Shown here: positions 1 to 64,000 of the stretch, piece by piece
Layout of the letters: each line of letters begins with the position of its first letter
How positions within the stretch are numbered: position 1 is the stretch's first letter
Origin: Shinella lacus
Lineage (GTDB): Bacteria; Pseudomonadota; Alphaproteobacteria; Rhizobiales; Rhizobiaceae
Direction of reading: 5' to 3'
Assembly (NCBI RefSeq): GCF_010994755.1
Contig: NZ_WHSB02000003.1
Span: 186,001 to 250,000, forward strand
DNA length: 64,000 bases
Made by a program: the position numbers and the translations under genes
The notes under the pieces: model-generated
Told to the model about the DNA's origin: nothing
Seen by the model: only the letters and a program-made list of their open reading frames with translations
The model's database searches: none

Positions 1-1083
1 CGCGTCGGCCACCTGTTCCTCCACCTTGGCGATGGCGCGTTCGTGCATCAGCGGGCCGATTTCCGCACCCGCTTCAAGCCCGGCGCCAACCTTCAGCGCC
101 TCGATGCGCGCCTTGAAGGCTTTCGTGAAGGCGGCAAGCACGGGGCGCTCGACATATATGCGGTTGGCGGCGAGGCAATCCTGGCCGGAGGTGGCGAACT
201 TGGCGTTGATCGCGATGGCGGCCGCCTTGTCGATATCGGCATCGGCGAAGACGATCAGCGGCGCATGGCCGCCCAGTTCCATCACGAGGCGCTTCATGGT
301 CGGCGCGCACTGGCCGGCGATCAGCTTGCCGATCTCCGTCGAGCCGGTGAAGCTTAGCGCCCTTATGCGGGCATCGGCATTCATGCGGCCGACGATGGTC
401 GCAGCATCGCCCGTCACGACGTTGAAGACGCCGGCCGGGAGGCCTGCCCGCTCGCCCAGTTCGGCAAGGGCCAAGGCTGAAAGCGGCGTCTCGCTGGAGG
501 GGTGCGCGACCACGGTGCAGCCGGCGGCAAGCGCTGCGGCGGCCTTGCGGGTGATCATCGCGCAGGGGAAATTCCACGGCGTCACGATGCCGACGACGCC
601 GAGCGCTTCGCGGCGCACGATCATCTCGGCGCCGGGCAGGTGGCTGGTCACGCTCTCGGCATTGAGGCGTTTGCCTTCCTCGGCATACCACTCGATGAAG
701 GAGGCGGCATAGTCGATCTCGCCACGGGATTCGGCAAGCGGCTTGCCCTGTTCGAGCGTCATCAGCAGCGCGAGGTCTTCGCGCGCTTCGAGGATCAGCC
801 CATGCCATTTGCGCAGAATGACGGCGCGCTGCTGCGGCAGCAGGTCCCGCCAGGCGGAAAAGGCCTGCGCCGCGGCTGAAATGGCCTCCGTGGTCTGCTC
901 GGCATCGAGTGCGGCGACCCAGGCGAGCGTCGCGGACGAGGCCGGGTCCGTCACGGCAAAACTGTTGCCCTCGCGGCCCGCCACCCAGCGGCCGCCTATA
1001 TAGGAGAGTTCGCGCAGCAGATGAGGGTCGGAGAGGCGGGCAAGCGCGTCGTGGAAAGTCGTCCGGGCGAATACGGCGGTCAT
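1..1083 (-). CDS. ssd: NAD(P)-dependent succinate/aspartate-semialdehyde dehydrogenase, partial (C-terminus beyond window)
   Basis: An aldehyde dehydrogenase of the GabD type. The 361 residues present hold the N-terminal and NAD-binding parts and the catalytic residues; roughly 120-130 C-terminal residues lie beyond the left edge. The VTPWNFP motif, the general base E269 in MELGGHAP and the nucleophile C303 in GQDC are all visible, so the enzyme should be active. The ATG at 1083 follows a strong AGAGGAGG ribosome site. It lies downstream of an AsnC-type regulator and next to enuR and the ectoine genes, the arrangement (asnC-ssd) described for ectoine clusters. There it is thought to oxidise aspartate semialdehyde, made from diaminobutyrate, to aspartate. 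A general succinate-semialdehyde dehydrogenase is the alternative; the ectoine role is inferred from context. Confidence 0.9.
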   Translation of the reverse strand, partial: MTAVFARTTFHDALARLSDPHLLRELSYIGGRWVAGREGNSFAVTDPASSATLAWVAALDAEQTTEAISAAAQAFSAWRDLLPQQRAVILRKWHGLILEAREDLALLMTLEQGKPLAESRGEIDYAASFIEWYAEEGKRLNAESVTSHLPGAEMIVRREALGVVGIVTPWNFPCAMITRKAAAALAAGCTVVAHPSSETPLSALALAELGERAGLPAGVFNVVTGDAATIVGRMNADARIRALSFTGSTEIGKLIAGQCAPTMKRLVMELGGHAPLIVFADADIDKAAAIAINAKFATSGQDCLAANRIYVERPVLAAFTKAFKARIEALKVGAGLEAGAEIGPLMHERAIAKVEEQVADA

Positions 1084-1134
1084 GGCGGCCTCCTCTGGCT
1101 TCAGTGGCCGGGAGTCTGCCAGAGGCGGGGCGAC

Positions 1135-1201
1135 AGATTGTCTATTGCCGGGGTGGCAGGCAGAGACTTTGGCCAAATGGGCGACGTGCCGTAGACAATC
1201 T
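1135..1201. promoter_or_regulatory. Inverted repeat AGATTGTCTA...TAGACAATCT between asnC and ssd
   Basis: A perfect 10-bp inverted repeat has arms at 1135-1144 and 1192-1201, with left ends 57 bp apart. It occupies the 120-bp gap between the AsnC-type gene and ssd. Widely spaced symmetrical sites fit the multimeric binding of Lrp/AsnC proteins, so this is a candidate operator for autoregulation or for ssd control. Only the repeat is observed; the binding protein is inferred. Confidence 0.5.
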
Positions 1202-1203
1202 CT

Positions 1204-1686
1204 CTATTCGGGGGAGGGCAGCAGCGTCGTCAGCGGCAGCACGGTCTCCTCCTTCACCGTCTTGGTGACGATGTAGGTGAAATAGCGGTCGATGCCGAGT
1301 TCGCGGTCGAGCAGACTGTCGACGAGGCGCTGATAGGCGTCGATGTCGGGCGCCATGATCTTCAGGATGTAATCGACGCCGCCGCCGACCGACCAGCAGG
1401 CGACGATCTCCGGCGTCGTCGCCACCGCGCGCTCGAACCGGTCGAAATCCGCCTGCCGGTGGTTGGCCAGCGTCACCTCCATCATGACGCTCGCGACCGG
1501 CGCCAGCCGCCGCACCGCGACCCGCGCGTGATAGCCCGTCACGATGCCCGCCTTCTCCAGCTTGCGCAGCCGGAGCCAGCACGGGGTCGGCGAGAGGCCC
1601 GCCTTTTCCGCCAGCGACAGCTTGGTGATGCGCCCGTTCTCCTGGATCGCTTCCAGGATGCGCAGGTCGATGGCGTCGAGTTTCAT
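1204..1686 (-). CDS. asnC: Lrp/AsnC-family regulator of the ectoine locus
   Basis: A 160-residue Lrp/AsnC protein. An N-terminal winged helix-turn-helix (about residues 4-60, with LSLAEKAGLSPTPCWLRLRKLE) is followed by a RAM ligand-binding domain with the GGGVDYILKI core. The ATG at 1686 is preceded by GGAGGG. It is the first gene of a leftward pair with ssd and is divergent from enuR. AsnC-type regulators (DoeX in Halomonas, asnC in Ruegeria) accompany ectoine catabolism genes and are reported to act together with EnuR. Its length and domains are normal for the family; the assignment to ectoine rests on the neighbours. Confidence 0.9.
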   Translation of the reverse strand: MKLDAIDLRILEAIQENGRITKLSLAEKAGLSPTPCWLRLRKLEKAGIVTGYHARVAVRRLAPVASVMMEVTLANHRQADFDRFERAVATTPEIVACWSVGGGVDYILKIMAPDIDAYQRLVDSLLDRELGIDRYFTYIVTKTVKEETVLPLTTLLPSPE

Positions 1687-1788
1687 GCGGTCGCCCTCCG
1701 GGCGGGTATCATGTCAAATACGGGAAAAAGACCATGGAAAGGCATTTTGGCGTTGTCAATTGAACTGAATTTGAGCACTGTTGAAATC

Positions 1789-3174
1789 ATGACAAATTGG
1801 CGTCCCGATATATCCCAATTGCGCCGGCCGGCCTACCTCTCCCTTGCCGAGCAGATCGCCCGCGCCATCCAGGAAGGGCTGCTGCCGAACGGTACACGCC
1901 TTCTGCCACACCGCAAGCTCGCCGACGACCTCAAACTGTCGGTGCAGACCGTCAGCCGCGCCTATGACGAGCTGATCCGCCGCGGCCTGATCTCCGGCGA
2001 GATCGGCCGCGGTTCCTTCGTGCAGACCCGGCCGAAGGAACCGGAACCGCCCTATCTGCCCGAACGCCTCGGCGAGCTGGTGGACCTGTCGATCCTGAAG
2101 CCCGTCTGCGAACAGCTGCACTTGGAGCGCATGCGGGAGGCCTTCGGCTGGTTGGCGGAAAACCTGCCGTCGAGCTCGGCACTGTCCTTTCGGCCGAACA
2201 TGGTGTTCCCACGCCATCGGGCCGTTGCCGCCGAATGGCTGGCGCGCTGCGGCCTCGACATTTCGCCGCTTAACATCAGCCTCACCAATGGCGCGACTTC
2301 CGGCATGACCGTGGCGCTGATGAGCGTCGCCCCGCCCGGTGCCACCGTCGCGACCGAGGCGATCAGCCACCACACGCTGGTGCCGCTCTCCACCTATCTC
2401 GGCCTGCATCTGGAAGGCCTGCCGATCGACCATGACGGCATGATCCCCGAGGCGCTCGACGAGGCCTGCCGGAAAGGCGTGGTCCGTGCCGTCTTCCTCC
2501 AGCCATCCGTCATCAACCCCACAGCCACTCTGATGAGCGCCGGGCGTCGGCAGGCGCTGGCCGAGGTCGCGCGGCGCAACGATATCGCGATCATCGAGAA
2601 CGATATTCTGGGGCCTTTGGTCGAAAACAGGGCGCCGCCGCTGGCGGCTTATGCGCCGGAGCGCACGCTCTACATCACCAGCTTCACCAAGATCACCGTG
2701 CCGGGCCTGCGCATCGGTTATCTCGCCGCGCCCGACCGCTATGTCGCGGCCGTCGCCAACCGGCACCTCGTCTCGAACTGGATGGCGACGCCGTCGATCG
2801 CCGAGATCGCGACGCGCTGGGTCAGCGATGGCACGGCCATGGAACTCGTCAACTGGCAGCGCCGGGCACTCGCCGCGCGGCACGCCATTGCCGAGGAAAC
2901 CTTCGCGGGCCTGCCCTACCGCTCGCATCCGCAGAGCCTGCATGTCTGGCTGCCGCTGCCGGAGGGACACACGGAAGAGGGCTTCGTCTCGCAGGCCCGC
3001 CTGCGTGGTGTCGCCATCGCCCCCGGCTCCTCCTTCCGCACCGCCGATCAGGGCTGGCACCCGGCCGTGCGCATCTCTCTCGGCTCGACGACCGAGCAGG
3101 AACTTCGCACCGGGCTCGGCATTCTGGCTTCGTTGGCCAGCGGAAATCCGGAGGCGTTGCTGCTCGCGATTTGA
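1789..3174 (+). CDS. enuR: MocR/GntR-type PLP-binding repressor of ectoine utilisation
   Basis: A 461-residue MocR protein: an N-terminal GntR winged helix (about 10-80, with LPHRKLADDLKLSVQTVSRAYDEL) joined to a fold-type I aminotransferase-like domain. K301 in SFTKITVPG is the expected PLP-anchoring lysine, matching the lysine near position 302 reported for Ruegeria EnuR. In that family the effectors are diaminobutyrate-derived degradation products, which relieve repression. I chose the ATG at 1789 because homologous GntR domains begin just after it; the open frame extends further upstream without family similarity, and no strong ribosome site is visible. It sits between asnC-ssd and the ehu-eut genes on the same strand as the latter. 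Confidence 0.9.
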   Translation: MTNWRPDISQLRRPAYLSLAEQIARAIQEGLLPNGTRLLPHRKLADDLKLSVQTVSRAYDELIRRGLISGEIGRGSFVQTRPKEPEPPYLPERLGELVDLSILKPVCEQLHLERMREAFGWLAENLPSSSALSFRPNMVFPRHRAVAAEWLARCGLDISPLNISLTNGATSGMTVALMSVAPPGATVATEAISHHTLVPLSTYLGLHLEGLPIDHDGMIPEALDEACRKGVVRAVFLQPSVINPTATLMSAGRRQALAEVARRNDIAIIENDILGPLVENRAPPLAAYAPERTLYITSFTKITVPGLRIGYLAAPDRYVAAVANRHLVSNWMATPSIAEIATRWVSDGTAMELVNWQRRALAARHAIAEETFAGLPYRSHPQSLHVWLPLPEGHTEEGFVSQARLRGVAIAPGSSFRTADQGWHPAVRISLGSTTEQELRTGLGILASLASGNPEALLLAI

Positions 3175-3204
3175 GGCAAATGCCTGCCAAAGAGGCGGCG
3201 AGAC

Positions 3205-3238
3205 AATAATTGTAATGATATTATTATTCGGATTGACA
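3205..3238 (+). promoter_or_regulatory. AT-rich operator-like repeat and -35 element upstream of ehuA
   Basis: In the 120-bp gap between enuR and ehuA, AATAAT at 3205-3210 faces ATTATTATT at 3220-3228, giving an AT-rich interrupted inverted repeat in a GC-rich background. A consensus TTGACA follows at 3233-3238. This is the most likely promoter and EnuR operator of the ehu-eut operon. No good -10 box is visible at the usual distance, so the promoter call is tentative. Confidence 0.45.
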
Positions 3239-3294
3239 TGATTTAGATCGCCGCGCATCGTTAGGCCATCACGTCTCAACAGGGAGAGACATGC

Positions 3295-4080
3295 ATGGCT
3301 GCACCGATCATCCGCATCGACAACATCACGAAGCGCTACGGCCCGCTGACCGTGCTCGACGGGTTGTCGATGGAGGTGCTGCCGGGCGAAAAACTCGCGC
3401 TCATTGGCCCGTCCGGCTCCGGCAAGACGACGATCCTGCGCATCCTGATGACGCTGGAGACGATCAGCGGCGGCCATATCCAGGTCGACGGCGACCAACT
3501 CTACCACATGCCGAAGAACGGCAGCCTCGCGCCGGCCGACGAACGCCACCTGCACCGGATGCGCGAGAAGATCGGCATGGTCTTCCAGCACTTCAATCTC
3601 TTCCCGCACAAATGCGTGCTCGATAATGTCACGCTCGCGCCGATGCTGACGAAGGGCGTGCCGAGGGCCGCGGCGGAGAAGCGGGCGATGGAGCTTCTCG
3701 ACATGGTGGGCCTCGCCGACAAGGCGAAGAACATGCCCGCCCAGTTGTCCGGCGGACAGAAGCAGCGTGTCGCCATCGCCCGCGCTCTCGCGCTTTCGCC
3801 CAAGATCATGCTGTTCGACGAGGTCACCTCCGCGCTCGATCCCGAGCTTGTCGAGGAGGTGCTGAACGTCATGCGCAAGCTCGCCGCCGAGACCGATATG
3901 ACCATGCTGCTCGTCACCCACGAAATGGGTTTTGCGCACGATTTCGCCGACCGTGTGCTGTTCTTCGATCGCGGCAAGATCGTCGAGGAAGGCAAGCCGG
4001 ACGACATTTTTACCCATCCCAAGCAGGAGCGCACACAAAGCTTCCTGCGCAAGATCATCGCGGCAGGGCACCGCGTCTGA
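3295..4080 (+). CDS. ehuA: Ectoine/hydroxyectoine ABC importer, ATPase subunit
   Basis: A 261-residue polar-amino-acid-family ABC ATPase. It has Walker A GPSGSGKT (about residue 40), the Q-loop in [10 protein letters not shown], the signature LSGGQKQR, Walker [13 protein letters not shown] and the H-loop THEMG. It would sit on the cytoplasmic face of the EhuC-EhuD pore. The ATG at 3295 lies behind GGGAGAGAC; a nearby ATG at 3291 is out of frame. It is the first gene of a collinear plus-strand series through doeB at 11504. The family call (EhuA rather than another amino-acid importer) rests on the eut genes downstream. Confidence 0.93.
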
Positions 4081-4136
4081 GGGCTCAGAAACCTCAAGAG
4101 AATTGCTCCAAGCAACAACCAGAGGAGTTCGGAACA

Positions 4137-4988
4137 ATGAAGAGCAGACATTTTTGGACCATAGCCGCGGGTGCCAGCGCACTGATGGCAATCGTTGCCG
4201 CAGCCCCGGCCTCGGCCGACGACGGCAAGCTCGCGGAACTGAAGGAACAGGGTTTCGCCCGCGTCGCCATCGCCAATGAGCCGCCGTTCACGGCAGTCGC
4301 CGCTGACGGCAAGGTTTCGGGTGCAGCTCCCGACGTCGCCCGCGAAGTCTTCAAGCGCCTCGGCGTTGCCGATATCGTCGCGTCGATCTCGGAATATGGC
4401 GCGATGATCCCCGGCCTCCAGGCAGGCCGCCACGACGTCATCACCGCCGGCCTCTTCATGAAGCCGGAGCGTTGCGCGGCCGTCTCCTATTCGGAGCCGA
4501 TCCTCTGCGACGCCGAAGCCTTTGCGCTGAAGAAGGGCAACCCGCTCGGCCTCAAGAGCTACAAGGACATCGCCGACAATCCGGATGCCAAGATCGGTGC
4601 GCCGGGCGGCGGCACGGAAGAGAAGCTTGCGCTCGAAGCCGGCGTGCCGCGCGACCGCGTCATCGTGGTGCCGGATGGCCAGAGCGGCCTGAAAATGCTG
4701 CAGGACGGCCGCATCGACGTCTATTCGCTGCCGGTGCTGTCGATCAACGACCTCGTTTCCAAGGCGAACGACCCGAATGTCGAGGTCGTCGCTCCGGTCG
4801 AAGGCGCCCCGGTCTATTGCGACGGCGCCGCCTTCAAGAAGGGCGACGAAGCGCTGCGCGATGCCTTCGACGTGGAGCTCGCCAAGCTGAAGGAATCCGG
4901 CGACTTTGCCAAGATCATCGAGCCCTACGGCTTCTCCGCCGCCGCCGCCATGTCGACGACGCGCGAAAAGCTCTGCGCGGCGCAGTAA
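4137..4988 (+). CDS. ehuB: Ectoine/hydroxyectoine-binding periplasmic protein
   Basis: A 283-residue family 3 solute-binding protein. A Sec signal peptide (about residues 1-27, ending in APASA) precedes two lobes typical of amino-acid-binding proteins, with GFARVAIANEPPF near the start and a GGGTEEKLALEAG hinge region. It delivers ectoine or hydroxyectoine to EhuCD. The ATG has AGAGGAG just upstream. It follows ehuA by 56 bp and is separated from ehuC by a palindromic repeat that may affect how much downstream mRNA is made. Binding proteins are normally needed in excess of permeases, so this polar effect is plausible but not shown. Confidence 0.92.
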   Translation: MKSRHFWTIAAGASALMAIVAAAPASADDGKLAELKEQGFARVAIANEPPFTAVAADGKVSGAAPDVAREVFKRLGVADIVASISEYGAMIPGLQAGRHDVITAGLFMKPERCAAVSYSEPILCDAEAFALKKGNPLGLKSYKDIADNPDAKIGAPGGGTEEKLALEAGVPRDRVIVVPDGQSGLKMLQDGRIDVYSLPVLSINDLVSKANDPNVEVVAPVEGAPVYCDGAAFKKGDEALRDAFDVELAKLKESGDFAKIIEPYGFSAAAAMSTTREKLCAAQ

Positions 4989-5002
4989 GGAATGGCGGAT
5001 CT

Positions 5003-5162
5003 GCCCCTCATCCCGCTGCCGCGACCTTCTCCCCGTAAACGGGGAGAAGGGACTGGTGGCTCCGTTTTCTCATCCCCGATGGCTTTGCGGGGGAGGAAGC
5101 CGGTTCCTGTTTCCCCTTCGCCCCGCTTGCGGGGAGAAGGTGCCGGCAGGCGGATGAGGGGC
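5003..5162. repeat. RIME-type rhizobial intergenic mosaic element
   Basis: A 160-bp palindromic mosaic begins GCCCCTCATC and ends GATGAGGGGC. It contains two internal hairpins: 5025-5050 (CCTTCTCCCCGT, AA loop, ACGGGGAGAAGG, perfect 12-bp stem) and 5115-5140 (the same design with one mismatch). This layout matches the repeated intergenic elements of Rhizobium and Sinorhizobium relatives (RIME). It lies inside the ehu operon, between ehuB and ehuC, ending 35 bp before the ehuC start. It contains no credible gene. Confidence 0.8.
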
Positions 5163-5197
5163 ATCGCTCCGCTGTCTTCAACGGGATTGCACGCACC

Positions 5198-5857
5198 ATG
5201 ACCGACTGGTCCGGCTATATAGGGCTGATCCTGCAAGGCGCGCTCGTGACGCTTGAGCTCACCCTCATGGGCTCGGTGCTCGCCGTCATCATGGCGTTCG
5301 TCGCCGGGCTTGGCCGCGTCAGCCGCTTCATGGCGGTCCGGGCGCTTGCCACCACCTATATCGAATTCTTCCGCGGCACCTCGATCTTCGTCCAGCTGTT
5401 CTGGGTCTATTTCGTGCTGCCCTTTGCCGGTGTCACGCTGTCGCCGCTCCAGGCCGGTGTGCTCGCGTTGGGGCTGAATGTCGGCGCCTATGGGGCGGAG
5501 GTGGTGCGCGGCGCCGTCAAGGCGATCGGCCGAGAGCAGCGTGAGGCCTGTGTGGCGCTCAACCTGACGCGCGGCCAGGCGATGCGCCATGTTATCTTGC
5601 CGCAGGCGCTGCCGCTGATGCTGCCGACCTTCGGCAACAATGCGATCGAGCTTCTGAAGGGCACGGCCGTCGTATCGCTGATCTCGCTCACCGACATGAC
5701 CTTCCAGGCGCAGGTTGTGCGCGCCCAGACCGGCAGCACGCTGATCCCCTTCGCGGTGATCCTCGTGCTCTACTTCCTGATGGCGCTGGCGATTTCCACC
5801 GGCATGCGCTGGCTGGAGCGTCGCGTCACCCGCGGCCTCGATGGCGTGAGGACCTGA
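5198..5857 (+). CDS. ehuC: Ectoine/hydroxyectoine ABC importer, permease subunit
   Basis: A 219-residue HisM-family membrane permease with about five hydrophobic segments. The EAA-type cytoplasmic loop is near residues 115-145 (AIGREQREACVALNLTRGQAMRHVILPQALPLMLP, seen in parts). It pairs with EhuD as the transmembrane heterodimer energised by EhuA. The start at 5198 lies 35 bp after the mosaic repeat and has only a weak ribosome site (ACGGGA). ehuD follows after 2 bp. Confidence 0.92.
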   Translation: MTDWSGYIGLILQGALVTLELTLMGSVLAVIMAFVAGLGRVSRFMAVRALATTYIEFFRGTSIFVQLFWVYFVLPFAGVTLSPLQAGVLALGLNVGAYGAEVVRGAVKAIGREQREACVALNLTRGQAMRHVILPQALPLMLPTFGNNAIELLKGTAVVSLISLTDMTFQAQVVRAQTGSTLIPFAVILVLYFLMALAISTGMRWLERRVTRGLDGVRT

Positions 5858-5859
5858 CG

Positions 5860-6522
5860 ATGGAATGGGACTGGAATTTCGTCTGGGAGATCATGCCGAC
5901 CCTGCTCGAAGGGTTGAAGATTACCATTCTCGCCACCGTGCTCGGTGCCGCCGTCGCCGCCGTGGTCGGCCTCGTCTTCGCCATCCTGCGCATGACCGCG
6001 CCGAAGCCGATCGCGCGCGCAACCAGTTTCATCGTTGAGTTCATCCGCGGCACGCCGCTGCTCGTGCAGCTCTATTTCATCTTCTACGTGCTGCCGGATA
6101 TCGGCATCCGCCTGCCGGCGCTACTGGCCGGCGTCATCGGGCTCGGCGTGCACTACGGCACCTATGCGGCGGAAGTCTACCGCGCCGGCATCGAGAACGT
6201 GCCGCGCGGCCAGTGGGAGGCGGCGAAGGCAACGAACCTTTCCGCGCGCCAGACCTGGATCCACGTCGTCCTGCCGCAGGCCATTCCGCCGATGATCCCG
6301 GCGCTCGCCAACTACTTGATCGCCATGTTCAAGGAGACGCCGCTGCTCTCCGCCATCACCGTGCTAGAGCTGATGAACCAGGCAAAGAGCGTCGCCAACA
6401 GCAGCTATCGCTATATCGAGCCGATGACGATGGTCGGCATCTTCTTCCTGATCATGAGCCTCATCTCCGTCGTCTTCCTGCGCTGGCTGGAAGAGCGTTA
6501 TGCCCGCGTGGAGGAACGCTGA
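5860..6522 (+). CDS. ehuD: Ectoine/hydroxyectoine ABC importer, permease subunit
   Basis: A 220-residue HisM-type permease related to EhuC, with five or so hydrophobic segments and the EAA loop (GQWEAAKATNLSARQTW) before a PQAIPPMIP motif. It is the second half of the transporter pore in the inner membrane. The start lies 2 bp after ehuC and its stop codon shares one base with the eutA start (TGATG), so the four transport genes and the first catabolic gene are probably translationally coupled. Confidence 0.92.
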   Translation: MEWDWNFVWEIMPTLLEGLKITILATVLGAAVAAVVGLVFAILRMTAPKPIARATSFIVEFIRGTPLLVQLYFIFYVLPDIGIRLPALLAGVIGLGVHYGTYAAEVYRAGIENVPRGQWEAAKATNLSARQTWIHVVLPQAIPPMIPALANYLIAMFKETPLLSAITVLELMNQAKSVANSSYRYIEPMTMVGIFFLIMSLISVVFLRWLEERYARVEER

Positions 6523-7298
6523 TGCAGAGCCTGGACCTTGCTCTCGCCTCCCGTGCGCCAAAACTCGATGACCGCCCGCTCGCAAAGCGCATCGGCCTGA
6601 TCATCCTTGCCACCGACCACACGACGGAAGTGGATTTCCAGCGCATGGTGGCAAATGAGCGGATCGGCGTCTATGTCACCCGCATTCCCTATGCCAATCC
6701 GGTGACGCCGGAGAACCTGCGTGCCATGCAGCCGTCGCTGACGGCCGGCGCGGCGCTCATCCTGCCGGACGAGCCGCTCGACGTTGTGATGTATTCCTGC
6801 ACCTCGGCCTCGGTCGTCATCGGCGACGCTGCTGTGAAGGCGGCGGTGAAGGCGGCCAAGCCGACTGCGGCCGTGGTGACGCCGACCGCCGCTGCGGTGT
6901 CAGGCCTGAAGGCCTTCGGTGCGAAGCGGATCTCTGTCCTGACGCCCTACACGATCGAAACCAGCAAGCCGATGGCGGACTATTTTATCGCGCTCGGTTT
7001 CGACATCGCCCGCTTCACCTGCCTCGGCCTGACGGACGATCGCGAGATGGCGCGGATTTCGCCGGCGGAAATCGTCGCCTTTGCGAAGGAGGCGACTGCG
7101 CCCGACTGCGATGCGCTCTTTATCTCCTGCACGGCTGTACGCGCGGCGGGTGTTGCGGCTGAAATCGAGGCCGCCATCGGCAAGCCGGTCGTGACCAGCA
7201 ATCTTGCCACGGCCTGGGCCTGCCTGCGGCTGTGCGGCGACGATGCAGCGCGGCCGGAACTCGGGCGGCTGATGACGCTCGCCTATCCGGGTCGGTAA
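6522..7298 (+). CDS. eutA: Ectoine utilisation protein EutA (Asp/Glu racemase-like)
   Basis: A 258-residue protein of the aspartate/glutamate racemase, maleate isomerase and arylmalonate decarboxylase superfamily. Two cysteines lie in the expected catalytic contexts, YSCTSAS (about residue 91) and ISCTAVR (about residue 202). In ectoine clusters EutA is grouped with EutB and EutC and is proposed to help convert hydroxyectoine-derived intermediates; the exact reaction, perhaps stereo-inversion, is not firmly established. The start at 6522 overlaps the ehuD stop by one base. Confidence 0.88.
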   Translation: MQSLDLALASRAPKLDDRPLAKRIGLIILATDHTTEVDFQRMVANERIGVYVTRIPYANPVTPENLRAMQPSLTAGAALILPDEPLDVVMYSCTSASVVIGDAAVKAAVKAAKPTAAVVTPTAAAVSGLKAFGAKRISVLTPYTIETSKPMADYFIALGFDIARFTCLGLTDDREMARISPAEIVAFAKEATAPDCDALFISCTAVRAAGVAAEIEAAIGKPVVTSNLATAWACLRLCGDDAARPELGRLMTLAYPGR

Positions 7299-7301
7299 GC
7301 C

Positions 7302-8303
7302 ATGACAAACCTTCCCGTGACATTGGCCGATATCGAACAGGCTGCCCGGCGCATCGAGGGCCGCATCCTGCGCACGCCCTTCGTGCTGTCGGCATCGCTT
7401 TCCGAACGCTGCGGCGTGCCGGTGGGCCTCAAGCTCGAACACCACCAGACGACCGGCAGCTTCAAGCTGCGGGGCGCGACCAATGCGGTGCTTTCGCTTT
7501 CGCCGGAGGAGCGCGCGAGGGGCGTCGTTGCCGCCTCCACGGGCAATCATGGCCGCGCGCTTGCCCACGCCGCCAAGGCCGAGGGCTCGGTCGCGACGAT
7601 CTGCATGTCCCGGCTGGTGCCGGAAAACAAGGTGGCGGAAATCCGCCGACTCGGCGCGAGTGTCCGCATCGTCGGCCGGTCGCAGGACGAGGCACAGGTC
7701 GAGGTGGACAGGCTGATGGCGGAAGACGGTCTCGTCATGGTGCCGCCCTTCGACAATCCAGCCGTGGTGGCGGGGCAGGGCACGCTTGGCCTGGAGATCG
7801 TCGAGGCCATGCCGGATGTCGCCACCGTGCTCGTGCCACTCTCGGGCGGGGGGCTTGCCGCGGGTGTCGCTGCCGCGGTGAAGGGGCGCTTGCCGAAGGC
7901 GCGCGTCATCGGCCTCACCATGCAGCGCGGCGCGGCGATGAAGGCGAGCCTTGATGCGGGGCGGCCGGTGCAGGTCGAGGAGGTGGCAAGCCTTGCGGAT
8001 TCGCTCGGCGGCGGCATCGGGCTCGACAATGCGGTGACCTTCCGCATGTGCCGCGACCTGCTCGACGAGGTGGTCCTGCTTTCCGAAGCCGAGATCGCGG
8101 CCGGCATGCGGCATGCCTATACGCAAGAACGCGAGGTGATCGAAGGGGGGGCTGCGGTCGGCATCGCGGCGTTGCTTTCCGGCCGCCTCGGCAAACTCGA
8201 CGGCCCCGTGGCCGTCATCTTTTCCGGCCGCAACGTCGACATGGGCCTGCACCAGCGGGTCATCAACGGCGAGGCCGATCCGTTTGCGGAGGACGCGGCG
8301 TGA
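7302..8303 (+). CDS. eutB: Hydroxyectoine utilisation dehydratase EutB (threonine dehydratase-like)
   Basis: A 333-residue fold-type II PLP enzyme of the threonine/serine dehydratase family. The PLP lysine is K55 in TTGSFKLRGA, the ASTGNHGRALA phosphate loop follows, and a glycine-rich SGGGLAAG motif lies near residue 184. EutB is thought to dehydrate a hydroxylated diaminobutyrate-like intermediate from hydroxyectoine. It lacks the C-terminal regulatory domain of biosynthetic threonine deaminases, as expected for a catabolic enzyme. The end overlaps the eutC start. Confidence 0.9.
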   Translation: MTNLPVTLADIEQAARRIEGRILRTPFVLSASLSERCGVPVGLKLEHHQTTGSFKLRGATNAVLSLSPEERARGVVAASTGNHGRALAHAAKAEGSVATICMSRLVPENKVAEIRRLGASVRIVGRSQDEAQVEVDRLMAEDGLVMVPPFDNPAVVAGQGTLGLEIVEAMPDVATVLVPLSGGGLAAGVAAAVKGRLPKARVIGLTMQRGAAMKASLDAGRPVQVEEVASLADSLGGGIGLDNAVTFRMCRDLLDEVVLLSEAEIAAGMRHAYTQEREVIEGGAAVGIAALLSGRLGKLDGPVAVIFSGRNVDMGLHQRVINGEADPFAEDAA

Positions 8304-9292
8304 CGAAGATGAAGATACTGACAGAAGCGGACCTGCGCCGTATCGTCCCGCTCGACCTGGAGGCGATCGCCTGCGTGGAGGAAGCGTTCCACGCGCTCGC
8401 CACCAAGGCCGTCGTCATGCCGCCGATCCTGCGGCTCGACATGCCGGAGCAGCGCGCGGAGGTGGACGTGAAGACCGCCTATGTGCCCGGCCTCGATGGT
8501 TTTGCCATCAAGATCAGCCCCGGCTTCTTCGACAATCCGAAGATCGGCCTGCCGAGCACAAACGGCCTGATGGTGCTGTTTTCGACGAAGACCGGCCTCG
8601 TACAGGCCGTGCTGCTCGACAACGGCTACCTGACGGATGTGCGCACGGCCGCCGCCGGTGCCGTGGTGGCGCGATACCTTTCGCGCACCGATGCTTCGGT
8701 CGCCGCCATTTTCGGCGCCGGCATGCAGGCAAAGCTGCAACTGGAGGCGCTGAGCCTGGTGCGCCCTATCCGCGAAGCCCGCATCTGGGCGCGTGATGCG
8801 GCGAAGGCAGAGGCAGTTGCGGCGGAGTTGACGCTGAAGCTCGGCTTCCCCGTCCGTGCGGAGACCGATGGCCGGACGGCGGTCGATGGGGCCGACATCA
8901 TCGTCACCACCACGCCCTCCGAAACGCCGATCCTTAAGGCGGAATGGCTCCAGCCGGGCCAGCATATCACCGCCATGGGCTCCGATGCCGAGCACAAGAA
9001 CGAGATCGAGCCGGCGGTGATCACCGGTGCCGCGCTCTATGTCGCCGACAGCCTGAAACAGACGCGCCGGCTCGGCGAGTTGCACCATGCCATCGAGGCG
9101 GGGCTTGTCACCGAAGGCACCACCTTCCCCGAACTCGGCGAGATCATCGCCGGGCGCAAACCGGGCCGCAGCGGCCCCGAGCAGATCACCGTGGCGGATC
9201 TCACCGGCACGGGCATCCAGGACACGGCCATCGCAACGCTTGCCGCCGCCCGCGCGGCTGCGGCGGGTGCGGGCACGACTTTCGAGAGTTGA
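8300..9292 (+). CDS. eutC: Ectoine utilisation protein EutC (ornithine cyclodeaminase/mu-crystallin family)
   Basis: A 330-residue NAD(P)-binding protein of the ornithine cyclodeaminase, alanine dehydrogenase and mu-crystallin family. The N-terminal substrate lobe contains KISPGFFDNP, and a Rossmann domain has GAGMQAKLQLEAL near residue 138. I prefer the GTG start at 8300, which overlaps the eutB stop (GTGA) and has GGAGG six bases upstream; an ATG at 8309 is the alternative. EutC is proposed to act after EutB on hydroxyectoine-derived intermediates. Confidence 0.88.
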   Translation: MTKMKILTEADLRRIVPLDLEAIACVEEAFHALATKAVVMPPILRLDMPEQRAEVDVKTAYVPGLDGFAIKISPGFFDNPKIGLPSTNGLMVLFSTKTGLVQAVLLDNGYLTDVRTAAAGAVVARYLSRTDASVAAIFGAGMQAKLQLEALSLVRPIREARIWARDAAKAEAVAAELTLKLGFPVRAETDGRTAVDGADIIVTTTPSETPILKAEWLQPGQHITAMGSDAEHKNEIEPAVITGAALYVADSLKQTRRLGELHHAIEAGLVTEGTTFPELGEIIAGRKPGRSGPEQITVADLTGTGIQDTAIATLAAARAAAAGAGTTFES

Positions 9293-9326
9293 GACCGGCT
9301 TTTCGCCGGGTATAGAGGAAACACCG

Positions 9327-10508
9327 ATGAAACAAGCGAACCTGAAGTTCTCACTTCCGGAGTATGAAGCACGTCTTCAAAAGACGCGGAAGGCCATGGA
9401 GGCCAAGGGCATCGACGTGCTGATCTGCAGCGATCCGTCGAACATGAACTGGCTGACGGGCTATGACGGCTGGTCCTTCTATGTGCACCAGTGCGTCGTC
9501 GTGCCGCCGACGGGCGAGCCGATCTGGTATGGCCGTGGGCAGGATGCCCCCGGCGCGAAGTTCACCGCCTATCTCAAACACGAGAACATCATCGGTTATC
9601 CAGACCACTACGTGCAGTCCACCGAGCGCCACCCGCTGGATTACCTCTCGGCCAAGCTCACCGAACGCGGCCTCGACAAGCTGACGATCGGCGTCGAGAT
9701 GGACAATTACTGGTTTTCCGCGGCCGCCTTCGCCTCGCTTACAAAGCACCTGCCGAATGCCCGCTTCGTCGATGCCACCGCACTCGTCAACTGGCAGCGC
9801 GCGGTGAAAAGCGAGACGGAAATCAAGTACATGCGCAATGCCGCGCGCATCGTCGAAGCCATGCACCAGCGCATCTTCGACAAGATCGAGGTCGGCATGC
9901 GCAAATGCGACCTGGTGGCCGAGATCTACGATGCCGGCACGCGCGGCGTCGATGGCATCGGCGGCGATTATCCGGCGATCGTGCCGCTGCTGCCATCGGG
10001 CGTCGAAGCCTCCGCGCCGCATCTCACCTGGGACGACCGGCCGATGAAATCCGGCGAGGGCACCTTCTTCGAGATCGCCGGCTGCTACCATCGCTACCAT
10101 GTGCCGCTGTCGCGCACCGTCTTCCTCGGCAAGCCGACGCAGGCCTTCATCGATGCGGAAAAGGCGACGCTCGAAGGCATGGACGCGGGCCTTGCCGTCG
10201 CCAAGCCCGGCAATACCTGCGAGGACATCGCCAACGCCTTCTTCGGCGTGCTGAAGAAGTACGGCATCGTGAAGGACAACCGCACGGGCTACGGCATCGG
10301 CGTCTCCTATCCGCCGGACTGGGGCGAGCGCACGATGAGTCTGCGCCCCGGCGACAGGAGCGAGCTCAAGCCCGGCATGACCTTCCATTTCATGACCGGC
10401 CTCTGGCTGGAAGACATGGGCTTCGAGACGACGGAAAGCATCCTCATCACCGAAACCGGCGTCGAGTGCCTGGCCAATGTGCCGCGCAAGCTTCTCGTGA
10501 AGGACTGA
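9327..10508 (+). CDS. doeA: Ectoine hydrolase (M24 peptidase fold)
   Basis: A 393-residue M24-family protein with an N-terminal creatinase-like domain (about 1-160) and a C-terminal pita-bread domain (about 170-393). It opens the ectoine ring to N-acetyl-diaminobutyrate isomers and is also called EutD. Its motifs (FFEIAGCYHRYHVPLSRT and TGYGIGVSYPPDWGE) match the ectoine hydrolase subgroup rather than metal-dependent aminopeptidases. The start follows AGAGGAAAC. It is adjacent to doeB; EutD and EutE of related bacteria are reported to form a hydrolase-deacetylase complex. Confidence 0.93.
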   Translation: MKQANLKFSLPEYEARLQKTRKAMEAKGIDVLICSDPSNMNWLTGYDGWSFYVHQCVVVPPTGEPIWYGRGQDAPGAKFTAYLKHENIIGYPDHYVQSTERHPLDYLSAKLTERGLDKLTIGVEMDNYWFSAAAFASLTKHLPNARFVDATALVNWQRAVKSETEIKYMRNAARIVEAMHQRIFDKIEVGMRKCDLVAEIYDAGTRGVDGIGGDYPAIVPLLPSGVEASAPHLTWDDRPMKSGEGTFFEIAGCYHRYHVPLSRTVFLGKPTQAFIDAEKATLEGMDAGLAVAKPGNTCEDIANAFFGVLKKYGIVKDNRTGYGIGVSYPPDWGERTMSLRPGDRSELKPGMTFHFMTGLWLEDMGFETTESILITETGVECLANVPRKLLVKD

Positions 10509-10511
10509 GCC

Positions 10512-11504
10512 ATGCGTGCCTCTCCCATCAGCCCCACGGTCGATTTTTCGGCCGAGGGCGTGCAGCACGGCTTTCTGCGCCTGCCCTACAGCCGGGACGA
10601 TTCCGCCTGGGGCTCGGTGATGATCCCGGTAACGGTGGTGAAGAACGGGGAGGGGCCGACGGCCCTTCTCACCGGCGGCAACCACGGCGACGAGTACGAA
10701 GGCCCGATCGCGCTCTTCGATCTTGCGCGCACGCTGAAGGCCGAGGATGTTTCCGGCCGCGTCATCATCGTTCCGGCGATGAACTATCCGGCCTTCCTTG
10801 CCGGTACGCGCACCTCGCCGATCGACAAGGGCAATATGAACCGCAGCTTTCCGGGCGCTCCGGATGGCACGGTCACGCCGAAGATCGCCGATTATTTCCA
10901 GCGCATGCTGCTGCCGCTCGCCGATATCGTGCTCGACTTCCATTCCGGCGGCAAGACGCTGGATTTCCTGCCCTTCTGCGCCGCGCATATCCTGCCGGAC
11001 AAGGCGCAGGAGGCAAAAGCCTTCGCCCTCGTCAGCGCCTTCGGCGCGCCCTGGTCGATGAAGATGCTGGAGATCGACGCGGTCGGCATGTACGACACGG
11101 CGGCCGAGGAGATGGGCAAGGTCTTCATCACCACCGAACTCGGCGGTGGCGGCACGGCGACGGCGAGAAGCGCCGGCATTGCCAAGACCGGCGTTGCGAA
11201 CGTGCTGAAGGCGGCTGGGATCCTGAAGGGCTCGGTCGAAGCCACGGACACGACCTGGCTCGACATGCCGGACGGCAATTGTTTCTCCTTCGCCGAAGAC
11301 GGAGGCCTCATCGAGCCGCTCTACGATCTCGGTAACCGGGTGAAGAATGGCGACGTCGTCGCCCGCATCTACCCGGTCGGGCGCACGGGCGTGGCCCCTG
11401 TGGAGGTGAAGGCGAAGATGGACGGCATTCTCGCCGCCCGCCACTTCCCCGGCCTCGTCAAATCCGGCGACTGCGTCAGCGTGCTGGCTGATATCGTCGA
11501 CTGA
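10512..11504 (+). CDS. doeB: N-alpha-acetyl-L-2,4-diaminobutyrate deacetylase
   Basis: A 330-residue zinc deacetylase of the AstE/AspA (succinylglutamate desuccinylase) family, also called EutE. Zinc ligands are visible as H58 and E61 in GGNHGDEYEG and H144 in DFHSGG, with a probable catalytic glutamate in TTELGGGG. It removes acetate from the DoeA product to give diaminobutyrate, itself an inducer ligand for EnuR-type regulators. The gene starts 3 bp after doeA and ends 3 bp from the convergent aminotransferase gene. Confidence 0.93.
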   Translation: MRASPISPTVDFSAEGVQHGFLRLPYSRDDSAWGSVMIPVTVVKNGEGPTALLTGGNHGDEYEGPIALFDLARTLKAEDVSGRVIIVPAMNYPAFLAGTRTSPIDKGNMNRSFPGAPDGTVTPKIADYFQRMLLPLADIVLDFHSGGKTLDFLPFCAAHILPDKAQEAKAFALVSAFGAPWSMKMLEIDAVGMYDTAAEEMGKVFITTELGGGGTATARSAGIAKTGVANVLKAAGILKGSVEATDTTWLDMPDGNCFSFAEDGGLIEPLYDLGNRVKNGDVVARIYPVGRTGVAPVEVKAKMDGILAARHFPGLVKSGDCVSVLADIVD

Positions 11505-11507
11505 TGG

Positions 11508-12821
11508 CTACCAGCCGGCAAATTCTGCGAGAAGGCTTTCGTCGACGCGCCCTGCCGCGACGTCGGCGAGCGCCTGGTCGAGCATAGCGACGCCCTCCTG
11601 TGCCTGGTTTTCCGTAAGCGTCAGGGGCGGGGTGAATTCCAGCACGTTGGAGCGGACCCCGACATAGTAGAGCACGAGGCCGAGCTGGAAGGCACGGTAG
11701 ACGGTGAGCGCCGTCTGCCGCGCGGCCGGCTCGCGGCTCACGCGGTCGGTGACGAGCTCGACGCCGAGCGCGAGGCCTCGGCCGCGTACATTTCCGATGA
11801 GGGAATGGCGGGCGGCGAGGCGGTAGAGAGCCTCGCGCAGCACATGGCCTGTCCTTTCAGCATTCTGCACGAGATGATCGCGCTCGATCGTCTGCAACAC
11901 GGCGAGCGCCGCGGCCGCGCAGACCGGGTTTCCATGCACCGTTTGCAGTGAGAAGGCGACGGCGTGGTTCATGATGGCTTCCGGGCCGACCACCGCCGAG
12001 ATCGGCAGGCCGCCGCCAAGGCCCTTGCCGAAGACGACGATATCCGGCTCGATATCGGAATGTTCGAAGGCGTTGAAGCGGCCGCTGCGGCCGAGGCCCA
12101 CCTTCACCTCGTCCGAGACGAGCAGGATGCCATGTTTGCGGCAGAGCGTTTCCACCGCCTTGAAGTAGCCGTCCGGCGGCACCAGCATGCCGCCGTCCGA
12201 CTGGATCGGCTCGATGAAGAAGGCGGCAACCTCTTGCGGCGGCACCTCCGTCGCAAAAAGCTTTTCGAGATGGGCGAGGGCGGCGTCCTTTGCGGCGTCG
12301 GGGCTGCCGGCGGCGTAGCTGTTCGGGTAGGGCACGAGCGTAAGGCCCTCGGCCCGTGCGCCCTGCTGCGCCGGGTGGCCGGAAACCGCCATCGAGCCGA
12401 CGGTGCCGCCGTGATAGGCGCCGCTGAAGGCGAGGATGCGCGGCCGGCCGGTGGCGACCACCACCATGCGGGCAACCGTCTCATTGGCGTCCGAGCCGGA
12501 ATGGCCGAACCAGACGCGGCCACGGGCACGCTCGGGCACCAGCGAGAGCAGCTTTTCGGCCAGCAGCACGCAGGGTTCGTTGGCGGTTGAGAGGTAGCTC
12601 GCGCCCGCCTGGTCGGAGAGCGCGCGGTTGACGGCCTCGCGGATGGCGGGGTGCGAATGGCCGAGGCTTGCCGCACCCCAGGAGGCGGCGAAGTCGAGAA
12701 GCTGCCGCCCGTCGTCGCCCGTCAGATAGGCGCCGCTGCCGCCGACGACCGCCTGCGGAAAGAACCGCAGATGCGCCATGGTGGAGACGGATCGGCTTTC
12801 GCGGGCATAGAGACCGGACAT
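11508..12821 (-). CDS. Class III PLP aminotransferase (candidate diaminobutyrate transaminase)
   Basis: A 437-residue class III (aspartate aminotransferase family, acetylornithine/GABA transaminase-like) enzyme. K266 in GKGLGGGLPIS is the PLP lysine, SDEVKVGLGRSG carries the PLP-ring aspartate, and TVHGNPVC is typical of the class. Ectoine clusters often include such an enzyme (DoeD, atf) to turn diaminobutyrate into aspartate semialdehyde, the substrate for Ssd. Here it is convergent to doeB and lies 15 bp downstream of a minus-strand operon, so it may instead serve that pathway. The start follows GAGGAAAC. Confidence 0.88.
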   Translation of the reverse strand: MSGLYARESRSVSTMAHLRFFPQAVVGGSGAYLTGDDGRQLLDFAASWGAASLGHSHPAIREAVNRALSDQAGASYLSTANEPCVLLAEKLLSLVPERARGRVWFGHSGSDANETVARMVVVATGRPRILAFSGAYHGGTVGSMAVSGHPAQQGARAEGLTLVPYPNSYAAGSPDAAKDAALAHLEKLFATEVPPQEVAAFFIEPIQSDGGMLVPPDGYFKAVETLCRKHGILLVSDEVKVGLGRSGRFNAFEHSDIEPDIVVFGKGLGGGLPISAVVGPEAIMNHAVAFSLQTVHGNPVCAAAALAVLQTIERDHLVQNAERTGHVLREALYRLAARHSLIGNVRGRGLALGVELVTDRVSREPAARQTALTVYRAFQLGLVLYYVGVRSNVLEFTPPLTLTENQAQEGVAMLDQALADVAAGRVDESLLAEFAGW

Positions 12822-12836
12822 GGCGCGTTTCCTCGT

Positions 12837-13505
12837 TTATTTGAAGAAGGTGATGACCTCGTCGAGCTGGACGACATGGCAGTAGATCATGTTGATGATC
12901 TCCAGCTCCCGCTTGTGCAGCTCGTCCGTCGCCGCCGCACCGCAATCATCGACGACCACCACGCCGAAGCTTTCGTCGGCGAGGCTGCGCACGGTCGAGG
13001 AGACGCACTGGTCGGTGAAGATGCCGCAGCAGATGACGTCCTTGATGCCCATATTGTGCAGGATGAGGCGCAGGTTCGTGCCGGTCAGCGCGCTGTCGGT
13101 CGTCTTGGTGATGACGATCTCGTCCGGGCGCGGCTCCAGCTCGGGCACGACCTGGCCTTCCGGCAATTCCTTCGGCAGCAACAGGTAGTTGAAGCCCGGC
13201 TTCTTCTGGCTCAGCGACCGGTCGCGGCCATCCGGCTTCTGGCAGGCGATGCGCGCGTAGATGACCTCCACCTTGCGCTTGCGGCATTCGTCGATCAGCC
13301 GCGCGGTGTTGGGGATCACCGTTCCGCGCATGCGGTCGTAGAAGGGCTGCCAGCGGGCGGTTTCCTCCGGCGTGTCCTTCGGGTCGAGATAGGTGTTCTG
13401 GATGTCGATGACGAGCAGCGCGGTCGTTTCCGGGTCGAGCACGATGTCGTCCGGCTCGTCGGCGTTCGCGTAGTAGAAGGAGCGGTAGGCGGTCTTCCAG
13501 GTCAT
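12837..13505 (-). CDS. Isochorismatase-family cysteine hydrolase (paralogue 1)
   Basis: A 222-residue isochorismatase-fold hydrolase with an intact Asp-Lys-Cys triad: D34 in LLVIDIQN, K134 in ITKTTDSA and C167 in GIFTDQCVSS. Family members hydrolyse amides, ureides and related C-N bonds (N-carbamoylsarcosine, biuret, nicotinamide) or isochorismate; the substrate here cannot be told. The start overlaps the livM stop by 4 bp, so it is cotranscribed with the importer. A paralogue lies at 18223-18873, at the other end of the same importer genes. Confidence 0.88.
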   Translation of the reverse strand: MTWKTAYRSFYYANADEPDDIVLDPETTALLVIDIQNTYLDPKDTPEETARWQPFYDRMRGTVIPNTARLIDECRKRKVEVIYARIACQKPDGRDRSLSQKKPGFNYLLLPKELPEGQVVPELEPRPDEIVITKTTDSALTGTNLRLILHNMGIKDVICCGIFTDQCVSSTVRSLADESFGVVVVDDCGAAATDELHKRELEIINMIYCHVVQLDEVITFFK

Positions 13506-14530
13506 GGGGCGGGTTCCTTCTTGCGGCGGGCGCGGGTGAGGATGTGGCCGATCTCGCGGTTGGGGAAGAGACCGCCGGGTTTCAGGATCATCACGGCGAT
13601 CATGGCGAGCGCCAGCACGATTTCGGTAAGGCCGATGACCTGGCCGGCGCCGAAGGAGGTGGCGTTGAGCGCGCCCTCGGTGCTGCGCAGGCCCTCATAG
13701 GCGACGGTGATCAGCACCGTGCCAGCGACAGCGCCGGTGACCGTGTTGGCGCCGCCGATCACCAGCATGGTGATGATCAGGAAGGTTTCCTTGAGATAGA
13801 AGGCTTTTGGCGCAAAGGAGGTGATGAAGTGGCCCCAGAGTGCGCCGCCGATGCCGGCTATGAAGGCAGCGAGGATGAAGGCGCGCCAGCGCAGATGGGG
13901 GATATTGGCGCCGAGGGCTGCGGCCGCCACTTCGTCCTCGCGCGAGGCGCGCAAAAGCTTGCCGGTGCGCGATTCCTTGAAGAGCAGGGCCACGATGACG
14001 ACGATGCCGGCGACGATGGCGGCGATCGGCATGTCCGTGGTCTTCGGCAGGCCGAAGAGTGTGCGCGGCCCGTTGGTGAAGGCGCTCCAGTTGTTCATGA
14101 CCGTGTAGAGCACGACGAGCAGCGCGAAGGAGGTGATGACCGACGCCGCATCCGAAAGCCGCATCAAGGGGTAGGCGACGACGGCCGCCACCGCCGCCGC
14201 CAGCACACCGGCTGCCAGCATGGCAAGCAGCGGCGAGACTTCCACGATCTTCATGAACTCGTAGAGATCCGGCAGCGCCATGCCCTTCATCTGTGCCGGA
14301 ATGGTGAGCACGGCGGAGGTATAGGCACCGAGCCCCATGAAGCCGATATGGGCGAAGGACAGCAGGCCGGAATTGCCCATGAAGGTCTGCAGGCCGACGA
14401 CGAGCACCAGCGAAATCAAGAGGTTGGTGGCGATGCGGTCATAGAGGCGGATGCCGAGAAGCTGGCTGCCGACGCCGATGACGAGGATGACGGCGATGAG
14501 GATGAGGGCGGTGAGATAGGAATGTTTCAT
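13502..14530 (-). CDS. Branched-chain-amino-acid-type ABC permease (LivM family)
   Basis: A 342-residue LivM-family inner-membrane permease with about nine hydrophobic segments, GNSGLLSFAHIGFMGLGAY early on, and a cytoplasmic coupling loop with RASREDEVAAAALG. It forms the pore with the LivH-type gene upstream. The Liv-type family transports many substrates besides branched-chain amino acids, including urea and amides, so the substrate is not implied. It has a charged C-terminal tail (RARRKKEPAP). Confidence 0.9.
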   Translation of the reverse strand: MKHSYLTALILIAVILVIGVGSQLLGIRLYDRIATNLLISLVLVVGLQTFMGNSGLLSFAHIGFMGLGAYTSAVLTIPAQMKGMALPDLYEFMKIVEVSPLLAMLAAGVLAAAVAAVVAYPLMRLSDAASVITSFALLVVLYTVMNNWSAFTNGPRTLFGLPKTTDMPIAAIVAGIVVIVALLFKESRTGKLLRASREDEVAAAALGANIPHLRWRAFILAAFIAGIGGALWGHFITSFAPKAFYLKETFLIITMLVIGGANTVTGAVAGTVLITVAYEGLRSTEGALNATSFGAGQVIGLTEIVLALAMIAVMILKPGGLFPNREIGHILTRARRKKEPAP

Positions 14531-14542
14531 GGGTTCCGCTCC

Positions 14543-15433
14543 TCAGGTCCGCTGGCCGCTTGCCGGACCCTTGATGAGGCCTTGCGGGCGCCAGAGCAGG
14601 ATCAGGATGACGAGGCTGAAGGTGAAGGCGTCGCGGAATTTCAGGAGATCCTGCGACAGGGTGTAGTTGAGCGTCGTATCGATCAGCGCCAGCAGGAAGC
14701 CGCCGACGACCGCGCCCGGTAGGCTGCGCATGCCGCCGATCACGGTGGCGATGAAGGCGACGAGCAGCGGTTCGAGGCCGACGCCCGGCACGACCGTGCC
14801 GATACGGCCGATCCAGAGAATGCCGACGACGCCGGCCAGGAAGCCGGACAGCGCGAAGGCCGACGAAATGATGAGGTTTGCCGGCACGCCCAGCATGCGC
14901 GCCATGGTGAAGTTCGTCGCCGCCGCGCGCATGGCGATGCCGAGCGTCGTCTTGCGCATCAGGAAGGCGACGGCGGCGAGAAGCACGATGGAGGCGGCGA
15001 TGGTGATGAGGTTGCGTACCGGCGTGATCGCGCCGCCGATCGTGACGGTCTGCGAGAAGATTTCCGGCAGCGGCACGTTGCGCGGGCGCGGTGAGATGAA
15101 GAGCAGGGCCGCGTTCTGCAACAGGTTGGAGAAGGCGAAGGAGGTGATCAGCACCGCCGTTACCGACTTGGCGCGCACCGGCCGGAAGGCGACGTAGTCG
15201 GTGAGGATGCCGAAGACGATCGCCATGACAACGGCGAGCAGCGCCATGATGATCCACGGCAGGCCGGAGCCGCTGGCGAGGAACATGGTGTAGCCGGCGA
15301 CCATGATGAGTTCGCCATAGGCGAAATTCACCAGCCGCAGGATGCCGTAGACGATGACGAGGCCGAGCGCCATCAGCGCGTAAGCGCCGCCAAGGCTGAG
15401 CACATCGATGGTGAACTGGATCGCGAAAGCCAT
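14543..15433 (-). CDS. Branched-chain-amino-acid-type ABC permease (LivH family)
   Basis: A 296-residue LivH-family permease with eight or so transmembrane segments. The conserved GLVIVYGILRLVNFAYGE region lies near the N-terminus and IATVIGGMRSLPGAVVGGFLLALI near the C-terminus. It is followed after 12 bp by the LivM-type gene. Together with the LivG and LivF ATPases and the binding protein at 16926-18098 it makes a complete five-part importer. Confidence 0.9.
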   Translation of the reverse strand: MAFAIQFTIDVLSLGGAYALMALGLVIVYGILRLVNFAYGELIMVAGYTMFLASGSGLPWIIMALLAVVMAIVFGILTDYVAFRPVRAKSVTAVLITSFAFSNLLQNAALLFISPRPRNVPLPEIFSQTVTIGGAITPVRNLITIAASIVLLAAVAFLMRKTTLGIAMRAAATNFTMARMLGVPANLIISSAFALSGFLAGVVGILWIGRIGTVVPGVGLEPLLVAFIATVIGGMRSLPGAVVGGFLLALIDTTLNYTLSQDLLKFRDAFTFSLVILILLWRPQGLIKGPASGQRT

Positions 15434-15436
15434 GGG

Positions 15437-16144
15437 TCAGCCTCCCAGATAATGCGCGCTGAGATCGCTCGTCGCGCGGATCTCGTCGGCCGTGCCGGAT
15501 GTGACGATCGCGCCGAGCCGCATGACATAGGCGCGGTCGGCGACGGCGAGCGCCTGGTTCACGTTCTGCTCGACGAGCAGGATGGTGAGGCCGGATTTTT
15601 TCAGCGTTTCGATCATCTCGAAGATGCGCTCGACGATGGCCGGTGCGAGGCCGAGCGAGGGTTCGTCGAGCAGCAGCACGGTGGGGCGGGACATCAGTGC
15701 GCGGGCGATGACGAGCATCTGCTGCTCGCCGCCGGAGAGCGTGCCGGCCGGCTGGTGCGAGCGTTCGGCAAGACGCGGGAACAGCGTGTGCAGGCGGTCG
15801 AGGTTTTCCCGGTTGCCGGCCTGGTCGCGGCGGTGGATATAGGCGCCGAGCATGAGGTTTTCCGCGACCGTCAGGTCCGGGAAGACGTCGCGGGTTTCCG
15901 GCACGGTGGCGAGGCCGGCGCGCACCACCTGTTCGGGGCTCGCCGCCGTGATGTCCCTGCCTTCGAGGGTGATGGAGCCACCGGACGCCTTCAGCGCGCC
16001 GGCAATGCATTTGATGGTCGAGGACTTGCCTGCGCCATTGGCGCCGAGCAGGCTCACCAGCTCGCCCTTGCCGACGGTGAAGCTAATGCCGCGCACTGCG
16101 CGGATCGTGCCGTAGCTGACGGAGAGGTCGCTTATATCAAGCAT
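15437..16144 (-). CDS. Liv-type ABC importer ATPase (LivF family)
   Basis: A 235-residue ABC ATPase with Walker A GANGAGKS, signature LSGGEQQM, Walker B VLLLDEPSLGLAP and the switch histidine position occupied by VEQN, as is normal for LivF. The start is set at the ATG at 16144, where MLDISDLSVSYG begins the domain; it overlaps the LivG stop by 8 bp. A longer in-frame extension upstream has no family similarity. Confidence 0.9.
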   Translation of the reverse strand: MLDISDLSVSYGTIRAVRGISFTVGKGELVSLLGANGAGKSSTIKCIAGALKASGGSITLEGRDITAASPEQVVRAGLATVPETRDVFPDLTVAENLMLGAYIHRRDQAGNRENLDRLHTLFPRLAERSHQPAGTLSGGEQQMLVIARALMSRPTVLLLDEPSLGLAPAIVERIFEMIETLKKSGLTILLVEQNVNQALAVADRAYVMRLGAIVTSGTADEIRATSDLSAHYLGG

Positions 16145-16871
16145 GGACCGCTCCCTTGCCGAGATAGGCCTCGATGACGGCCGGGTGGCTGCGCACATGG
16201 GCGGCGTCGCCCTCCGCGATGGTGCGGCCGGTAGCGAGCACATGCAGCCGGTGGCAGAGGCGCATGATCAGCCCCATGTCGTGATCGATGATGAGAAGGC
16301 CGAGGCCGCGTGTCTTCGGCAGCTCGGACAGCGTGTGCAGCAGGGTCTCGGTTTCCGCGTCGTTCATGCCGGCCGCCGGCTCGTCGAGCAGCAGGAAACG
16401 CGGTTCCGCGGCGAGCGCACGGGCGATTTCGACGCGGCGCTTGTCGCCGTAGCTCAGGCTTTCGCCGAGCTCGTCGACCTTGGCGGCAAGGCCGAGTTCG
16501 TTGAGCACTCCTTTCGCGCGCTCGGTGGCGACGGCCAGCGAGGCGCCCTTCGCGAGTGCTGCGGCCTCGACATTTTCCAGAACCGTCATCGTGTTGAACA
16601 GCCGCACGATCTGGAACGAGCGGCTGACGCCTTGCAGCGCGATTTCGCGCGGCGAGAGGCCGGAGAGCCTGGTGTCGCCGGCGGTGATCGTTCCGCCTGC
16701 CAGTTTCACCTGACCGGTAATGGCATTGATGAGCGTCGTCTTGCCGGAGCCGTTCGGCCCAATAAGGCCGACGACCTCGCCGGTCAAGACGGAGAGGGAT
16801 ACATGGTCGAGGGCGCGAAGGCCGGTGAATTCCACCGACACGTCGTTTACCGCGAGGCGCGTTTCAGACAT
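16137..16871 (-). CDS. Liv-type ABC importer ATPase (LivG family)
   Basis: A 244-residue LivG-type ATPase with Walker A GPNGSGKT, signature SYGDKRRVEIARAL (a LivG variant of the usual SGG motif), Walker B FLLLDEPAAGMN and switch region IDHDMGLIM. It is the first ATPase gene of the importer and follows the binding-protein gene by 54 bp. It forms a heterodimer with the LivF-type protein on the cytoplasmic side. Confidence 0.9.
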   Translation of the reverse strand: MSETRLAVNDVSVEFTGLRALDHVSLSVLTGEVVGLIGPNGSGKTTLINAITGQVKLAGGTITAGDTRLSGLSPREIALQGVSRSFQIVRLFNTMTVLENVEAAALAKGASLAVATERAKGVLNELGLAAKVDELGESLSYGDKRRVEIARALAAEPRFLLLDEPAAGMNDAETETLLHTLSELPKTRGLGLLIIDHDMGLIMRLCHRLHVLATGRTIAEGDAAHVRSHPAVIEAYLGKGAVHA

Positions 16872-16925
16872 GGCTTTCCCGATAGTAATGGGCCGGCCAC
16901 AAGGCCGGCCCGCAGGCAGGGGCGA

Positions 16926-18098
16926 TCAGGGCTTCGGCAGGGATTCCGGCTTGCGCCATCCGACGAAGGTCGGCTTGCCGCCCTTGAGCTCGATGAGGGC
17001 CGCCGCCTTGTTCGGAACGTGGCCTTCCTCGTTGGTGCCATAGTCGAGATCGCCGGTGAGCAGCTTGAACTGGCCGTCTTCCAGCGCCTTGGCAACGGCC
17101 GCGCCATCGGTCGAGCCGGCCGCCTTGATCGCCTGGGCGATCATCATGATCGTATCCCAGCCGGTCGAGACGAAGGAGGTGTCCGGGTCCTTGCCGAACA
17201 TCTCCTTGTAGAGGCCGATGAACTTCTCCATTTCCGGATCCGCTCCCGCGCCCATCCAGGTATGCGTGACGAAATAGACGTCGTTGCCGAACTTTTCGCC
17301 GAGCGCCTGGTGCATGGCCGGGTCGTCATAGGCATCGCCGCCGAGGATCGGCGCATCGTAGCCGACTTCGCGCAGCGCCCGGATGATCACGCCGATATCC
17401 GTGCCATAGGACGAGACGAAGATCACGTCCGGCTTCTTGCCGAGCGCCTGGAGACGCGCCAGCTGGGCGGAAAAGTTGTTGTCGCCGTTCGTGTAGGTGT
17501 CTTCGAGGATGACCTCGCCGCCATCCGCCTTGAACTGCTCGACGAAATATTTCGAGAGCGACTTGGTATAGGCGATGAACTGGTCGGTGACGACATAGGC
17601 CGTCTTCCAGCCCTTTTCCTTGAAGGCGAAGTCGGCGGCCGTCGCCCCCATCGTGGTGTTCCACATGGAGAGCGTGAACTGCTTGTCGCCGAGCGACCAG
17701 GAGGAATAGAGCGGGTCGGAGGCGCAGGTCGAGATGCCGACGAGGCCGGCGGACTGCGCCTCGCGGCTGGCTGGCGAACCGAAGTCGAAGTCGCAGGGCG
17801 CGACGATGACCTGGGCGCCCTTGTCGATCAATTCGACGGCGACATTGCCGACCGTCACGGGATCGGACTTGCCGTCGATGTTGATGAACTCGATCTGCTT
17901 GCCGAGCACGCCGCCATTGTCGTTCAGGAATTTCACGGCGACCTGCGCGCCGTTATAGCCGGGCGTGTCGAGCGGGGCCTGGATGCCCGTCATCGACAGC
18001 GCGCCGCCGATCACGATCTTGTCGTCGGCGGCAAGGGCCGCTGTAGAGGCCAGCGCGAAACTCGTCGCCGCCAGAAGCAGTCTGGAAGTCTTCATCAT
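16926..18098 (-). CDS. Liv-type ABC importer periplasmic substrate-binding protein
   Basis: A 390-residue type I periplasmic binding protein of the LivK/AmiC family. A signal peptide (about 1-23, ending in AALA) precedes the mature domain starting DDKIVIGGALSMTG. The two Rossmann-like lobes include VGISTCASDPLYSSWSLG. The ATG follows AAAAGGGGAACGACC. The sequence does not identify the ligand. Its place between a hydrolase gene and the rest of the importer suggests that it captures the hydrolases' substrate. Confidence 0.9.
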   Translation of the reverse strand: MMKTSRLLLAATSFALASTAALAADDKIVIGGALSMTGIQAPLDTPGYNGAQVAVKFLNDNGGVLGKQIEFINIDGKSDPVTVGNVAVELIDKGAQVIVAPCDFDFGSPASREAQSAGLVGISTCASDPLYSSWSLGDKQFTLSMWNTTMGATAADFAFKEKGWKTAYVVTDQFIAYTKSLSKYFVEQFKADGGEVILEDTYTNGDNNFSAQLARLQALGKKPDVIFVSSYGTDIGVIIRALREVGYDAPILGGDAYDDPAMHQALGEKFGNDVYFVTHTWMGAGADPEMEKFIGLYKEMFGKDPDTSFVSTGWDTIMMIAQAIKAAGSTDGAAVAKALEDGQFKLLTGDLDYGTNEEGHVPNKAAALIELKGGKPTFVGWRKPESLPKP

Positions 18099-18222
18099 GG
18101 TCGTTCCCCTTTTGTGGTGCCTTTTCGGCAGTGAATGGATCGGCGGTCCGGCCTTTTTGTTTTGTTCTGCGGCCCGCCCTGGAATGCTCCTTGTGTCCGT
18201 CCCGTCGTTTCCGTGTGCGGGC

Positions 18223-18873
18223 TTACTGCCCGATTTCGTTCAGCAGCGCGTCGGTCGAGATCTGCCGGCAATAGCCCTTGATCGTGCGCAGCGAATTGTC
18301 GTGGCGCTCCTGCGAATAGGTGCCGCAGGCATCCGGCACGAGGGTCACGAGATAGTTGAGGTCGCAGGCGTCGCGCACCGCCGATTCCACGCACTGGTCG
18401 GTCAGCAGTCCACAAAGCACAAGTTGTTTGACGCCGAGATTGCGCAGCACATAGTCGATATGCGTGGAGACGAAGACGCTGGACGAGCTCTTCGGGAAGA
18501 CGATCTCGTCGTCGAGCGGCGCCAGTTCGTCTATCACCTTGCCGTCGGACGAGCCTTTCGGCACGTTGAAGCCGGTGATCTTGTAGTCGAGGCCGCGGTC
18601 GCGGCCGTCCTTGGTGAGGCTCTCGATCGTCGTGTGCAGCACTTCGATGCCGGCCTGGCGGAAGCCCGCCAGCAGGCGCTGCATGTTCGGGATCGCCACC
18701 TCGTGGATGCGCTTGAAATAATAGCCGTACTGGCCCGCAATATCCGCGTCGGAAACGTCCTTGAACTCGCCGCCGTCGCGCCGCACGGAAAAGTTCTGCA
18801 CGTCGATGAAGAGGATGGCGGAGGCGGCCGGATCGAGCGGCACGTCGCGGGTGGTCAGATGGTCAGCGGCCAT
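18223..18873 (-). CDS. Isochorismatase-family cysteine hydrolase (paralogue 2)
   Basis: A 216-residue isochorismatase-fold hydrolase with the triad D24 (ILFIDVQN), K128 (FPKSSSS) and C161 (LLTDQCVES). It shares DGRDR, GFN and the TDQCV region with the protein at 12837-13505, and the Lys-Cys spacing of 33 residues is identical, so the two are clear paralogues. I place the start at 18873, which overlaps the stop of the upstream amidohydrolase gene by 11 bp. The substrate is probably an amide, unidentified. Confidence 0.88.
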   Translation of the reverse strand: MAADHLTTRDVPLDPAASAILFIDVQNFSVRRDGGEFKDVSDADIAGQYGYYFKRIHEVAIPNMQRLLAGFRQAGIEVLHTTIESLTKDGRDRGLDYKITGFNVPKGSSDGKVIDELAPLDDEIVFPKSSSSVFVSTHIDYVLRNLGVKQLVLCGLLTDQCVESAVRDACDLNYLVTLVPDACGTYSQERHDNSLRTIKGYCRQISTDALLNEIGQ

Positions 18874-19678
18874 CGGTGGGTCCTTCGAGGGTTTCTGCTG
18901 CGAGAAGCAGGGGGCCGGCCAGCCGGTCGGCCCATTCCTGTTGCCCGCGGGCGTCGTTGATGAGGTCGTTGCGCACTTCGAGAAGCACATGCGGAATGCC
19001 GCGCCGCTCGCCGTGCACGGGGATCGTGTAGTCGGAGATATCGTCGACGTGATAGGGCGCGTTGAGCTTGACGGTGACGTCCGGATTGGCGGCGTGGAAG
19101 GTTTCCGCCAACCGCTCGGCAAGGCGCGCATCGTGATTGTAGAGCAGGCCCAGTTCGAAATCCCGCACCGCACCGGTTGCGCGCATCACCGGCGTGAAAC
19201 TGTGCACCGAGACCAGGAGAAGCGGCTTGCCGCTCGCCTGCCGCTGGTCGAGCGCCACCGCGATCGCCTCGTGCAGCGGCTGGTGGATTTCCACATAGCG
19301 GCGCTGGCGTTCCTTGTCGGTCACGTCGGCATTGACCGGCACGACAGTGCCGTCGCTGGTCGTGACGATGCAGTCCTTCGCCTCGAAGGGCCTGTTGCAG
19401 TCGATGACGAGCCGGCTGTAGCGTTGCAGGATGAGGGCGGCATCGAGGCGTTCGGAGAGCGCGCGGGCGACCCCTTCCGCACCGACGTCATAGGCGATGT
19501 GGCGGTCCATCTCGTCCGCCGCAATACCGAGATCGCCGAGGGCTGCCGGGACGGCGCGGCCGGCATGCTCGCAGGTGAGGAAAATCGCCGATCGCCCTGT
19601 GGAATTGATCCATTCCACGGGATCGGGGTCTCCCGCCTGCAGCAATCTCGTCGTGTCGCGGTCTGCGAACCTCAGCAT
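18863..19678 (-). CDS. N-formylglutamate amidohydrolase family protein
   Basis: A 271-residue member of the N-formylglutamate amidohydrolase family (zinc carboxypeptidase-like fold). It has FLTCEHAGRAVP near the N-terminus, YSRLVIDCNRP in the middle and LLVSVHSFTP, motifs expected to hold the metal and substrate. I chose the ATG at 19678; a TTG at 19732 would extend it but lies inside the AGTCAAA motif of the shared promoter region. It is the first gene of the minus-strand Liv operon and faces rpiR. It probably releases an acid from an N-acyl amino acid or dicarboxylate amide. Confidence 0.82.
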   Translation of the reverse strand: MLRFADRDTTRLLQAGDPDPVEWINSTGRSAIFLTCEHAGRAVPAALGDLGIAADEMDRHIAYDVGAEGVARALSERLDAALILQRYSRLVIDCNRPFEAKDCIVTTSDGTVVPVNADVTDKERQRRYVEIHQPLHEAIAVALDQRQASGKPLLLVSVHSFTPVMRATGAVRDFELGLLYNHDARLAERLAETFHAANPDVTVKLNAPYHVDDISDYTIPVHGERRGIPHVLLEVRNDLINDARGQQEWADRLAGPLLLAAETLEGPTDGR

Positions 19679-19726
19679 GAAATGGGATCCGTCCTGCAGC
19701 CCGAGGCGCGGGCTTCTATGGCGAGC

Positions 19727-19775
19727 AGTCAAAGAAATTTTCCGATCATAGTCAATCGAATTTTTCCATTTGACT
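19727..19775. promoter_or_regulatory. Shared operator region with three AGTCAA motifs between the amidohydrolase gene and rpiR-type gene
   Basis: Three related motifs lie in the divergent promoter region: AGTCAAA at 19727-19733, AGTCAAT at 19750-19756, and the inverted TTTGACT at 19769-19775. The surrounding DNA is AT-rich. The last copy doubles as a -35 box (TTGACT, 19770-19775) with GAATAT 17 bp downstream for the plus-strand regulator gene. This is a good candidate RpiR-family operator controlling both operons. Confidence 0.5.
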
Positions 19776-19825
19776 AATTTTTTTCAAGGCGCGAATATTC
19801 GTTTCAGCAAAGGGAACGAACGCCA

Positions 19826-20722
19826 ATGAGCGATGGTAAGTCGTCGACGACGATCCGCACGAGAATCCGCGATGCCGCAGCGCAGCTCACCGCCAGCGAG
19901 CGCAAGATCGCCAATGCGATCCTTGCGGACTACCCGTTCACCGGGCTTGAAAGCATTCAGGAGCTGGCGGCGAAGACCGGGGTCAGCGCGCCCTCCATCA
20001 CCCGCTTCGTCAGCAAGATCGGTTGCGGCGGCTTCCAGGACCTGCAACGCCAGCTCATCACCGAACTGAAGGAAGGGCAGCGCTCGCCGCTCGACCTGAA
20101 ATCCAGCCAGAAGCCGGTCGGCCATTCGGAATTCCTGTCGGAATATGTGGCGCGCGTCTCGGCCGTCATGCAGGAAATGACGGCGACGGTGTCGCAGGCG
20201 CAGTTCGACATCCTCGCCGACCTGCTCGCCGATCCGTCGCGCAACATCTTCCTGCTCGGCGGGCGCGTCAGCGACAATGTCGCCTCGTTCCTGTCGATCC
20301 ACCTGCGCCAGATCCGCAGCGGCATCTACCACATGGCCGACAACCCGGAAATGTGGCCGGAGCATGTGCTGCGCATGCGCAAGAAGGACGTCGTGCTGCT
20401 ATTCGATTTCCGGCGCTACCAGCTGAGCCTGTCGCGCCTTGCCGAGACGATCGCGGAAAAACGCGGCGCGACCATCGTCGTCGTTACCGACAAGTGGATG
20501 TCGCCGGCCGCCCGCAGCGCCGATCATATCGTGGCGCTGCCGATCGATGCCGGCACGGCCTGGGATACGGTCGCCGCCGCCATGGCGCTCGTCGAGGCGC
20601 TGATCGTGCGCGTCTCCGAGGCCGATTGGGAGGCGACGCAGAAACGCATCAAGGATTGGGACGGCATCCGCTTTTCGATGCCGGGTTATGACCAGATCAA
20701 CGGGGACGCAGATGAAACGTGA
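19826..20722 (+). CDS. RpiR/MurR-family transcriptional regulator
   Basis: A 298-residue RpiR-type regulator: an N-terminal helix-turn-helix (about 15-80, with IQELAAKTGVSAPSITRFVSKIGCGGFQDLQ) and a C-terminal SIS domain (about 130-270). SIS domains usually bind phosphosugars, but many rhizobial relatives regulate amine or amino-acid catabolism. It is divergent from the Liv operon and overlaps the ligase gene downstream by 11 bp, so it probably controls both. The start follows AAAGGGAACG. Confidence 0.9.
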   Translation: MSDGKSSTTIRTRIRDAAAQLTASERKIANAILADYPFTGLESIQELAAKTGVSAPSITRFVSKIGCGGFQDLQRQLITELKEGQRSPLDLKSSQKPVGHSEFLSEYVARVSAVMQEMTATVSQAQFDILADLLADPSRNIFLLGGRVSDNVASFLSIHLRQIRSGIYHMADNPEMWPEHVLRMRKKDVVLLFDFRRYQLSLSRLAETIAEKRGATIVVVTDKWMSPAARSADHIVALPIDAGTAWDTVAAAMALVEALIVRVSEADWEATQKRIKDWDGIRFSMPGYDQINGDADET

Positions 20723-22025
20723 GGAAATGATGGTCGCCTGCTGCGGCGACCTTTCGGGCAAGGTGCGTGGCAAGGCCTTTCCGCTGGCGCAGATGGAAAA
20801 GCGCCTGAAACGCGGCGTCGGCTGGACGCCGACCAATGTGCAGATCACCTGCTTCGACAATATCGCCGAAAGCCCGTTCGGCTCGCTCGGCGACCTCGTG
20901 CTCATTCCTGACGCCGCGACGAGCGTCAGCATCGAGAGCGAGGAGGGTGCGCCGAACGAAAACTTCGTCATCGGCAACATCCGCTATACCGATGGCCGGC
21001 CGTGGGAATTCTGCACACGCTCGATCCTCGAAGCGGCGCTTGAGCGGCTGGAAAGGGTGGCGGGCGTCACGCTCTACGGCGCCTTCGAGCACGAATTCCA
21101 GATCAAGCACCTCGTCTCGGATGTCGGCAAGGCCTTCACGCTCGGCGGTTTCCAGGAGGAGCGGCATTTTTGCGAGGCGATCGTCGCCGCCATGCGCGCG
21201 GCAGGCGTGACGCCCGATACGATCCTCAAGGAATTTGGCGCCGGCCAGTTCGAGGTGACGATGGGGCCGCAGAAGGGCGTCACCGTCGCCGACCATTCGC
21301 TGATCACCCGCGAACTCGTCCAGCTCGTCGCCCGCGAACTCGGCTACGACCCCACCTTCACGCCGATCCGCGACCCGGCCGGTGTCGGCAACGGCGTGCA
21401 TGTGCATATCAGCATGTTGGATGCCGCCGGCAATCCCGTGACCCATGATCCGAACGGCAAACACGAGCTTTCCGACGTCGCGGGCAAATTCGTCGCCGGC
21501 ATCCTGAAATATCTCGACTCGATCATCGCCATCACTGCGCCGAGCGTCGTCTCCTACCTGCGGCTTACCCCGCACCGCTGGAGTGCGGCCTTCAACAATC
21601 TCGGTTTCCGCGATCGCGAGGCGTCCGTGCGGATCTGCCCGGTCTCGGACATCAGCGATATCGCGCGCGCCGCCCAGTTCAACTTCGAATTCCGCGCCGC
21701 CGACGGTGCCGCCAATCCGCACCTCGCGCTCGCCGCGATCGTGCATGCCGGCGTGCAGGGCATCGAGGAGGGGCTGGCGGTGCCGGAGGCGACGCAGGAG
21801 GACCTGTCGCTGCTGAATGTCGAGGGGCTGGCCGCGCGCGGCTACGTGCGCCTGCCGCAGACGCTCGAAGCAGCACTCCAGCGTTTCCGGGGCAATGCGA
21901 CGGTGTGCGGCTGGTTTCCGGAAGGGTTCGCCGACGTCTACGTCAAGCACAAGGAGGGCGAGATCGCCTATCTTGCCGGCAAGACGCAGGCCGAGATCTG
22001 CGCCGCCTACGAGGCCGCCTACTAG
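20712..22025 (+). CDS. Glutamine-synthetase-family gamma-glutamyl ligase
   Basis: A 437-residue GS-fold ATP-dependent ligase. The beta-grasp N-terminus has LSGKVRGKAFP, and catalytic regions are visible as FEHEFQ, GAGQFEVTMGP, GNGVHVHIS, FRDREASVRI and FEFRAADGAANPHLA. These resemble GlnT/PuuA-type enzymes that join glutamate to an amine rather than primary ammonia-assimilating GS, and it lacks the adenylylation loop of GlnA. I start it at the ATG at 20712 inside the end of the RpiR gene. It may glutamylate an amine released by the linked hydrolases; this is inference. Confidence 0.85.
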   Translation: MKREEMMVACCGDLSGKVRGKAFPLAQMEKRLKRGVGWTPTNVQITCFDNIAESPFGSLGDLVLIPDAATSVSIESEEGAPNENFVIGNIRYTDGRPWEFCTRSILEAALERLERVAGVTLYGAFEHEFQIKHLVSDVGKAFTLGGFQEERHFCEAIVAAMRAAGVTPDTILKEFGAGQFEVTMGPQKGVTVADHSLITRELVQLVARELGYDPTFTPIRDPAGVGNGVHVHISMLDAAGNPVTHDPNGKHELSDVAGKFVAGILKYLDSIIAITAPSVVSYLRLTPHRWSAAFNNLGFRDREASVRICPVSDISDIARAAQFNFEFRAADGAANPHLALAAIVHAGVQGIEEGLAVPEATQEDLSLLNVEGLAARGYVRLPQTLEAALQRFRGNATVCGWFPEGFADVYVKHKEGEIAYLAGKTQAEICAAYEAAY

Positions 22026-22035
22026 CACAGCGGGC

Positions 22036-22062
22036 GCGGGAACCACGCGAGGGTCCCCGCGT
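22036..22062 (+). terminator. Hairpin terminator after the GS-like gene
   Basis: CGCGGG-A-ACC, a 7-base loop, GGT-C-CCCGCG, followed by TTTCTT at 22063. One internal mismatch. It lies 11 bp after the ligase stop codon. Confidence 0.7.
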
Positions 22063-22100
22063 TTCTTCCGGGTGACGTTTCACCTGAAAGGAGAAGTCCC

Positions 22101-22334
22101 ATGGTCGCTGCAAGCGAAATCCGTGAACATATGGAAGTCCGGGCCGCCGATGGCGGTCACATCGGCACCGTCGACCATATGGAGGGCGAAAGCCGCATCA
22201 AGCTCACGAAGAGCGATTCGAAGGATGGCCAGCATCATCTGATCCCTCTTGACTGGGTCGATCATGTCGATGCGCATGTGCACCTGAACAAGGACGTCGA
22301 GGAAGTCGAGCGGCAGTGGTCGACAATGAACTGA
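22101..22334 (+). CDS. Small DUF2171 (PRC-barrel-like) protein
   Basis: A 77-residue soluble protein with a DUF2171-type fold. The pattern GGHIGTVDHMEG and IPLDWVDHVD resembles PRC-barrel proteins, which are common in alphaproteobacteria and often stress-related. The start has a strong AAAGGAG site at normal spacing. It stands alone between two terminators, so it is probably monocistronic. No catalytic residues are evident and I cannot assign a function. Confidence 0.85.
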   Translation: MVAASEIREHMEVRAADGGHIGTVDHMEGESRIKLTKSDSKDGQHHLIPLDWVDHVDAHVHLNKDVEEVERQWSTMN

Positions 22335-22343
22335 CGTGATTCG

Positions 22344-22374
22344 AGCGGTCCGGCGGGATTCCTGCCGGGCCGCT
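22344..22374. terminator. Bidirectional hairpin between convergent genes
   Basis: AGCGG-T-CCGGC, a 9-base loop and GCCGG-G-CCGCT form an 11-bp stem with a T.G wobble, followed by TTTGTGTT on the plus strand. It sits between the DUF2171 gene and the convergent DeoR-type gene. Confidence 0.65.
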
Positions 22375-22380
22375 TTGTGT

Positions 22381-23142
22381 TCAGCGTGCCAGGACGACGT
22401 TGACGCCGGAGGCCTTCAGCGACGACGAGACGTCGCGCGGCGGGGCTTTGTCGGTGAAGAGGTCGGTCAGCGCGCTGAATTCACACACCCGCACCAGGCC
22501 CTGCCGGCCGAATTTCGTGTGGTCGGTGACGACGATCGCGCGTTTTCCGCGCGATACGACGGCGCGGGCGAATTCCGCCTCTTCCAGGTCGTAGTCCATC
22601 ACGCCGATCCCGGCATCGATCGCGCCTGTGGAAATCACCGCATGGCCGACGGTGAAATGGCTGATGAATTCGATCGCCGAGACGCCGAAGGCGGCCCCGT
22701 TGTCGCTGCGCAGCTCGCCGCCCGCCATGTAGACGCGGTTGTCGTTGACCGTCGAAAGCGTGCGGGCGATGTCGGAGGAGTTGGTGACGACGGTCAGCCG
22801 CCGGTGTCCCAGCAATTCACGGGCGAGATAGCTCGTCGTCGTGCCCGTATCCAGCATGATCGAATCACCGTCGCGGATCGTCGCGGCCACGGCGATGGCG
22901 ATCGCCTTCTTCGCCTCGCTGTTTTCGCGCATGCGCTTTTCGAAGGGCGCTTCGCCCACCACGGAGGGCAGCGCGACCGCGCCGTGCATCTTAAGTACGG
23001 TGCCATTGGTCGTCAGCGGCTTGATGTCCCGCCGCACGGTTTCCAGCGAAACCTCGAGTTTCTTTGCGAGATCGGCGATCGTCACCGTGCCGTCCTGCTG
23101 GAGCAGGCGGAGAATGTCGTTGTGGCGCTTGGAGTGGTTCAT
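22381..23142 (-). CDS. DeoR/GlpR-family transcriptional regulator
   Basis: A 253-residue DeoR-type regulator: helix-turn-helix at about 6-57 (VTIADLAKKLEVSLETVRRDIKPL) and a DeoR C-terminal sensor domain with MLDTGTTTSYLA and IVVTDHTKFG. DeoR sensors usually recognise phosphorylated sugars or small phosphates. It is divergent from the quaternary-amine-type operon, which includes a kinase whose phosphorylated product could be the signal; that is inference. Confidence 0.9.
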   Translation of the reverse strand: MNHSKRHNDILRLLQQDGTVTIADLAKKLEVSLETVRRDIKPLTTNGTVLKMHGAVALPSVVGEAPFEKRMRENSEAKKAIAIAVAATIRDGDSIMLDTGTTTSYLARELLGHRRLTVVTNSSDIARTLSTVNDNRVYMAGGELRSDNGAAFGVSAIEFISHFTVGHAVISTGAIDAGIGVMDYDLEEAEFARAVVSRGKRAIVVTDHTKFGRQGLVRVCEFSALTDLFTDKAPPRDVSSSLKASGVNVVLAR

Positions 23143-23166
23143 CGTCGTCGTGTCCGCATGCGTTCT

Positions 23167-23277
23167 CCTGCTTCATAATCCTAGACGGATCATCTGGCAA
23201 GAAAGCCGCAAAAGCAGGCATAAAGACATAAAAAGCCACAGTGCAGGATTGACAGGCGCTTTCATCCCGCGTGAGAT
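23167..23277 (+). promoter_or_regulatory. Divergent promoter region of the betaine-type operon
   Basis: The 233-bp gap holds CCTGCTT (23167-23173) facing AAGCAGG (23212-23218), a CATAAAGA/CATAAAAA direct repeat near 23219-23235, and TTGACA at 23249-23254 with a weak TGAGAT 17 bp on (23272-23277). These are plausible DeoR-family sites and a promoter, but none is strong. Confidence 0.35.
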
Positions 23278-23375
23278 TGGCAGCGTGCACGGGTCGATAG
23301 ATACAAAAGTACGGGGAACGGCCTCCTGCGCACGCAGAACAGCATCGACTTCAAAGTGCGACCGGGAGATCACGC

Positions 23376-24341
23376 ATGTTTCAACCTATTCGCCTGTCAG
23401 GAATGCTTGCCGCGACGCTCTGCCTGTCCGCGGCCCTCACGATGGCGCCCGCCAGGGCGCAGGAATCCACCGATCCCATCAAGCTCACGCTGCATGACTG
23501 GACCGGCCAGCTCATCACCACGGAAATCATGGGCGAGGTGCTGAAGAAGGCCGGCTATTCGGTCGAATATGTCCAGGCCGACTATCTCGCGCAATTCGCG
23601 GGCCTTGAGACCGGCGACCTGCATGTCGCCATGGAAATGTGGGAAACCACCGGCCGCGACGCGATGGACGCCGCAACAGCCACCGGCAAGGTCGAGAATT
23701 TCGGCGAGACCGGCATGCAGGCCAAGGAAGAGTGGTGGTATCCGGACTACATGAAGGAGAAATGCCCCGGCCTGCCGAACTGGGAAGCGCTGAAGAGCGA
23801 AGCCTGCGCCGAGGCCTTCTCCATTCCGGAAACCGCGCCGAAAGGCCGGTATCTCGGCGGCCCGGTCACCTGGGGCGGTTTTGACGACGAGCGCGTCGAG
23901 GCGCTGGACCTGCCCTTCGAGGTGATCCATGCCGGCACCGACGCCGCGCTCTTCGCCGAGCTCGAAAGCGCCTACCAGCGCCAGGCGCCCATCCTGCTCT
24001 GGATCTACGCACCGCACTGGGCGCCGGCCAAGTACAAGGGCGAATGGGTGGAATTCCCGCCCTATTCGAAGGAATGCTACACGGACCCGGCTGTCGGCGT
24101 GAACCCGGATGCCGCCTATGACTGCGGCAAGCCCTTCGGCCCGATCTGGAAGGTCGGCTGGTCGGGCGTCAAGGACAAGTGGCCGGGCGCCTACGCGGCC
24201 ATCAAGGCGTTCAACATCAACAATGACGAGATGGGCGCGATGATCACCAAGGTGGACCTCGACGGCAAGAAGGTCTCGGAGGTGGTCGCCGAATGGATGG
24301 CGGCCAACGAGCCGCGCTGGTCCGGCTGGATCAAGAAGTAG
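23376..24341 (+). CDS. Glycine-betaine-type ABC importer, periplasmic binding protein
   Basis: A 321-residue OpuAC-family binding protein. A signal peptide (about 1-28, ending in ARAQ) precedes IKLTLHDWTGQLITTEIMGEVL, and the mature domain is rich in Trp, Tyr and Phe (EEWWYPDYM, WIYAPHW), as expected for an aromatic cage that binds quaternary amines. The ATG at 23376 follows GGGAG. The exact ligand (glycine betaine, choline, proline betaine or another) cannot be read from sequence. Confidence 0.88.
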   Translation: MFQPIRLSGMLAATLCLSAALTMAPARAQESTDPIKLTLHDWTGQLITTEIMGEVLKKAGYSVEYVQADYLAQFAGLETGDLHVAMEMWETTGRDAMDAATATGKVENFGETGMQAKEEWWYPDYMKEKCPGLPNWEALKSEACAEAFSIPETAPKGRYLGGPVTWGGFDDERVEALDLPFEVIHAGTDAALFAELESAYQRQAPILLWIYAPHWAPAKYKGEWVEFPPYSKECYTDPAVGVNPDAAYDCGKPFGPIWKVGWSGVKDKWPGAYAAIKAFNINNDEMGAMITKVDLDGKKVSEVVAEWMAANEPRWSGWIKK

Positions 24342-24351
24342 AAGCGCCAGG

Positions 24352-24378
24352 CCCGGCTCCCGCCAGCGGGGGGCCGGG
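24352..24378 (+). terminator. Intercistronic hairpin after the binding-protein gene
   Basis: CCCGGC-T-CCCGC, a CA loop and GCGGG-GG-GCCGGG form a strong stem 11 bp after the stop codon with no T-run. It probably protects the upstream mRNA end or attenuates readthrough rather than ending transcription. Confidence 0.45.
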
Positions 24379-24439
24379 TCGTTTCCTTGAGCGTGCGGCC
24401 CCGGAAGGGCTGCGTTTCGATTACGCGACCGGAAGAACG

Positions 24440-25456
24440 ATGGCTTCTCACGAACCGAAACTTGTCTGCCGCGGCGTCTGGAAGATTTTTGGCGCCGGCG
24501 GCAAATCCCTGATCGGCACGGCTTCGCGGCCGACGAGCGCGGACCTGCGTGCGGCCGGCGCCGTCGGCGCAGTGCGCGACGTCAATATCGAGGTCCGCGA
24601 GGGCGAGATCTTCGTCATCATGGGTCTGTCCGGCTCCGGCAAGTCGACGCTGGTGCGCTGCCTGTCGCGCCTCATCGAGCCGACCTCCGGCGACATCCTC
24701 TTCAACGGCGAGAACCTGCTGGCGGCCAGCGAAGCGCGGATGATCGAAATCCGCCGCCACCAGATGGGCATGGTGTTCCAGCATTTTGCGCTTCTGCCGC
24801 ACTTGACGGTGCTGGCGAATGTCGCCTTCCCCCTGGAAATCCAGGGCATCGAGCGGGCGGCACGCGAGGAGCGGGCGCGGCGCATGATCGACCTCGTCGG
24901 CCTCGCCGGCAAGGAGACCGCCTTCCCGCGCGAACTTTCCGGCGGCCAGCAGCAGCGCGTCGGCATTGCCCGCTCACTCGCCGTGGAGCCGGAACTCTGG
25001 TTCCTCGACGAGCCGTTTTCCGCGCTCGACCCGCTGATCCGCCGCGAAATGCAGGACGAATTCCTGCGCCTGCAATCCGTGCTGAAGAAAACCATCGTCT
25101 TCATCACCCATGATTTCGACGAGGCGATCCGTCTTGCCGACCGCATCGCCATCATGAAGGACGGCGAGATCGTGCAGGCCGGCACGCCGGAAGACCTCGT
25201 GCTGAATCCGGCCACGCCCTACGTGGCGGAGTTCACGCGCAGCGTTGCGCGGGCCAAGGTCGTCAAGGTTGCCTCGCTGATGCGGCCGCTCAACGGCGTG
25301 CTGCCGCCAGCCTCCATCCGCGCCGCCGCACCCATCGCAGAGGCCGCGCCGCTCTTTTCCGCCGGCAACGAGGCGCTGGCCGTGCTGGACGGTGCGGGAA
25401 AACCAGTCGGCCTGATCGACCGCGCCGCGGTCGTCGACGTGATGATGCGGGGTTGA
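24440..25456 (+). CDS. Glycine-betaine-type ABC importer, ATPase subunit (ProV/OpuAA family)
   Basis: A 338-residue ATPase of the proline/betaine uptake family. Walker A is GLSGSGKST, the Q-loop is MVFQHFALLPH, the signature LSGGQQQR and Walker B LWFLDEPFSALDP, with THDFDEA as the switch. The C-terminal 60-70 residues form a degenerate CBS-like region (EALAVLDGAGKPVGLIDRAAVVDVM), shorter than the tandem CBS pair of osmosensing OpuA. I place the start at 24440, after GGAAGAACG; upstream in-frame sequence is not conserved. Confidence 0.88.
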   Translation: MASHEPKLVCRGVWKIFGAGGKSLIGTASRPTSADLRAAGAVGAVRDVNIEVREGEIFVIMGLSGSGKSTLVRCLSRLIEPTSGDILFNGENLLAASEARMIEIRRHQMGMVFQHFALLPHLTVLANVAFPLEIQGIERAAREERARRMIDLVGLAGKETAFPRELSGGQQQRVGIARSLAVEPELWFLDEPFSALDPLIRREMQDEFLRLQSVLKKTIVFITHDFDEAIRLADRIAIMKDGEIVQAGTPEDLVLNPATPYVAEFTRSVARAKVVKVASLMRPLNGVLPPASIRAAAPIAEAAPLFSAGNEALAVLDGAGKPVGLIDRAAVVDVMMRG

Positions 25457-25460
25457 CGGC

Positions 25461-27491
25461 ATGAGCGCCTCCTTCCCCTTCCTCCAGCCTGTCTCCGAAC
25501 CGATCCCGGAAAACCCGTCGATCGCAACGGCGCGGGCGCGCTGGCTGTGGCCGGCGGCGCTCGCGGCCTTCGTCCTCTTCTGGCAGTTCGGCGACGGGCT
25601 GGCGAAATGGGCCTTCTCCTATCCGCGCGCCTTTGAAATTCCCGCCGCGCGCTGGATCGGCAAGGCAACGAAATGGCTGCTGGACGAGGCGAGTTTCGGG
25701 CTCTTCACCTTCACGGACCTCACGCGGTTCGTCGCCCAGATCATCGACCTGCCCTACCGTGTGGCGCTCGGCCTTTTGTCGACCGGGCTGCTTTCGGGGC
25801 AGGGATCGAGCGCGGTGCAGCAGGTGCCGCCGCTCTCCTGGCTGGCGGTGCTCGCTATCGTCGCGCTGATCGGCCATCACGCCGGGGGTGTCCGGCTGGC
25901 CGCCCTCGTCACCGCCTGCTTCGGCTTCCTCGTGCTCTTCGGCCAGTGGACGAGCGCCATGGTGACGCTCGCCTCCATCGTCGTCGCCGTGCCGATCGGC
26001 GTCGTGGTGGGTCTGCTGCTCGGGCTTGCCGCCTGGCGCTGGCCGGTCTTCGAACGGGTGCTGGTGCCGGTGCTCGATCTCATGCAGACGATCCCGGTCT
26101 TCGCCTATCTCGTGCCCGTCCTCGTCTTCTTCGGCTTCGGCCCGACATCGGCGATCGTCGCCACGCTGATCTATGCCCTGCCGCCGATGGCGCGCGTCAC
26201 CATCCTCGCCATGCGCTCGGTGCCATCGGAAATCCGCGACCTCGGCAACATGGTCGGGTGCAGCCGGCGGCAGATGACGTGGAAGATCATGGTGCCGTCC
26301 GCCAAGGACAGCCTGATGGTCGGCGTCAACCAGGTCATCATGCTCTCGCTCAACATGGTCATCATCGCCTCGATGATCGGCGCCGGCGGCCTGGGTTTCG
26401 ACGTGCTCGCCGCCCTTCGCCGCCTCGATATCGGGGCCGGGCTGGAGGCGGGCCTTGCCATTGTCGCGCTCGCCGTGGCGCTCGACCGGCTGAGCCAAGC
26501 CTATGCGGAAAAAGCGGGAAAACCGGCGGCCGGCATTCCGGCTGGGAACGGCTTCGTCTCGCGCCACCCCTATCTCGCCGCCGCACTGGCAATTATCGTC
26601 GTTACCTTCATTGCGGGCCTTGCCGTGCCTGCGCTCCAATCCTTCCCCGAAGCCTGGCAGGTTTCCACCGGCACCTTCTGGTCCGAGGTCGTGCGCTGGA
26701 TCAACATCAACTTCTTCGACGCGCTGGAGGCGATCCGCAACGTCATCCTGCTGAACCTGCTCGTGCCTCTGAAACGCCTGCTCGCCGACCTGCCCTGGGC
26801 CGGCGTCGTCGCACTGCTGGCTTTGGCGGGCTATCGGCTGGGCGGTCTGCGCCTCGCCCTGCTGGTCGGCGTGCTGGCCTTCCTGATCGCGGCGACGGGT
26901 CAGTGGGAAAAGGCGACGGTCACCGTCTATCTCTGCGGCGTCTCGGTCGTCTTCGCCTGCCTGATCGGCGTGCCGCTCGGCATTCTCGCGGCGGAGCGCG
27001 ACCGGCTCTGGCGCTGGCTGCAACTCGTCATCGATACACTTCAGACGCTGCCCTCCTTCGTCTATCTCATGCCTGTTGTCATGCTGTTCCGGGTCGGCGA
27101 CTTCACCGCGATGATCGCCGTCGTCGCCTATGCCGTGGTGCCGGCGATCCGCTACACGGTGCTCGGCCTCCACCGCGTCGATCCGCGGGTGGTGGAAGCC
27201 GGCCGCGCCATGGGCTGCACGCCGCGGCAGATCCTTACCAAGATCAAGCTGAAGCTGGCGCTGCCGGAAATCCTGCTCGGCCTCAACCAGACGATCATGT
27301 TCGCGCTCTCCATGCTGGTGATCACCGCGCTGGTCGGCACGCGTGATCTCGGGCAGGAGGTCTATATCGCGCTCACCAAGGCCGATACCGGCCGGGGCAT
27401 CGTCGCCGGCCTGTCCATCGCCTTCATCGCCATCATCGCCGACCGGCTGATTTCGGCCGGCGCCAACCGCATCCGCGAGAGGGTGAGCTGA
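25461..27491 (+). CDS. Glycine-betaine-type ABC importer, fused double permease (ProW/OpuAB-like)
   Basis: A 676-residue membrane protein with two successive ProW-type permease domains, about 155-350 and 490-670. Each has the EAA-type loop followed by an ILxKIKL/MVPSAKDS-like segment: VGCSRRQMTWKI in the first half and MGCTPRQILTKI in the second. A single chain could therefore supply the whole pore. Typical ProW proteins are about 280-350 residues, so the internal duplication is notable but known in rhizobia. It starts 4 bp after the ATPase gene. Confidence 0.88.
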   Translation: MSASFPFLQPVSEPIPENPSIATARARWLWPAALAAFVLFWQFGDGLAKWAFSYPRAFEIPAARWIGKATKWLLDEASFGLFTFTDLTRFVAQIIDLPYRVALGLLSTGLLSGQGSSAVQQVPPLSWLAVLAIVALIGHHAGGVRLAALVTACFGFLVLFGQWTSAMVTLASIVVAVPIGVVVGLLLGLAAWRWPVFERVLVPVLDLMQTIPVFAYLVPVLVFFGFGPTSAIVATLIYALPPMARVTILAMRSVPSEIRDLGNMVGCSRRQMTWKIMVPSAKDSLMVGVNQVIMLSLNMVIIASMIGAGGLGFDVLAALRRLDIGAGLEAGLAIVALAVALDRLSQAYAEKAGKPAAGIPAGNGFVSRHPYLAAALAIIVVTFIAGLAVPALQSFPEAWQVSTGTFWSEVVRWININFFDALEAIRNVILLNLLVPLKRLLADLPWAGVVALLALAGYRLGGLRLALLVGVLAFLIAATGQWEKATVTVYLCGVSVVFACLIGVPLGILAAERDRLWRWLQLVIDTLQTLPSFVYLMPVVMLFRVGDFTAMIAVVAYAVVPAIRYTVLGLHRVDPRVVEAGRAMGCTPRQILTKIKLKLALPEILLGLNQTIMFALSMLVITALVGTRDLGQEVYIALTKADTGRGIVAGLSIAFIAIIADRLISAGANRIRERVS

Positions 27492-28402
27492 TGGAGGGAC
27501 ATATCGAGATCAGCCGCGCCGTCGAGGACCGTATTCGCGCTCTGCCCTGCTGGACAGGCCGCATCGAGATCGCGCCTCTGAAAGGTGGCATCAGCAACGA
27601 GAGCTATCTTGTGAGCGATGGGGCCGGGCGCCATGTCGTGCGCTTCGGCCGGGACTATCCCTTCCACCACGTTTTTCGTGAGCGCGAGCTGATGACCGCG
27701 CGGGCCGCTCATGCCGCCGGTTTCGGCCCGGAGGTTCAATATGCCGAGCCGGGCCTCATGGTCTCCGCCTTCCTCGGCGCAAAAACCTTTGGCGCAGAGG
27801 ACGTCGCTGCGGAACGCCGGCGCGTGGCGGTGCTGCTGCGCCGCTTCCATACCGAGATGCCGGCGGAGATCAGCGCCGCCGCCTTCCTCTTCTGGCCCTT
27901 CCATGTGGTGCGCGACTATGCCCGCACCCTGAAGGACGGCGGCAGCCGCATGAAGCCGCATCTGCCGGGCTACCTTGCGCTCGCCGAGGAGCTGGAGGCG
28001 GCCCAAGTGCCCCTGCCGATCGTCTTCGGCCACAACGACCTGCTGCCGACCAACATCCTCGATGACGGCGACCGGCTCTGGCTGATCGACTTCGAATATG
28101 CCGGTTTCTCCACCGCCATGTTCGACCTTGCCGGCGCCACCTCCAATGCCGGGCTTTCACCCGAAGAGGCGGAGGATTTCCTCGACGCCTATTTCGGCGG
28201 CGCGCCGGACCCCGCGATCCGCCGCTCGCATGCCGCCATGCAATGCGCCTCCCTGTTGCGCGAGGCGATGTGGAGCATGGTCTCCGAACTCCATCTCACC
28301 GCGCCCGGCGCCGACTATGTCGGCTACACGGCGGACAATCTCGATCGCCTAGACAGGGCGCTCGACCACTACAGAACAAAATACGGGAAACACACCAAAT
28401 GA
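27491..28402 (+). CDS. Choline/ethanolamine kinase-like phosphotransferase (copy 1)
   Basis: A 303-residue APH/choline-kinase-fold protein. It has the nucleotide-binding start PLKGGISNESYLV, the catalytic loop FGHNDLLPTNIL and the metal-binding IDFEYAG. The start overlaps the permease gene's last base and its end overlaps the next gene by 4 bp (ATGA), so it belongs to the betaine-type operon. It may phosphorylate an imported amino alcohol, and the product could act on the DeoR regulator. Substrate not known. Confidence 0.85.
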   Translation: MEGHIEISRAVEDRIRALPCWTGRIEIAPLKGGISNESYLVSDGAGRHVVRFGRDYPFHHVFRERELMTARAAHAAGFGPEVQYAEPGLMVSAFLGAKTFGAEDVAAERRRVAVLLRRFHTEMPAEISAAAFLFWPFHVVRDYARTLKDGGSRMKPHLPGYLALAEELEAAQVPLPIVFGHNDLLPTNILDDGDRLWLIDFEYAGFSTAMFDLAGATSNAGLSPEEAEDFLDAYFGGAPDPAIRRSHAAMQCASLLREAMWSMVSELHLTAPGADYVGYTADNLDRLDRALDHYRTKYGKHTK

Positions 28403-30840
28403 CCCTGCCATCCCATGCTGAGATCGTTGTCATCGGCGGCGGCATCATCGGCTGCTCGACGGCCTATCATCTCGCCCGCGACCACAAGGCGGATGTGATC
28501 CTTCTGGAACAGGGCACGCTGACCTCCGGCTCCACCTGGCATGCGGCCGGCCTCGTCGGCCAACTCCGCTCCTCGGCCTCGATCACCCGCGTGCTGAAAT
28601 ATTCCGTCGATCTCTACAAGGGCCTCGAAGCCGAGACGGGGCTTGCCACCGGCTGGAAGATGACGGGGTGCCTGCGCCTTGCCACCAACCAGGACCGCTG
28701 GACCGAGTTCCGCCGCCTCGCCACCACCGCGAAAAGCTTTGGCATGGACATGCACCTGCTGACGCCCCAGGAAGTGAAGACCATGTGGCCGCTGATGGAG
28801 GTCGGCGACCTCGTCGGCGCGAGCTGGCTGCCGACGGACGGGCAGGCGAGCCCTTCGGATATCACCCAGTCGCTTGCCCGGGGCGCGCGCATGCACGGCG
28901 CGAAGATCGTCGAGAACGTGCGCGTCACCGGTTTCGATATCGAGGACGGCCGTATCCGGCGCGTGCGCACGACGCTCGGCGACATTGCCTGCGAAAAGGT
29001 CGTCAATTGCGCCGGCCAATGGGCGCGGCAGGTGGGGGCCATGGCGGGCATCAACGTGCCGCTCCAGCCGGTCAAGCACCAATATATCATCACCGAAAAG
29101 GTGCCGGGGCTCGCCACCGACGCGCCGACGATCCGCGACCCCGATCGACGCACCTATTTCAAAGAGGAGGTCGGCGGGCTGGTGATGGGCGGCTACGAAC
29201 CCAACCCGCAGCCCTGGACGACCGGCGACGTGCCCGCCGACTTCGCCTTCCGCCTCTTCGATGACGATTTCGACCATTTCGAGCAGCATATGGAGCAGGC
29301 GATCGCCCGCGTGCCGGCGCTGGAAAAGGTCGGCGTCAAGCAGATGATCAACGGGCCGGAGAGTTTTACGCCGGACGGCAATTTCATTCTCGGCGTGGCG
29401 CCGGAATGCAAGAACATGTTCGTCGGGGCCGGATTCAACGCCTTCGGCATCGCGTCCGGCGGTGGGGCGGGCTGGGTGCTGGCGCAATGGGTCGTCGATG
29501 GCGAAGCGCCGCTCGATCTCTGGGTGGTCGACATCCGCCGCTTTTCCGGCATGCACCGCGATCGCCAATGGGTGCTCGACCGCACGCTGGAAGCCTATGG
29601 CAAGCACTATACGATCGGCTTCCCGCATGAGGAATATGAAAGCGGCCGCCCGCGCGTCGTCTCGCCGCTCTATGAGCGTCTGAAGGCGCATGGCGCGGTG
29701 TTCGGCTCCAAGCTCGGCTGGGAGCGGCCGAACTGGTTCGCGCCCAAGGGCGCCGAGCCGAAGGACATCTATTCGATGGGCCGGCAGAACTGGTTTTCCG
29801 CCGTCGGCGACGAGCACCGCCACGTGCGCGAGGCCGTCGGCATCTTCGACCAGTCCTCCTTCGCCAAATACGAGATGACGGGGCCGGATGCGTTGAAGGC
29901 GCTCGACTGGATCTGCGCCAACGATGTCGGCAAGCCGGTCGGCCGCCTCACCTATACGCAGCTTCTCAACACCCGCGGCGGCATCGAGGCGGACCTGACG
30001 GTGGCGCGGCTAGCCGACGAGACATTCTACGTGGTCACCGGCACGGGTTTCCGCACCCATGATCTCGGCTGGATCGAGGACCATATCCCCGACGATCTCG
30101 ACGTGACGCTCCGCGACGTCACGGAGGATTTCGGCACGCTCTCGCTGATGGGGCCGAAGGCGCGCGACGTGCTCGCCGCCGTCACGGATGCCGACGTCTC
30201 CAATACCGGCTTCCCCTTCGGCCATGTGCGGGAAATCGCGATCGCCGGCCATGTCGTGCGCGCCTTGCGTGTCACCTATGTCGGCGAGCTCGGCTGGGAG
30301 CTGCATGTGCCGATCGACGCCATCGGCACCGTCTTCGATGCGCTGATGGCGGCGGGTGCTCCCTTCCATATCCGCCCGGTCGGCTACCGTGCGTTGGAAT
30401 CGCTGCGTCTTGAAAAGGGCTATCGCGCCTGGGGATCGGACATCACGCCGAACGATACGCCGCTCGATGCCGGCCTCGGCTGGGCCGTCAAGCTGCGCAA
30501 GAACACCGACTTCCTCGGCCGCCGTGCGCTGGAGGCCCTGCAGGGCGAAAAGCGCAAGAAGGCGCTCGCCGGGTTCACGGTGGATAATCCGGACGTCGTG
30601 CTCTTCGGTCGCGAGACGATCCTGCGCAACGGCGAGCCCGTCGGCTACCTCACCAGCGGCGGCTACGGCTACACGCTCGGCAAGAATGTCGGCTACGGCT
30701 ATGTGCGCCGCGCCGAGGGCGTGGATGATGATTTCCTGACGGGCGGCGACTACGAACTCGTCGTCGCCATGGAGCGCACGCCGGCAAAAATCCATCTCGA
30801 ACCGTTCTACGATCCGGCGGCCGTGCGCGTGAAAGCCTGA
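28399..30840 (+). CDS. Dimethylglycine/sarcosine dehydrogenase-like FAD and folate protein
   Basis: An 813-residue GcvT-family flavoprotein. The N-terminal DAO domain has the dinucleotide motif VIGGGIIG (about 11-18) and H48 in STWHAAGL, the position of covalent flavin attachment in dimethylglycine dehydrogenases. A short FAO-M segment follows (about 375-430), then GCV_T (about 440-710) and GCV_T_C domains, ending in AMERTPAKIHLEPFYDP. Such enzymes demethylate N-methylated glycines and pass C1 units to tetrahydrofolate. With the linked importer this suggests catabolism of a methylated amine. Confidence 0.9.
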   Translation: MTLPSHAEIVVIGGGIIGCSTAYHLARDHKADVILLEQGTLTSGSTWHAAGLVGQLRSSASITRVLKYSVDLYKGLEAETGLATGWKMTGCLRLATNQDRWTEFRRLATTAKSFGMDMHLLTPQEVKTMWPLMEVGDLVGASWLPTDGQASPSDITQSLARGARMHGAKIVENVRVTGFDIEDGRIRRVRTTLGDIACEKVVNCAGQWARQVGAMAGINVPLQPVKHQYIITEKVPGLATDAPTIRDPDRRTYFKEEVGGLVMGGYEPNPQPWTTGDVPADFAFRLFDDDFDHFEQHMEQAIARVPALEKVGVKQMINGPESFTPDGNFILGVAPECKNMFVGAGFNAFGIASGGGAGWVLAQWVVDGEAPLDLWVVDIRRFSGMHRDRQWVLDRTLEAYGKHYTIGFPHEEYESGRPRVVSPLYERLKAHGAVFGSKLGWERPNWFAPKGAEPKDIYSMGRQNWFSAVGDEHRHVREAVGIFDQSSFAKYEMTGPDALKALDWICANDVGKPVGRLTYTQLLNTRGGIEADLTVARLADETFYVVTGTGFRTHDLGWIEDHIPDDLDVTLRDVTEDFGTLSLMGPKARDVLAAVTDADVSNTGFPFGHVREIAIAGHVVRALRVTYVGELGWELHVPIDAIGTVFDALMAAGAPFHIRPVGYRALESLRLEKGYRAWGSDITPNDTPLDAGLGWAVKLRKNTDFLGRRALEALQGEKRKKALAGFTVDNPDVVLFGRETILRNGEPVGYLTSGGYGYTLGKNVGYGYVRRAEGVDDDFLTGGDYELVVAMERTPAKIHLEPFYDPAAVRVKA

Positions 30841-30851
30841 GCGCACGGTCG

Positions 30852-30871
30852 GGAAGGCCTTCGGGCCTTCC
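30852..30871 (+). terminator. Terminator hairpin with TTCG tetraloop
   Basis: GGAAGGCC-TTCG-GGCCTTCC, a perfect 8-bp stem 11 bp after the flavoprotein stop codon, followed by only a short TT. It separates the operon from dmeRF. Confidence 0.65.
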
Positions 30872-30885
30872 TTGATCGTCGAGTC

Positions 30886-30909
30886 TATAGTATAGAGGGC
30901 TATACTATA
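30886..30909 (+). promoter_or_regulatory. DmeR operator (TATAGTATAG-AGGG-CTATACTATA)
   Basis: A perfect 10-bp inverted repeat around a 4-base G-rich centre, 17 bp before the dmeR start. CsoR/RcnR-family operators are AT-rich arms flanking a G/C tract, and the Agrobacterium DmeR site has nearly the same arms. Binding here would block transcription of dmeRF until nickel or cobalt is bound. Confidence 0.85.
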
Positions 30910-30926
30910 AGGCCAAAGGTGATGAC

Positions 30927-31199
30927 GTGAGCCATACCATCCAGCAGAAGGACAAGCTGATCGCCCGTGTGCGCCGCATCCGCGGCCAGCTCGATGGCAT
31001 CGAGCGGGCGCTGGAGGGGGAGGCGGGCTGCGGGGAGATCATGCGCCAGCTCGCGTCCGTGCGTGGCGCGCTCGGCGGGCTGACGGCGGAGGTGATGGAG
31101 GATCATCTGCGCCACCATGTCATCGCCGCCGAAAGCAAGGAGGACTGTCTTCAGGGCGGTGAAGAGCTGATCGAGGTCATCCGGACCTATCTGAAATAG
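30927..31199 (+). CDS. dmeR: CsoR/RcnR-family Ni/Co-responsive repressor DmeR
   Basis: A 90-residue all-helical DUF156 regulator. It carries H3, C35, H60 and H64, exactly the metal-binding fingerprint of RcnR-type nickel/cobalt sensors; formaldehyde sensors (FrmR) differ at 64 and copper CsoR at several positions. The GTG at 30927 is the start, with AAAGGTGATGAC ahead; an ATG at 30922 is out of frame. It lies 28 bp before dmeF and behind its probable operator, so autoregulation is expected. Confidence 0.9.
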   Translation: MSHTIQQKDKLIARVRRIRGQLDGIERALEGEAGCGEIMRQLASVRGALGGLTAEVMEDHLRHHVIAAESKEDCLQGGEELIEVIRTYLK

Positions 31200-31227
31200 C
31201 GCCGCCCGTAACGAAAGGGGCAAACCC

Positions 31228-32139
31228 ATGGCCACGCACGACCATGTCTTTCTCGGTTCCGATCACAGCCGCAACGAACGCAAGGTCTGGCTCGTCATCG
31301 CGCTGACCGCGAGCATGATGGTAGCGGAGATCGTCGCCGGCACGCTTTACGGCTCGATGGCGCTGGTGGCGGATGGCTGGCACATGTCCACCCATGCCGG
31401 CGCCATGCTGATCGCGGCGCTTGCCTATGCCTATGCCCGCCGCCATGCGCGTGACCCGCGCTTCACCTTCGGCACCGGGAAACTCGGCGATCTCGCGGGC
31501 TTCGCCAGCGCCATCGTGCTGGCGCTGATCGCGCTGCTCATCGGCTGGGAGAGTTTCGTGCGCCTCGCCAATCCGGTCGCGATCGGCTTCGAACAGGCGA
31601 TTGCCGTCGCCGTTGCCGGCCTTGCCGTCAATCTCGTCAGCGCCTGGCTGCTGCGGGACGACCATGCGCACCACCACCATGGCCACGATCACGACCATCA
31701 CCATCATGAACACCACGCGCAGGACAACAATCTGCGTGCCGCCTATCTGCATGTGCTGGCCGATGCGCTGACCTCGATCCTCGCCATCGTCGCCCTGCTG
31801 CTTGGTCGCAGCTACGGCTGGCTCTGGGCCGATCCGCTGATGGGTATCGTCGGCGCGCTGGTCATCGTGCGCTGGTCCTGGAGCCTGATCCGCGAGACGG
31901 GCGGGGTGCTGATCGATGCGGCGCCGGAAGGGGCGGGGCTCGCCGATGAGATCCGCGCGACGCTGGAGCGTGGCGAGGAGCACATCACCGACCTGCATGT
32001 TTGGCAGGTCGGACCCGGCCATCACGCCGCGATCGTCGCGCTTTCCTCGCCACATCCCAAGGCGCCGTCCGACTACAAGGCGCGGCTTGCCCATCTCGGC
32101 GCGCTGTCGCACGTCACCGTCGAGGTCCAGCCGGCCTAG
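31228..32139 (+). CDS. dmeF: Cation diffusion facilitator DmeF (Ni/Co efflux)
   Basis: A 303-residue CDF transporter with six transmembrane segments. The transport-site motifs are LVADGWHMSTHAG in TM2 and HVLADALTS in TM5 (HxxxD). Between TM4 and TM5 is a cytoplasmic loop of about 22 residues (near 146-168) that is mostly histidine, typical of metal-buffering loops. A soluble C-terminal domain follows. With dmeR it forms the nickel and cobalt export system described in rhizobia and agrobacteria. Its start follows GAAAGGGG. Confidence 0.92.
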   Translation: MATHDHVFLGSDHSRNERKVWLVIALTASMMVAEIVAGTLYGSMALVADGWHMSTHAGAMLIAALAYAYARRHARDPRFTFGTGKLGDLAGFASAIVLALIALLIGWESFVRLANPVAIGFEQAIAVAVAGLAVNLVSAWLLRDDHAHHHHGHDHDHHHHEHHAQDNNLRAAYLHVLADALTSILAIVALLLGRSYGWLWADPLMGIVGALVIVRWSWSLIRETGGVLIDAAPEGAGLADEIRATLERGEEHITDLHVWQVGPGHHAAIVALSSPHPKAPSDYKARLAHLGALSHVTVEVQPA

Positions 32140-32148
32140 TTTTGCCGC

Positions 32149-32790
32149 TCAGGCGTGGCGCAGCACTTTCAGCACCACGCCCCGGCTCGGCACCGTGCCG
32201 GTCTCGCCGGGCATGGAGACGTAGGGGATGGTTTCCTCCGCCCGCAGCAGAGTACCCTCCCGCTCCAGCGCGGCCAGCCGGTCGGCGAAGCCGTCGTTCC
32301 AGAGCGTGTTCTTCACCGTCAGCACAATAATGCCGCCCGGCTGCGTGATGCGCAGGAGTTCCGGCAGGCCTTCTACGCCGACATGGCCGGAGGTGAAGAC
32401 GCCGGCCGAGACGACGCCGGCGAAATGCCGGTCCGGGAAAGGCAGGGGATTGCCCAGCGCGGCGCGGTGCAGGGCGGCATAGACGTTCTTCGCCGCCGCC
32501 CGCGCCAGCATGCCTTCGGAAATGTCGAGGCCTTCGACATGGGCATAGCCGAGGATCGACAGCCATTCGCCGATGAGCCCGGTGCCGACGCCGGCATCCA
32601 GCAGCGGTGAAGCACCGCGCGGCAGGTGGCGCGCGAGGAGGCCGAGGCAGATCGACGGGTGGCGATAGCCGGCGCTCGCCATGTCGGCGTCGTAGGTCTC
32701 GGCCCAGCGGTCGTAGAGGGCCGCCACCTCTTCCGTGCCGCTTGCATTGTAGACTGCACCGAGTGCACCCTCATGATGTCCGTTTGCCAT
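32149..32790 (-). CDS. Class I SAM-dependent methyltransferase
   Basis: A 213-residue Rossmann-fold methyltransferase. SAM-binding motif I is LLDAGVGTGLIGEWL (about 63-77), followed by VEGLDISEGML and a motif IV region with VVSAGVF. The N-terminal YDRWAETYDADM resembles METTL27-like and UbiE-like small-molecule methyltransferases. It is convergent with dmeF and divergent from the second choline-kinase-like gene, so a role in amino-alcohol metabolism is possible but unsupported beyond position. Confidence 0.82.
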   Translation of the reverse strand: MANGHHEGALGAVYNASGTEEVAALYDRWAETYDADMASAGYRHPSICLGLLARHLPRGASPLLDAGVGTGLIGEWLSILGYAHVEGLDISEGMLARAAAKNVYAALHRAALGNPLPFPDRHFAGVVSAGVFTSGHVGVEGLPELLRITQPGGIIVLTVKNTLWNDGFADRLAALEREGTLLRAEETIPYVSMPGETGTVPSRGVVLKVLRHA

Positions 32791-32870
32791 GGCCTTCCCT
32801 CGTGTTTTGATGATGATAGCGAAAGGGCGAAATCTGTGGAACCGTCATCATCGGCCAAAAGGAGGTGTTC

Positions 32871-33776
32871 ATGAACGAAGAGCAGCAGGCGATGGAAGCG
32901 ATTGCAGGAATCCCGCTCCTGAAAGGCTACGACGGCCCTGTCGAGCGGCTCGGCGGCCTCACCAATCTCGTCTTCCGTGCGGGGGACTGGTGCCTGCGCG
33001 TGCCCGGCAAGGGCACGGAGGAATATATCGACCGCGGCAACGAGGCGATCGCTGCGAAGGAGGCGGCGCGGGTCGGCGTCGGCCCGGAGGTTTTTCACGC
33101 GGATCCGGCGACCGGGCTGATGGTCACCCGCTTCATTCCCGGCGCGACGACGATGACGCCCGAAGGCTTCAAGGCCGTATCCGGCGCTCCGGCGCGGGCG
33201 GGGGAGGCCTTCCGGCGTCTGCACGACAGCGGCGCGGTCTTCCCGGCGCGCTTCGAGCTCTTCGCGATGATCGACGACTACCTCGCCGTGCTCTCCACCA
33301 AGGACGTCGCCCTGCCGGAGGGGTATCACGACGGGTTGCGCGAGGCGGAGACGGTGCGAGCAGCACTTGCCGCCCATGCACTGCCCCTCGTCGCCTGCCA
33401 TTGCGATCCGCTCTGCGAGAATTTCCTCGATACGGGGGAGCGCATGTGGATCGTCGACTGGGAATATTCCGGCATGAACGACCCGATGTGGGATCTCGGC
33501 GATCTCTCCGTCGAGGCGGAATTCACCGGCGCCCAGGAGGAGGAGATGATCCGCGCCTATTTCGGCGGCGAGCCGAAGCCCGCGGAACGCGGCCGCATCG
33601 TCATCTACAAGGCGATGTGCGACCTGCTCTGGACGCTCTGGGGCCTCATCCAGCTCGCCAACGGCAATCCGGCCGCCGATTTCCGCGCCTATGCGGACGG
33701 GCGGTTTGCCCGCTGCCGCGCGCTGATGGCCGATCCGGTCTTTACAGCCTATGTGGCCGCGGTCGCGAAGGGGTGA
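32871..33776 (+). CDS. Choline/ethanolamine kinase-like phosphotransferase (copy 2)
   Basis: A 301-residue choline-kinase-fold protein. It has GGLTNLVFRAGDWCLRVPGKGTEEYIDR (seen in parts) for nucleotide binding, the catalytic CHCDPLCENFL and the metal loop IVDWEYSGMND. The match to choline kinases is better than for the copy at 27491. The ATG at 32871 has an ideal AAAGGAGGTG site; a GTG six bases earlier lies inside that site. It stands between a divergent methyltransferase and the sugar operon, whose operator overlaps its stop codon. Confidence 0.87.
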   Translation: MNEEQQAMEAIAGIPLLKGYDGPVERLGGLTNLVFRAGDWCLRVPGKGTEEYIDRGNEAIAAKEAARVGVGPEVFHADPATGLMVTRFIPGATTMTPEGFKAVSGAPARAGEAFRRLHDSGAVFPARFELFAMIDDYLAVLSTKDVALPEGYHDGLREAETVRAALAAHALPLVACHCDPLCENFLDTGERMWIVDWEYSGMNDPMWDLGDLSVEAEFTGAQEEEMIRAYFGGEPKPAERGRIVIYKAMCDLLWTLWGLIQLANGNPAADFRAYADGRFARCRALMADPVFTAYVAAVAKG

Positions 33777-33832
33777 AAGATATTTCACCCTGCGGGCTTG
33801 ATTTCAGGGTATAATCCTGAAATATATTTCAG
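33773..33832 (+). promoter_or_regulatory. Paired SorC-type operators before the sugar operon
   Basis: Two 16-bp palindromes of the same design: GTGAAA-GATA-TTTCAC (33773-33788, overlapping the kinase stop codon) and CTGAAA-TATA-TTTCAG (33817-33832). Their centres are 44 bp apart, about four helical turns. A further TTTCAGG at 33802-33808 pairs with CCTGAAA at 33816-33822 around a perfect TATAAT (33810-33815). The SorC-family regulator at 37615 is the likely ligand; looping between sites would be possible. Confidence 0.7.
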
Positions 33833-33845
33833 ATCATGAATTATA

Positions 33846-33851
33846 TTGACA
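33846..33851 (+). promoter_or_regulatory. Possible -35 box TTGACA of the sugar operon
   Basis: A consensus TTGACA lies 14 bp after the second palindrome, with only a weak TTACCT at 33869-33874 as partner. It implies a leader of about 100 bases before the first gene. The TATAAT at 33810 inside the operator is an alternative promoter element. Confidence 0.3.
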
Positions 33852-33979
33852 GGGGCCGCGTCATGCGGTTACCTGCCCATACCGGACTTCGAGGAGGAAA
33901 TCCGGATTTCAACGCGATCATCGGCGTCGTTTCGGCGCCAACGGGTTTTTGGGAGGGGTCTTTGCCCCGAGGAGGACAC

Positions 33980-35008
33980 TTGCGCACTTTTCTGAGCACG
34001 ACCGCGATGGCGGTCCTCGCAGCAACGCTTTTTGCCGGTTCCGCGGCGGCCGAGACGGAAAACCCGTTCCGCTGCAAGCCGGGCGAAAAATACGTCATGA
34101 ACGTCATGGTCTCGGGCGTCGAATACTGGTTCCCGGTCTATGAAATGTTCAAGCAGGCCGGCCAGCAGCTGGGCTGCGAGACGGAATACACCGGCACGCC
34201 GGAATATGACGTCAACAAGCAGATCGCCACCTTCGACCAGGCGCTCGCGCAGAACCCGGCCGGCATTCTCGTGCATCCGATGAACTCCGACCCGTTCATC
34301 GAGCCGATCAACCGCGCCATCGACCAGGGCACGGCTGTCGTGACGTTCGCGGCCGACTCGCCGCTCTCCAAGCGCGTTTCCTTCATCACCTCGGACAACA
34401 CCCGCGAAGGCACCTACGCCGCCGACGCGATCGCCGAGAAGCTGGGCGGCAAGGGCGAATATGCGGTTCTGGAAAATCCGGGCCAGGACAACCACGACAA
34501 GCGCATCGCCGCCTTCATCGCCCGCATGGAAGAGAAGTGGCCGGACATGAAGCTGGTCGGCCGCGCCGCCTCCAACCAGGATCCGACCAAGGCCTATCAG
34601 GGCCTGTCGAGCCTCATCCAGGCCAATCCGAACCTCGGCGCCGTCTTCATGCCGGAAGCCAACTCGGCGATCGGCGCGGCGCAGGCCAACAAGGAAGCGG
34701 GCGGCAAGGTCCTCGTCATGTGCGCGGACGTCAACGCCAATATCCTCGACATGATCAAGGCCGGCGAAGTCTTCGGCTCGATCAACCCGAACCAGGGCAT
34801 GCAGGGCTATATGGGCTTCATGCTGCTGTGGCTTGCCAAGCATCCGGAACTGATCGACCCGATGAACGACGCCAAGCGCTCCGGTTTCAACCCGATGAGC
34901 ATCCCGGTCGTCGACAACGGCCTGTCGATCGTGACCGCCGAAAACGCCGACGACTTTTATTGGGACAAATACCTGAAGCGTCGCGGCACCAAGGGCATCG
35001 AGGAGTAA
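33980..35008 (+). CDS. Sugar ABC importer periplasmic binding protein (RbsB/LsrB-like)
   Basis: A 342-residue type I sugar-binding protein. I assign a TTG start at 33980: it is preceded by GAGGAGG at proper spacing and gives a good signal peptide (MRTFLSTTAMAVLAATLF, cleavage after GSAAA), whereas the upstream in-frame extension has none. The mature domain has the RbsB fold, with GILVHPMNSDPFIEPINRAI and PEANSAIGAAQ. It resembles binding proteins of ribose, polyol and Lsr systems; the ligand is unknown. It is first in the operon. Confidence 0.85.
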   Translation: MRTFLSTTAMAVLAATLFAGSAAAETENPFRCKPGEKYVMNVMVSGVEYWFPVYEMFKQAGQQLGCETEYTGTPEYDVNKQIATFDQALAQNPAGILVHPMNSDPFIEPINRAIDQGTAVVTFAADSPLSKRVSFITSDNTREGTYAADAIAEKLGGKGEYAVLENPGQDNHDKRIAAFIARMEEKWPDMKLVGRAASNQDPTKAYQGLSSLIQANPNLGAVFMPEANSAIGAAQANKEAGGKVLVMCADVNANILDMIKAGEVFGSINPNQGMQGYMGFMLLWLAKHPELIDPMNDAKRSGFNPMSIPVVDNGLSIVTAENADDFYWDKYLKRRGTKGIEE

Positions 35009-35023
35009 GCTCCTAAGCGAACG

Positions 35024-35049
35024 CCATCCGCGCCTCGCGGCGCGGATGG
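35024..35049 (+). terminator. Intercistronic hairpin after the sugar-binding-protein gene
   Basis: CCATCCGCGCC-TCGC-GGCGCGGATGG, a perfect 11-bp stem with no T-run, between the binding protein and ATPase genes. It probably stabilises the upstream mRNA to allow excess binding protein. Confidence 0.55.
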
Positions 35050-35074
35050 TCTCGAAAGGAGAGGGAGGAAGACG

Positions 35075-36601
<1,527 letters not shown>

Positions 36602-36623
36602 GAAGAAACTGGGAGAGACGGGA

Positions 36624-37613
36624 ATGGCAATCGACACGATGGCGGCAGGTGCGCCGAAGACATCGTCCTTCAAGCGCATCGGCACGATGCGCGAGGCCGG
36701 GCTGATCGCGATCATCCTCGCGCTCTGCGTGATCATGAGCTTCGCCTCGCCGCACTTCCTGACGCTCGGCAATTTCCGCGCCATGCTGATGAGCTTTTCC
36801 GTCGAAGGCATCGTCGTCGTCGGTATGACGATCCTCTTGATCGTCGGCGGCATCGATCTGGCGGTCGGCTCCGTCGTCTGCTTCGCGATGGTGCTCTCTG
36901 GCTCGCTGTTCCTCGCCGGGCTCGATCCGTGGACGGCCTCGCTGATCGGCATTCTCGCGAGCAGCGCTATCGGCGGCATCATGGGCTTCTTCGTGACGGT
37001 GGTCGGCCTCAACCACTTCATCACATCTCTGGCGGCCATGGTGATCGTGCGCGGCCTCTGCCTCATCATCACCAAGGGGACCCCACTGTCGCTCTTCACG
37101 CTGCCGGCCGGCTTCAAGGCGGTGGGGCAGGGCACGTTCTACGGCGTGCCCTATGTCATCCTGATCTTCGTCGCCGTCGTCGTCCTGTTCGATTTTCTGC
37201 TGCGCCGGGCGACCGCCTTCCGCAAGGTCTTCTACACCGGCAGCAACGAGAAGGCCGCGCTCTATTCCGGCATCAAGACCAACCAAGTGAAGTTCTGGGT
37301 GACGGTGTTGTGCTCGACGCTCGCCGGTGTCGCAGGCGTTATCTACATGTCCCGCTTCGGGGCCGCGACCCCCACCTTCGGCGCCGGCATGGAGCTCAAC
37401 ATCATCGCCGCGGCCGTCATCGGCGGGGCCTCGCTCAACGGCGGCTCGGGCACCATTCTCGGTGCTATCCTCGGCATCGCCCTGCTCTCGGTCGTCACTT
37501 CGTCGCTCATCCTGCTCAACGTCTCGGTCTACTGGCAGGACATGATCAAAGGCTGCATCCTGCTCGCCGCCGTCTCCATCGACCATTTCATGCACAAGCG
37601 GAAGGCCGCCTGA
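36624..37613 (+). CDS. Sugar ABC importer permease (RbsC family)
   Basis: A 329-residue RbsC/AraH-type permease with about eight to ten hydrophobic segments, the TILLIVGGIDLAVGSVV motif and the late AAAVIGGASLNGGSGTILGAILG motif. I prefer the ATG at 36624, behind GGGAGAGACGGGA, over one at 36591 that overlaps the ATPase gene and has a poor ribosome site. Only one permease gene is present, so a homodimeric pore is expected, unlike LsrCD. Confidence 0.9.
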   Translation: MAIDTMAAGAPKTSSFKRIGTMREAGLIAIILALCVIMSFASPHFLTLGNFRAMLMSFSVEGIVVVGMTILLIVGGIDLAVGSVVCFAMVLSGSLFLAGLDPWTASLIGILASSAIGGIMGFFVTVVGLNHFITSLAAMVIVRGLCLIITKGTPLSLFTLPAGFKAVGQGTFYGVPYVILIFVAVVVLFDFLLRRATAFRKVFYTGSNEKAALYSGIKTNQVKFWVTVLCSTLAGVAGVIYMSRFGAATPTFGAGMELNIIAAAVIGGASLNGGSGTILGAILGIALLSVVTSSLILLNVSVYWQDMIKGCILLAAVSIDHFMHKRKAA

Positions 37614-37614
37614 C

Positions 37615-38622
37615 ATGCCGATCGCCAAGCTGAAACCCAAGACCACGGCGCCGCGCGAAGAGATCGTCATCGCCCGCCAGATGCACCAGGCGCTCGTGCT
37701 GCACTTCCTGGAAGGCCTGACGCAGGCGCAGATCGCCGACCAGCTCGGCCTCTCGCACGCCACCGTCAACCGCCTCATCAAGCGCGGCCGCCAGCTCGGC
37801 CTCGTCGAGATCAAGATCAAGTCGCCGGTCGAGCCCTTGGTCGACATGGAAGAGCGGCTTCTGGCGCTCGGGGGCATCAGCCGCGCCGTCGTGGTGCCGA
37901 CGGTCTCCGACAATCCGCAGACAGCGCTGCAAGCGGTCGGCGAGGCAGCGGCCCGGCTGCTGCTCGAAGAGATCGCCGATGGCGACACGATCTGCATCAC
38001 CGGCGGCAAGGGCGTCAGCGCCGTCGTCGCCGGCCTGCAGGCGCCGCGCCGCTTCGATGTCGAGGTCATTCCCGGCACGGGCTGCGTGCAGGGCAAACAC
38101 TATACCGACGTCAACCACGTCTCGACGATGATGGCCGACCGGCTCGGCGGGCGCTCCTACCAGATCCACGCGCCGCTCTTTGCCGACGATGCCGAACAGC
38201 GGGAAATGCTGATCAACATGCGCTCCGTCGCGGACGTGTTTCAGCGGGCGCGGGAGGCGAAGGTGGCGGTGGTCGGCATCGGCTCGATCCTCACGGACGA
38301 TTCGAGCTATTACGACCTGCACCCGTCCTCCAGCACCGACCGCGCCGCAATCGAGCGCTCCGGTGCGAGCTGCGAACTGCTCGCCCATCTGCTCGATGAT
38401 CACGGCCGGGTCTGCGACTACAGCCTCAACCGCTCGCTGGTCTCGCTGACGCTCAAGGAATTCGCCTCGATCCCGACGAAGATCGGCGTCGCGAGCGGCC
38501 CGAACAAGGCCGGGCCGATTCTCAGCGTGCTGCGCGGCAATCATCTCGACACGCTCGTCACCGACGAGGCGACCGGCGCGCGCATTCTAGACATGGCATC
38601 CCAGGAAGGATTTTCCGCATGA
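37615..38622 (+). CDS. SorC/DeoR-sugar-binding-domain transcriptional regulator
   Basis: A 335-residue SorC-family regulator, the family of LsrR, EryD and DeoR of Bacillus. An N-terminal helix-turn-helix (about 22-62, GLTQAQIADQLGLSHATVNRLIKRGRQLGL in parts) precedes a phosphosugar-binding domain with VVGIGSILTDDSSY and the terminal GPNKAGPILSVLRGNHLDTLVTDEATG pattern. Such regulators respond to a phosphorylated pathway intermediate, here presumably made by the FGGY kinase. It begins 1 bp after the permease gene and overlaps the reductase gene by 4 bp. Confidence 0.92.
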   Translation: MPIAKLKPKTTAPREEIVIARQMHQALVLHFLEGLTQAQIADQLGLSHATVNRLIKRGRQLGLVEIKIKSPVEPLVDMEERLLALGGISRAVVVPTVSDNPQTALQAVGEAAARLLLEEIADGDTICITGGKGVSAVVAGLQAPRRFDVEVIPGTGCVQGKHYTDVNHVSTMMADRLGGRSYQIHAPLFADDAEQREMLINMRSVADVFQRAREAKVAVVGIGSILTDDSSYYDLHPSSSTDRAAIERSGASCELLAHLLDDHGRVCDYSLNRSLVSLTLKEFASIPTKIGVASGPNKAGPILSVLRGNHLDTLVTDEATGARILDMASQEGFSA

Positions 38623-39614
38623 GCGGCGAACAATTGACCCGTGACATCGGACGCTCCGGCGTCAAGGCATCCGCCGTCGGCCTCGGCACCTGGGCGATCG
38701 GCGGCTGGATGTGGGGCGGCACGGACGAGGCGGAATCCATCGCCGCCATTCAGGCCTCGCTCGATGCCGGCGTGACCCTCATCGACACGGCGCCCGCCTA
38801 TGGCCTCGGCCGCTCGGAAGAGATCGTCGGCAAGGCGCTCGCCGGCCGGCGCGACAAGGCGGTGATTGCCACGAAATGCGGGCTCGTTTGGCACACGCAG
38901 AAGGGCAATCACTTCTTCGACCAGGACGGCAAGCCGGTGCACCGCTATCTCGGCCGGGATGGGATCATCCACGAGGTCGAAGAAAGCCTGCGCCGGCTCG
39001 GCACGGACTATATCGACCTCTACATTACCCACTGGCAGGACCCGACGACGCCGATCGAAGAGACGGTCGCGGCGCTGGAAGAGCTGAAAAAGGCCGGGAA
39101 GATCCGCGCGATCGGCGCGAGCAACGTCAACCGCTCGGAACTCGAACAGTATATTGCAACCGGGTCGCTCGACGCGATCCAGGAGCGGTTCAGCATGATC
39201 GATCGCGAGATCGAGGCGGACCTGCTGCCGCTCACTATCAAGAACGGCGTGTCGACGCTCAGCTATTCCTCGCTGGCGCTCGGCCTGCTGTCGGGCACGA
39301 TCGGCCCGGATAGGGTGTTTTCCGGCGACGACCAGCGCAAGGACAATCCGCGCTTCTCCGTCGCCAACCGGCAGAAGGCCAAGGATTTTTCCGAGGCGAT
39401 ACGGCCGGTCGCGGAACGCCACGGCGCCAGCATCGCGCAAGTGGTGATCGCCTGGACGCTGGCGCAGGAGGGCGTGACCTTCGCGCTTTGCGGCGCGCGA
39501 AACCCGGCGCAGGCGCTCGACAATGCGCGGGCCGGAACGCTCAGGCTTTCGAGTGACGATCTTGCGGCGATCAACGCCGCCATATCGGCGCAACTCGCCA
39601 CCATGGACGGATAA
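38619..39614 (+). CDS. Aldo/keto reductase
   Basis: A 331-residue NAD(P)H-dependent (alpha/beta)8 oxidoreductase. The family pattern is clear: DAGVTLIDTAPAYGLGRSEEIVG carries the catalytic Asp and Tyr, IATKCG the Lys and YITHWQDP the His. It would interconvert an aldehyde or ketose and an alcohol. Within this operon it may reduce the aldehyde released by the aldolase or oxidise the imported polyol. The start overlaps the SorC gene. Confidence 0.9.
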   Translation: MSGEQLTRDIGRSGVKASAVGLGTWAIGGWMWGGTDEAESIAAIQASLDAGVTLIDTAPAYGLGRSEEIVGKALAGRRDKAVIATKCGLVWHTQKGNHFFDQDGKPVHRYLGRDGIIHEVEESLRRLGTDYIDLYITHWQDPTTPIEETVAALEELKKAGKIRAIGASNVNRSELEQYIATGSLDAIQERFSMIDREIEADLLPLTIKNGVSTLSYSSLALGLLSGTIGPDRVFSGDDQRKDNPRFSVANRQKAKDFSEAIRPVAERHGASIAQVVIAWTLAQEGVTFALCGARNPAQALDNARAGTLRLSSDDLAAINAAISAQLATMDG

Positions 39615-39626
39615 CGGGCTGCCATC

Positions 39627-41375
39627 ATGAACCGTGCAGAGACAATGGACGGGCTTCGCCGGAGCCCGAAGGTGGACGTGTGCGTCCTCGGCGGCGGCAT
39701 CAACGGGCTCAGCGTCTTCCGCGAGCTGGCGTTGCAGGGCGTCGACGTGCTCCTCGTCGAGAAGGACGACTATTGCTCCGGCGCCAGTGCCGCCCTCTCG
39801 CGCATGGTTCACGGTGGTCTGCGCTATCTGGAAAACGGCGAGTTCAGTCTGGTGCAGGAATCGCTCGTCGAGCGCGACCGGCTGCTGCGCAACGCCCCGC
39901 ACTATGTCGCGCCGCTGCCGACGACGGTGCCGATCTTCGATGTCTTTTCCGGTCTCGCCAACGGCATCGTGCGTTTCCTCGGCCTCACCCGCCGCCCGAG
40001 CCGCCGCGGCGCCATCGCCATCAAGACGGGCCTCGGCATCTACGATTTCCTGACGCGCAAACGCGCCTTGATGCCCAAACACCAGTTCCGCGGCCGCAAG
40101 GCGACGCTGGAGAAATGGCCGGCGCTCAATCCGGCGATCCGCAATTCCGCGACCTATTACGACGCCTGGGTCAGCCACCCGGAGCGCATCGGCATCGAGC
40201 TTCTGCGCGACGGCCTCTCCGCCGGCCCGAACGCCAAGGCGCTGAACTATGCGACGGTCGAACAGGCCGGTGCGGGCGAGTTCTTGCTGCGCGACGGCGT
40301 GTCCGGCGAGACGCTGTCCATCCAGCCAAGGCTAGTCATCAATGCGACCGGCGGCTGGATCGACATCGCGAATGGCACGCTCTTCCCGGAGGAGGCGCGT
40401 CCCGCGCCGCTGGTGGGCGGCACAAAGGGCTCGCATCTGATCATCGACAATGCCGGCCTGCGCGACATGCTCGACGGGCACATGATCTACTACGAGAACG
40501 AGGATGGCCGTATCTGCATTCTCTTCCCCTATCTCGGCAAGGTGCTGGTCGGCTCGACGGATATCCGCGTGGACGACCCCGGCACGGTGCGCTGCGAGGC
40601 GGATGAGCGGGATTATATCCTGCAATCGCTCGCTTTCGTGCTGCCGGTCGTCAAAATCCGGCCGGAGGAAATTGTCTTCCAGTTCGCCGGCGTGCGCCCG
40701 CTGCCGGCGAGCAACGACAGCTTTACCGGCCGCATCCCGCGCGACCATTTCTGCACCGTGCTGGAAGGCCAGGACGGCGGGCCGCCGGTGCTCTGCATGA
40801 TCGGCGGCAAGTGGACGACCTTCCGCTCCTTCGGCGAGATGGCGGCCGATATGGCGCTGGAACGGCTTGGAAAGTCGCGCCGCGTCGATACGGCCGAGCG
40901 CACCATCGGTGGCGGCCGGGCTTTTCCGAAGGACGGCAGCGGCTGGGTTCGCGACCTCGCGGCCTTGACGGGCATTTCCACGGAACGGGCCGCTTTGCTG
41001 TTCGAGCGCTACGGCACGGATGCCGCAGATGTGGCCCGCTTCATCGCCGCGGCGCCGGACCATCCCTTGCCCCATGGCGGCTACAGCGTCCGCGAACTGA
41101 TCCATCTCATCCGCTGCGAAGCAGTCGAGCATCTGGACGACCTGCTCGCGCGCCGCACGACGCTTGCCATTACCGGCGAACTTTCGCTGGCCATGACCGA
41201 GGCCGCCCTCGGCGTGCTGGCCGCCGAAAAAGGCTGGTCCGCCCAGCGGGCCGGCGAAGAGCGCAGCCGTTTTCTAACCCTCATGGGTGAGCGCCACGGC
41301 GTCACCGAAAAAAGCCTTTCCGCAAGGAACGAACAAAGGAGTGAATTATGCGAGACAACCGCAAGGTCCGGATGA
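39627..41375 (+). CDS. GlpD-like FAD-dependent polyol-phosphate dehydrogenase
   Basis: A 582-residue member of the glycerol-3-phosphate dehydrogenase family. The FAD motif is VCVLGGGINGLSVFRELA (about 18-35), followed by SGASAALSRMVHGGLRYLE, GTKGSHLII and a C-terminal domain with GGKWTTFRSFGEMAAD. EryB, which oxidises erythritol-1-phosphate, belongs to this family. In an operon with a sugar kinase and an aldolase it probably oxidises a phosphorylated polyol to a ketose phosphate. The real substrate is unknown. Its end overlaps the aldolase start by 28 bp. Confidence 0.87.
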   Translation: MNRAETMDGLRRSPKVDVCVLGGGINGLSVFRELALQGVDVLLVEKDDYCSGASAALSRMVHGGLRYLENGEFSLVQESLVERDRLLRNAPHYVAPLPTTVPIFDVFSGLANGIVRFLGLTRRPSRRGAIAIKTGLGIYDFLTRKRALMPKHQFRGRKATLEKWPALNPAIRNSATYYDAWVSHPERIGIELLRDGLSAGPNAKALNYATVEQAGAGEFLLRDGVSGETLSIQPRLVINATGGWIDIANGTLFPEEARPAPLVGGTKGSHLIIDNAGLRDMLDGHMIYYENEDGRICILFPYLGKVLVGSTDIRVDDPGTVRCEADERDYILQSLAFVLPVVKIRPEEIVFQFAGVRPLPASNDSFTGRIPRDHFCTVLEGQDGGPPVLCMIGGKWTTFRSFGEMAADMALERLGKSRRVDTAERTIGGGRAFPKDGSGWVRDLAALTGISTERAALLFERYGTDAADVARFIAAAPDHPLPHGGYSVRELIHLIRCEAVEHLDDLLARRTTLAITGELSLAMTEAALGVLAAEKGWSAQRAGEERSRFLTLMGERHGVTEKSLSARNEQRSELCETTARSG

Positions 41376-42190
41376 ACCGGCTGTTCGGCAACGGCCGTTG
41401 CCTGGATGTGGCGATCGATCACGGCGTGTGCAACGAGCCGTCCTTCCTCGACGGGCTGGAGAACGTGCCGGCCGTGGTGAAGGCGCTGGTCGATGCCGGG
41501 CCGGATGCCATCCAGATGAACTATGGCCAAGCCGACCTGTTGCAGGACATTCCCGGCAAGGACAAGCCGGCCCTCGTTATGCGCATCGACATGGGCAATC
41601 CCTATAACCGCATCCGCCACCGCGATATGTGGGCGGTGTTGCAGAACGACGCCGAGCCGCTGATCGGCGCCTTGCAGATGGATGCCGCCTGCGTGGTGGT
41701 CAACCTCTTCATGCTGCCGGACGAGCCGGACCTCTTCCGCCAATGCGTGCAGAACATTTCGCGCGTGCGGGCAGACTGCGAGAAATACGGCATGCCGCTG
41801 ATGATCGAGCCGCTCGTCATGCAGCCCGTCACCGAGCGAGGCGGCTACATGGTCGATGGCGATGCGGAAAAGATCGTGACCCTGACGCGGCTTGCCCGCG
41901 AGATGGGCGCCGATATCGTCAAGGCCGATCCGACGACCAATGCGGAGGATTTCCACCGCGTTGTGGAAGCCGCGCGCTGCCCGGTTCTGGTGCGCGGCGG
42001 CGGCAAGGAGGATCTTCGCGCCGTGTTCGATAAATCGGCGGCCTTGATGCGGCAGGGCGCAGTGGGCATGGTCTATGGGCGCAATATCTACCAGCATGCC
42101 AATCCGAGTGCGGTGGTGCGCGGGCTGATGGCGATCATCCACCAGGATGCGAGCGGCGAGGAAGCCTTCGCGCTGTACCAGCAGGCTTGA
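41348..42190 (+). CDS. Class I aldolase (DeoC/LacD/LsrF-like)
   Basis: A 280-residue TIM-barrel aldolase of the DeoC/FbaB class I family. VAIDHGVCNEPSF begins the barrel, MGADIVKADPTTN holds the probable Schiff-base lysine and VLVRGGGKEDL with GAVGMVYGRNIYQ form the phosphate-binding end. It lacks metal-binding class II motifs. The start has AAAGGAG upstream and lies inside the GlpD-like gene. It likely cleaves or condenses the phosphorylated ketose; in Lsr systems the relative LsrF acts as a thiolase. Confidence 0.86.
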   Translation: MRDNRKVRMNRLFGNGRCLDVAIDHGVCNEPSFLDGLENVPAVVKALVDAGPDAIQMNYGQADLLQDIPGKDKPALVMRIDMGNPYNRIRHRDMWAVLQNDAEPLIGALQMDAACVVVNLFMLPDEPDLFRQCVQNISRVRADCEKYGMPLMIEPLVMQPVTERGGYMVDGDAEKIVTLTRLAREMGADIVKADPTTNAEDFHRVVEAARCPVLVRGGGKEDLRAVFDKSAALMRQGAVGMVYGRNIYQHANPSAVVRGLMAIIHQDASGEEAFALYQQA

Positions 42191-42218
42191 TGACCTCGAA
42201 CCTTGGGAGGGGTTCCGA

Positions 42219-43748
42219 ATGGAAAAATATCTGCTGGGGCTCGACGCCGGCAACACCGTCATCAAGGCGGTGATTTTTGACCTGACGGGCAGGGAAGTGG
42301 CCTATGCGGGGGAGGAAGGTCATAGCCGCATGCCGCATCCCGGCCATGTCGAGCGTGATCTCGGTGAACTCTGGGCCAATGCCCGGCGCGTCATCCGCAC
42401 CTGCCTCGACAAGGCGGGTATCGCGGCGAGCGACATCGCCGCGATCGGCTGCGCCGGCCACGGCAACGGGCTTTATGCGCTCGACCGGGCCGGCGAGCCG
42501 CTCATCGGCATCCAGTCGCTCGATACGCGGGCGACCGGCCTCGTTGAAGAATGGGCCGCGCAGGGCGTCGGCGACCGGACCTATCCGCTCGCCCGCCAGC
42601 GCCCCTGGCCGTCCCAGACGCCGACCTTGCTCGCCTGGCTGAAGCGCCACCGGCCGGAGCTTTTCCAGCGCATCGGCACGGTGTTCTTCTCCAAGGATTT
42701 CGTGGTCAACCGGCTGACGGGAAAGCGCGTCAGCGAGGTCTCGGACATGTCCGGCGCTGGGCTGCTCGATCTGGCAGGGCGCCGCTACGACAAGACGTTG
42801 ATGGAGGCCTATGGCCTTGGGGACTGCATGGACCTGCTGCCGCCGCTCATCGAAAGCGCCGACATTGCCGGCACGGTGACGGAAGAAGTGGCGCGGGAAA
42901 CCGGGCTTGCCGCCGGCACACCCGTCATCGGCGGCCTGTTCGACGTCGTCGCCTCGGCGCTGGGATCCGGTGTGTCGCGCACCGGCAGCGCCTCGATCAT
43001 CGCCGGCACCTGGAGCATCAACCAGGTCATCATCGACGGTCCGGATCTCGACGGCCCGGTCTTCATGTCCTCGACCTTCGACCGCACGCGCTACATGGCG
43101 ATGGAAAACAGCGCCACCTCGGCCGCCAATCTCGAATGGCTGGTGCGGGAGTTCTTCGAGGGCGAGCATGAGGAGGGCGTCTCGCCTTTCGATGCCTGCT
43201 GCGCCTTTGCCGCGGCGGTGGAGCCGGCGGCGGATGATCCGCTCTACCACCCCTATCTCTACGGCGCCCAGCAGGATGGCCATGCGCGGGCCGGCTTTTA
43301 CGGCATTGCCGGCTGGCACACCAAGGGGCATCTCGTGCGCGCGCTGCTCGAAGGCGTCGCCTTCGGTCATCGCCACCACATCGAGACGATCCGCAAGGCG
43401 GGCGCCACCTTCGACGAAGCGGTGCTGTCGGGCGGCGGGTCGCGCAGCAAGCTCTGGCCGCAGATCTTTGCCGATGTGCTCGGCGTGCCCGTGACCGTCG
43501 CCGTCTCACGCGAGACGGGGGCGCTCGGTGCGGCAATCGCGGCGGGCACGGGCGTTGGCCTCTTTGCCGATTTCACGGAAGGGGCGAATGCCATGGTGCG
43601 GGTCGAGCGGCATTACCGGCCGAACGGCGCGCTTGCCGCGCACTACAATCGCCGCTACGCGCTCTACAAGGACATCACCGAGGCCATGACGCCGCTCTGG
43701 CGGCGGCTTTCGGCGAGCGAGCCGAGGGCGACGGACGCCGCGGCGTGA
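42219..43748 (+). CDS. FGGY-family carbohydrate kinase
   Basis: A 509-residue FGGY kinase. The ATPase start is LLGLDAGNTVIKAVIFD, the FGGY_N domain spans about 4-245, and FGGY_C begins near VIGGLFDVVASALG, with the adenine-binding SGGGSRSKLWPQIFADVLG. The family includes L-xylulose, erythritol, ribulose and AI-2 (LsrK) kinases. It follows the aldolase gene by 28 bp and ends the operon before a strong hairpin. Its product is the probable inducer of the SorC regulator. Confidence 0.9.
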   Translation: MEKYLLGLDAGNTVIKAVIFDLTGREVAYAGEEGHSRMPHPGHVERDLGELWANARRVIRTCLDKAGIAASDIAAIGCAGHGNGLYALDRAGEPLIGIQSLDTRATGLVEEWAAQGVGDRTYPLARQRPWPSQTPTLLAWLKRHRPELFQRIGTVFFSKDFVVNRLTGKRVSEVSDMSGAGLLDLAGRRYDKTLMEAYGLGDCMDLLPPLIESADIAGTVTEEVARETGLAAGTPVIGGLFDVVASALGSGVSRTGSASIIAGTWSINQVIIDGPDLDGPVFMSSTFDRTRYMAMENSATSAANLEWLVREFFEGEHEEGVSPFDACCAFAAAVEPAADDPLYHPYLYGAQQDGHARAGFYGIAGWHTKGHLVRALLEGVAFGHRHHIETIRKAGATFDEAVLSGGGSRSKLWPQIFADVLGVPVTVAVSRETGALGAAIAAGTGVGLFADFTEGANAMVRVERHYRPNGALAAHYNRRYALYKDITEAMTPLWRRLSASEPRATDAAA

Positions 43749-43761
43749 TCACTTCGGGCAG

Positions 43762-43788
43762 GGCACCGGCGATTTCATCGCCGGTGCC
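43762..43788 (+). terminator. Strong terminator hairpin after the FGGY kinase gene
   Basis: GGCACCGGCGAT-TTC-ATCGCCGGTGCC, a perfect 12-bp stem with a 3-base loop, 13 bp after the stop codon. There is no T-run, so it may act as a Rho-aided or processing end. The remaining 180 bp before the next gene hold no clear feature. Confidence 0.65.
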
Positions 43789-43969
43789 GGCTCGTTCGAT
43801 CTGTGCCAAATAACGCCCGATAGAATGCAATCTCAAGGTTGTATTAGCACTTTCATCACTCTCTTGTGCTCCAATCGTCTGTACCGAAGCGATGGCATGG
43901 AATGAACGTGGTGAGACGGGTACGGCCTTTGGACGGGACGACAGCGACCGCTAACGCCAGAGGGCGGCC

Positions 43970-45979
43970 ATGAAGCGATCCCCCAGGAGCACGCTTCGCC
44001 TGATTTCCGTCGCCTGGCCCTTCGTGCTGATCGTGCTTCTGCAGACGGCGCTTGCGACATTCAGCCTTGAGGTCACCTCGTCGCTGCGCGCCTTCGTGAC
44101 CGGCGAAAGCCTGTGGTCCAAGGGCCAGCACGACGCGCTTTATTACCTCAACCGCTATGCCGAATCCGGCAATCGCTCCTTCGTCGATCGTTACCACGAG
44201 GCGATGGCGATCCCGATGGGAGACCGCGCGGCGCGCCTGGCGCTGGAGGCGAGCCCGCCGGATATCGAGGCCGCATACCAGGGCTTCCTCGATGGCGCCA
44301 ACCATCCGGACGACATACCGAGCGTCATCTGGCTTTTCCGCTATTTCCGGTGGCTGCCCGTCATGGAGGCCTGCATTCGCGACTGGCGCACGGCCGAAGG
44401 TGTCCTGATGCAGTTGCTGCCGATCGGCGAGGCGGTCACGTCCCAGCACGTCAACGAGGTCGACCGCCGCGACATCACGCGCCAGCTCGACGAGATCAAC
44501 GCGCTGGTGACGCCGCTCACCAAGCGCTTCTCCGATCGTCTCGGCGAAGGCACGCGCCAGGTGCAGACCGTGCTCCTCGTCAGCAATGTGGCGATGGCGC
44601 TGATCTTCATCCTGCTCACCGTCTGGCGGCTGAACAGCTTCCTTGCGCACCGGCGCAGGATCGAGGAGCAACTGTCCTTCAGCGCCCATCACGACGACCT
44701 CACCGGCCTGCCGAACCGGCGGCTCTTCGAGGACGAGCTCGGCCGCATGCTGGATGGGCCGCAGACCCGCCATGCGCTGATGTTCATTGATCTCGACCAG
44801 TTCAAGGCGGTCAACGACAATGGCGGCCATGCAGCGGGCGATGAGCTTCTGCGCCGGGTGGCGCGCGATCTCGTCAAGGCGATCCGCGGCACGGACCTGC
44901 TCGCACGGCTCGGCGGCGACGAGTTCGGCATCGTTCTGCCGAATTGTTCGCCGGAAGACGCGCTACGCATCGCCATGCGGCTTCGTGAAATCACCGAGGC
45001 GATCGACTTCGTCTGGAATGGGCACCGCTACTCGATCAGCGCCTCGGTCGGCGTGGTGCATCTCGCCGAGCGCAGCTACACGCTGCAGGAAGCGCTGCGT
45101 GCCGCCGATATCGCCTGCTATATGGCGAAGGAGAAGGGGCGCAACCGCGTGCATGTCTTCGAGACGACCGACGCGGCGCAGACCCAGTTCACCGCCAATC
45201 TGCACTGGGTGCAGCGCCTGCACCGCGCGCTGGAGGAGGACAGCTTTCGGCTGTTCTCCCAGGCGATCGCGCCGGTCGACGGGACGGGCGAGGCGGAAGA
45301 ACATTGCGAAATCCTGCTCCGGCTGGAAGAGAACGGCAAACTGCTGGCGCCCGGCGCCTTCATTCCGGCCGCCGAACGTTTCGGCCTGATGCCGTCGCTC
45401 GACCGCTGGGTGGTGCGCAATGCGCTTGATATCATCGGCCGACGCCGGGGCACTATCTCCGGCACCTATTCCATCAATCTCAGCGGGCTGACGCTGAAGG
45501 ACGATACCTTCCTGCCGTTCCTGCGCGATGCACTGCGCCGCAGCCGGGTGCCGGCCGACGTGCTGTGCTTCGAGATCACGGAGACGAGCGCCATCGAGAA
45601 CCTCGACGAGGCCATCGCCTTCATGAACGCGATGCGGGCCATGGGCTGCCGTTTCGCGCTCGACGATTTCGGCGTGGGCATGTCGTCCTTGACCTACCTG
45701 AAGCGCCTGCCGGTCGATTACGTGAAGATCGACGGCAGCTTCGTGCGCGACATGCTGAAGGACAAGGCGGACTGGATGACCGTCGAGATGATCAACCAGA
45801 TTTCGCATCTCGCCGGGCGCAAGACGATCGCCGAATTCGTTGAAAACACGGAGATTTTCGCCGCGCTGCAAACCATCGGCGTGGACTACGCGCAGGGCTA
45901 TTCCATCGGCCGTCCGGAGCCCTTTCGCGCGGAGGCGACGGGTCTCGTCGTGCCGCTGCGCTGCGCCGACGTGGCCTAG
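43970..45979 (+). CDS. Membrane-bound GGDEF-EAL cyclic-di-GMP protein
   Basis: A 669-residue inner-membrane signalling protein. TM1 (about 9-32) and TM2 (about 202-224) frame a roughly 170-residue periplasmic helical sensor. The diguanylate cyclase domain follows with an intact GGDEF at 315-319, then an EAL domain (about 415-660). The EAL motif reads EIL (447-449), but ITET, DDFG (565-568), VKIDG and the final EFVEN region are kept, so phosphodiesterase activity is possible yet uncertain. No RxxD inhibitory site is evident. It is monocistronic, between the sugar operon and a convergent regulator. Confidence 0.9.
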   Translation: MKRSPRSTLRLISVAWPFVLIVLLQTALATFSLEVTSSLRAFVTGESLWSKGQHDALYYLNRYAESGNRSFVDRYHEAMAIPMGDRAARLALEASPPDIEAAYQGFLDGANHPDDIPSVIWLFRYFRWLPVMEACIRDWRTAEGVLMQLLPIGEAVTSQHVNEVDRRDITRQLDEINALVTPLTKRFSDRLGEGTRQVQTVLLVSNVAMALIFILLTVWRLNSFLAHRRRIEEQLSFSAHHDDLTGLPNRRLFEDELGRMLDGPQTRHALMFIDLDQFKAVNDNGGHAAGDELLRRVARDLVKAIRGTDLLARLGGDEFGIVLPNCSPEDALRIAMRLREITEAIDFVWNGHRYSISASVGVVHLAERSYTLQEALRAADIACYMAKEKGRNRVHVFETTDAAQTQFTANLHWVQRLHRALEEDSFRLFSQAIAPVDGTGEAEEHCEILLRLEENGKLLAPGAFIPAAERFGLMPSLDRWVVRNALDIIGRRRGTISGTYSINLSGLTLKDDTFLPFLRDALRRSRVPADVLCFEITETSAIENLDEAIAFMNAMRAMGCRFALDDFGVGMSSLTYLKRLPVDYVKIDGSFVRDMLKDKADWMTVEMINQISHLAGRKTIAEFVENTEIFAALQTIGVDYAQGYSIGRPEPFRAEATGLVVPLRCADVA

Positions 45980-45993
45980 GCGCAGGGCACCCG

Positions 45994-46656
45994 CTACGCC
46001 TGTTCCGAGGCCCGCTCCAGCGCCTTCAGCATCGTGCGTTCGGCGAGGTTGAGATAGGTCTCCATCTGCGCCGCCGCCTCATGCGGCTTGTTCGTCTCGA
46101 CCAGCGTCGTGATGGCGTCGTTCATGTCGACGAAGGGGGAATGCAGGTGTTCCGGGTCGTTCAGGAGCCCGAAGCACAGGCGCAGTTCGGCTGCGATGCG
46201 CTCATAGAATTCGTTGAGCCGCACGCTGTCGGAGAGGTCGATGATGGCGGCGTGGAACGTCATGTTGGCGCTGCCGACGCCGATCCAGTTTGCCTGGTCG
46301 CGCTCTAGCCGCGCCATGGTCACGGCCTCGCGCATGACGCGGATGGCCGGGTGCTGCTGCCAAGCCTGGCGCAGCGCGCCACATTCCAGCATGCGCCGCA
46401 CGCGGTAGATATCGATGATCGACGCCATGGAGGGCACCGCGACGAAGACGCCGCGATTGGCCTCGTGGCGCAGCAGCCCATCCTTGGTGAGCAGGCGGAA
46501 GGCTTCGCGCAGCGAGTTGCGCGAGACGTCGAAACGCTCGCTGAAGGCGGCCTCCGACAGGCGCTGGCCGGGCGCAAGCTCGCCCGAGATCAGCAGCGTG
46601 CGAATGCGCCGCGCCAGTCGATCCGCAAGCGGCAGGCCATCTCCGTCGTCCGTCAT
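45994..46656 (-). CDS. GntR-family (FCD) regulator of the 5-oxoprolinase cluster
   Basis: A 220-residue GntR regulator: winged helix at about 10-75 (LSEAAFSERFDVSRNSLREAFRLLTKDGLL in parts) and an all-helical FCD effector domain whose metal ligands are suggested by MTFHAAI and HSPFVDMND. FCD regulators respond to small carboxylates or amino acids. It is divergent from the NRAMP-pxp operon, with a palindromic site in the shared promoter region, so it probably represses that operon in the absence of its substrate. Confidence 0.9.
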   Translation of the reverse strand: MTDDGDGLPLADRLARRIRTLLISGELAPGQRLSEAAFSERFDVSRNSLREAFRLLTKDGLLRHEANRGVFVAVPSMASIIDIYRVRRMLECGALRQAWQQHPAIRVMREAVTMARLERDQANWIGVGSANMTFHAAIIDLSDSVRLNEFYERIAAELRLCFGLLNDPEHLHSPFVDMNDAITTLVETNKPHEAAAQMETYLNLAERTMLKALERASEQA

Positions 46657-46802
46657 TCCACTCTCCCTGGCCCGGCATTTCCGCGTCCGAACCCTCTTTC
46701 ATCGCTGCCATTAGCACGAATGCGGGGGCAGTGGAGCCGGAAATTGTCCCGAATCTCGCGCTATGTGGTTGGTAAAAAGGCATAAATAAGGAACGATACA
46801 GA

Positions 46803-46825
46803 AATATTGTTGAACAATATTGACA
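46803..46825. promoter_or_regulatory. GntR-type operator overlapping a -35 box
   Basis: AATATTGTT-G-AACAATATT (46803-46821) is a perfect 9-bp inverted repeat with one central base. Its last two bases begin TTGACA (46820-46825), a consensus -35 box for the NRAMP-pxp operon. The core TTGTTGAACAA resembles FadR-subfamily sites. Binding there would block RNA polymerase directly. Confidence 0.75.
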
Positions 46826-46897
46826 TTTTTGTGTAGCAGTTCATCATTCGGTCATGGAATCCGCGAGGGGCGGATGGAGTGAGAGCGGAGAAATCTC

Positions 46898-48160
46898 ATG
46901 GAACAGAGTTCAGCTGTGCCTGCCGGCCAGGGTGTGGTCGCGCAAGGCATTCATACGGTGAAATCCCGTCGGTCGGCGCTCGTCGCCGCAATCTTCCTGA
47001 TGGCGACATCCGCCATCGGCCCGGGCTTCATCACCCAGACGGCGACCTTTACCACCAAGCTGGGTGCCGCCTTCGCCTTCGGCATTCTTGCCTCGATCCT
47101 CATCGACTTCGTCGTGCAGCTCAATATCTGGCGCATCGTCACCCTGACGCGCATGCGCGCCTCCGATGTCGCCAATGCCGCCATTCCCGGTTCCGGCCAT
47201 CTGCTGGCCGTGCTCGTCATCGTGGGCGGGCTGTTCTTCAACATCGGCAATATCGGCGGCACGGGCCTCGGCCTCAACGCCATCTTCGGCCTCGATCCGA
47301 AGATCGGCGGCGCCATCAGTGCCGTTTTCTCGATCGGCATCTTCCTGTCGAAGCGCGCCGGGCTTGCCGTCGACCGCTTCATCATCTTCGCCGGCATCCT
47401 GATGATCGTGTTGACGCTCTACGTCGCCTTCGTCTCCGGCCCGCCCGTCGGTGACGCCCTGTTCCAGACGGTCCTGCCGGACACGATCGATTTTGCCACC
47501 ATCACGACGATCGTCGGCGGTACGGTCGGCGGCTATATTACCTATTCCGGTGCGCATCGTCTGCTCGACCGCGGGATGGTCGGCGTCGAGAACCTGCCCG
47601 CCGTCAACCGCGCGGCACTGACCGGCATCACCGTCACCGGCCTGATGCGCTACGTGCTGTTCCTCGCCATCCTCGGCGTTGTTGCCAGCGGCGTTGTCAT
47701 CGATACGTCCGGCCAGGGCGCAAACCCTGCCGCGCAGGCCTTCCAGGCGGCAGCCGGCAATGTCGGCCTGCGTCTCTTCGGCATCATCTTCTGGGCTGCG
47801 GCCATCACCAGCGTCATCGGTGCGGCCTATACGTCGGTCTCTTTCATCACCGCCTTCAAGCAGGACATCAGCGAACATGCCCGCAACATGGCAACGGTGG
47901 TCTTCATCGCCATCTCGCTCGTCTGCTACCTGCTGATGACGACTCCGCCGGCCGCGATGCTGGTCTTCGTCGGCGGCCTCAATGGCCTCATCCTGCCGAT
48001 CGGCCTTTCCATCTTCCTCTTCGCCGCCTGGAAGCGCGAAGACCTAATGGGCGGCTATCGTTACCCGCGCTGGCTGCTGGCCCTCGGCGTCCTGGTCTGC
48101 GCGCTGACATGGTATATGGGCTACAAGTCGGCCGGCACGATCTTCAGCCTGCTCGGTTAA
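46898..48160 (+). CDS. NRAMP-like transporter of the 5-oxoprolinase cluster (YcsG-type)
   Basis: A 420-residue membrane protein with about eleven transmembrane segments in the NRAMP/APC superfamily. [16 protein letters not shown] occupies the place of the metal-binding TM1 motif DPGN of true NRAMPs and lacks the Asp and Asn ligands. It is therefore probably not a metal transporter; Bacillus YcsG holds the same place next to pxp genes. Import of 5-oxoproline or a related compound is the inferred role. The start follows GCGGAG. Confidence 0.85.
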
Positions 48161-48173
48161 AGGGAGAAAGACC

Positions 48174-48941
48174 ATGGTAGCGATCGATCTCAACAGTGAT
48201 CTCGGCGAAAGCTATGGCGCCTGGCGCATGGGCGACGACGCCGCCATGCTCTCCGTCGTCTCCTCGGCCAACATTGCCTGCGGTTTCCACGCCGGCGACC
48301 CGGCCGGCATCTACCGCACGGTGAAGGCGGCGGCGGACAACGGCGTCGTCATCGGCGCCCATGTCTCCTATCCGGACCGCGTCGGCTTCGGCCGGCGTGA
48401 CCTGGATGCGACCTCGGAAGAACTGATCGCTGACGTGATCTACCAGATCGGCGCGCTGAAGGGCGTCGCCGCAGCGGCCGGAGCGACAGTGCGCTACGTC
48501 AAGCCGCACGGCGCGCTCTACAACCGCATCGCCCATGACGCCAAGCAGGGCCAGGCGGTGATCGACGGCATCAAGGCGATCGATCCGTCGCTCGTCCTGA
48601 TGGGCCTTGCCAATGCGCCGATCCTCGATCTCGCGCGCCGGGCGGGCCTTGCCGTCGTCGCCGAAGCCTTCGCCGACCGGGCCTATACGCCGAAGGGCGA
48701 GCTCGTCTCCCGCCGCGAGGCCGGTGCCGTGCTGCACGATGAGCAAAAAATCGCCGACCGCATGGTGCAGCTCGCCCGCGAAGGCACGCTGGAGGCGATC
48801 GACGGCAGCGTCATCCGTGTCGAGGCGCAGTCGATCTGCGTGCATGGCGACAGCCCCGGCGCGGTCGCCATCGCGCAAGAAATCCGCCGTCGTTTCGAGG
48901 CGGAAGGCATCGCCATCCGCTCCTTCGCCGACAAGAGCTGA
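48174..48941 (+). CDS. pxpA: 5-oxoprolinase subunit A (LamB/YcsF family)
   Basis: A 255-residue LamB/YcsF protein with the family opening [14 protein letters not shown], the [12 protein letters not shown] motif, GAHVSYPD and VKPHGALYN. In Bacillus and Pseudomonas PxpA works with PxpB and PxpC to hydrolyse 5-oxoproline to glutamate using ATP. The start has GGGAGAAAG upstream, and it follows the transporter gene by 13 bp. Confidence 0.92.
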
Positions 48942-48950
48942 GGCGCGGCC

Positions 48951-49760
48951 ATGACGATCCCCACAGCCTATCTCAACCACACAGATGCCACAGCCGCCCG
49001 CGATGCGCGAAAAACCTATCGTGACGGCCGCATCGAACCGACCTCCGGAGTGGCGCCCGGCTTCACGCAGGCCAACATGATCGTGTTGCCGCGCGACTGG
49101 GCCTTCGATTTCCTGCTCTACGCGCAGCGCAATCCCAAACCGTGCCCGGTTCTGGATGTTTCCGACCCGGGCGCGCCAACCACGCTGCTGGCGCCTGATG
49201 CGGACCTGCGCACCGACCTGCCGCTCTATCGCATTTGGCGGGACGGCAAGCTTGTCGAAGAGACGCCCGACGCGACTGCGGCCTGGGCGGAGCGCGACGA
49301 CCTCGTCGCCTTCCTGATCGGTTGCTCCTTCACCTTCGAGACGCCGATGGTGGAGGCGGGTATCGAGATCCGGCATATGACGGACAAGAGCAACGTGCCG
49401 ATGTACCTCACCAACAAGGCCTGCCGCCCCGCCGGGCGCCTCAAGGGCAATATGGTCGTCTCCATGCGGCCGATCCCGGCCGCGCGGGTGGCGGATGCGG
49501 CAACGATTTCCGGCCGTTTCCCGGCGGTACACGGCGCGCCGGTACATGTCGGGGCACCCGAAGAGATCGGCATTACCGATCTCGCTAAACCGGATTTCGG
49601 CGACGCGGTGCGCATCGAACCTGGTGAAGTGCCGGTGTTCTGGGCGTGCGGCGTCACCCCGCAGGCGGCCGTGATGGCCTCCGGCGTTCCCTTCGCCATC
49701 ACGCATGCTCCCGGCTACATGTTCATCACCGATATCCCCGATTCCGCCTATCATGCGTGA
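48951..49760 (+). CDS. DUF1445 (YcsI-type) putative hydro-lyase
   Basis: A 269-residue DUF1445 protein, which resembles part of mitochondrial D-glutamate cyclase and Bacillus YcsI. Motifs include [20 protein letters not shown] and [15 protein letters not shown]-glutamate cyclase interconverts D-glutamate and 5-oxo-D-proline, so a link to 5-oxoproline metabolism in this operon is reasonable. The gene lies 9 bp after pxpA and 6 bp before the pxpBC fusion. Confidence 0.87.
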
Positions 49761-49766
49761 GGGTTC

Positions 49767-51362
49767 ATGCGCTTTCTTCCCGTCAGCCTGACCACCATCC
49801 TCGTCGAGCTCGCCGATCTCGACGAGACGCTCGCCCTCTTCGCCTCGCTTCAGGCGGAGCCCGTCGCCGGCATCGCGGAAATGGTGCCGGCCGCCCGCAC
49901 GCTGATGATCCGCTTCCACCCGGAAAAGGTCTCCGACGCGGAACTCGCGGCGCGCATCGGCACGCGTGACCTTTCGGCGAGGATTGCGCCCTCCGAGCAC
50001 CTGGTCGAAATCCCGGTGCTTTATGACGGCGAAGACCTGGCCGACGTGGCGGAGCTTACCGGCCTTAGCATCGACGAGGTCATCCGCCGCCACACCGAAA
50101 GCGAATTCACGGTCGCCTTTTGCGGCTTTGCGCCCGGCTTCGGCTATCTCGTCGGCGGCGATCCGGCCTTGCATGTGCCGCGCCGCAAGAGCCCGCGCAC
50201 CCGTATTCCCGCCGGCTCCGTGGCAATCGCCGGTGCCTTCAGCGGCGTCTACCCGCAGGCAAGCCCCGGCGGCTGGCAGATCATCGGCACGACGCCGGTC
50301 AAAATGTGGGACATCGACCGCGATCCGGGCGCACTGTTCCAGCCCGGCTACCGCGTCCGCTTCTTCGACCTCGAAAAATCGGGCAAGACGGTCAGTATTC
50401 CCGCATCTGCGCCGCGTGCGGAGCGCTCCGTCGCCGCGAATGCACCGCAATTCAAGGTGCTCGCAGCCCCCATGCCGGCGCTGTTCCAGGACCTCGGCCG
50501 CTTCGGCCAGACGGGGCAGGGCGTTTCCGCCTCCGGCGCGCTCGACCGCGGCGCCTTCAATGCCGTAAACCGCATCGTCGGCAATCCGGCAAACACGCCG
50601 GCCCTCGAACTCACCCTCGGCGGCTTCTCCTTCGAGAGCAATGTTCGTGCGGTGATCGGCCTAGCCGGCGCGCCATGTCCCGTGACGGTGCGTGATGCTT
50701 CCGGCCGCGAAAACCAGTTCGAGATCCACCAGCCGATCTCGCTGGAGCCGGGTGACATCGTGACGGTCGGCCATCCCCGCAAGGGCATGCGATCCTACCT
50801 CGCCGTGCGCGGCGGCTTCGATGTCGCGCCGGTTCTCGGCAGTGCGGCGACCGACACGCTGGCGGTGGTCGGCCCCGAGCCGGTGACGGCCGGGACCGTA
50901 CTCGTGTTGAAAGACCGCAAGGACGGGCTCAAGAGCGTTACCATCGATGAAAACCCCGCCTTCAACCTACCCTCTGCCGGCGACGTGGTGACGCTTGACG
51001 TGGTGCTTGGCCCGCGCACGGACTGGTTCACGCAGAAGGGCATCGAGACGCTGACGGGCCAGCTCTGGCAGGTGACGCCGCAGTCGAGTCGCGTCGGCAT
51101 TCGCCTTGCCGGCGATACCCCGCTGGAGCGCAAGGACAGCGCCGAACTGCCGAGCGAGGGCACGGCGACCGGAGCCATCCAGGTGCCGCATAGCGGCCAG
51201 CCGGTGCTGTTCCTCGCCGACCATCCGCTGACCGGCGGTTATCCCGTTATCGGCGCGGTGGCCGAATATCATCTGGATCTCGCCGGCCAGATTCCCATCA
51301 ACGCCAAGATCCGCTTCCGCCCGATCGGCCCCTTCGCCGATATCGCGAACCGCCAGGAGTAA
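49767..51362 (+). CDS. Fused 5-oxoprolinase subunits B and C (KipI-KipA fusion)
   Basis: A 531-residue fusion. Residues about 1-215 are PxpB/KipI-like (cyclophilin-type, with [13 protein letters not shown] and [18 protein letters not shown]). Residues about 225-525 are PxpC/KipA-like, starting [18 protein letters not shown] and ending in [14 protein letters not shown]. In Bacillus these are separate genes. The same two domains (AHS1 and AHS2) form the carboxyltransferase part of urea carboxylase, which matters because the next gene is a biotin carboxylase. No linker break or frameshift is seen. Confidence 0.9.
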
Positions 51363-51366
51363 CGCC

Positions 51367-53088
51367 ATGAAGAAAGTGCTGATTGCCAATCGTGGCGAAA
51401 TCGCCGTGCGCATCCTGCGCGCCTGCCGCGACCATGGCCTCCAGTCGGTCGCCGTCTATGCCGATCCGGATGCCGACGCGCTCTTCGTGCGCCTCGCCGA
51501 CGAGGCTTATGGGCTCGGCGGTGTGCGCCCGGCGGAAACCTATCTCGACATCGAAAAGCTGATCGCCGTCGCCAAGCGCGCCGGCGCCGATGCCGTGCAT
51601 CCGGGTTACGGTTTCCTCTCCGAGCGGGCAGAATTCGCCAAGGCGGTGCAGGATGCCGGTCTCACCTGGATCGGGCCGGACCCGCATGTGATCGAGGCGC
51701 TCGGCGATAAGGTCGAGGCGCGGCGCATTGCACAGAACGTTGGTGCCCCGCTTGTTGCCGGCAGTGATGGCCCGGTTTCCTCCGCGGCGGAAGTCGTCGC
51801 CTTTGCGAAAGAACACGGCCTGCCGGTCGCCATCAAGGCCGCCTATGGCGGCGGCGGGCGCGGCATCAAGGTCGCCTGGAAGATGGAGGAGGTCGCCGAC
51901 CTCTACGAATCCGCCGTGCGCGAGGCGACTGCCGCCTTCGGCCGCGGCGAATGTTTCCTCGAACGTTTCCTCGACCGGCCGCGCCATATCGAGGCGCAGG
52001 TCATCGCCGACAAACACGGCAATGTGCTCGTGCTCGGCACCCGCGACTGCTCGGCGCAGCGCCGCAACCAGAAACTCATCGAAGAGGCGCCGGCGCCCTT
52101 CCTGACGCCGGAACAGCGCCAGAAGATCCACGATGCGGCCAAGGCGATCTGCGCCGCCGCCGGCTATTCCGGTGCCGGCACGGTCGAATTCCTGCTTGGC
52201 GTCGATGGCACGATCTCCTTCCTGGAGGTCAATACCCGCCTCCAGGTCGAGCACCCAGTCACCGAAGAGACCACCGGCATCGACCTCGTCATCGAGCAGT
52301 TCCGCATCGCCGAGGGTGAGCCGCTGCGCATGTTGGAAACGCCGACCCCTCGCGGCCATTCCATCGAGTTTCGTATCAACGCGGAAGACCCGGGCCGCGG
52401 CTTCCTGCCGACACCGGGCACGATCACCACCTTCGATCCGCCGTCGGGTCCGGGCGTGCGCGTGGATAGCGGAGTCGTCAGCGGTTCCAGCATCCCGGGC
52501 GTCTTCGACTCGCTGATAGCCAAGCTGATCGTTACCGGTGCGACGCGCGATGAGGCCTTGCGCCGCGCCCGCCGGGCGCTGAAGGAATTCCGCATCGAGG
52601 GCGTGGCGACGGTGCTGCCGTTCCACCGCGCGGCGATCGACACCGCGGATTTCATCGGCACCGACGGTTTCAAGGTGCATACCCGCTGGATCGAGACCGA
52701 TTTCGCCGCCATGCCGGACGCCGTGGTGCGGCCGGAACCGGCAAGCGATCCGTCGCTGATCCGCACCCACCTGGAAATCGACGGCAAACGCGTCGCGCTG
52801 GCGCTGCCGAGCCTGTTGCTCGCGGGCTTCGGCACGGCCGGCCAGGGCGTGGCCACTGCCGGCAGCAAGCCGGTCGAGGATGGCATCGCCGCCCCGGTTT
52901 CCGGCACGCTGCAGAGCTTCAAGATCGCCGATGGCGCGAGTGTTGCCGAAGGCGAGCTGGTGGCGGTGATGGAGGCGATGAAGATGGAAACGCAGGTTCT
53001 CGCCCCGAAGGCCGGAAAACTGCGCCTCCGCGTCAAGGAAGGCGATTACTTGCAAGCCGGCGACACGCTGATGGTGTTCGAAGGCTGA
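51367..53088 (+). CDS. Biotin carboxylase fused to biotin carrier domain
   Basis: A 573-residue fusion: biotin carboxylase N-terminal domain (about 1-110), ATP-grasp (about 115-315, with the glycine-rich [12 protein letters not shown] and [20 protein letters not shown]), carboxylase C-terminal domain (about 335-440) and a biotinyl domain whose K539 in MEAMKMET is the biotinylation site. No carboxyltransferase subunit of the acetyl-CoA or propionyl-CoA type is encoded nearby. Its place 4 bp after the PxpB-PxpC fusion suggests that this pair forms one enzyme. Confidence 0.92.
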
Positions 53089-53107
53089 TGTCCCTGGGCT
53101 TCCGCGT

Positions 53108-53126
53108 CCCGGATCAATAATCCGGG
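53108..53126. terminator. Short hairpin between convergent operons
   Basis: CCCGGAT-CAATA-ATCCGGG, a perfect 7-bp stem overlapping the bicupin stop codon, between the biotin carboxylase gene and the convergent operon. No T-run; possible bidirectional terminator. Confidence 0.4.
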
Positions 53127-53959
53127 GCGGTGCCGAAGACGAATTCGCAGGGCGTGTGCGCCATGTTGAAATACTGGTGGTCGAAGCCGGCGGGGATGTA
53201 GAAGCCGTCGCGCGGGTTGAGCTCGAACCAGGCCTGGCCCTCGGCATCGGGAATGTGGATGTTGAGCACGCCGGAGACGACATAGAGGCATTCGTCGCCC
53301 TTGTGACGCTCGATGCGCGTGCGCTTGCCGCCGAGCACCGTCGTCTTGCCGACGGTCAGCTGGTCCGTCGCGCAGTAGAAGCCGGTATAGGCGCCCTGCG
53401 TCTCCGCATCGAGGCTCCAGAGCATGTCGCCATCGCGCTTCGGGTGGATGGTGCGAGCCTCGCGCTGCGCCTCCGCCGCCATCGGCCAGCGGCCCAGAAA
53501 CTCCTGCTGGATATAGCGGTTTTCGGAGAGCAGCGGCTTGGTGCGGGCATAGGGGCCGGAGGTGCCCTTGGCCGGCGGCGGCGCGAAGAATTCCAGCACG
53601 CGCACCTGCTCCTCGCCAAGGTTGAAGCCGTGGTGCCAGGTGTCCTTGCGGAAGAACAGCGCCTCGCCCTGCTTGGCAATGCAGACCTCGCCGGTTTCGG
53701 GATTGGCAAGGCCCAGCGTGCCGCTGATCACATAGAGCAGTTCATCCGCGCCAAAAATCGTGCGGAAGGCGTCGGTGTGCTTGAAGCAGCCGCCGGGCTG
53801 CATGCCGAAGACGATCTGGTGGATGTTTTCCGTGGACGCATAGATCCAGTCGTCGACGAGGCCGGCATTCTCCTCGCCCCACAGATGGCGCGTGACGCCG
53901 GCATAGGGAATGTGGCTCGGCCGGTCGAAGACGGGACGGGGGGAAGGCTTGTAGCCCAT
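53114..53959 (-). CDS. Bicupin domain protein
   Basis: A 281-residue protein with two cupin domains. The first is at about 45-130 (GGCFKHTDAFRTIFGADELLYVISG, KDTWHHG) and the second at about 195-275 (KRTRIERHKGDECLYVVSG, PAGFDHQYF), both with histidine and glutamate metal-ligand positions. The size and symmetry suggest a soluble isomerase, epimerase or dioxygenase acting on a small sugar acid or similar compound. It is the last gene of the minus-strand sugar operon, 16 bp after the TetR gene. Function unknown. Confidence 0.82.
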   Translation of the reverse strand: MGYKPSPRPVFDRPSHIPYAGVTRHLWGEENAGLVDDWIYASTENIHQIVFGMQPGGCFKHTDAFRTIFGADELLYVISGTLGLANPETGEVCIAKQGEALFFRKDTWHHGFNLGEEQVRVLEFFAPPPAKGTSGPYARTKPLLSENRYIQQEFLGRWPMAAEAQREARTIHPKRDGDMLWSLDAETQGAYTGFYCATDQLTVGKTTVLGGKRTRIERHKGDECLYVVSGVLNIHIPDAEGQAWFELNPRDGFYIPAGFDHQYFNMAHTPCEFVFGTAPDY

Positions 53960-53975
53960 GGAAAACTCCTTTGTT

Positions 53976-54551
53976 TCAAGGCGATGAAGCAGGGCGGGTG
54001 CGGGTGATCAGCCGCTCGATGACGGCCTGCTTCATGGCGGGGTCGAGATGCATGACGTTGAAGACCTCCGCCATCCACATGCCTTCGATGGCAAGGCGGA
54101 TGATGGTGGCTTCCACCGGATCGAGGCCGTCCTTTTCGACGGCCGCCTGGCAGCGGATGTTCTGCTGGTGGACGATTTCGAGAAGATCGGGAAAGTTCGA
54201 CAGCGCCGCGGTGATGCTGGCGCCGAGGCGGTCGTACTGGTCGCCCGTGCTGGCGGCGTCGCCCATGGTGGCGGCGACATAGGCGCGCGTGTAGCGGCCA
54301 TGCGGCTCGGCGTCCGTGCCCTCAAGCCCGGCAAGGCCGGTCTCGAAGCGGTAGACGAAGCGCTCGACCATGGCGCGCACCAGCGCATCCTTGCTGGCGA
54401 AGTGGTAGAGGATGCCGCCCTTGGAAAGCCCGGTCACCTCCGCCACCTTGTCGAAGGTCAGCGTCGAGACGCCGTCCTTGACGACGATCTCCTCGGCCGC
54501 GGTGAGGATGCGTTCGCGTGCGGTGCCACGTCTTGCCATGTCGATACCCAT
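53976..54551 (-). CDS. TetR-family transcriptional regulator
   Basis: A 191-residue TetR regulator. The N-terminal helix-turn-helix (about 10-58) has TFDKVAEVTGLSKGGILYHFASKDALV; the C-terminal ligand domain ends in MKQAVIERLITRTRP. It is encoded inside the minus-strand sugar operon. A TetR-type palindrome at the operon promoter (62402-62417) is its probable target. An internal ATG four codons in (MARRG) is another possible start. Confidence 0.88.
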   Translation of the reverse strand: MGIDMARRGTARERILTAAEEIVVKDGVSTLTFDKVAEVTGLSKGGILYHFASKDALVRAMVERFVYRFETGLAGLEGTDAEPHGRYTRAYVAATMGDAASTGDQYDRLGASITAALSNFPDLLEIVHQQNIRCQAAVEKDGLDPVEATIIRLAIEGMWMAEVFNVMHLDPAMKQAVIERLITRTRPASSP

Positions 54552-54569
54552 GCTGTTGCGATCTTCCCG

Positions 54570-55655
54570 CTATAGCTGCGAACTCTCGCGCAGGCGACCG
54601 ACGATATCGGCCATCAGGGCGAGGTCCTGGCGGGAATCATCGAGCGTTGTCTTCGGCGTCGTGCCGTTCACCAGATGATCGTGGAAGGCGCGCAGCTCGA
54701 TGGCGAAGGGGTCGGTGTAGTTCGGGCCGAAGACTCGCGTTTCTGTCTCTGTGTCGGTCGAGTCAGTCACTTCCAGCGAGGTCGGCAGGTTTCGGATGTA
54801 AGGCGTGTCGTAGCCGAAGCTGAGGCGGCGGCGGTCGGAGTACACCTCGATGCGGGCGTCGAAGCGCGCGACATTGTCGATCAGCGCCTCGTAGATTGCG
54901 GTAAAGTGGCCGTAGTCGAAGAGCGCGACGATCTGCTCGCCATTCTGCTTGTGATGGGCGGCGATGACCCGCTGTGGCAAGCCGATCAGCTCGCGCATGG
55001 CCGAGAGGCTGTGCGAGGAGAGGCCCGTCAGCACCTGGTAGGCGCGCATCAGGCTGGGGGAGGCGTCCTTGCCGGCGACGTCGCGCAGCAGCGCCTCCGT
55101 GTCCGAGCGCGACTGGGCGAGGAAATCTGTATCGAGATCGCGCGGATAAAAGATGTTGCGGGTCTGGCGGATGAAGAAGGGGCCTTCGCAGATGAGATCG
55201 CGCACGCGCACGTAACGCAGTTCCTCGCGCGCCGGCATCATCTCCTTCGCCTTCAGGAAGCTTGGCGAATAGCGCCGCATATAGGCGACGAAGACGAGGA
55301 GGCCGGACGCTTTCGCCAGCGGCGCCACGTCGTCGATTTCGCCGAGCGTCAGGCAGGCGGGCTTTTCGAGGAAGACATGTTTGCCGGCTTTCAGCGCCAG
55401 GTCGAGATAGTGGCGATGCGTCTGGTCGGGCGTCAGGATGAAGACCGCATCGATATCCGGCGAAGCGACCAGCGCCTCGGCGCTGTCATAGGCGCGGGCG
55501 GTCGCATAGCGCTCGGCGCAATGGGCCGTCAGGCTCGGCGAAACGTCGAAGACGCCGGCCACTTCGAACAGATGGCGGTGATCGGCGAGGATCGGCAGGT
55601 GCATCAACTGGCTCACCTCGCCAAGACCGATGAGACCGACACGGACGATACGCAT
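54570..55655 (-). CDS. Gfo/Idh/MocA-family oxidoreductase
   Basis: A 361-residue NAD(P)-dependent oxidoreductase. The Rossmann domain begins VRVGLIGLGEVSQLMHLP, with the conserved EKPACLT (the catalytic Lys in the EKP motif) near residue 95, and a GFO_IDH_MocA C-terminal domain. The start is placed at 55655 behind GGAAAGG; the in-frame extension upstream is unrelated sequence within the permease gene end. It probably oxidises or epimerises the sugar imported by the linked transporter. Confidence 0.87.
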   Translation of the reverse strand: MRIVRVGLIGLGEVSQLMHLPILADHRHLFEVAGVFDVSPSLTAHCAERYATARAYDSAEALVASPDIDAVFILTPDQTHRHYLDLALKAGKHVFLEKPACLTLGEIDDVAPLAKASGLLVFVAYMRRYSPSFLKAKEMMPAREELRYVRVRDLICEGPFFIRQTRNIFYPRDLDTDFLAQSRSDTEALLRDVAGKDASPSLMRAYQVLTGLSSHSLSAMRELIGLPQRVIAAHHKQNGEQIVALFDYGHFTAIYEALIDNVARFDARIEVYSDRRRLSFGYDTPYIRNLPTSLEVTDSTDTETETRVFGPNYTDPFAIELRAFHDHLVNGTTPKTTLDDSRQDLALMADIVGRLRESSQL

Positions 55656-55669
55656 GAAAAGAACCTTTC

Positions 55670-56509
55670 CTAACCCTTGACCGCCCCGGCCGTGAGGCCG
55701 GAGACGATGTATTTCTGAAAGAGCAATGCCAGCACGATCAGCGGCACGGTGACGATGGTCGAGGCGGCCATGATGGCGCCATAGGGGAACTCGTAGCGGC
55801 TGGAGCCGGAGATCAGCGCGATCGCGACAGGGACCGTGCGGTTCTCGTCCGTCAGGATGAAGGTCAGCGCGAACATGAATTCGTTCCACGAGGCAATGAA
55901 GGCGAGCAGGCCCGTCGACATCAGCGCCGGCCCCATCATCGGCAGGAAGATGCAGCGCACGATCCTGAGCGGCGAGCAGCCGTCCATGATGGCGGCCTCC
56001 TCGATCTGGCGCGGCAGGCTGCGCATGAAGGTGGTCAGCACCCAGATGTTGAAGGGCAGCGTAAAGATCATGTAGGCGAAGATCAGCGAGCCCAGCGTGT
56101 TGTAGAGCCCGAGCCAGCGGATCATCTCGAAGAGGCCGGAGAGCAGCGCGATCTGCGGGAACATCGAGACCGCGAGGAACAGGAACATGATCGGCGAGCG
56201 GCCGCGGAAATCGATGCGGCCGAGCGCGTAGGCGGCGGCGATCGCGAGCCCCAGCGACAGCACCACGACGGAGGCGGCGACGATCAGCGAGTTCATCAGG
56301 CTGCGCAGGAACACGCCATCCGACAGGATCGCCTCGTAATTGTTGAACTTCAGGTCCGGCAGGAAGGTGACGTCGAAGATCGCCTGGCCGGATTTCAGCG
56401 ACGAGGCGATCATCCAGTAGAAGGGAAACAGCGTGTAGAGCGCGACCACGGTGAAGAGCGAGTAGATCGCGATGCGGTGGAGGCGTCTGTTGGCTCTGCT
56501 GCGCACCAT
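55670..56509 (-). CDS. Carbohydrate ABC importer permease (MalG family)
   Basis: A 279-residue MalG-type permease with six hydrophobic segments and the EAA loop EEAAIMDGCSPLRIVRCIFLPMMGPAL (in parts). It pairs with the MalF-type protein encoded 1 bp upstream. Typical length and topology for sugar importers of the CUT1 class. Confidence 0.92.
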   Translation of the reverse strand: MVRSRANRRLHRIAIYSLFTVVALYTLFPFYWMIASSLKSGQAIFDVTFLPDLKFNNYEAILSDGVFLRSLMNSLIVAASVVVLSLGLAIAAAYALGRIDFRGRSPIMFLFLAVSMFPQIALLSGLFEMIRWLGLYNTLGSLIFAYMIFTLPFNIWVLTTFMRSLPRQIEEAAIMDGCSPLRIVRCIFLPMMGPALMSTGLLAFIASWNEFMFALTFILTDENRTVPVAIALISGSSRYEFPYGAIMAASTIVTVPLIVLALLFQKYIVSGLTAGAVKG

Positions 56510-56510
56510 G

Positions 56511-57413
56511 TCACACCCCCAGGAGCCGGCGGTTGAGCCGGAAGACGGTCACGTAGATCGCGGTGACGATCGCGATCATCAGGAAGATCGCGGCACTTGC
56601 CGCCGAGCCGACGCCCATGTCCTGGAAATTGACCAGCACCTCGCGGGCATAGATCGACACGGTCTTCGTGTCGTCGCTGTTCGAGGACAGCACGAAGCTC
56701 AGATCGAACATGCGCAGCGCATCAAGCAGCCGGAACAGCACGGCGACGGCAATGCTCGGCGCCAGCAGCGGCAGGGTCAGCGCGGTGAACTGCCGCCATT
56801 CCGAGACGCCATCAATGGAGGCGGCCTCGTAGATGCTCCTCGGCAGCATCTGCAGCCCGGCGAGGATGAGCAGCACCATGAAGGGCGTTGTGATCCAGAC
56901 GTCGACGGCGATGATGACCGGCATGACGAGATCCGGATTGGCGGTCCAGGCGATGCCGTTGTCGATGAGGCCCATGAGCTTCAGCACATGGTTGAGGATG
57001 CCGAACTGGTCATGCAGCATCCATTGCCACATGCGCGCGCTGACGACGACGGGAATGGACCAGGGGATGAGGATGACGGCCCGCATCAGGCCGCGGCCGC
57101 CGATGTGGGCGTTCAGCAGGAGCGCGATGGCGAGCCCCAGAGCCGTCTCGATCGACACCGAGATGACGGTGAAGAACAGCGTGTTGCGGACCGACTGCCA
57201 CCAGAGTGGATCCTCGAACAGGGTGAAGTAGTTCTCGAAGCCGATATAGTCGTAGATGTCCGGCTCGGTGAGATAGGCATCGGTGAAGGAGAAAAGGAAG
57301 GTCCGCCCGAGCGGCCAGAGCGCCACCGCGAAGAGCACGACGAGGCTCGGCGCGAGAAACAGCCAGGCCGTTCGCGCCCGCATCGCATTGAGGCCGATGC
57401 GCATCGTCGCCAT
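56511..57413 (-). CDS. Carbohydrate ABC importer permease (MalF family)
   Basis: A 300-residue MalF/UgpA-type permease with six or seven hydrophobic segments and the EAA loop YEAASIDGVSEWRQFTALTLPLLAPS (in parts). It forms the CUT1-class pore with the MalG-type protein. The start at 57413 is 1 bp after the end of the ATPase gene, and a second ATG at 57407 is possible. Confidence 0.92.
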   Translation of the reverse strand: MATMRIGLNAMRARTAWLFLAPSLVVLFAVALWPLGRTFLFSFTDAYLTEPDIYDYIGFENYFTLFEDPLWWQSVRNTLFFTVISVSIETALGLAIALLLNAHIGGRGLMRAVILIPWSIPVVVSARMWQWMLHDQFGILNHVLKLMGLIDNGIAWTANPDLVMPVIIAVDVWITTPFMVLLILAGLQMLPRSIYEAASIDGVSEWRQFTALTLPLLAPSIAVAVLFRLLDALRMFDLSFVLSSNSDDTKTVSIYAREVLVNFQDMGVGSAASAAIFLMIAIVTAIYVTVFRLNRRLLGV

Positions 57414-57414
57414 G

Positions 57415-58488
57415 TCAGGTCCTCCCCGGAAGAAGCGCGCGGTCGTCCTTGCCGAAGAGATGCGCGCGCTCGTGTTTCCAGCCGACGAGGGTCGTGGTGC
57501 CGGGCCGGATATTCGGCTTGCCCTGCGCCTTCACGACGATGGACCGGCCATCGCCGACATTGAGGTGGACGAGGGATTCACCGCCGAGCGGCTCGACAAG
57601 CAGCACTTCTGCCTCCAGCGTTGCCTCGCCGCCGCCGAGCATCAGGTCTTCCGGCCGGATGCCGAGCGTGACGTCGCCGGCATAATCATGGGCTGCAAGC
57701 CGGTGACGTCCGCCGGAGAGCGACAGCACGCTCTCCTCGCCTTCGCGAGCCAGCAGGCCCGGCAGAAAATTCATGCGCGGAGAGCCGATGAAGCTTGCGA
57801 CGAAGCGGTTGGCCGGGCGCTCGTAGAGCTCCATCGGTGTGCCGATCTGGGCGATGAAACCGTCCTTCAGCACGACGATGCGGTCGGCGAGCGTCATCGC
57901 CTCCATCTGGTCGTGCGTGACGTAGACCGTGGTGGCCTTCACCTCGCGGTGGATGCGGGCGATCTCGACGCGCATCTCCATGCGCAGGTCCGCATCGAGA
58001 TTGGAGAGCGGTTCGTCGAAGAGGAAAAGTTTTTGCTGGCGTACGAGGGCGCGGCCGATCGCGACGCGCTGCTGCTGGCCGCCGGAAAGCTGCGCCGGCC
58101 GGCGCTCCAGCAGGTGGTCGATCTTGAGGAATTTTGCGGCCTTCGTGACGCGCTCGCGGATCTCGGCGGTCGGCAGCCGGGCGGTCTCCAGCGCGAAGCC
58201 AAGATTGCGCTCGACATTCATGTGCGGATAGAGCGCGTAGGACTGGAACACCATGGCGATGTTGCGCTTGGCCGGTGGCGTCTCGTTCATGCGGTTGCCA
58301 GCGATGCGCAGCTCGCCATCGGAGATTTCCTCCAGCCCGGCGATCATGCGCAGCAGCGTGGACTTGCCGCAGCCGGAGGGCCCGACGAAGACGACAAACT
58401 CGCCCTCGGCGATCGCGAGGTTGAGCTTGTCGATGATGGTCAGCGCGCCGAAACGTTTGACGACATTGATGAGATCTATACCGCTCAT
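57415..58488 (-). CDS. Carbohydrate ABC importer ATPase (MalK/UgpC family)
   Basis: A 357-residue CUT1-class ATPase. Walker A GPSGCGKST, Q-loop MVFQSYALYPHMN, signature LSGGQQQRVAIGRAL, Walker B LFLFDEPLSNLD and switch THDQMEA are present, and a C-terminal TOBE/MalK domain with GIRPEDLMLG follows. Such ATPases are often shared among importers. Its start overlaps the ROK kinase gene by 4 bp. Confidence 0.93.
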   Translation of the reverse strand: MSGIDLINVVKRFGALTIIDKLNLAIAEGEFVVFVGPSGCGKSTLLRMIAGLEEISDGELRIAGNRMNETPPAKRNIAMVFQSYALYPHMNVERNLGFALETARLPTAEIRERVTKAAKFLKIDHLLERRPAQLSGGQQQRVAIGRALVRQQKLFLFDEPLSNLDADLRMEMRVEIARIHREVKATTVYVTHDQMEAMTLADRIVVLKDGFIAQIGTPMELYERPANRFVASFIGSPRMNFLPGLLAREGEESVLSLSGGRHRLAAHDYAGDVTLGIRPEDLMLGGGEATLEAEVLLVEPLGGESLVHLNVGDGRSIVVKAQGKPNIRPGTTTLVGWKHERAHLFGKDDRALLPGRT

Positions 58489-59408
58489 GACCGTTCCATC
58501 TTGAATGTTCTGTGGGCCAGCGCCGCCACGCCGATGGCGCAGGCCGTGTCGCCGATGAGGCTCGCCACGATCGGCATGTCCCGCGCACCCTCGGCCCAGA
58601 TGAAGTCGCGCGTCAGCGCGGCGAGCCGCGGGGTCACTTCGGGATCGCTGCCGATGCCGCCGCCGAGCACGAGCACGGCGGGGTCCAGCGTGTTGATGAG
58701 CTGGCCGAGATAGGAGGCGAGCGAGAGCAGCGCGTTCTCGACCATCTCGGCCGCCCGCGGATCGTGCACCTCCGCCTCGAACAGCGAGAGCGCGGTGGCA
58801 TCCGGCCGGCCGATGAGCGCGCCGTAGCGCTCGCCGAGCGCCTTGCCGCCGGCGAAAAGTTCCAGATTGTGCCGCACCGCGCGGTCGCGCGCCGGGCCGT
58901 CGAAGGCGACGAGATCGCTGCCGGAAAAGTGGATGGCAAAGCCGCGCGCACCCTCATAAGGCGCGCCGCCGATCACCAGCGAATGGGAAAGGCCGGTGGA
59001 AATCGTGACGTAGACGAAGGGATCGATGCCCTGGCCGGCCCCCATCCAGCCTTCCGCCAAGGCCGCGGCGCGCACGTCGCTGTCGATGTGCAAGGCGCCG
59101 AAACGGCTGAGGCGGGCGCGATAATCGAGCCCGCGCCAGTCGAAATTCCAGGCCGAAGCCGGCTCGCCGTCGCGCGTCACCAGTTCCGGCAGGCAGATGC
59201 CGAGTGCCGCGGCCTCCCGTGCCTCTCCGTCCGCGCGCTCCCGCATGGCGGCCGCCAGGTCGCAGACGAGGTCGAGCACCGCGCCGCCGCCATTCTGGCA
59301 GGGCGTCGCCTCCGTGCGCTCGGCGACGACGGCGCCATCCGAGAGGCGCACGATGCAGGCCTTCGTCTTGGTGCCGCCGACGTCGATGCCGATCGCGTGC
59401 CGTGTCAT
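58485..59408 (-). CDS. ROK-family sugar kinase
   Basis: A 307-residue ROK protein without a DNA-binding domain. It begins HAIGIDVGGTKTKACIV (phosphate loop) and has the second glycine motif VLGGGIGSDP, FVYVTISTGLSHSLVIGG and, in place of the zinc-binding CGxCGxxGC motif of many ROK kinases, a stretch without cysteines (FSGSDLVAFDGPA). It presumably phosphorylates a hexose or amino sugar. The start at 59408 overlaps the upstream NagB-like gene by 4 bp. Confidence 0.85.
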   Translation of the reverse strand: MTRHAIGIDVGGTKTKACIVRLSDGAVVAERTEATPCQNGGGAVLDLVCDLAAAMRERADGEAREAAALGICLPELVTRDGEPASAWNFDWRGLDYRARLSRFGALHIDSDVRAAALAEGWMGAGQGIDPFVYVTISTGLSHSLVIGGAPYEGARGFAIHFSGSDLVAFDGPARDRAVRHNLELFAGGKALGERYGALIGRPDATALSLFEAEVHDPRAAEMVENALLSLASYLGQLINTLDPAVLVLGGGIGSDPEVTPRLAALTRDFIWAEGARDMPIVASLIGDTACAIGVAALAHRTFKMERS

Positions 59409-60190
59409 GGTACCGCTCCGGCCGCCGCATCGGCGTGCAGCTCGGCGTTGCGGCATTCGACGGCAATGGTCGCCGGCCAGCCCGGATCGTAGCCGGATGC
59501 CGTCGAAAGCCGCCGGAAAGCTTCACGTTTTCCCTCGCCCCAGACGATCATCGCGACCGCCTTGGAGAGGTTTGCGATCGAGCCGGTGCCGATGGTGAGG
59601 CCGTGCGTCGGCACCTCGTCCAGCCCATGGAAATCCGGGAACGTCGCGAGATTGTCGCGCCGCGTCTGTTCGGCGAGCGTCACGATGCGTGAGCGGCTGT
59701 CGCGCATGGAACCCGGCGGGTTGAAGGCGATGTGGCCATCGCCGGCACCGGAGGCGAGCAGGAAGAGATCGATGCCGCCGAGGCTTGCGAGCCCGGCGTC
59801 ATAGGTTTCCGGCGCGGCGAGGGAGGGCATGCGGAAGTTTACTTCCGGCATGCGCAACGCCGCGGGCAGCGCCCGGTTGATCCGGCCAACGATTTCCCGC
59901 TCGCCAAAACCGCGGCAGGAATAGTGCGCGGAAGCCGGTGGCGGGGAGAGGCCGTCGGGGCCGGACAGCAGGTATTCGTCCATCATCGCGACGATCAGCC
60001 CGGAGCAATCGACCGGATTGGCCGCAAGCTGCCGCTCCAGCGCCTGATAGACCGGCATGGGGCTGCGGCCGCCCGGGCAGCCGAGCACATAGGGTCGGCC
60101 CGCCGCGTTGGCGGCGCGCAGTTCCGTGAGGATGCGGGTGGCAAGATGCTCGCCGATCGCCTCGGGATTGTTATGGATCATAACCTTCAT
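59405..60190 (-). CDS. NagB-like glucosamine-6-phosphate deaminase family protein
   Basis: A 261-residue protein of the NagB/6-phosphogluconolactonase family. D71 in MMDEY and D151 and H153 in GDGHIAFN match catalytic NagB positions D72, D141 and H143, but the partner of NagB E148 is a proline (P158, in NPPGS). The triad is therefore incomplete, and deaminase activity may be changed or lost. I start it at 60190, overlapping the isomerase gene by 4 bp; an upstream in-frame extension is not conserved. Confidence 0.82.
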   Translation of the reverse strand: MKVMIHNNPEAIGEHLATRILTELRAANAAGRPYVLGCPGGRSPMPVYQALERQLAANPVDCSGLIVAMMDEYLLSGPDGLSPPPASAHYSCRGFGEREIVGRINRALPAALRMPEVNFRMPSLAAPETYDAGLASLGGIDLFLLASGAGDGHIAFNPPGSMRDSRSRIVTLAEQTRRDNLATFPDFHGLDEVPTHGLTIGTGSIANLSKAVAMIVWGEGKREAFRRLSTASGYDPGWPATIAVECRNAELHADAAAGAVP

Positions 60191-61068
60191 CGGCCGGCCT
60201 GCCCTTGAAGCAGAGAGGAGACAAACCGGTAGTTCCGCGCGGCGATCGCCTCCGGCGTTTCGGGATGTTTCGGTGCAAGGTCCTGTTCGATGACCAGCGG
60301 GCCGTCGTAGCCATGTGCCAACAGCGTCGCCATGAAATCGGCGATGTCGACCACGCCACGGTCGAGATCGGTCATAATGCCGTCCTCGAAGGCGCGGTCG
60401 CAATGGATGTTTTCCGCCAGGACCTTTTCGCGGAACGCGCCATCGACGTTCTTCAGGTGGATGGAATTGATGCGCGCCTGGTGACGCAGGAAGAAGGCTT
60501 TCGGATCGGCCTTCCAATAGGCATGGTGGCCGGTGTCGAGGCAGAGGCCGACCAGCGCCGGGTCCGTCTCGGCAAGCAGCCGCTCGATCTGGCTTTCATG
60601 CTCCACGCAGGTGCCGACATGGGGGTGGAAGCTGAATTGCAGGCCATGTTCGCGGGCGATACCGGCGGAGAGCATGGTCAACTCGACGACGCTGCGCCAG
60701 CCCGCTTCGTCGACGACGCCCATCCGGTCCTTGGGGTAGAATTCGGACTCGTCCATCAGGATGAAATGCGTGCCGCCGATGGCCGACAGCAACGCGCAGA
60801 TCTGGTGCGTCTTGTCCGCCAGCGCCGAGGCCGTATCGGCGTCCGCCAGCGTGTGGACATGGGCCGCCGCGACCACGGAGAGGCCACGGCGGTCGAGTTC
60901 GTGCGAAAGCACTTTCGGGTCTGTCGAGAAATAGCCGTAGGGGCCGAGCTCGGTGTGGCGGTATCCGGCCGCCACGATGCGGTCGAGATAATCGGTCCAA
61001 CCGAGGTCGTTGCCGGTGGGCCAATAGACGCCCCAGCAGCACGGTGCGATCGCGATATTCACTGTCAT
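60187..61068 (-). CDS. Sugar phosphate isomerase/epimerase (AP endonuclease 2 fold, IolE-like)
   Basis: A 293-residue TIM-barrel protein of the xylose isomerase-like superfamily. It opens IAPCCWGVYWPTGND and has metal-ligand motifs MDESEFYP, FHPHVGTCVEH, LCLDTGHHAYW and the late LVIEQDLAP. The closest family pattern is IolE (inosose dehydratase) and related epimerases. It lies 22 bp after the binding-protein gene as the second gene of the operon. Confidence 0.85.
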   Translation of the reverse strand: MTVNIAIAPCCWGVYWPTGNDLGWTDYLDRIVAAGYRHTELGPYGYFSTDPKVLSHELDRRGLSVVAAAHVHTLADADTASALADKTHQICALLSAIGGTHFILMDESEFYPKDRMGVVDEAGWRSVVELTMLSAGIAREHGLQFSFHPHVGTCVEHESQIERLLAETDPALVGLCLDTGHHAYWKADPKAFFLRHQARINSIHLKNVDGAFREKVLAENIHCDRAFEDGIMTDLDRGVVDIADFMATLLAHGYDGPLVIEQDLAPKHPETPEAIAARNYRFVSSLLQGQAGR

Positions 61069-61090
61069 GTCCTCGATGGGGTGGCGCGGC

Positions 61091-62359
61091 TTACCAGCCG
61101 CGCTTCTTCAGCCGTTCCAGATCGCTGCTGACCTTGGTCAGCGCCTCTTCCGCGCCTTCCTTGCCGCTCAGCACGTTGTGCACGCCGTTGAAGATGCGCT
61201 GCGATACGCGGTTGTAGGAGGCGCCCGTCACCTGCGAGGGGCGGGAAGCGCTTTCGGCATAGGCCTTTTCGGCAAAACGCAGCGCCGGGTTTGCCTTCAG
61301 GATTTCCTCGTCCTGGTAGAGCGCCTTCAGCGTCGGGCTATAGGCCTGCAGCGCGCGGCGCTTCTGCTCCTTGGCGCCCGTGAGGTAACGCACGAGGCTC
61401 ACCGCCGCGTCGGTATCCTCGGCATATTTGGAGACGCCGAGCAGGCCTGCGCCGTAGCAGCCGCTCGATTTCTCGCCTTCGGCGCCGACCGGCAGCGCCA
61501 TCACGCCGACCTTGCCGGCGAGCGCCGACCCTGCGGCCTGGCTGGTGCCCCAGACATAACCCCAGTTGCGGTGGAAGACGGAATTGCCGGCCTCGAAGAC
61601 GCCGCGGGAGCCTTCCTCGTCATAGTTGAGCACACCTTCGGGGCTGATGCCGCCGATCCAAGAGCGGGCAAGGTCGAGGGCCGCGACGGCCTTCGGATTG
61701 TTCGCGGTGATCGTGCCGTCCGGCGCGATGAAGGTGCCGCCGCCATAGGAGGCGACCCATTCCAGCGCGTCGCAGGTCAGGCCCTCATAGGCGCGGCCCT
61801 GCCAGACATAACCCCACATGTCCTTGGTGCCGGCGGCGCGTTCCTGCTCCTGGATGGACTTGGCCGTCTCGGTCAGTTCCGCCCAGGTCTTCGGTTCGGC
61901 TTTGCCGTATTTTTCGAGCAGGTCCTTGCGGTAGAACATCAGGCCGGCATCGACGAACCATGGCATGGCGAGCAGCTTGCCCTCGATGGTGCTGTCGGCG
62001 AGCGCGGAATCGAAATGCGCCGCAAGCTCTTCCGCCGGCACCTTTTCCTTGAGGTCGATGAGATGGGCGGCGAGCGCGCCGACCCAGATATTGTCGAGTG
62101 TCAGGACGTCGATGTCGCCGGACTTGCCGGCGAGAAGCTGCTGGTAGAGCGGCAGCGCCTCACCCCAGTTCGCCGGCATCTTGTTGATCTTGACCGTGTT
62201 GCCGGTCTCCTTCGCCCAGGCCTCGGAGGCCGATTGGCAAAGTTCCAGTTCGGCGCCGGCCGAGCTGCAGAAGATCGATACTTCCGCTGCGCCCGCAGAG
62301 CCGCCCCACAGGACGGCGCCAGCCAGCGCCGTCGTCCTCAGAAATCCATCCCAATGCAC
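61091..62359 (-). CDS. Carbohydrate ABC importer binding protein (family 1)
   Basis: A 422-residue extracellular solute-binding protein (MalE/UgpB type). I use the GTG at 62359, preceded by GGGAGGAG, which yields a signal peptide of about 24 residues (cleavage near SAGA); a GTG at 62377 would lie ahead of that ribosome site. The mature domain starts AEVSIFCSSAGAELELCQ and includes KMPANWGEALPLYQQLLAGKSGDIDVL. It is the first gene of the TetR-controlled operon. The ligand is unknown; the linked NagB-like and ROK genes hint at an amino sugar. Confidence 0.9.
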   Translation of the reverse strand: MHWDGFLRTTALAGAVLWGGSAGAAEVSIFCSSAGAELELCQSASEAWAKETGNTVKINKMPANWGEALPLYQQLLAGKSGDIDVLTLDNIWVGALAAHLIDLKEKVPAEELAAHFDSALADSTIEGKLLAMPWFVDAGLMFYRKDLLEKYGKAEPKTWAELTETAKSIQEQERAAGTKDMWGYVWQGRAYEGLTCDALEWVASYGGGTFIAPDGTITANNPKAVAALDLARSWIGGISPEGVLNYDEEGSRGVFEAGNSVFHRNWGYVWGTSQAAGSALAGKVGVMALPVGAEGEKSSGCYGAGLLGVSKYAEDTDAAVSLVRYLTGAKEQKRRALQAYSPTLKALYQDEEILKANPALRFAEKAYAESASRPSQVTGASYNRVSQRIFNGVHNVLSGKEGAEEALTKVSSDLERLKKRGW

Positions 62360-62397
62360 TGTGTTCTCCTCCCACACCGCGTTAAGTTCGCAAAATT

Positions 62398-62417
62398 ACT
62401 ATACCGTCTGGTCGGTA
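62398..62417 (-). promoter_or_regulatory. Promoter with TetR-type operator for the sugar operon
   Basis: On the plus strand TACCG-TCTGGT-CGGTA (62402-62417) is a perfect 5-bp-arm palindrome of TetR type. On the minus strand TATAGT (62403-62398) forms a -10 box overlapping it, with only a weak -35 (CTTTAC or TTTACT) 15-16 bp upstream. A repressor bound here would cover the core promoter. The in-operon TetR gene is the likely source. Confidence 0.7.
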
Positions 62418-62463
62418 AAGTAAAGTGGACGAAATTGCCCTGTGGAAAGTCGTTTCGGTGCGG

Positions 62464-63639
62464 CTATGCGGCGTCGTCCAGCCGGTTCTTCAGGCTCATG
62501 CCGACCATCACCATGCGGGCGGCATCTTCGGCTGCGCGGGCGAGCAGCTTCGGCGCCGAGGAAATCGCGTCCTCCAGCGAGCAGGGCCGGCTGAGGATGG
62601 AGGCAAAGGCATCGATGCCGTGTTCGAAGTTGAGGCGCACGCCCTTGCCGATGGTGCCGGCGAGCGCGATGACGGGCACGCCGGCGCGTTTGGCGCGCTG
62701 CGCCACTTCGGCCGGCACCTTGCCGAAGGGCGTCTGGCCGTCGAGGCTGCCTTCCGCGGTGATGACGAGATCGGCCTTAGCGATGAACCGGTCGAGCTCC
62801 AGATATTGCATGACGATGTCGTAGCGCGGATGCAGCCTGCCGCCGACGAGGCCGAGCACTGCGGCACCAAGCCCGCCGGAGGCGCCGGCGCCGGGTGCGG
62901 CGCCGACATCGATGCCCGTCGTGCGCCGGATGGCGGCGGCATAGGTCTCCATGGCGGCGGCGAGGACCTCCACCTGTGCCGGCGTGGCGCCCTTCTGCGG
63001 CCCGAAGATGCGCGCGACGCCGCACTCACCCAGCAGCACATTGTGCCAGTTGACGGCGGCATCGATGCGCACGCGGTCAAGCCGCGGATCGCGACCGCTG
63101 ATATCGATGGCGGCGAGGCGGGCGAGCGCAGCACCGCCGCGGGGCAGGAGGTCGCCCTCTTCATCGAGAAGCCGGATGCCGAGCGCTTCCGCCATGCCGG
63201 CGCCGCCATCGTTGATGCCGCTGTCTCCGCAGCCGAGCAGGATGCGGCGTGCACCCTTGTCGAGTGCGGCGCGCACCAGTTCGCCGACGCCGTAGCTCGT
63301 CGTCAGGCACGGATTACGCCGGCCGCGCGGCACGAGGCTGAGGCCTGCGGCGGCCGCCATCTCGATGACGGCGGTTGGCTCGCCGCAACCGCCGAGGAAA
63401 CCGAAATGCGCCTCGACCGGGTCATTGATCGGGCCGGTCACCGTCAGGTGATGAAGGGTGCCGCCGGTCGCCTTGACGAGCGCCCTCGTAAAACCCTCTC
63501 CGCCATCGACCATCGGCGCCTTCAAGACGGTGGCGCCGGGGAAGGCGCGCTTGACGCCGCTTTCGATGCAATCCGCTGCCTGATCGGCCGAGAGGCTCTC
63601 CTTGAAACCGGAGGGGGCGACGAGAACCGTGAAAGACAT
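62464..63639 (-). CDS. Glycerate kinase (GlxK/GarK type)
   Basis: A 391-residue glycerate kinase of the GlxK family. It opens VLVAPSGFKESLSADQAADCI and has MVDGGEGF, GCGDSGINDGGAGMAEALG, GPQKGATPAQVEVL and ITAEGSLDGQTPFGKVPAEVA. It makes 2-phosphoglycerate from glycerate, linking glyoxylate, tartronate or sugar-acid catabolism to glycolysis. The ATG at 63639 lies behind AAAGGAACG; a longer frame exists but begins in the promoter region. It lies between a permease gene and the sugar operon. Confidence 0.93.
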   Translation of the reverse strand: MSFTVLVAPSGFKESLSADQAADCIESGVKRAFPGATVLKAPMVDGGEGFTRALVKATGGTLHHLTVTGPINDPVEAHFGFLGGCGEPTAVIEMAAAAGLSLVPRGRRNPCLTTSYGVGELVRAALDKGARRILLGCGDSGINDGGAGMAEALGIRLLDEEGDLLPRGGAALARLAAIDISGRDPRLDRVRIDAAVNWHNVLLGECGVARIFGPQKGATPAQVEVLAAAMETYAAAIRRTTGIDVGAAPGAGASGGLGAAVLGLVGGRLHPRYDIVMQYLELDRFIAKADLVITAEGSLDGQTPFGKVPAEVAQRAKRAGVPVIALAGTIGKGVRLNFEHGIDAFASILSRPCSLEDAISSAPKLLARAAEDAARMVMVGMSLKNRLDDAA

Positions 63640-63722
63640 GGGGACGTTCCTTTTACTATGACAATCATGTGACAGGGGAGGAACGGGATGGTTCGGCATC
63701 TATTCCGGCAGAATGAAAATAA

Positions 63723-63738
63723 ATTTAGTCGGCTAAAT
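63723..63738. promoter_or_regulatory. ATTTAG-TCGG-CTAAAT palindrome upstream of the glycerate kinase gene
   Basis: A 6-bp inverted repeat with a 4-base centre, 84 bp before the glycerate kinase start and adjoining the permease terminator. It could be an operator for the kinase gene. The regulator is not in the window. Confidence 0.35.
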
Positions 63739-63765
63739 AAAAAGACCGCACATGGCGGCCTTTTT
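63739..63765 (-). terminator. Terminator downstream of the SLC13-type permease gene
   Basis: AAAAAG-A-CCGC, loop ACATG, GCGG-C-CTTTTT: a stem with one mismatch and A/T-rich base. On the minus strand it ends in CTTTTTATTT, a good intrinsic terminator 19 bp after the permease stop codon. Confidence 0.75.
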
Positions 63766-63783
63766 ATTTTTCATGTGCGTGGT

Positions 63784-64000
63784 TCAGTGCAGTGGCAGGC
63801 CTTGCAGTGGCCAGACGAGCGTGGCGAAGACGATGAGCAGCACCACGAAGGGCACGACCAGCACCATGGCGAGCCGTAACAGGTCGGCCTGACCGAAGGG
63901 TGGCGGGTCCATCGCGCCGAACAGCGCCACCGGCTTGGCGGAGACCATCAGCGTCTGGCAGAAGCCGCTCGCCAGCGTCACGACCATCACCAGATTGAGC
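63784..64000 (-). CDS. C-terminus of a probable SLC13-type anion permease (partial)
   Basis: The last 71 or so codons of a membrane protein that continues beyond the right edge. Two hydrophobic segments are visible, around LNLVMVVTLASGFCQTLMVSAKP and LLRLAMVLVVPFVVLLIVFATLVWP (in parts), ending LQGLPLH. The pattern resembles the C-terminal end of SLC13/DASS dicarboxylate or sulfate permeases, though so little is present that other anion transporters are possible. It is immediately upstream of the glycerate kinase gene and could import a related acid. Confidence 0.6.
   Translation of the reverse strand, partial: LNLVMVVTLASGFCQTLMVSAKPVALFGAMDPPPFGQADLLRLAMVLVVPFVVLLIVFATLVWPLQGLPLH

Follow-up and report, generated by a model that had tools for sequence, protein, structure and literature searches.

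A probable 5-oxoproline operon of Shinella lacus in which a PxpB-PxpC fusion adjoins an AccA3-type biotin carboxylase

Corynebacterium glutamicum grows on 5-oxoproline with pxpTABC, genes which are repressed by the regulator PxpR via agATTGTTCAACAATct, and PxpR itself binds 5-oxoproline with a KD of 726 nM (PMC13274462). In that text, the use of ATP by PxpABC on 5-oxoproline is put as an assumption and the word 'carboxylase' is absent (PMC13274462). In the urea amidolyase of K. lactis, K1605 most likely acts as the general base when the carboxyl group is transferred (PMC5770610). The neighbourhood considered here is, as such, already present in annotation, namely as adjacent gene pairs homologous to both halves of the urea-carboxylase carboxyltransferase (PMC3199775) and as PA0493-PA0496 of P. 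aeruginosa, an operon that encodes a homologue of biotin carboxylase together with an AccB-like protein of unknown function (PMC6249292). In mycobacteria, acyl-CoA carboxylases use AccA3 (PMC11001197), and MSMEG_0435 and MSMEG_0436 are up 2.40-fold and 2.17-fold, respectively, under nitrogen limitation (PMC4617892). No report of a biotin-dependent 5-oxoprolinase was found in the open-licence literature.

Layout of the operon and its operator

The window, i.e., the whole 64-kb stretch of Shinella lacus DNA that was analysed, contains a divergent gene set in the order GntR, then NRAMP-pxpA-DUF1445-pxpBC-BC. The GntR/FCD regulator, a PxpR-like candidate (45994..46656, minus strand; Pfam GntR 7.4e-16, FCD 6.3e-15), is oriented away from the operon, which starts on the plus strand with an NRAMP-family transporter, PxpT/YcsG-like by family (46898..48160; Pfam Nramp 3e-19), and continues with pxpA (LamB/YcsF; 48174..48941; NF003814 377 bits vs. 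a cut-off of 226) and a DUF1445/D-glutamate cyclase family gene, a 'putative hydro-lyase' (48951..49760; PF07286 7e-67; NF003969 415 bits vs. a cut-off of 324). Next on the same strand lie the pxpB-pxpC fusion of 531 residues (49767..51362; Pfam CT_C_D 1-190, CT_A_B 252-519) and, 4 bp further on, an AccA3-type biotin carboxylase (BC) joined to its carrier protein (BCCP), with 573 residues in total (51367..53088; Biotin_carb_N, CPSase_L_D2, Biotin_carb_C, Biotin_lipoyl 509-570) and the biotinyl lysine K539 within EAMKME. A first-pass annotation of the DNA had read the fusion, the spacing, the carrier lysine and the operon mates pxpA, DUF1445 and a transporter in this way, and open reading frames, domains and motif agree with it, the three mates all lying upstream of pxpBC on the same strand. 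A double-cupin protein gene (53114-53959) converges on the operon end and has a tblastn match in just three of the 80 relatives described below. DUF1445, which Pfam names D-glutamate cyclase, may tie D-glutamate or 5-oxo-D-proline to the pathway, and it accompanies pxpBC in 67 of these 80 loci.

The domains of PxpA, PxpB and PxpC are thus all encoded in one operon, and the fusion stays below the curated NCBIfam equivalog cut-offs of both PxpB and PxpC (TIGR00370 140.9 vs. 145.55; NF045499 170.7 vs. 500). The closest named loci are from Shinella, with PxpBC identities of up to 89%. An AF2 model of the fusion has a mean pLDDT of 87.8, and Foldseek with this model ranked the fused TTHA0988 best over the whole length, with 3mml, 5dud, 5i8i and 9yx5 also found. 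With the PxpABC systems of C. glutamicum and B. subtilis, which include PxpT/YcsG and PxpR, the window shares PxpA, PxpB, PxpC and an NRAMP-family transporter, and with the PxpR system of C. glutamicum additionally the divergent GntR regulator and the operator core; it differs from both in its fused PxpB-PxpC and its dedicated BC-BCCP.

The operator core is part of a 17-bp palindrome, ATATTGTTGAACAATAT (46804..46820), whose central base is the sole imperfection. The core ATTGTTNAACAAT at 46806-46818 in the GntR/NRAMP gap, read as ATTGTTGAACAAT, is the C. glutamicum PxpR operator core on the other strand with 0 mismatches, and it is the only match at up to one mismatch in the 64 kb, where 0.06 would be expected. 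Among 91 loci surveyed, 83 had a divergent GntR gene and a measurable gap; two overlong gaps were skipped and 81 were tested. All 81 gaps lie within two mismatches of the core (44 exact, 32 with one, five with two), compared with 0.3% of Markov-resampled gaps at up to one mismatch; a good number of the loci are closely related, and the exact ones include Xenorhabdus, Proteus, four genomes of the phylum sample and Arthrobacter. Outside the GntR gaps, the 80 loci gave two matches within one mismatch, about 100 bp before NRAMP and with no adjacent GntR match (L027, L069), and among 35 control loci of the biotin-free type, four had a match within one mismatch. On the other side of the balance, no operator match was seen in the clade members L189, L234 and L235, which also had no GntR/NRAMP match in the stretch examined, nor in the other biotin loci L134, L187, L191 and L193 or in L079/L080. 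A TTGT-ACAA core is common among FCD regulators, and the operator therefore supports rather than proves control by 5-oxoproline. It stands together with a PxpT-type transporter, assigned by family alone. The genome also holds five Hydantoinase_B matches, so that another 5-oxoproline route is possible.

Recurrence of the pairing and kinship to a mycobacterial pair

The relatives were taken from a genome scan, in which 80 of 170 confirmed loci were kept. In 78 of these 80, a BC lies directly downstream of pxpBC, the exceptions being two Gammaproteobacteria MAGs (L079, L080), whose genomes (completeness not stated) show three BCs each with 48-50% identity, none of them in the window-type clade. 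BC and carrier share a single frame in 77 of the 78 loci (L048 stops at a contig end), and the EAMKME motif is retained in 76 of the 77 carriers read. Among the same 80, tblastn found GntR in 74, NRAMP in 71 and DUF1445 in 67, some loci being cut short. A phylum sample of 299 genomes gave a PxpBC match in 102, from which 30 loci were fetched: a BC is present in all 12 loci of the window's PxpBC clade, window included, and among the remaining 18 it was found in G179 and not in the other 17 within the stretch fetched. In widened stretches around the 35 biotin-free-type loci, some ended by contig ends, a BC occurred once (L220). There, in a member of the Rhizobiaceae, BCCP-BC-pxpA lie on the opposite strand (12217-15020), 2.5-5 kb from a biotin-free-type pxpB-pxpC; this BC adjoins another pxpA and may represent a further biotin-Pxp arrangement. 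A chance neighbourhood was rejected on these counts of BC-carrier genes beside pxpBC, which the first-pass annotation had proposed: the pairing is seen in 78 of the 80 relatives and all 12 clade loci, and it recurs in several clades of the tree.

The gene set also occurs in other taxa and on plasmids. pxpBC with BC-BCCP was read in plasmid records of Rhizobium, Klebsiella, Paracoccus, Pantoea and Bartonella, and by tblastn only in those of Acinetobacter and the actinobacterium Arthrobacter; these plasmid loci were hand-chosen from ranked lists and are non-random, and other phyla are represented by plasmid records only. Records of Deinococcus, E. coli and P. oryzihabitans contain pxp genes and no BC within the stretch. 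In L129, an ABC transporter precedes the operon in place of GntR-NRAMP. Lactiplantibacillus and Limosilactobacillus encode pxpB, pxpC, BCCP, BC, pxpA and NRAMP as separate genes, and in Moraxella and G179 the set is present in a different order. The Lactobacillaceae and Moraxella sets resemble the window in PxpA, BC, BCCP, NRAMP and a PxpBC of the Arg type (see below), but differ in their separate genes, their order and their AccC-like BC, and the PxpR core was not found there. A close relative of the window's BC is present in 95 Klebsiella plasmid records (E up to 1e-140), so that the module may move with enterobacterial plasmids; L130 is the one record in which the entire operon was read. 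On this plasmid (1-1383 and 7584-9329), a second BC-carrier match lies close to the pxp operon in the opposite orientation; its BC has 70% identity over ~350 residues, and an IS1 transposase gene starts ~55 bp beyond it. Phages yielded nothing for a query of 30 residues, which is without bearing on the question.

The phylogenetic placement comes from a quickly built tree with 85 rows of concatenated PxpB and PxpC, which carried warnings of long branches and odd composition and includes four of 11 type II and two of three urea-carboxylase rows, with L155 (the L220 locus) and MSMEG unlabelled. In this tree, the PxpBC-type pair MSMEG_0435-0436, whose deposited structure includes AccA3, forms the sister group of the window's clade (joint set starred 100; clade 99), which stands apart from the biotin-free Pxp rows and within which the BC-less MAGs L079/L080 branch first. 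The BC label requires four changes on the tree, at least three of them forced by starred branches. Arg-type pxpBC adjoins BCs in three tree clades, of the AccA3 type in one and AccC-like in the others, and in a BC tree (51 rows, no AccA3 row) the window-type BCs form one clade (100*) and those of Lactobacillaceae and Moraxella/G179 fall among the AccC-like ones. A working link between pxpBC and BC can be argued because different carboxylases adjoin pxpBC in separate clades.

When scored by itself, the BC domain of the window reaches 684 bits with AccA3 vs. 472 with the next family, and the AccA3 sequence used (30hu_A3a) is identical with a chain of PDB 9yx5. For the PxpC and PxpB parts, the nearest PDB entries by sequence are MSMEG_0435-0436 (in 9yx5) and 3mml, and those for BC-BCCP include 5mlk, which we take to be AccA3 of M. 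tuberculosis. Kinship thus extends to both partners of one assembly, as 9yx5 combines the closest PDB sequence relatives of both window proteins under the title 'Structure of the long chain acyl-CoA carboxylase complex from Mycobacterium smegmatis with MSMEG_0435-MSMEG_0436 bound'. In M. smegmatis, the biotin subunit belongs to an acyl-CoA carboxylase complex, whereas in the window it is encoded beside pxpBC; this comparison is based on the title of the entry, and MSMEG_0435-0436 could be bound there in another role.

Active-site letters and carboxyltransferases

With the urea carboxylase of K. lactis (3va7/5i8i), the window shares the BC, CT_A_B, CT_C_D and BCCP domains, but distributes them over two chains, has Arg for the general-base Lys, and encodes PxpA and no amidase-type allophanate hydrolase in its operon. 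Residues were mapped by sequence alignment, with K1605 located by counting along it: K1605 and the next Tyr correspond to R139 and R140 in the window, a Tyr to W170 and an Asp to S463. The K1605 column reads Lys-Tyr in all three urea carboxylases and in 11 of 11 Lys-type kipI-kipA loci, nine of which have a BC in the stretch (not L125 and L133). Arg stands there in all 34 rows of the clade to which the window belongs (its own row counted), in both members of the BC-less pair, in 35 of 35 biotin-free-type rows and in MSMEG, and a separate alignment gave Arg for the window and all 80 kept relatives. W170 and S463 split the sets likewise; each has a single exception in the biotin-free type, which in one of the two cases is a gap. 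At these positions the window enzyme therefore has letters of the 5-oxoprolinase type. As to domain content, the earlier description of the locus as the parts list of a urea-carboxylase-like enzyme is right; it fails for the active-site letters, R139, R140, W170 and S463 being as in biotin-free Pxp. Membership in urea carboxylase itself was rejected on the two chains, which reach 510 and 156.5 bits vs. the TIGR02712 cut-off of 1303.85, and on the Lys-to-Arg change.

The Arg-type letters common to biotin-free Pxp also bear on a different explanation, according to which PxpA and PxpBC form an ordinary ATP-dependent 5-oxoprolinase that works without biotin, and BC-BCCP binds PxpBC for regulation or for the sensing of bicarbonate or energy. 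This explanation, which we consider rather unlikely, would also fit L079/L080, which have neither a BC beside pxpBC nor an AccA3-type BC in their genomes (MAGs), and the title of 9yx5, in which the pair is 'bound' to an acyl-CoA carboxylase complex; it is at odds with the retention of EAMKME in nearly all carriers read and with the recurrence of the neighbourhood in several clades with different BCs. The PxpC letters R348, P370, R417, W420, H486 and P487 of the window's clade are common to MSMEG_0435 and mostly not to type I; as the BC-less L079/L080 carry them too, they are no sign of a biotin partner. These letters, shared as they are by L079/L080, and the DUF1445 gene present in 67 of the 80 loci would suit a second alternative, in which the substrate that PxpBC and BC-BCCP carboxylate is a different small amide or lactam (e.g., 5-oxo-D-proline or a glutamine-derived compound linked to DUF1445) and not 5-oxo-L-proline; as the PxpR operator core and the NRAMP-family transporter point to 5-oxoproline, this is improbable.

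The first-pass annotation had also stated that no separate carboxyltransferase is encoded nearby, and the operon indeed contains no PF01039 protein; five PF01039 matches lie elsewhere in the genome, which has seven BCs in total. Three BCs (C1, C13, C40) have a PF01039 protein within ~6 kb, one BC is AccC, with AccA and AccD as the remaining two PF01039 proteins, and one BC in a 1169-residue frame is taken as pyruvate carboxylase. This frame aside, only the BCs of the window and of C45 are without a PF01039 partner, and both adjoin CT_A_B/CT_C_D. The possible objection of a cognate carboxyltransferase elsewhere thus applies only in part: such proteins exist, but three of the five lie near a BC of their own and two are AccA/AccD. 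Membership in the acyl-CoA carboxylases was rejected on this distribution and on the missing PF01039 partner in the operon. The same distribution weighs against BC-BCCP being a co-transcribed alpha subunit of an acyl-CoA carboxylase with its beta subunit encoded elsewhere, as does the finding that this alpha type adjoins pxpBC across many genera in the Pseudomonadota loci read. AccA3 does serve mycobacterial acyl-CoA carboxylases (PMC11001197), and AccA3-type genes occur without pxp in the stretch on two Streptomyces plasmids (polyketide-type clusters) and one Rhodococcus plasmid, so that the AccA3 type as such is not pxp-specific; we nevertheless regard the alpha-subunit explanation as very improbable.

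The C45 cluster of the same genome (L095, G000:C45:15000-34500, 7647-11916) has the order pxpA-BCCP(84 aa)-BC-kipI-kipA, followed by a Peripla_BP_4 substrate-binding protein and, ~2.7 kb on, a BPD_transp_2 permease. It unites the same domains in one cluster as the window operon, but consists of separate genes, keeps the urea-carboxylase KY and GGY letters and has a BC that is AccC-like in the tree. Judged by these letters, it is a better candidate than the window for a classical biotin carboxylase of an amide. The P. aeruginosa operon PA0493-PA0496 is presumably of the same kind.

A possible biotin-dependent opening of 5-oxoproline

Taken together, the locus is likely to be an operon for 5-oxoproline to which the biotin carboxylase is linked in function. 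The kinship to 9yx5, the operator core and the presence of BCs beside Arg-type pxpBC in three clades make 5-oxoproline the probable substrate and indicate that the biotin protein is a real partner of PxpBC. The fullest reading, to which we give a little less than even weight, is that of a PxpR-type-controlled operon for the uptake and degradation of 5-oxoproline, in which PxpBC forms a complex with a dedicated AccA3-type BC-carrier and the lactam is opened by a carboxylation route. Gene order, conservation, the operator match and the kinship of PxpBC to the mycobacterial pair are observed; the substrate, the complex in Shinella and, above all, carboxyl transfer to the lactam are what we infer, and carboxylation is plausible. 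That biotin carboxylates the lactam is possible, at a confidence equal to or somewhat lower than that of the reading as a whole. Biotin-dependent opening of a lactam had already been suggested from the window, and the recurrent partner, the lack of a nearby carboxyltransferase and the 5-oxoproline-type operator and transporter are in its favour; what it loses is the support of urea-carboxylase letters.

In the most likely mechanism for this reading, the BC would charge its biotin using ATP and bicarbonate, and the carrier would deliver carboxybiotin to PxpBC. At its site, 5-oxoproline or a closely similar lactam would be activated, probably by N-carboxylation. The ring would then be opened by PxpA, and the resulting carbamate would lose CO2 to give glutamate. 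In a specific and more tentative form of this proposal, a biotin-dependent lactamase, carboxybiotin would N-carboxylate 5-oxoproline on the Arg-type PxpBC site and PxpA would open the N-carboxylactam. If true, this would give the biotin enzymes a new acceptor and a carboxyltransferase site of a new kind, recruited independently in several lineages.

For operons with a BC of their own, this proposal offers a concrete, testable chemistry for ring opening, driven by carboxylation, and it provides a likely role for biotin carboxylases without an acyl-CoA partner in their operon. It also suggests a reason for the presence of a PxpBC-type pair on the mycobacterial AccA3 complex. More generally, an operon of a soil bacterium that includes its own BC suggests that some bacteria drive the ring opening of 5-oxoproline with biotin, although the active site looks unlike that of the known biotin enzyme which it resembles.
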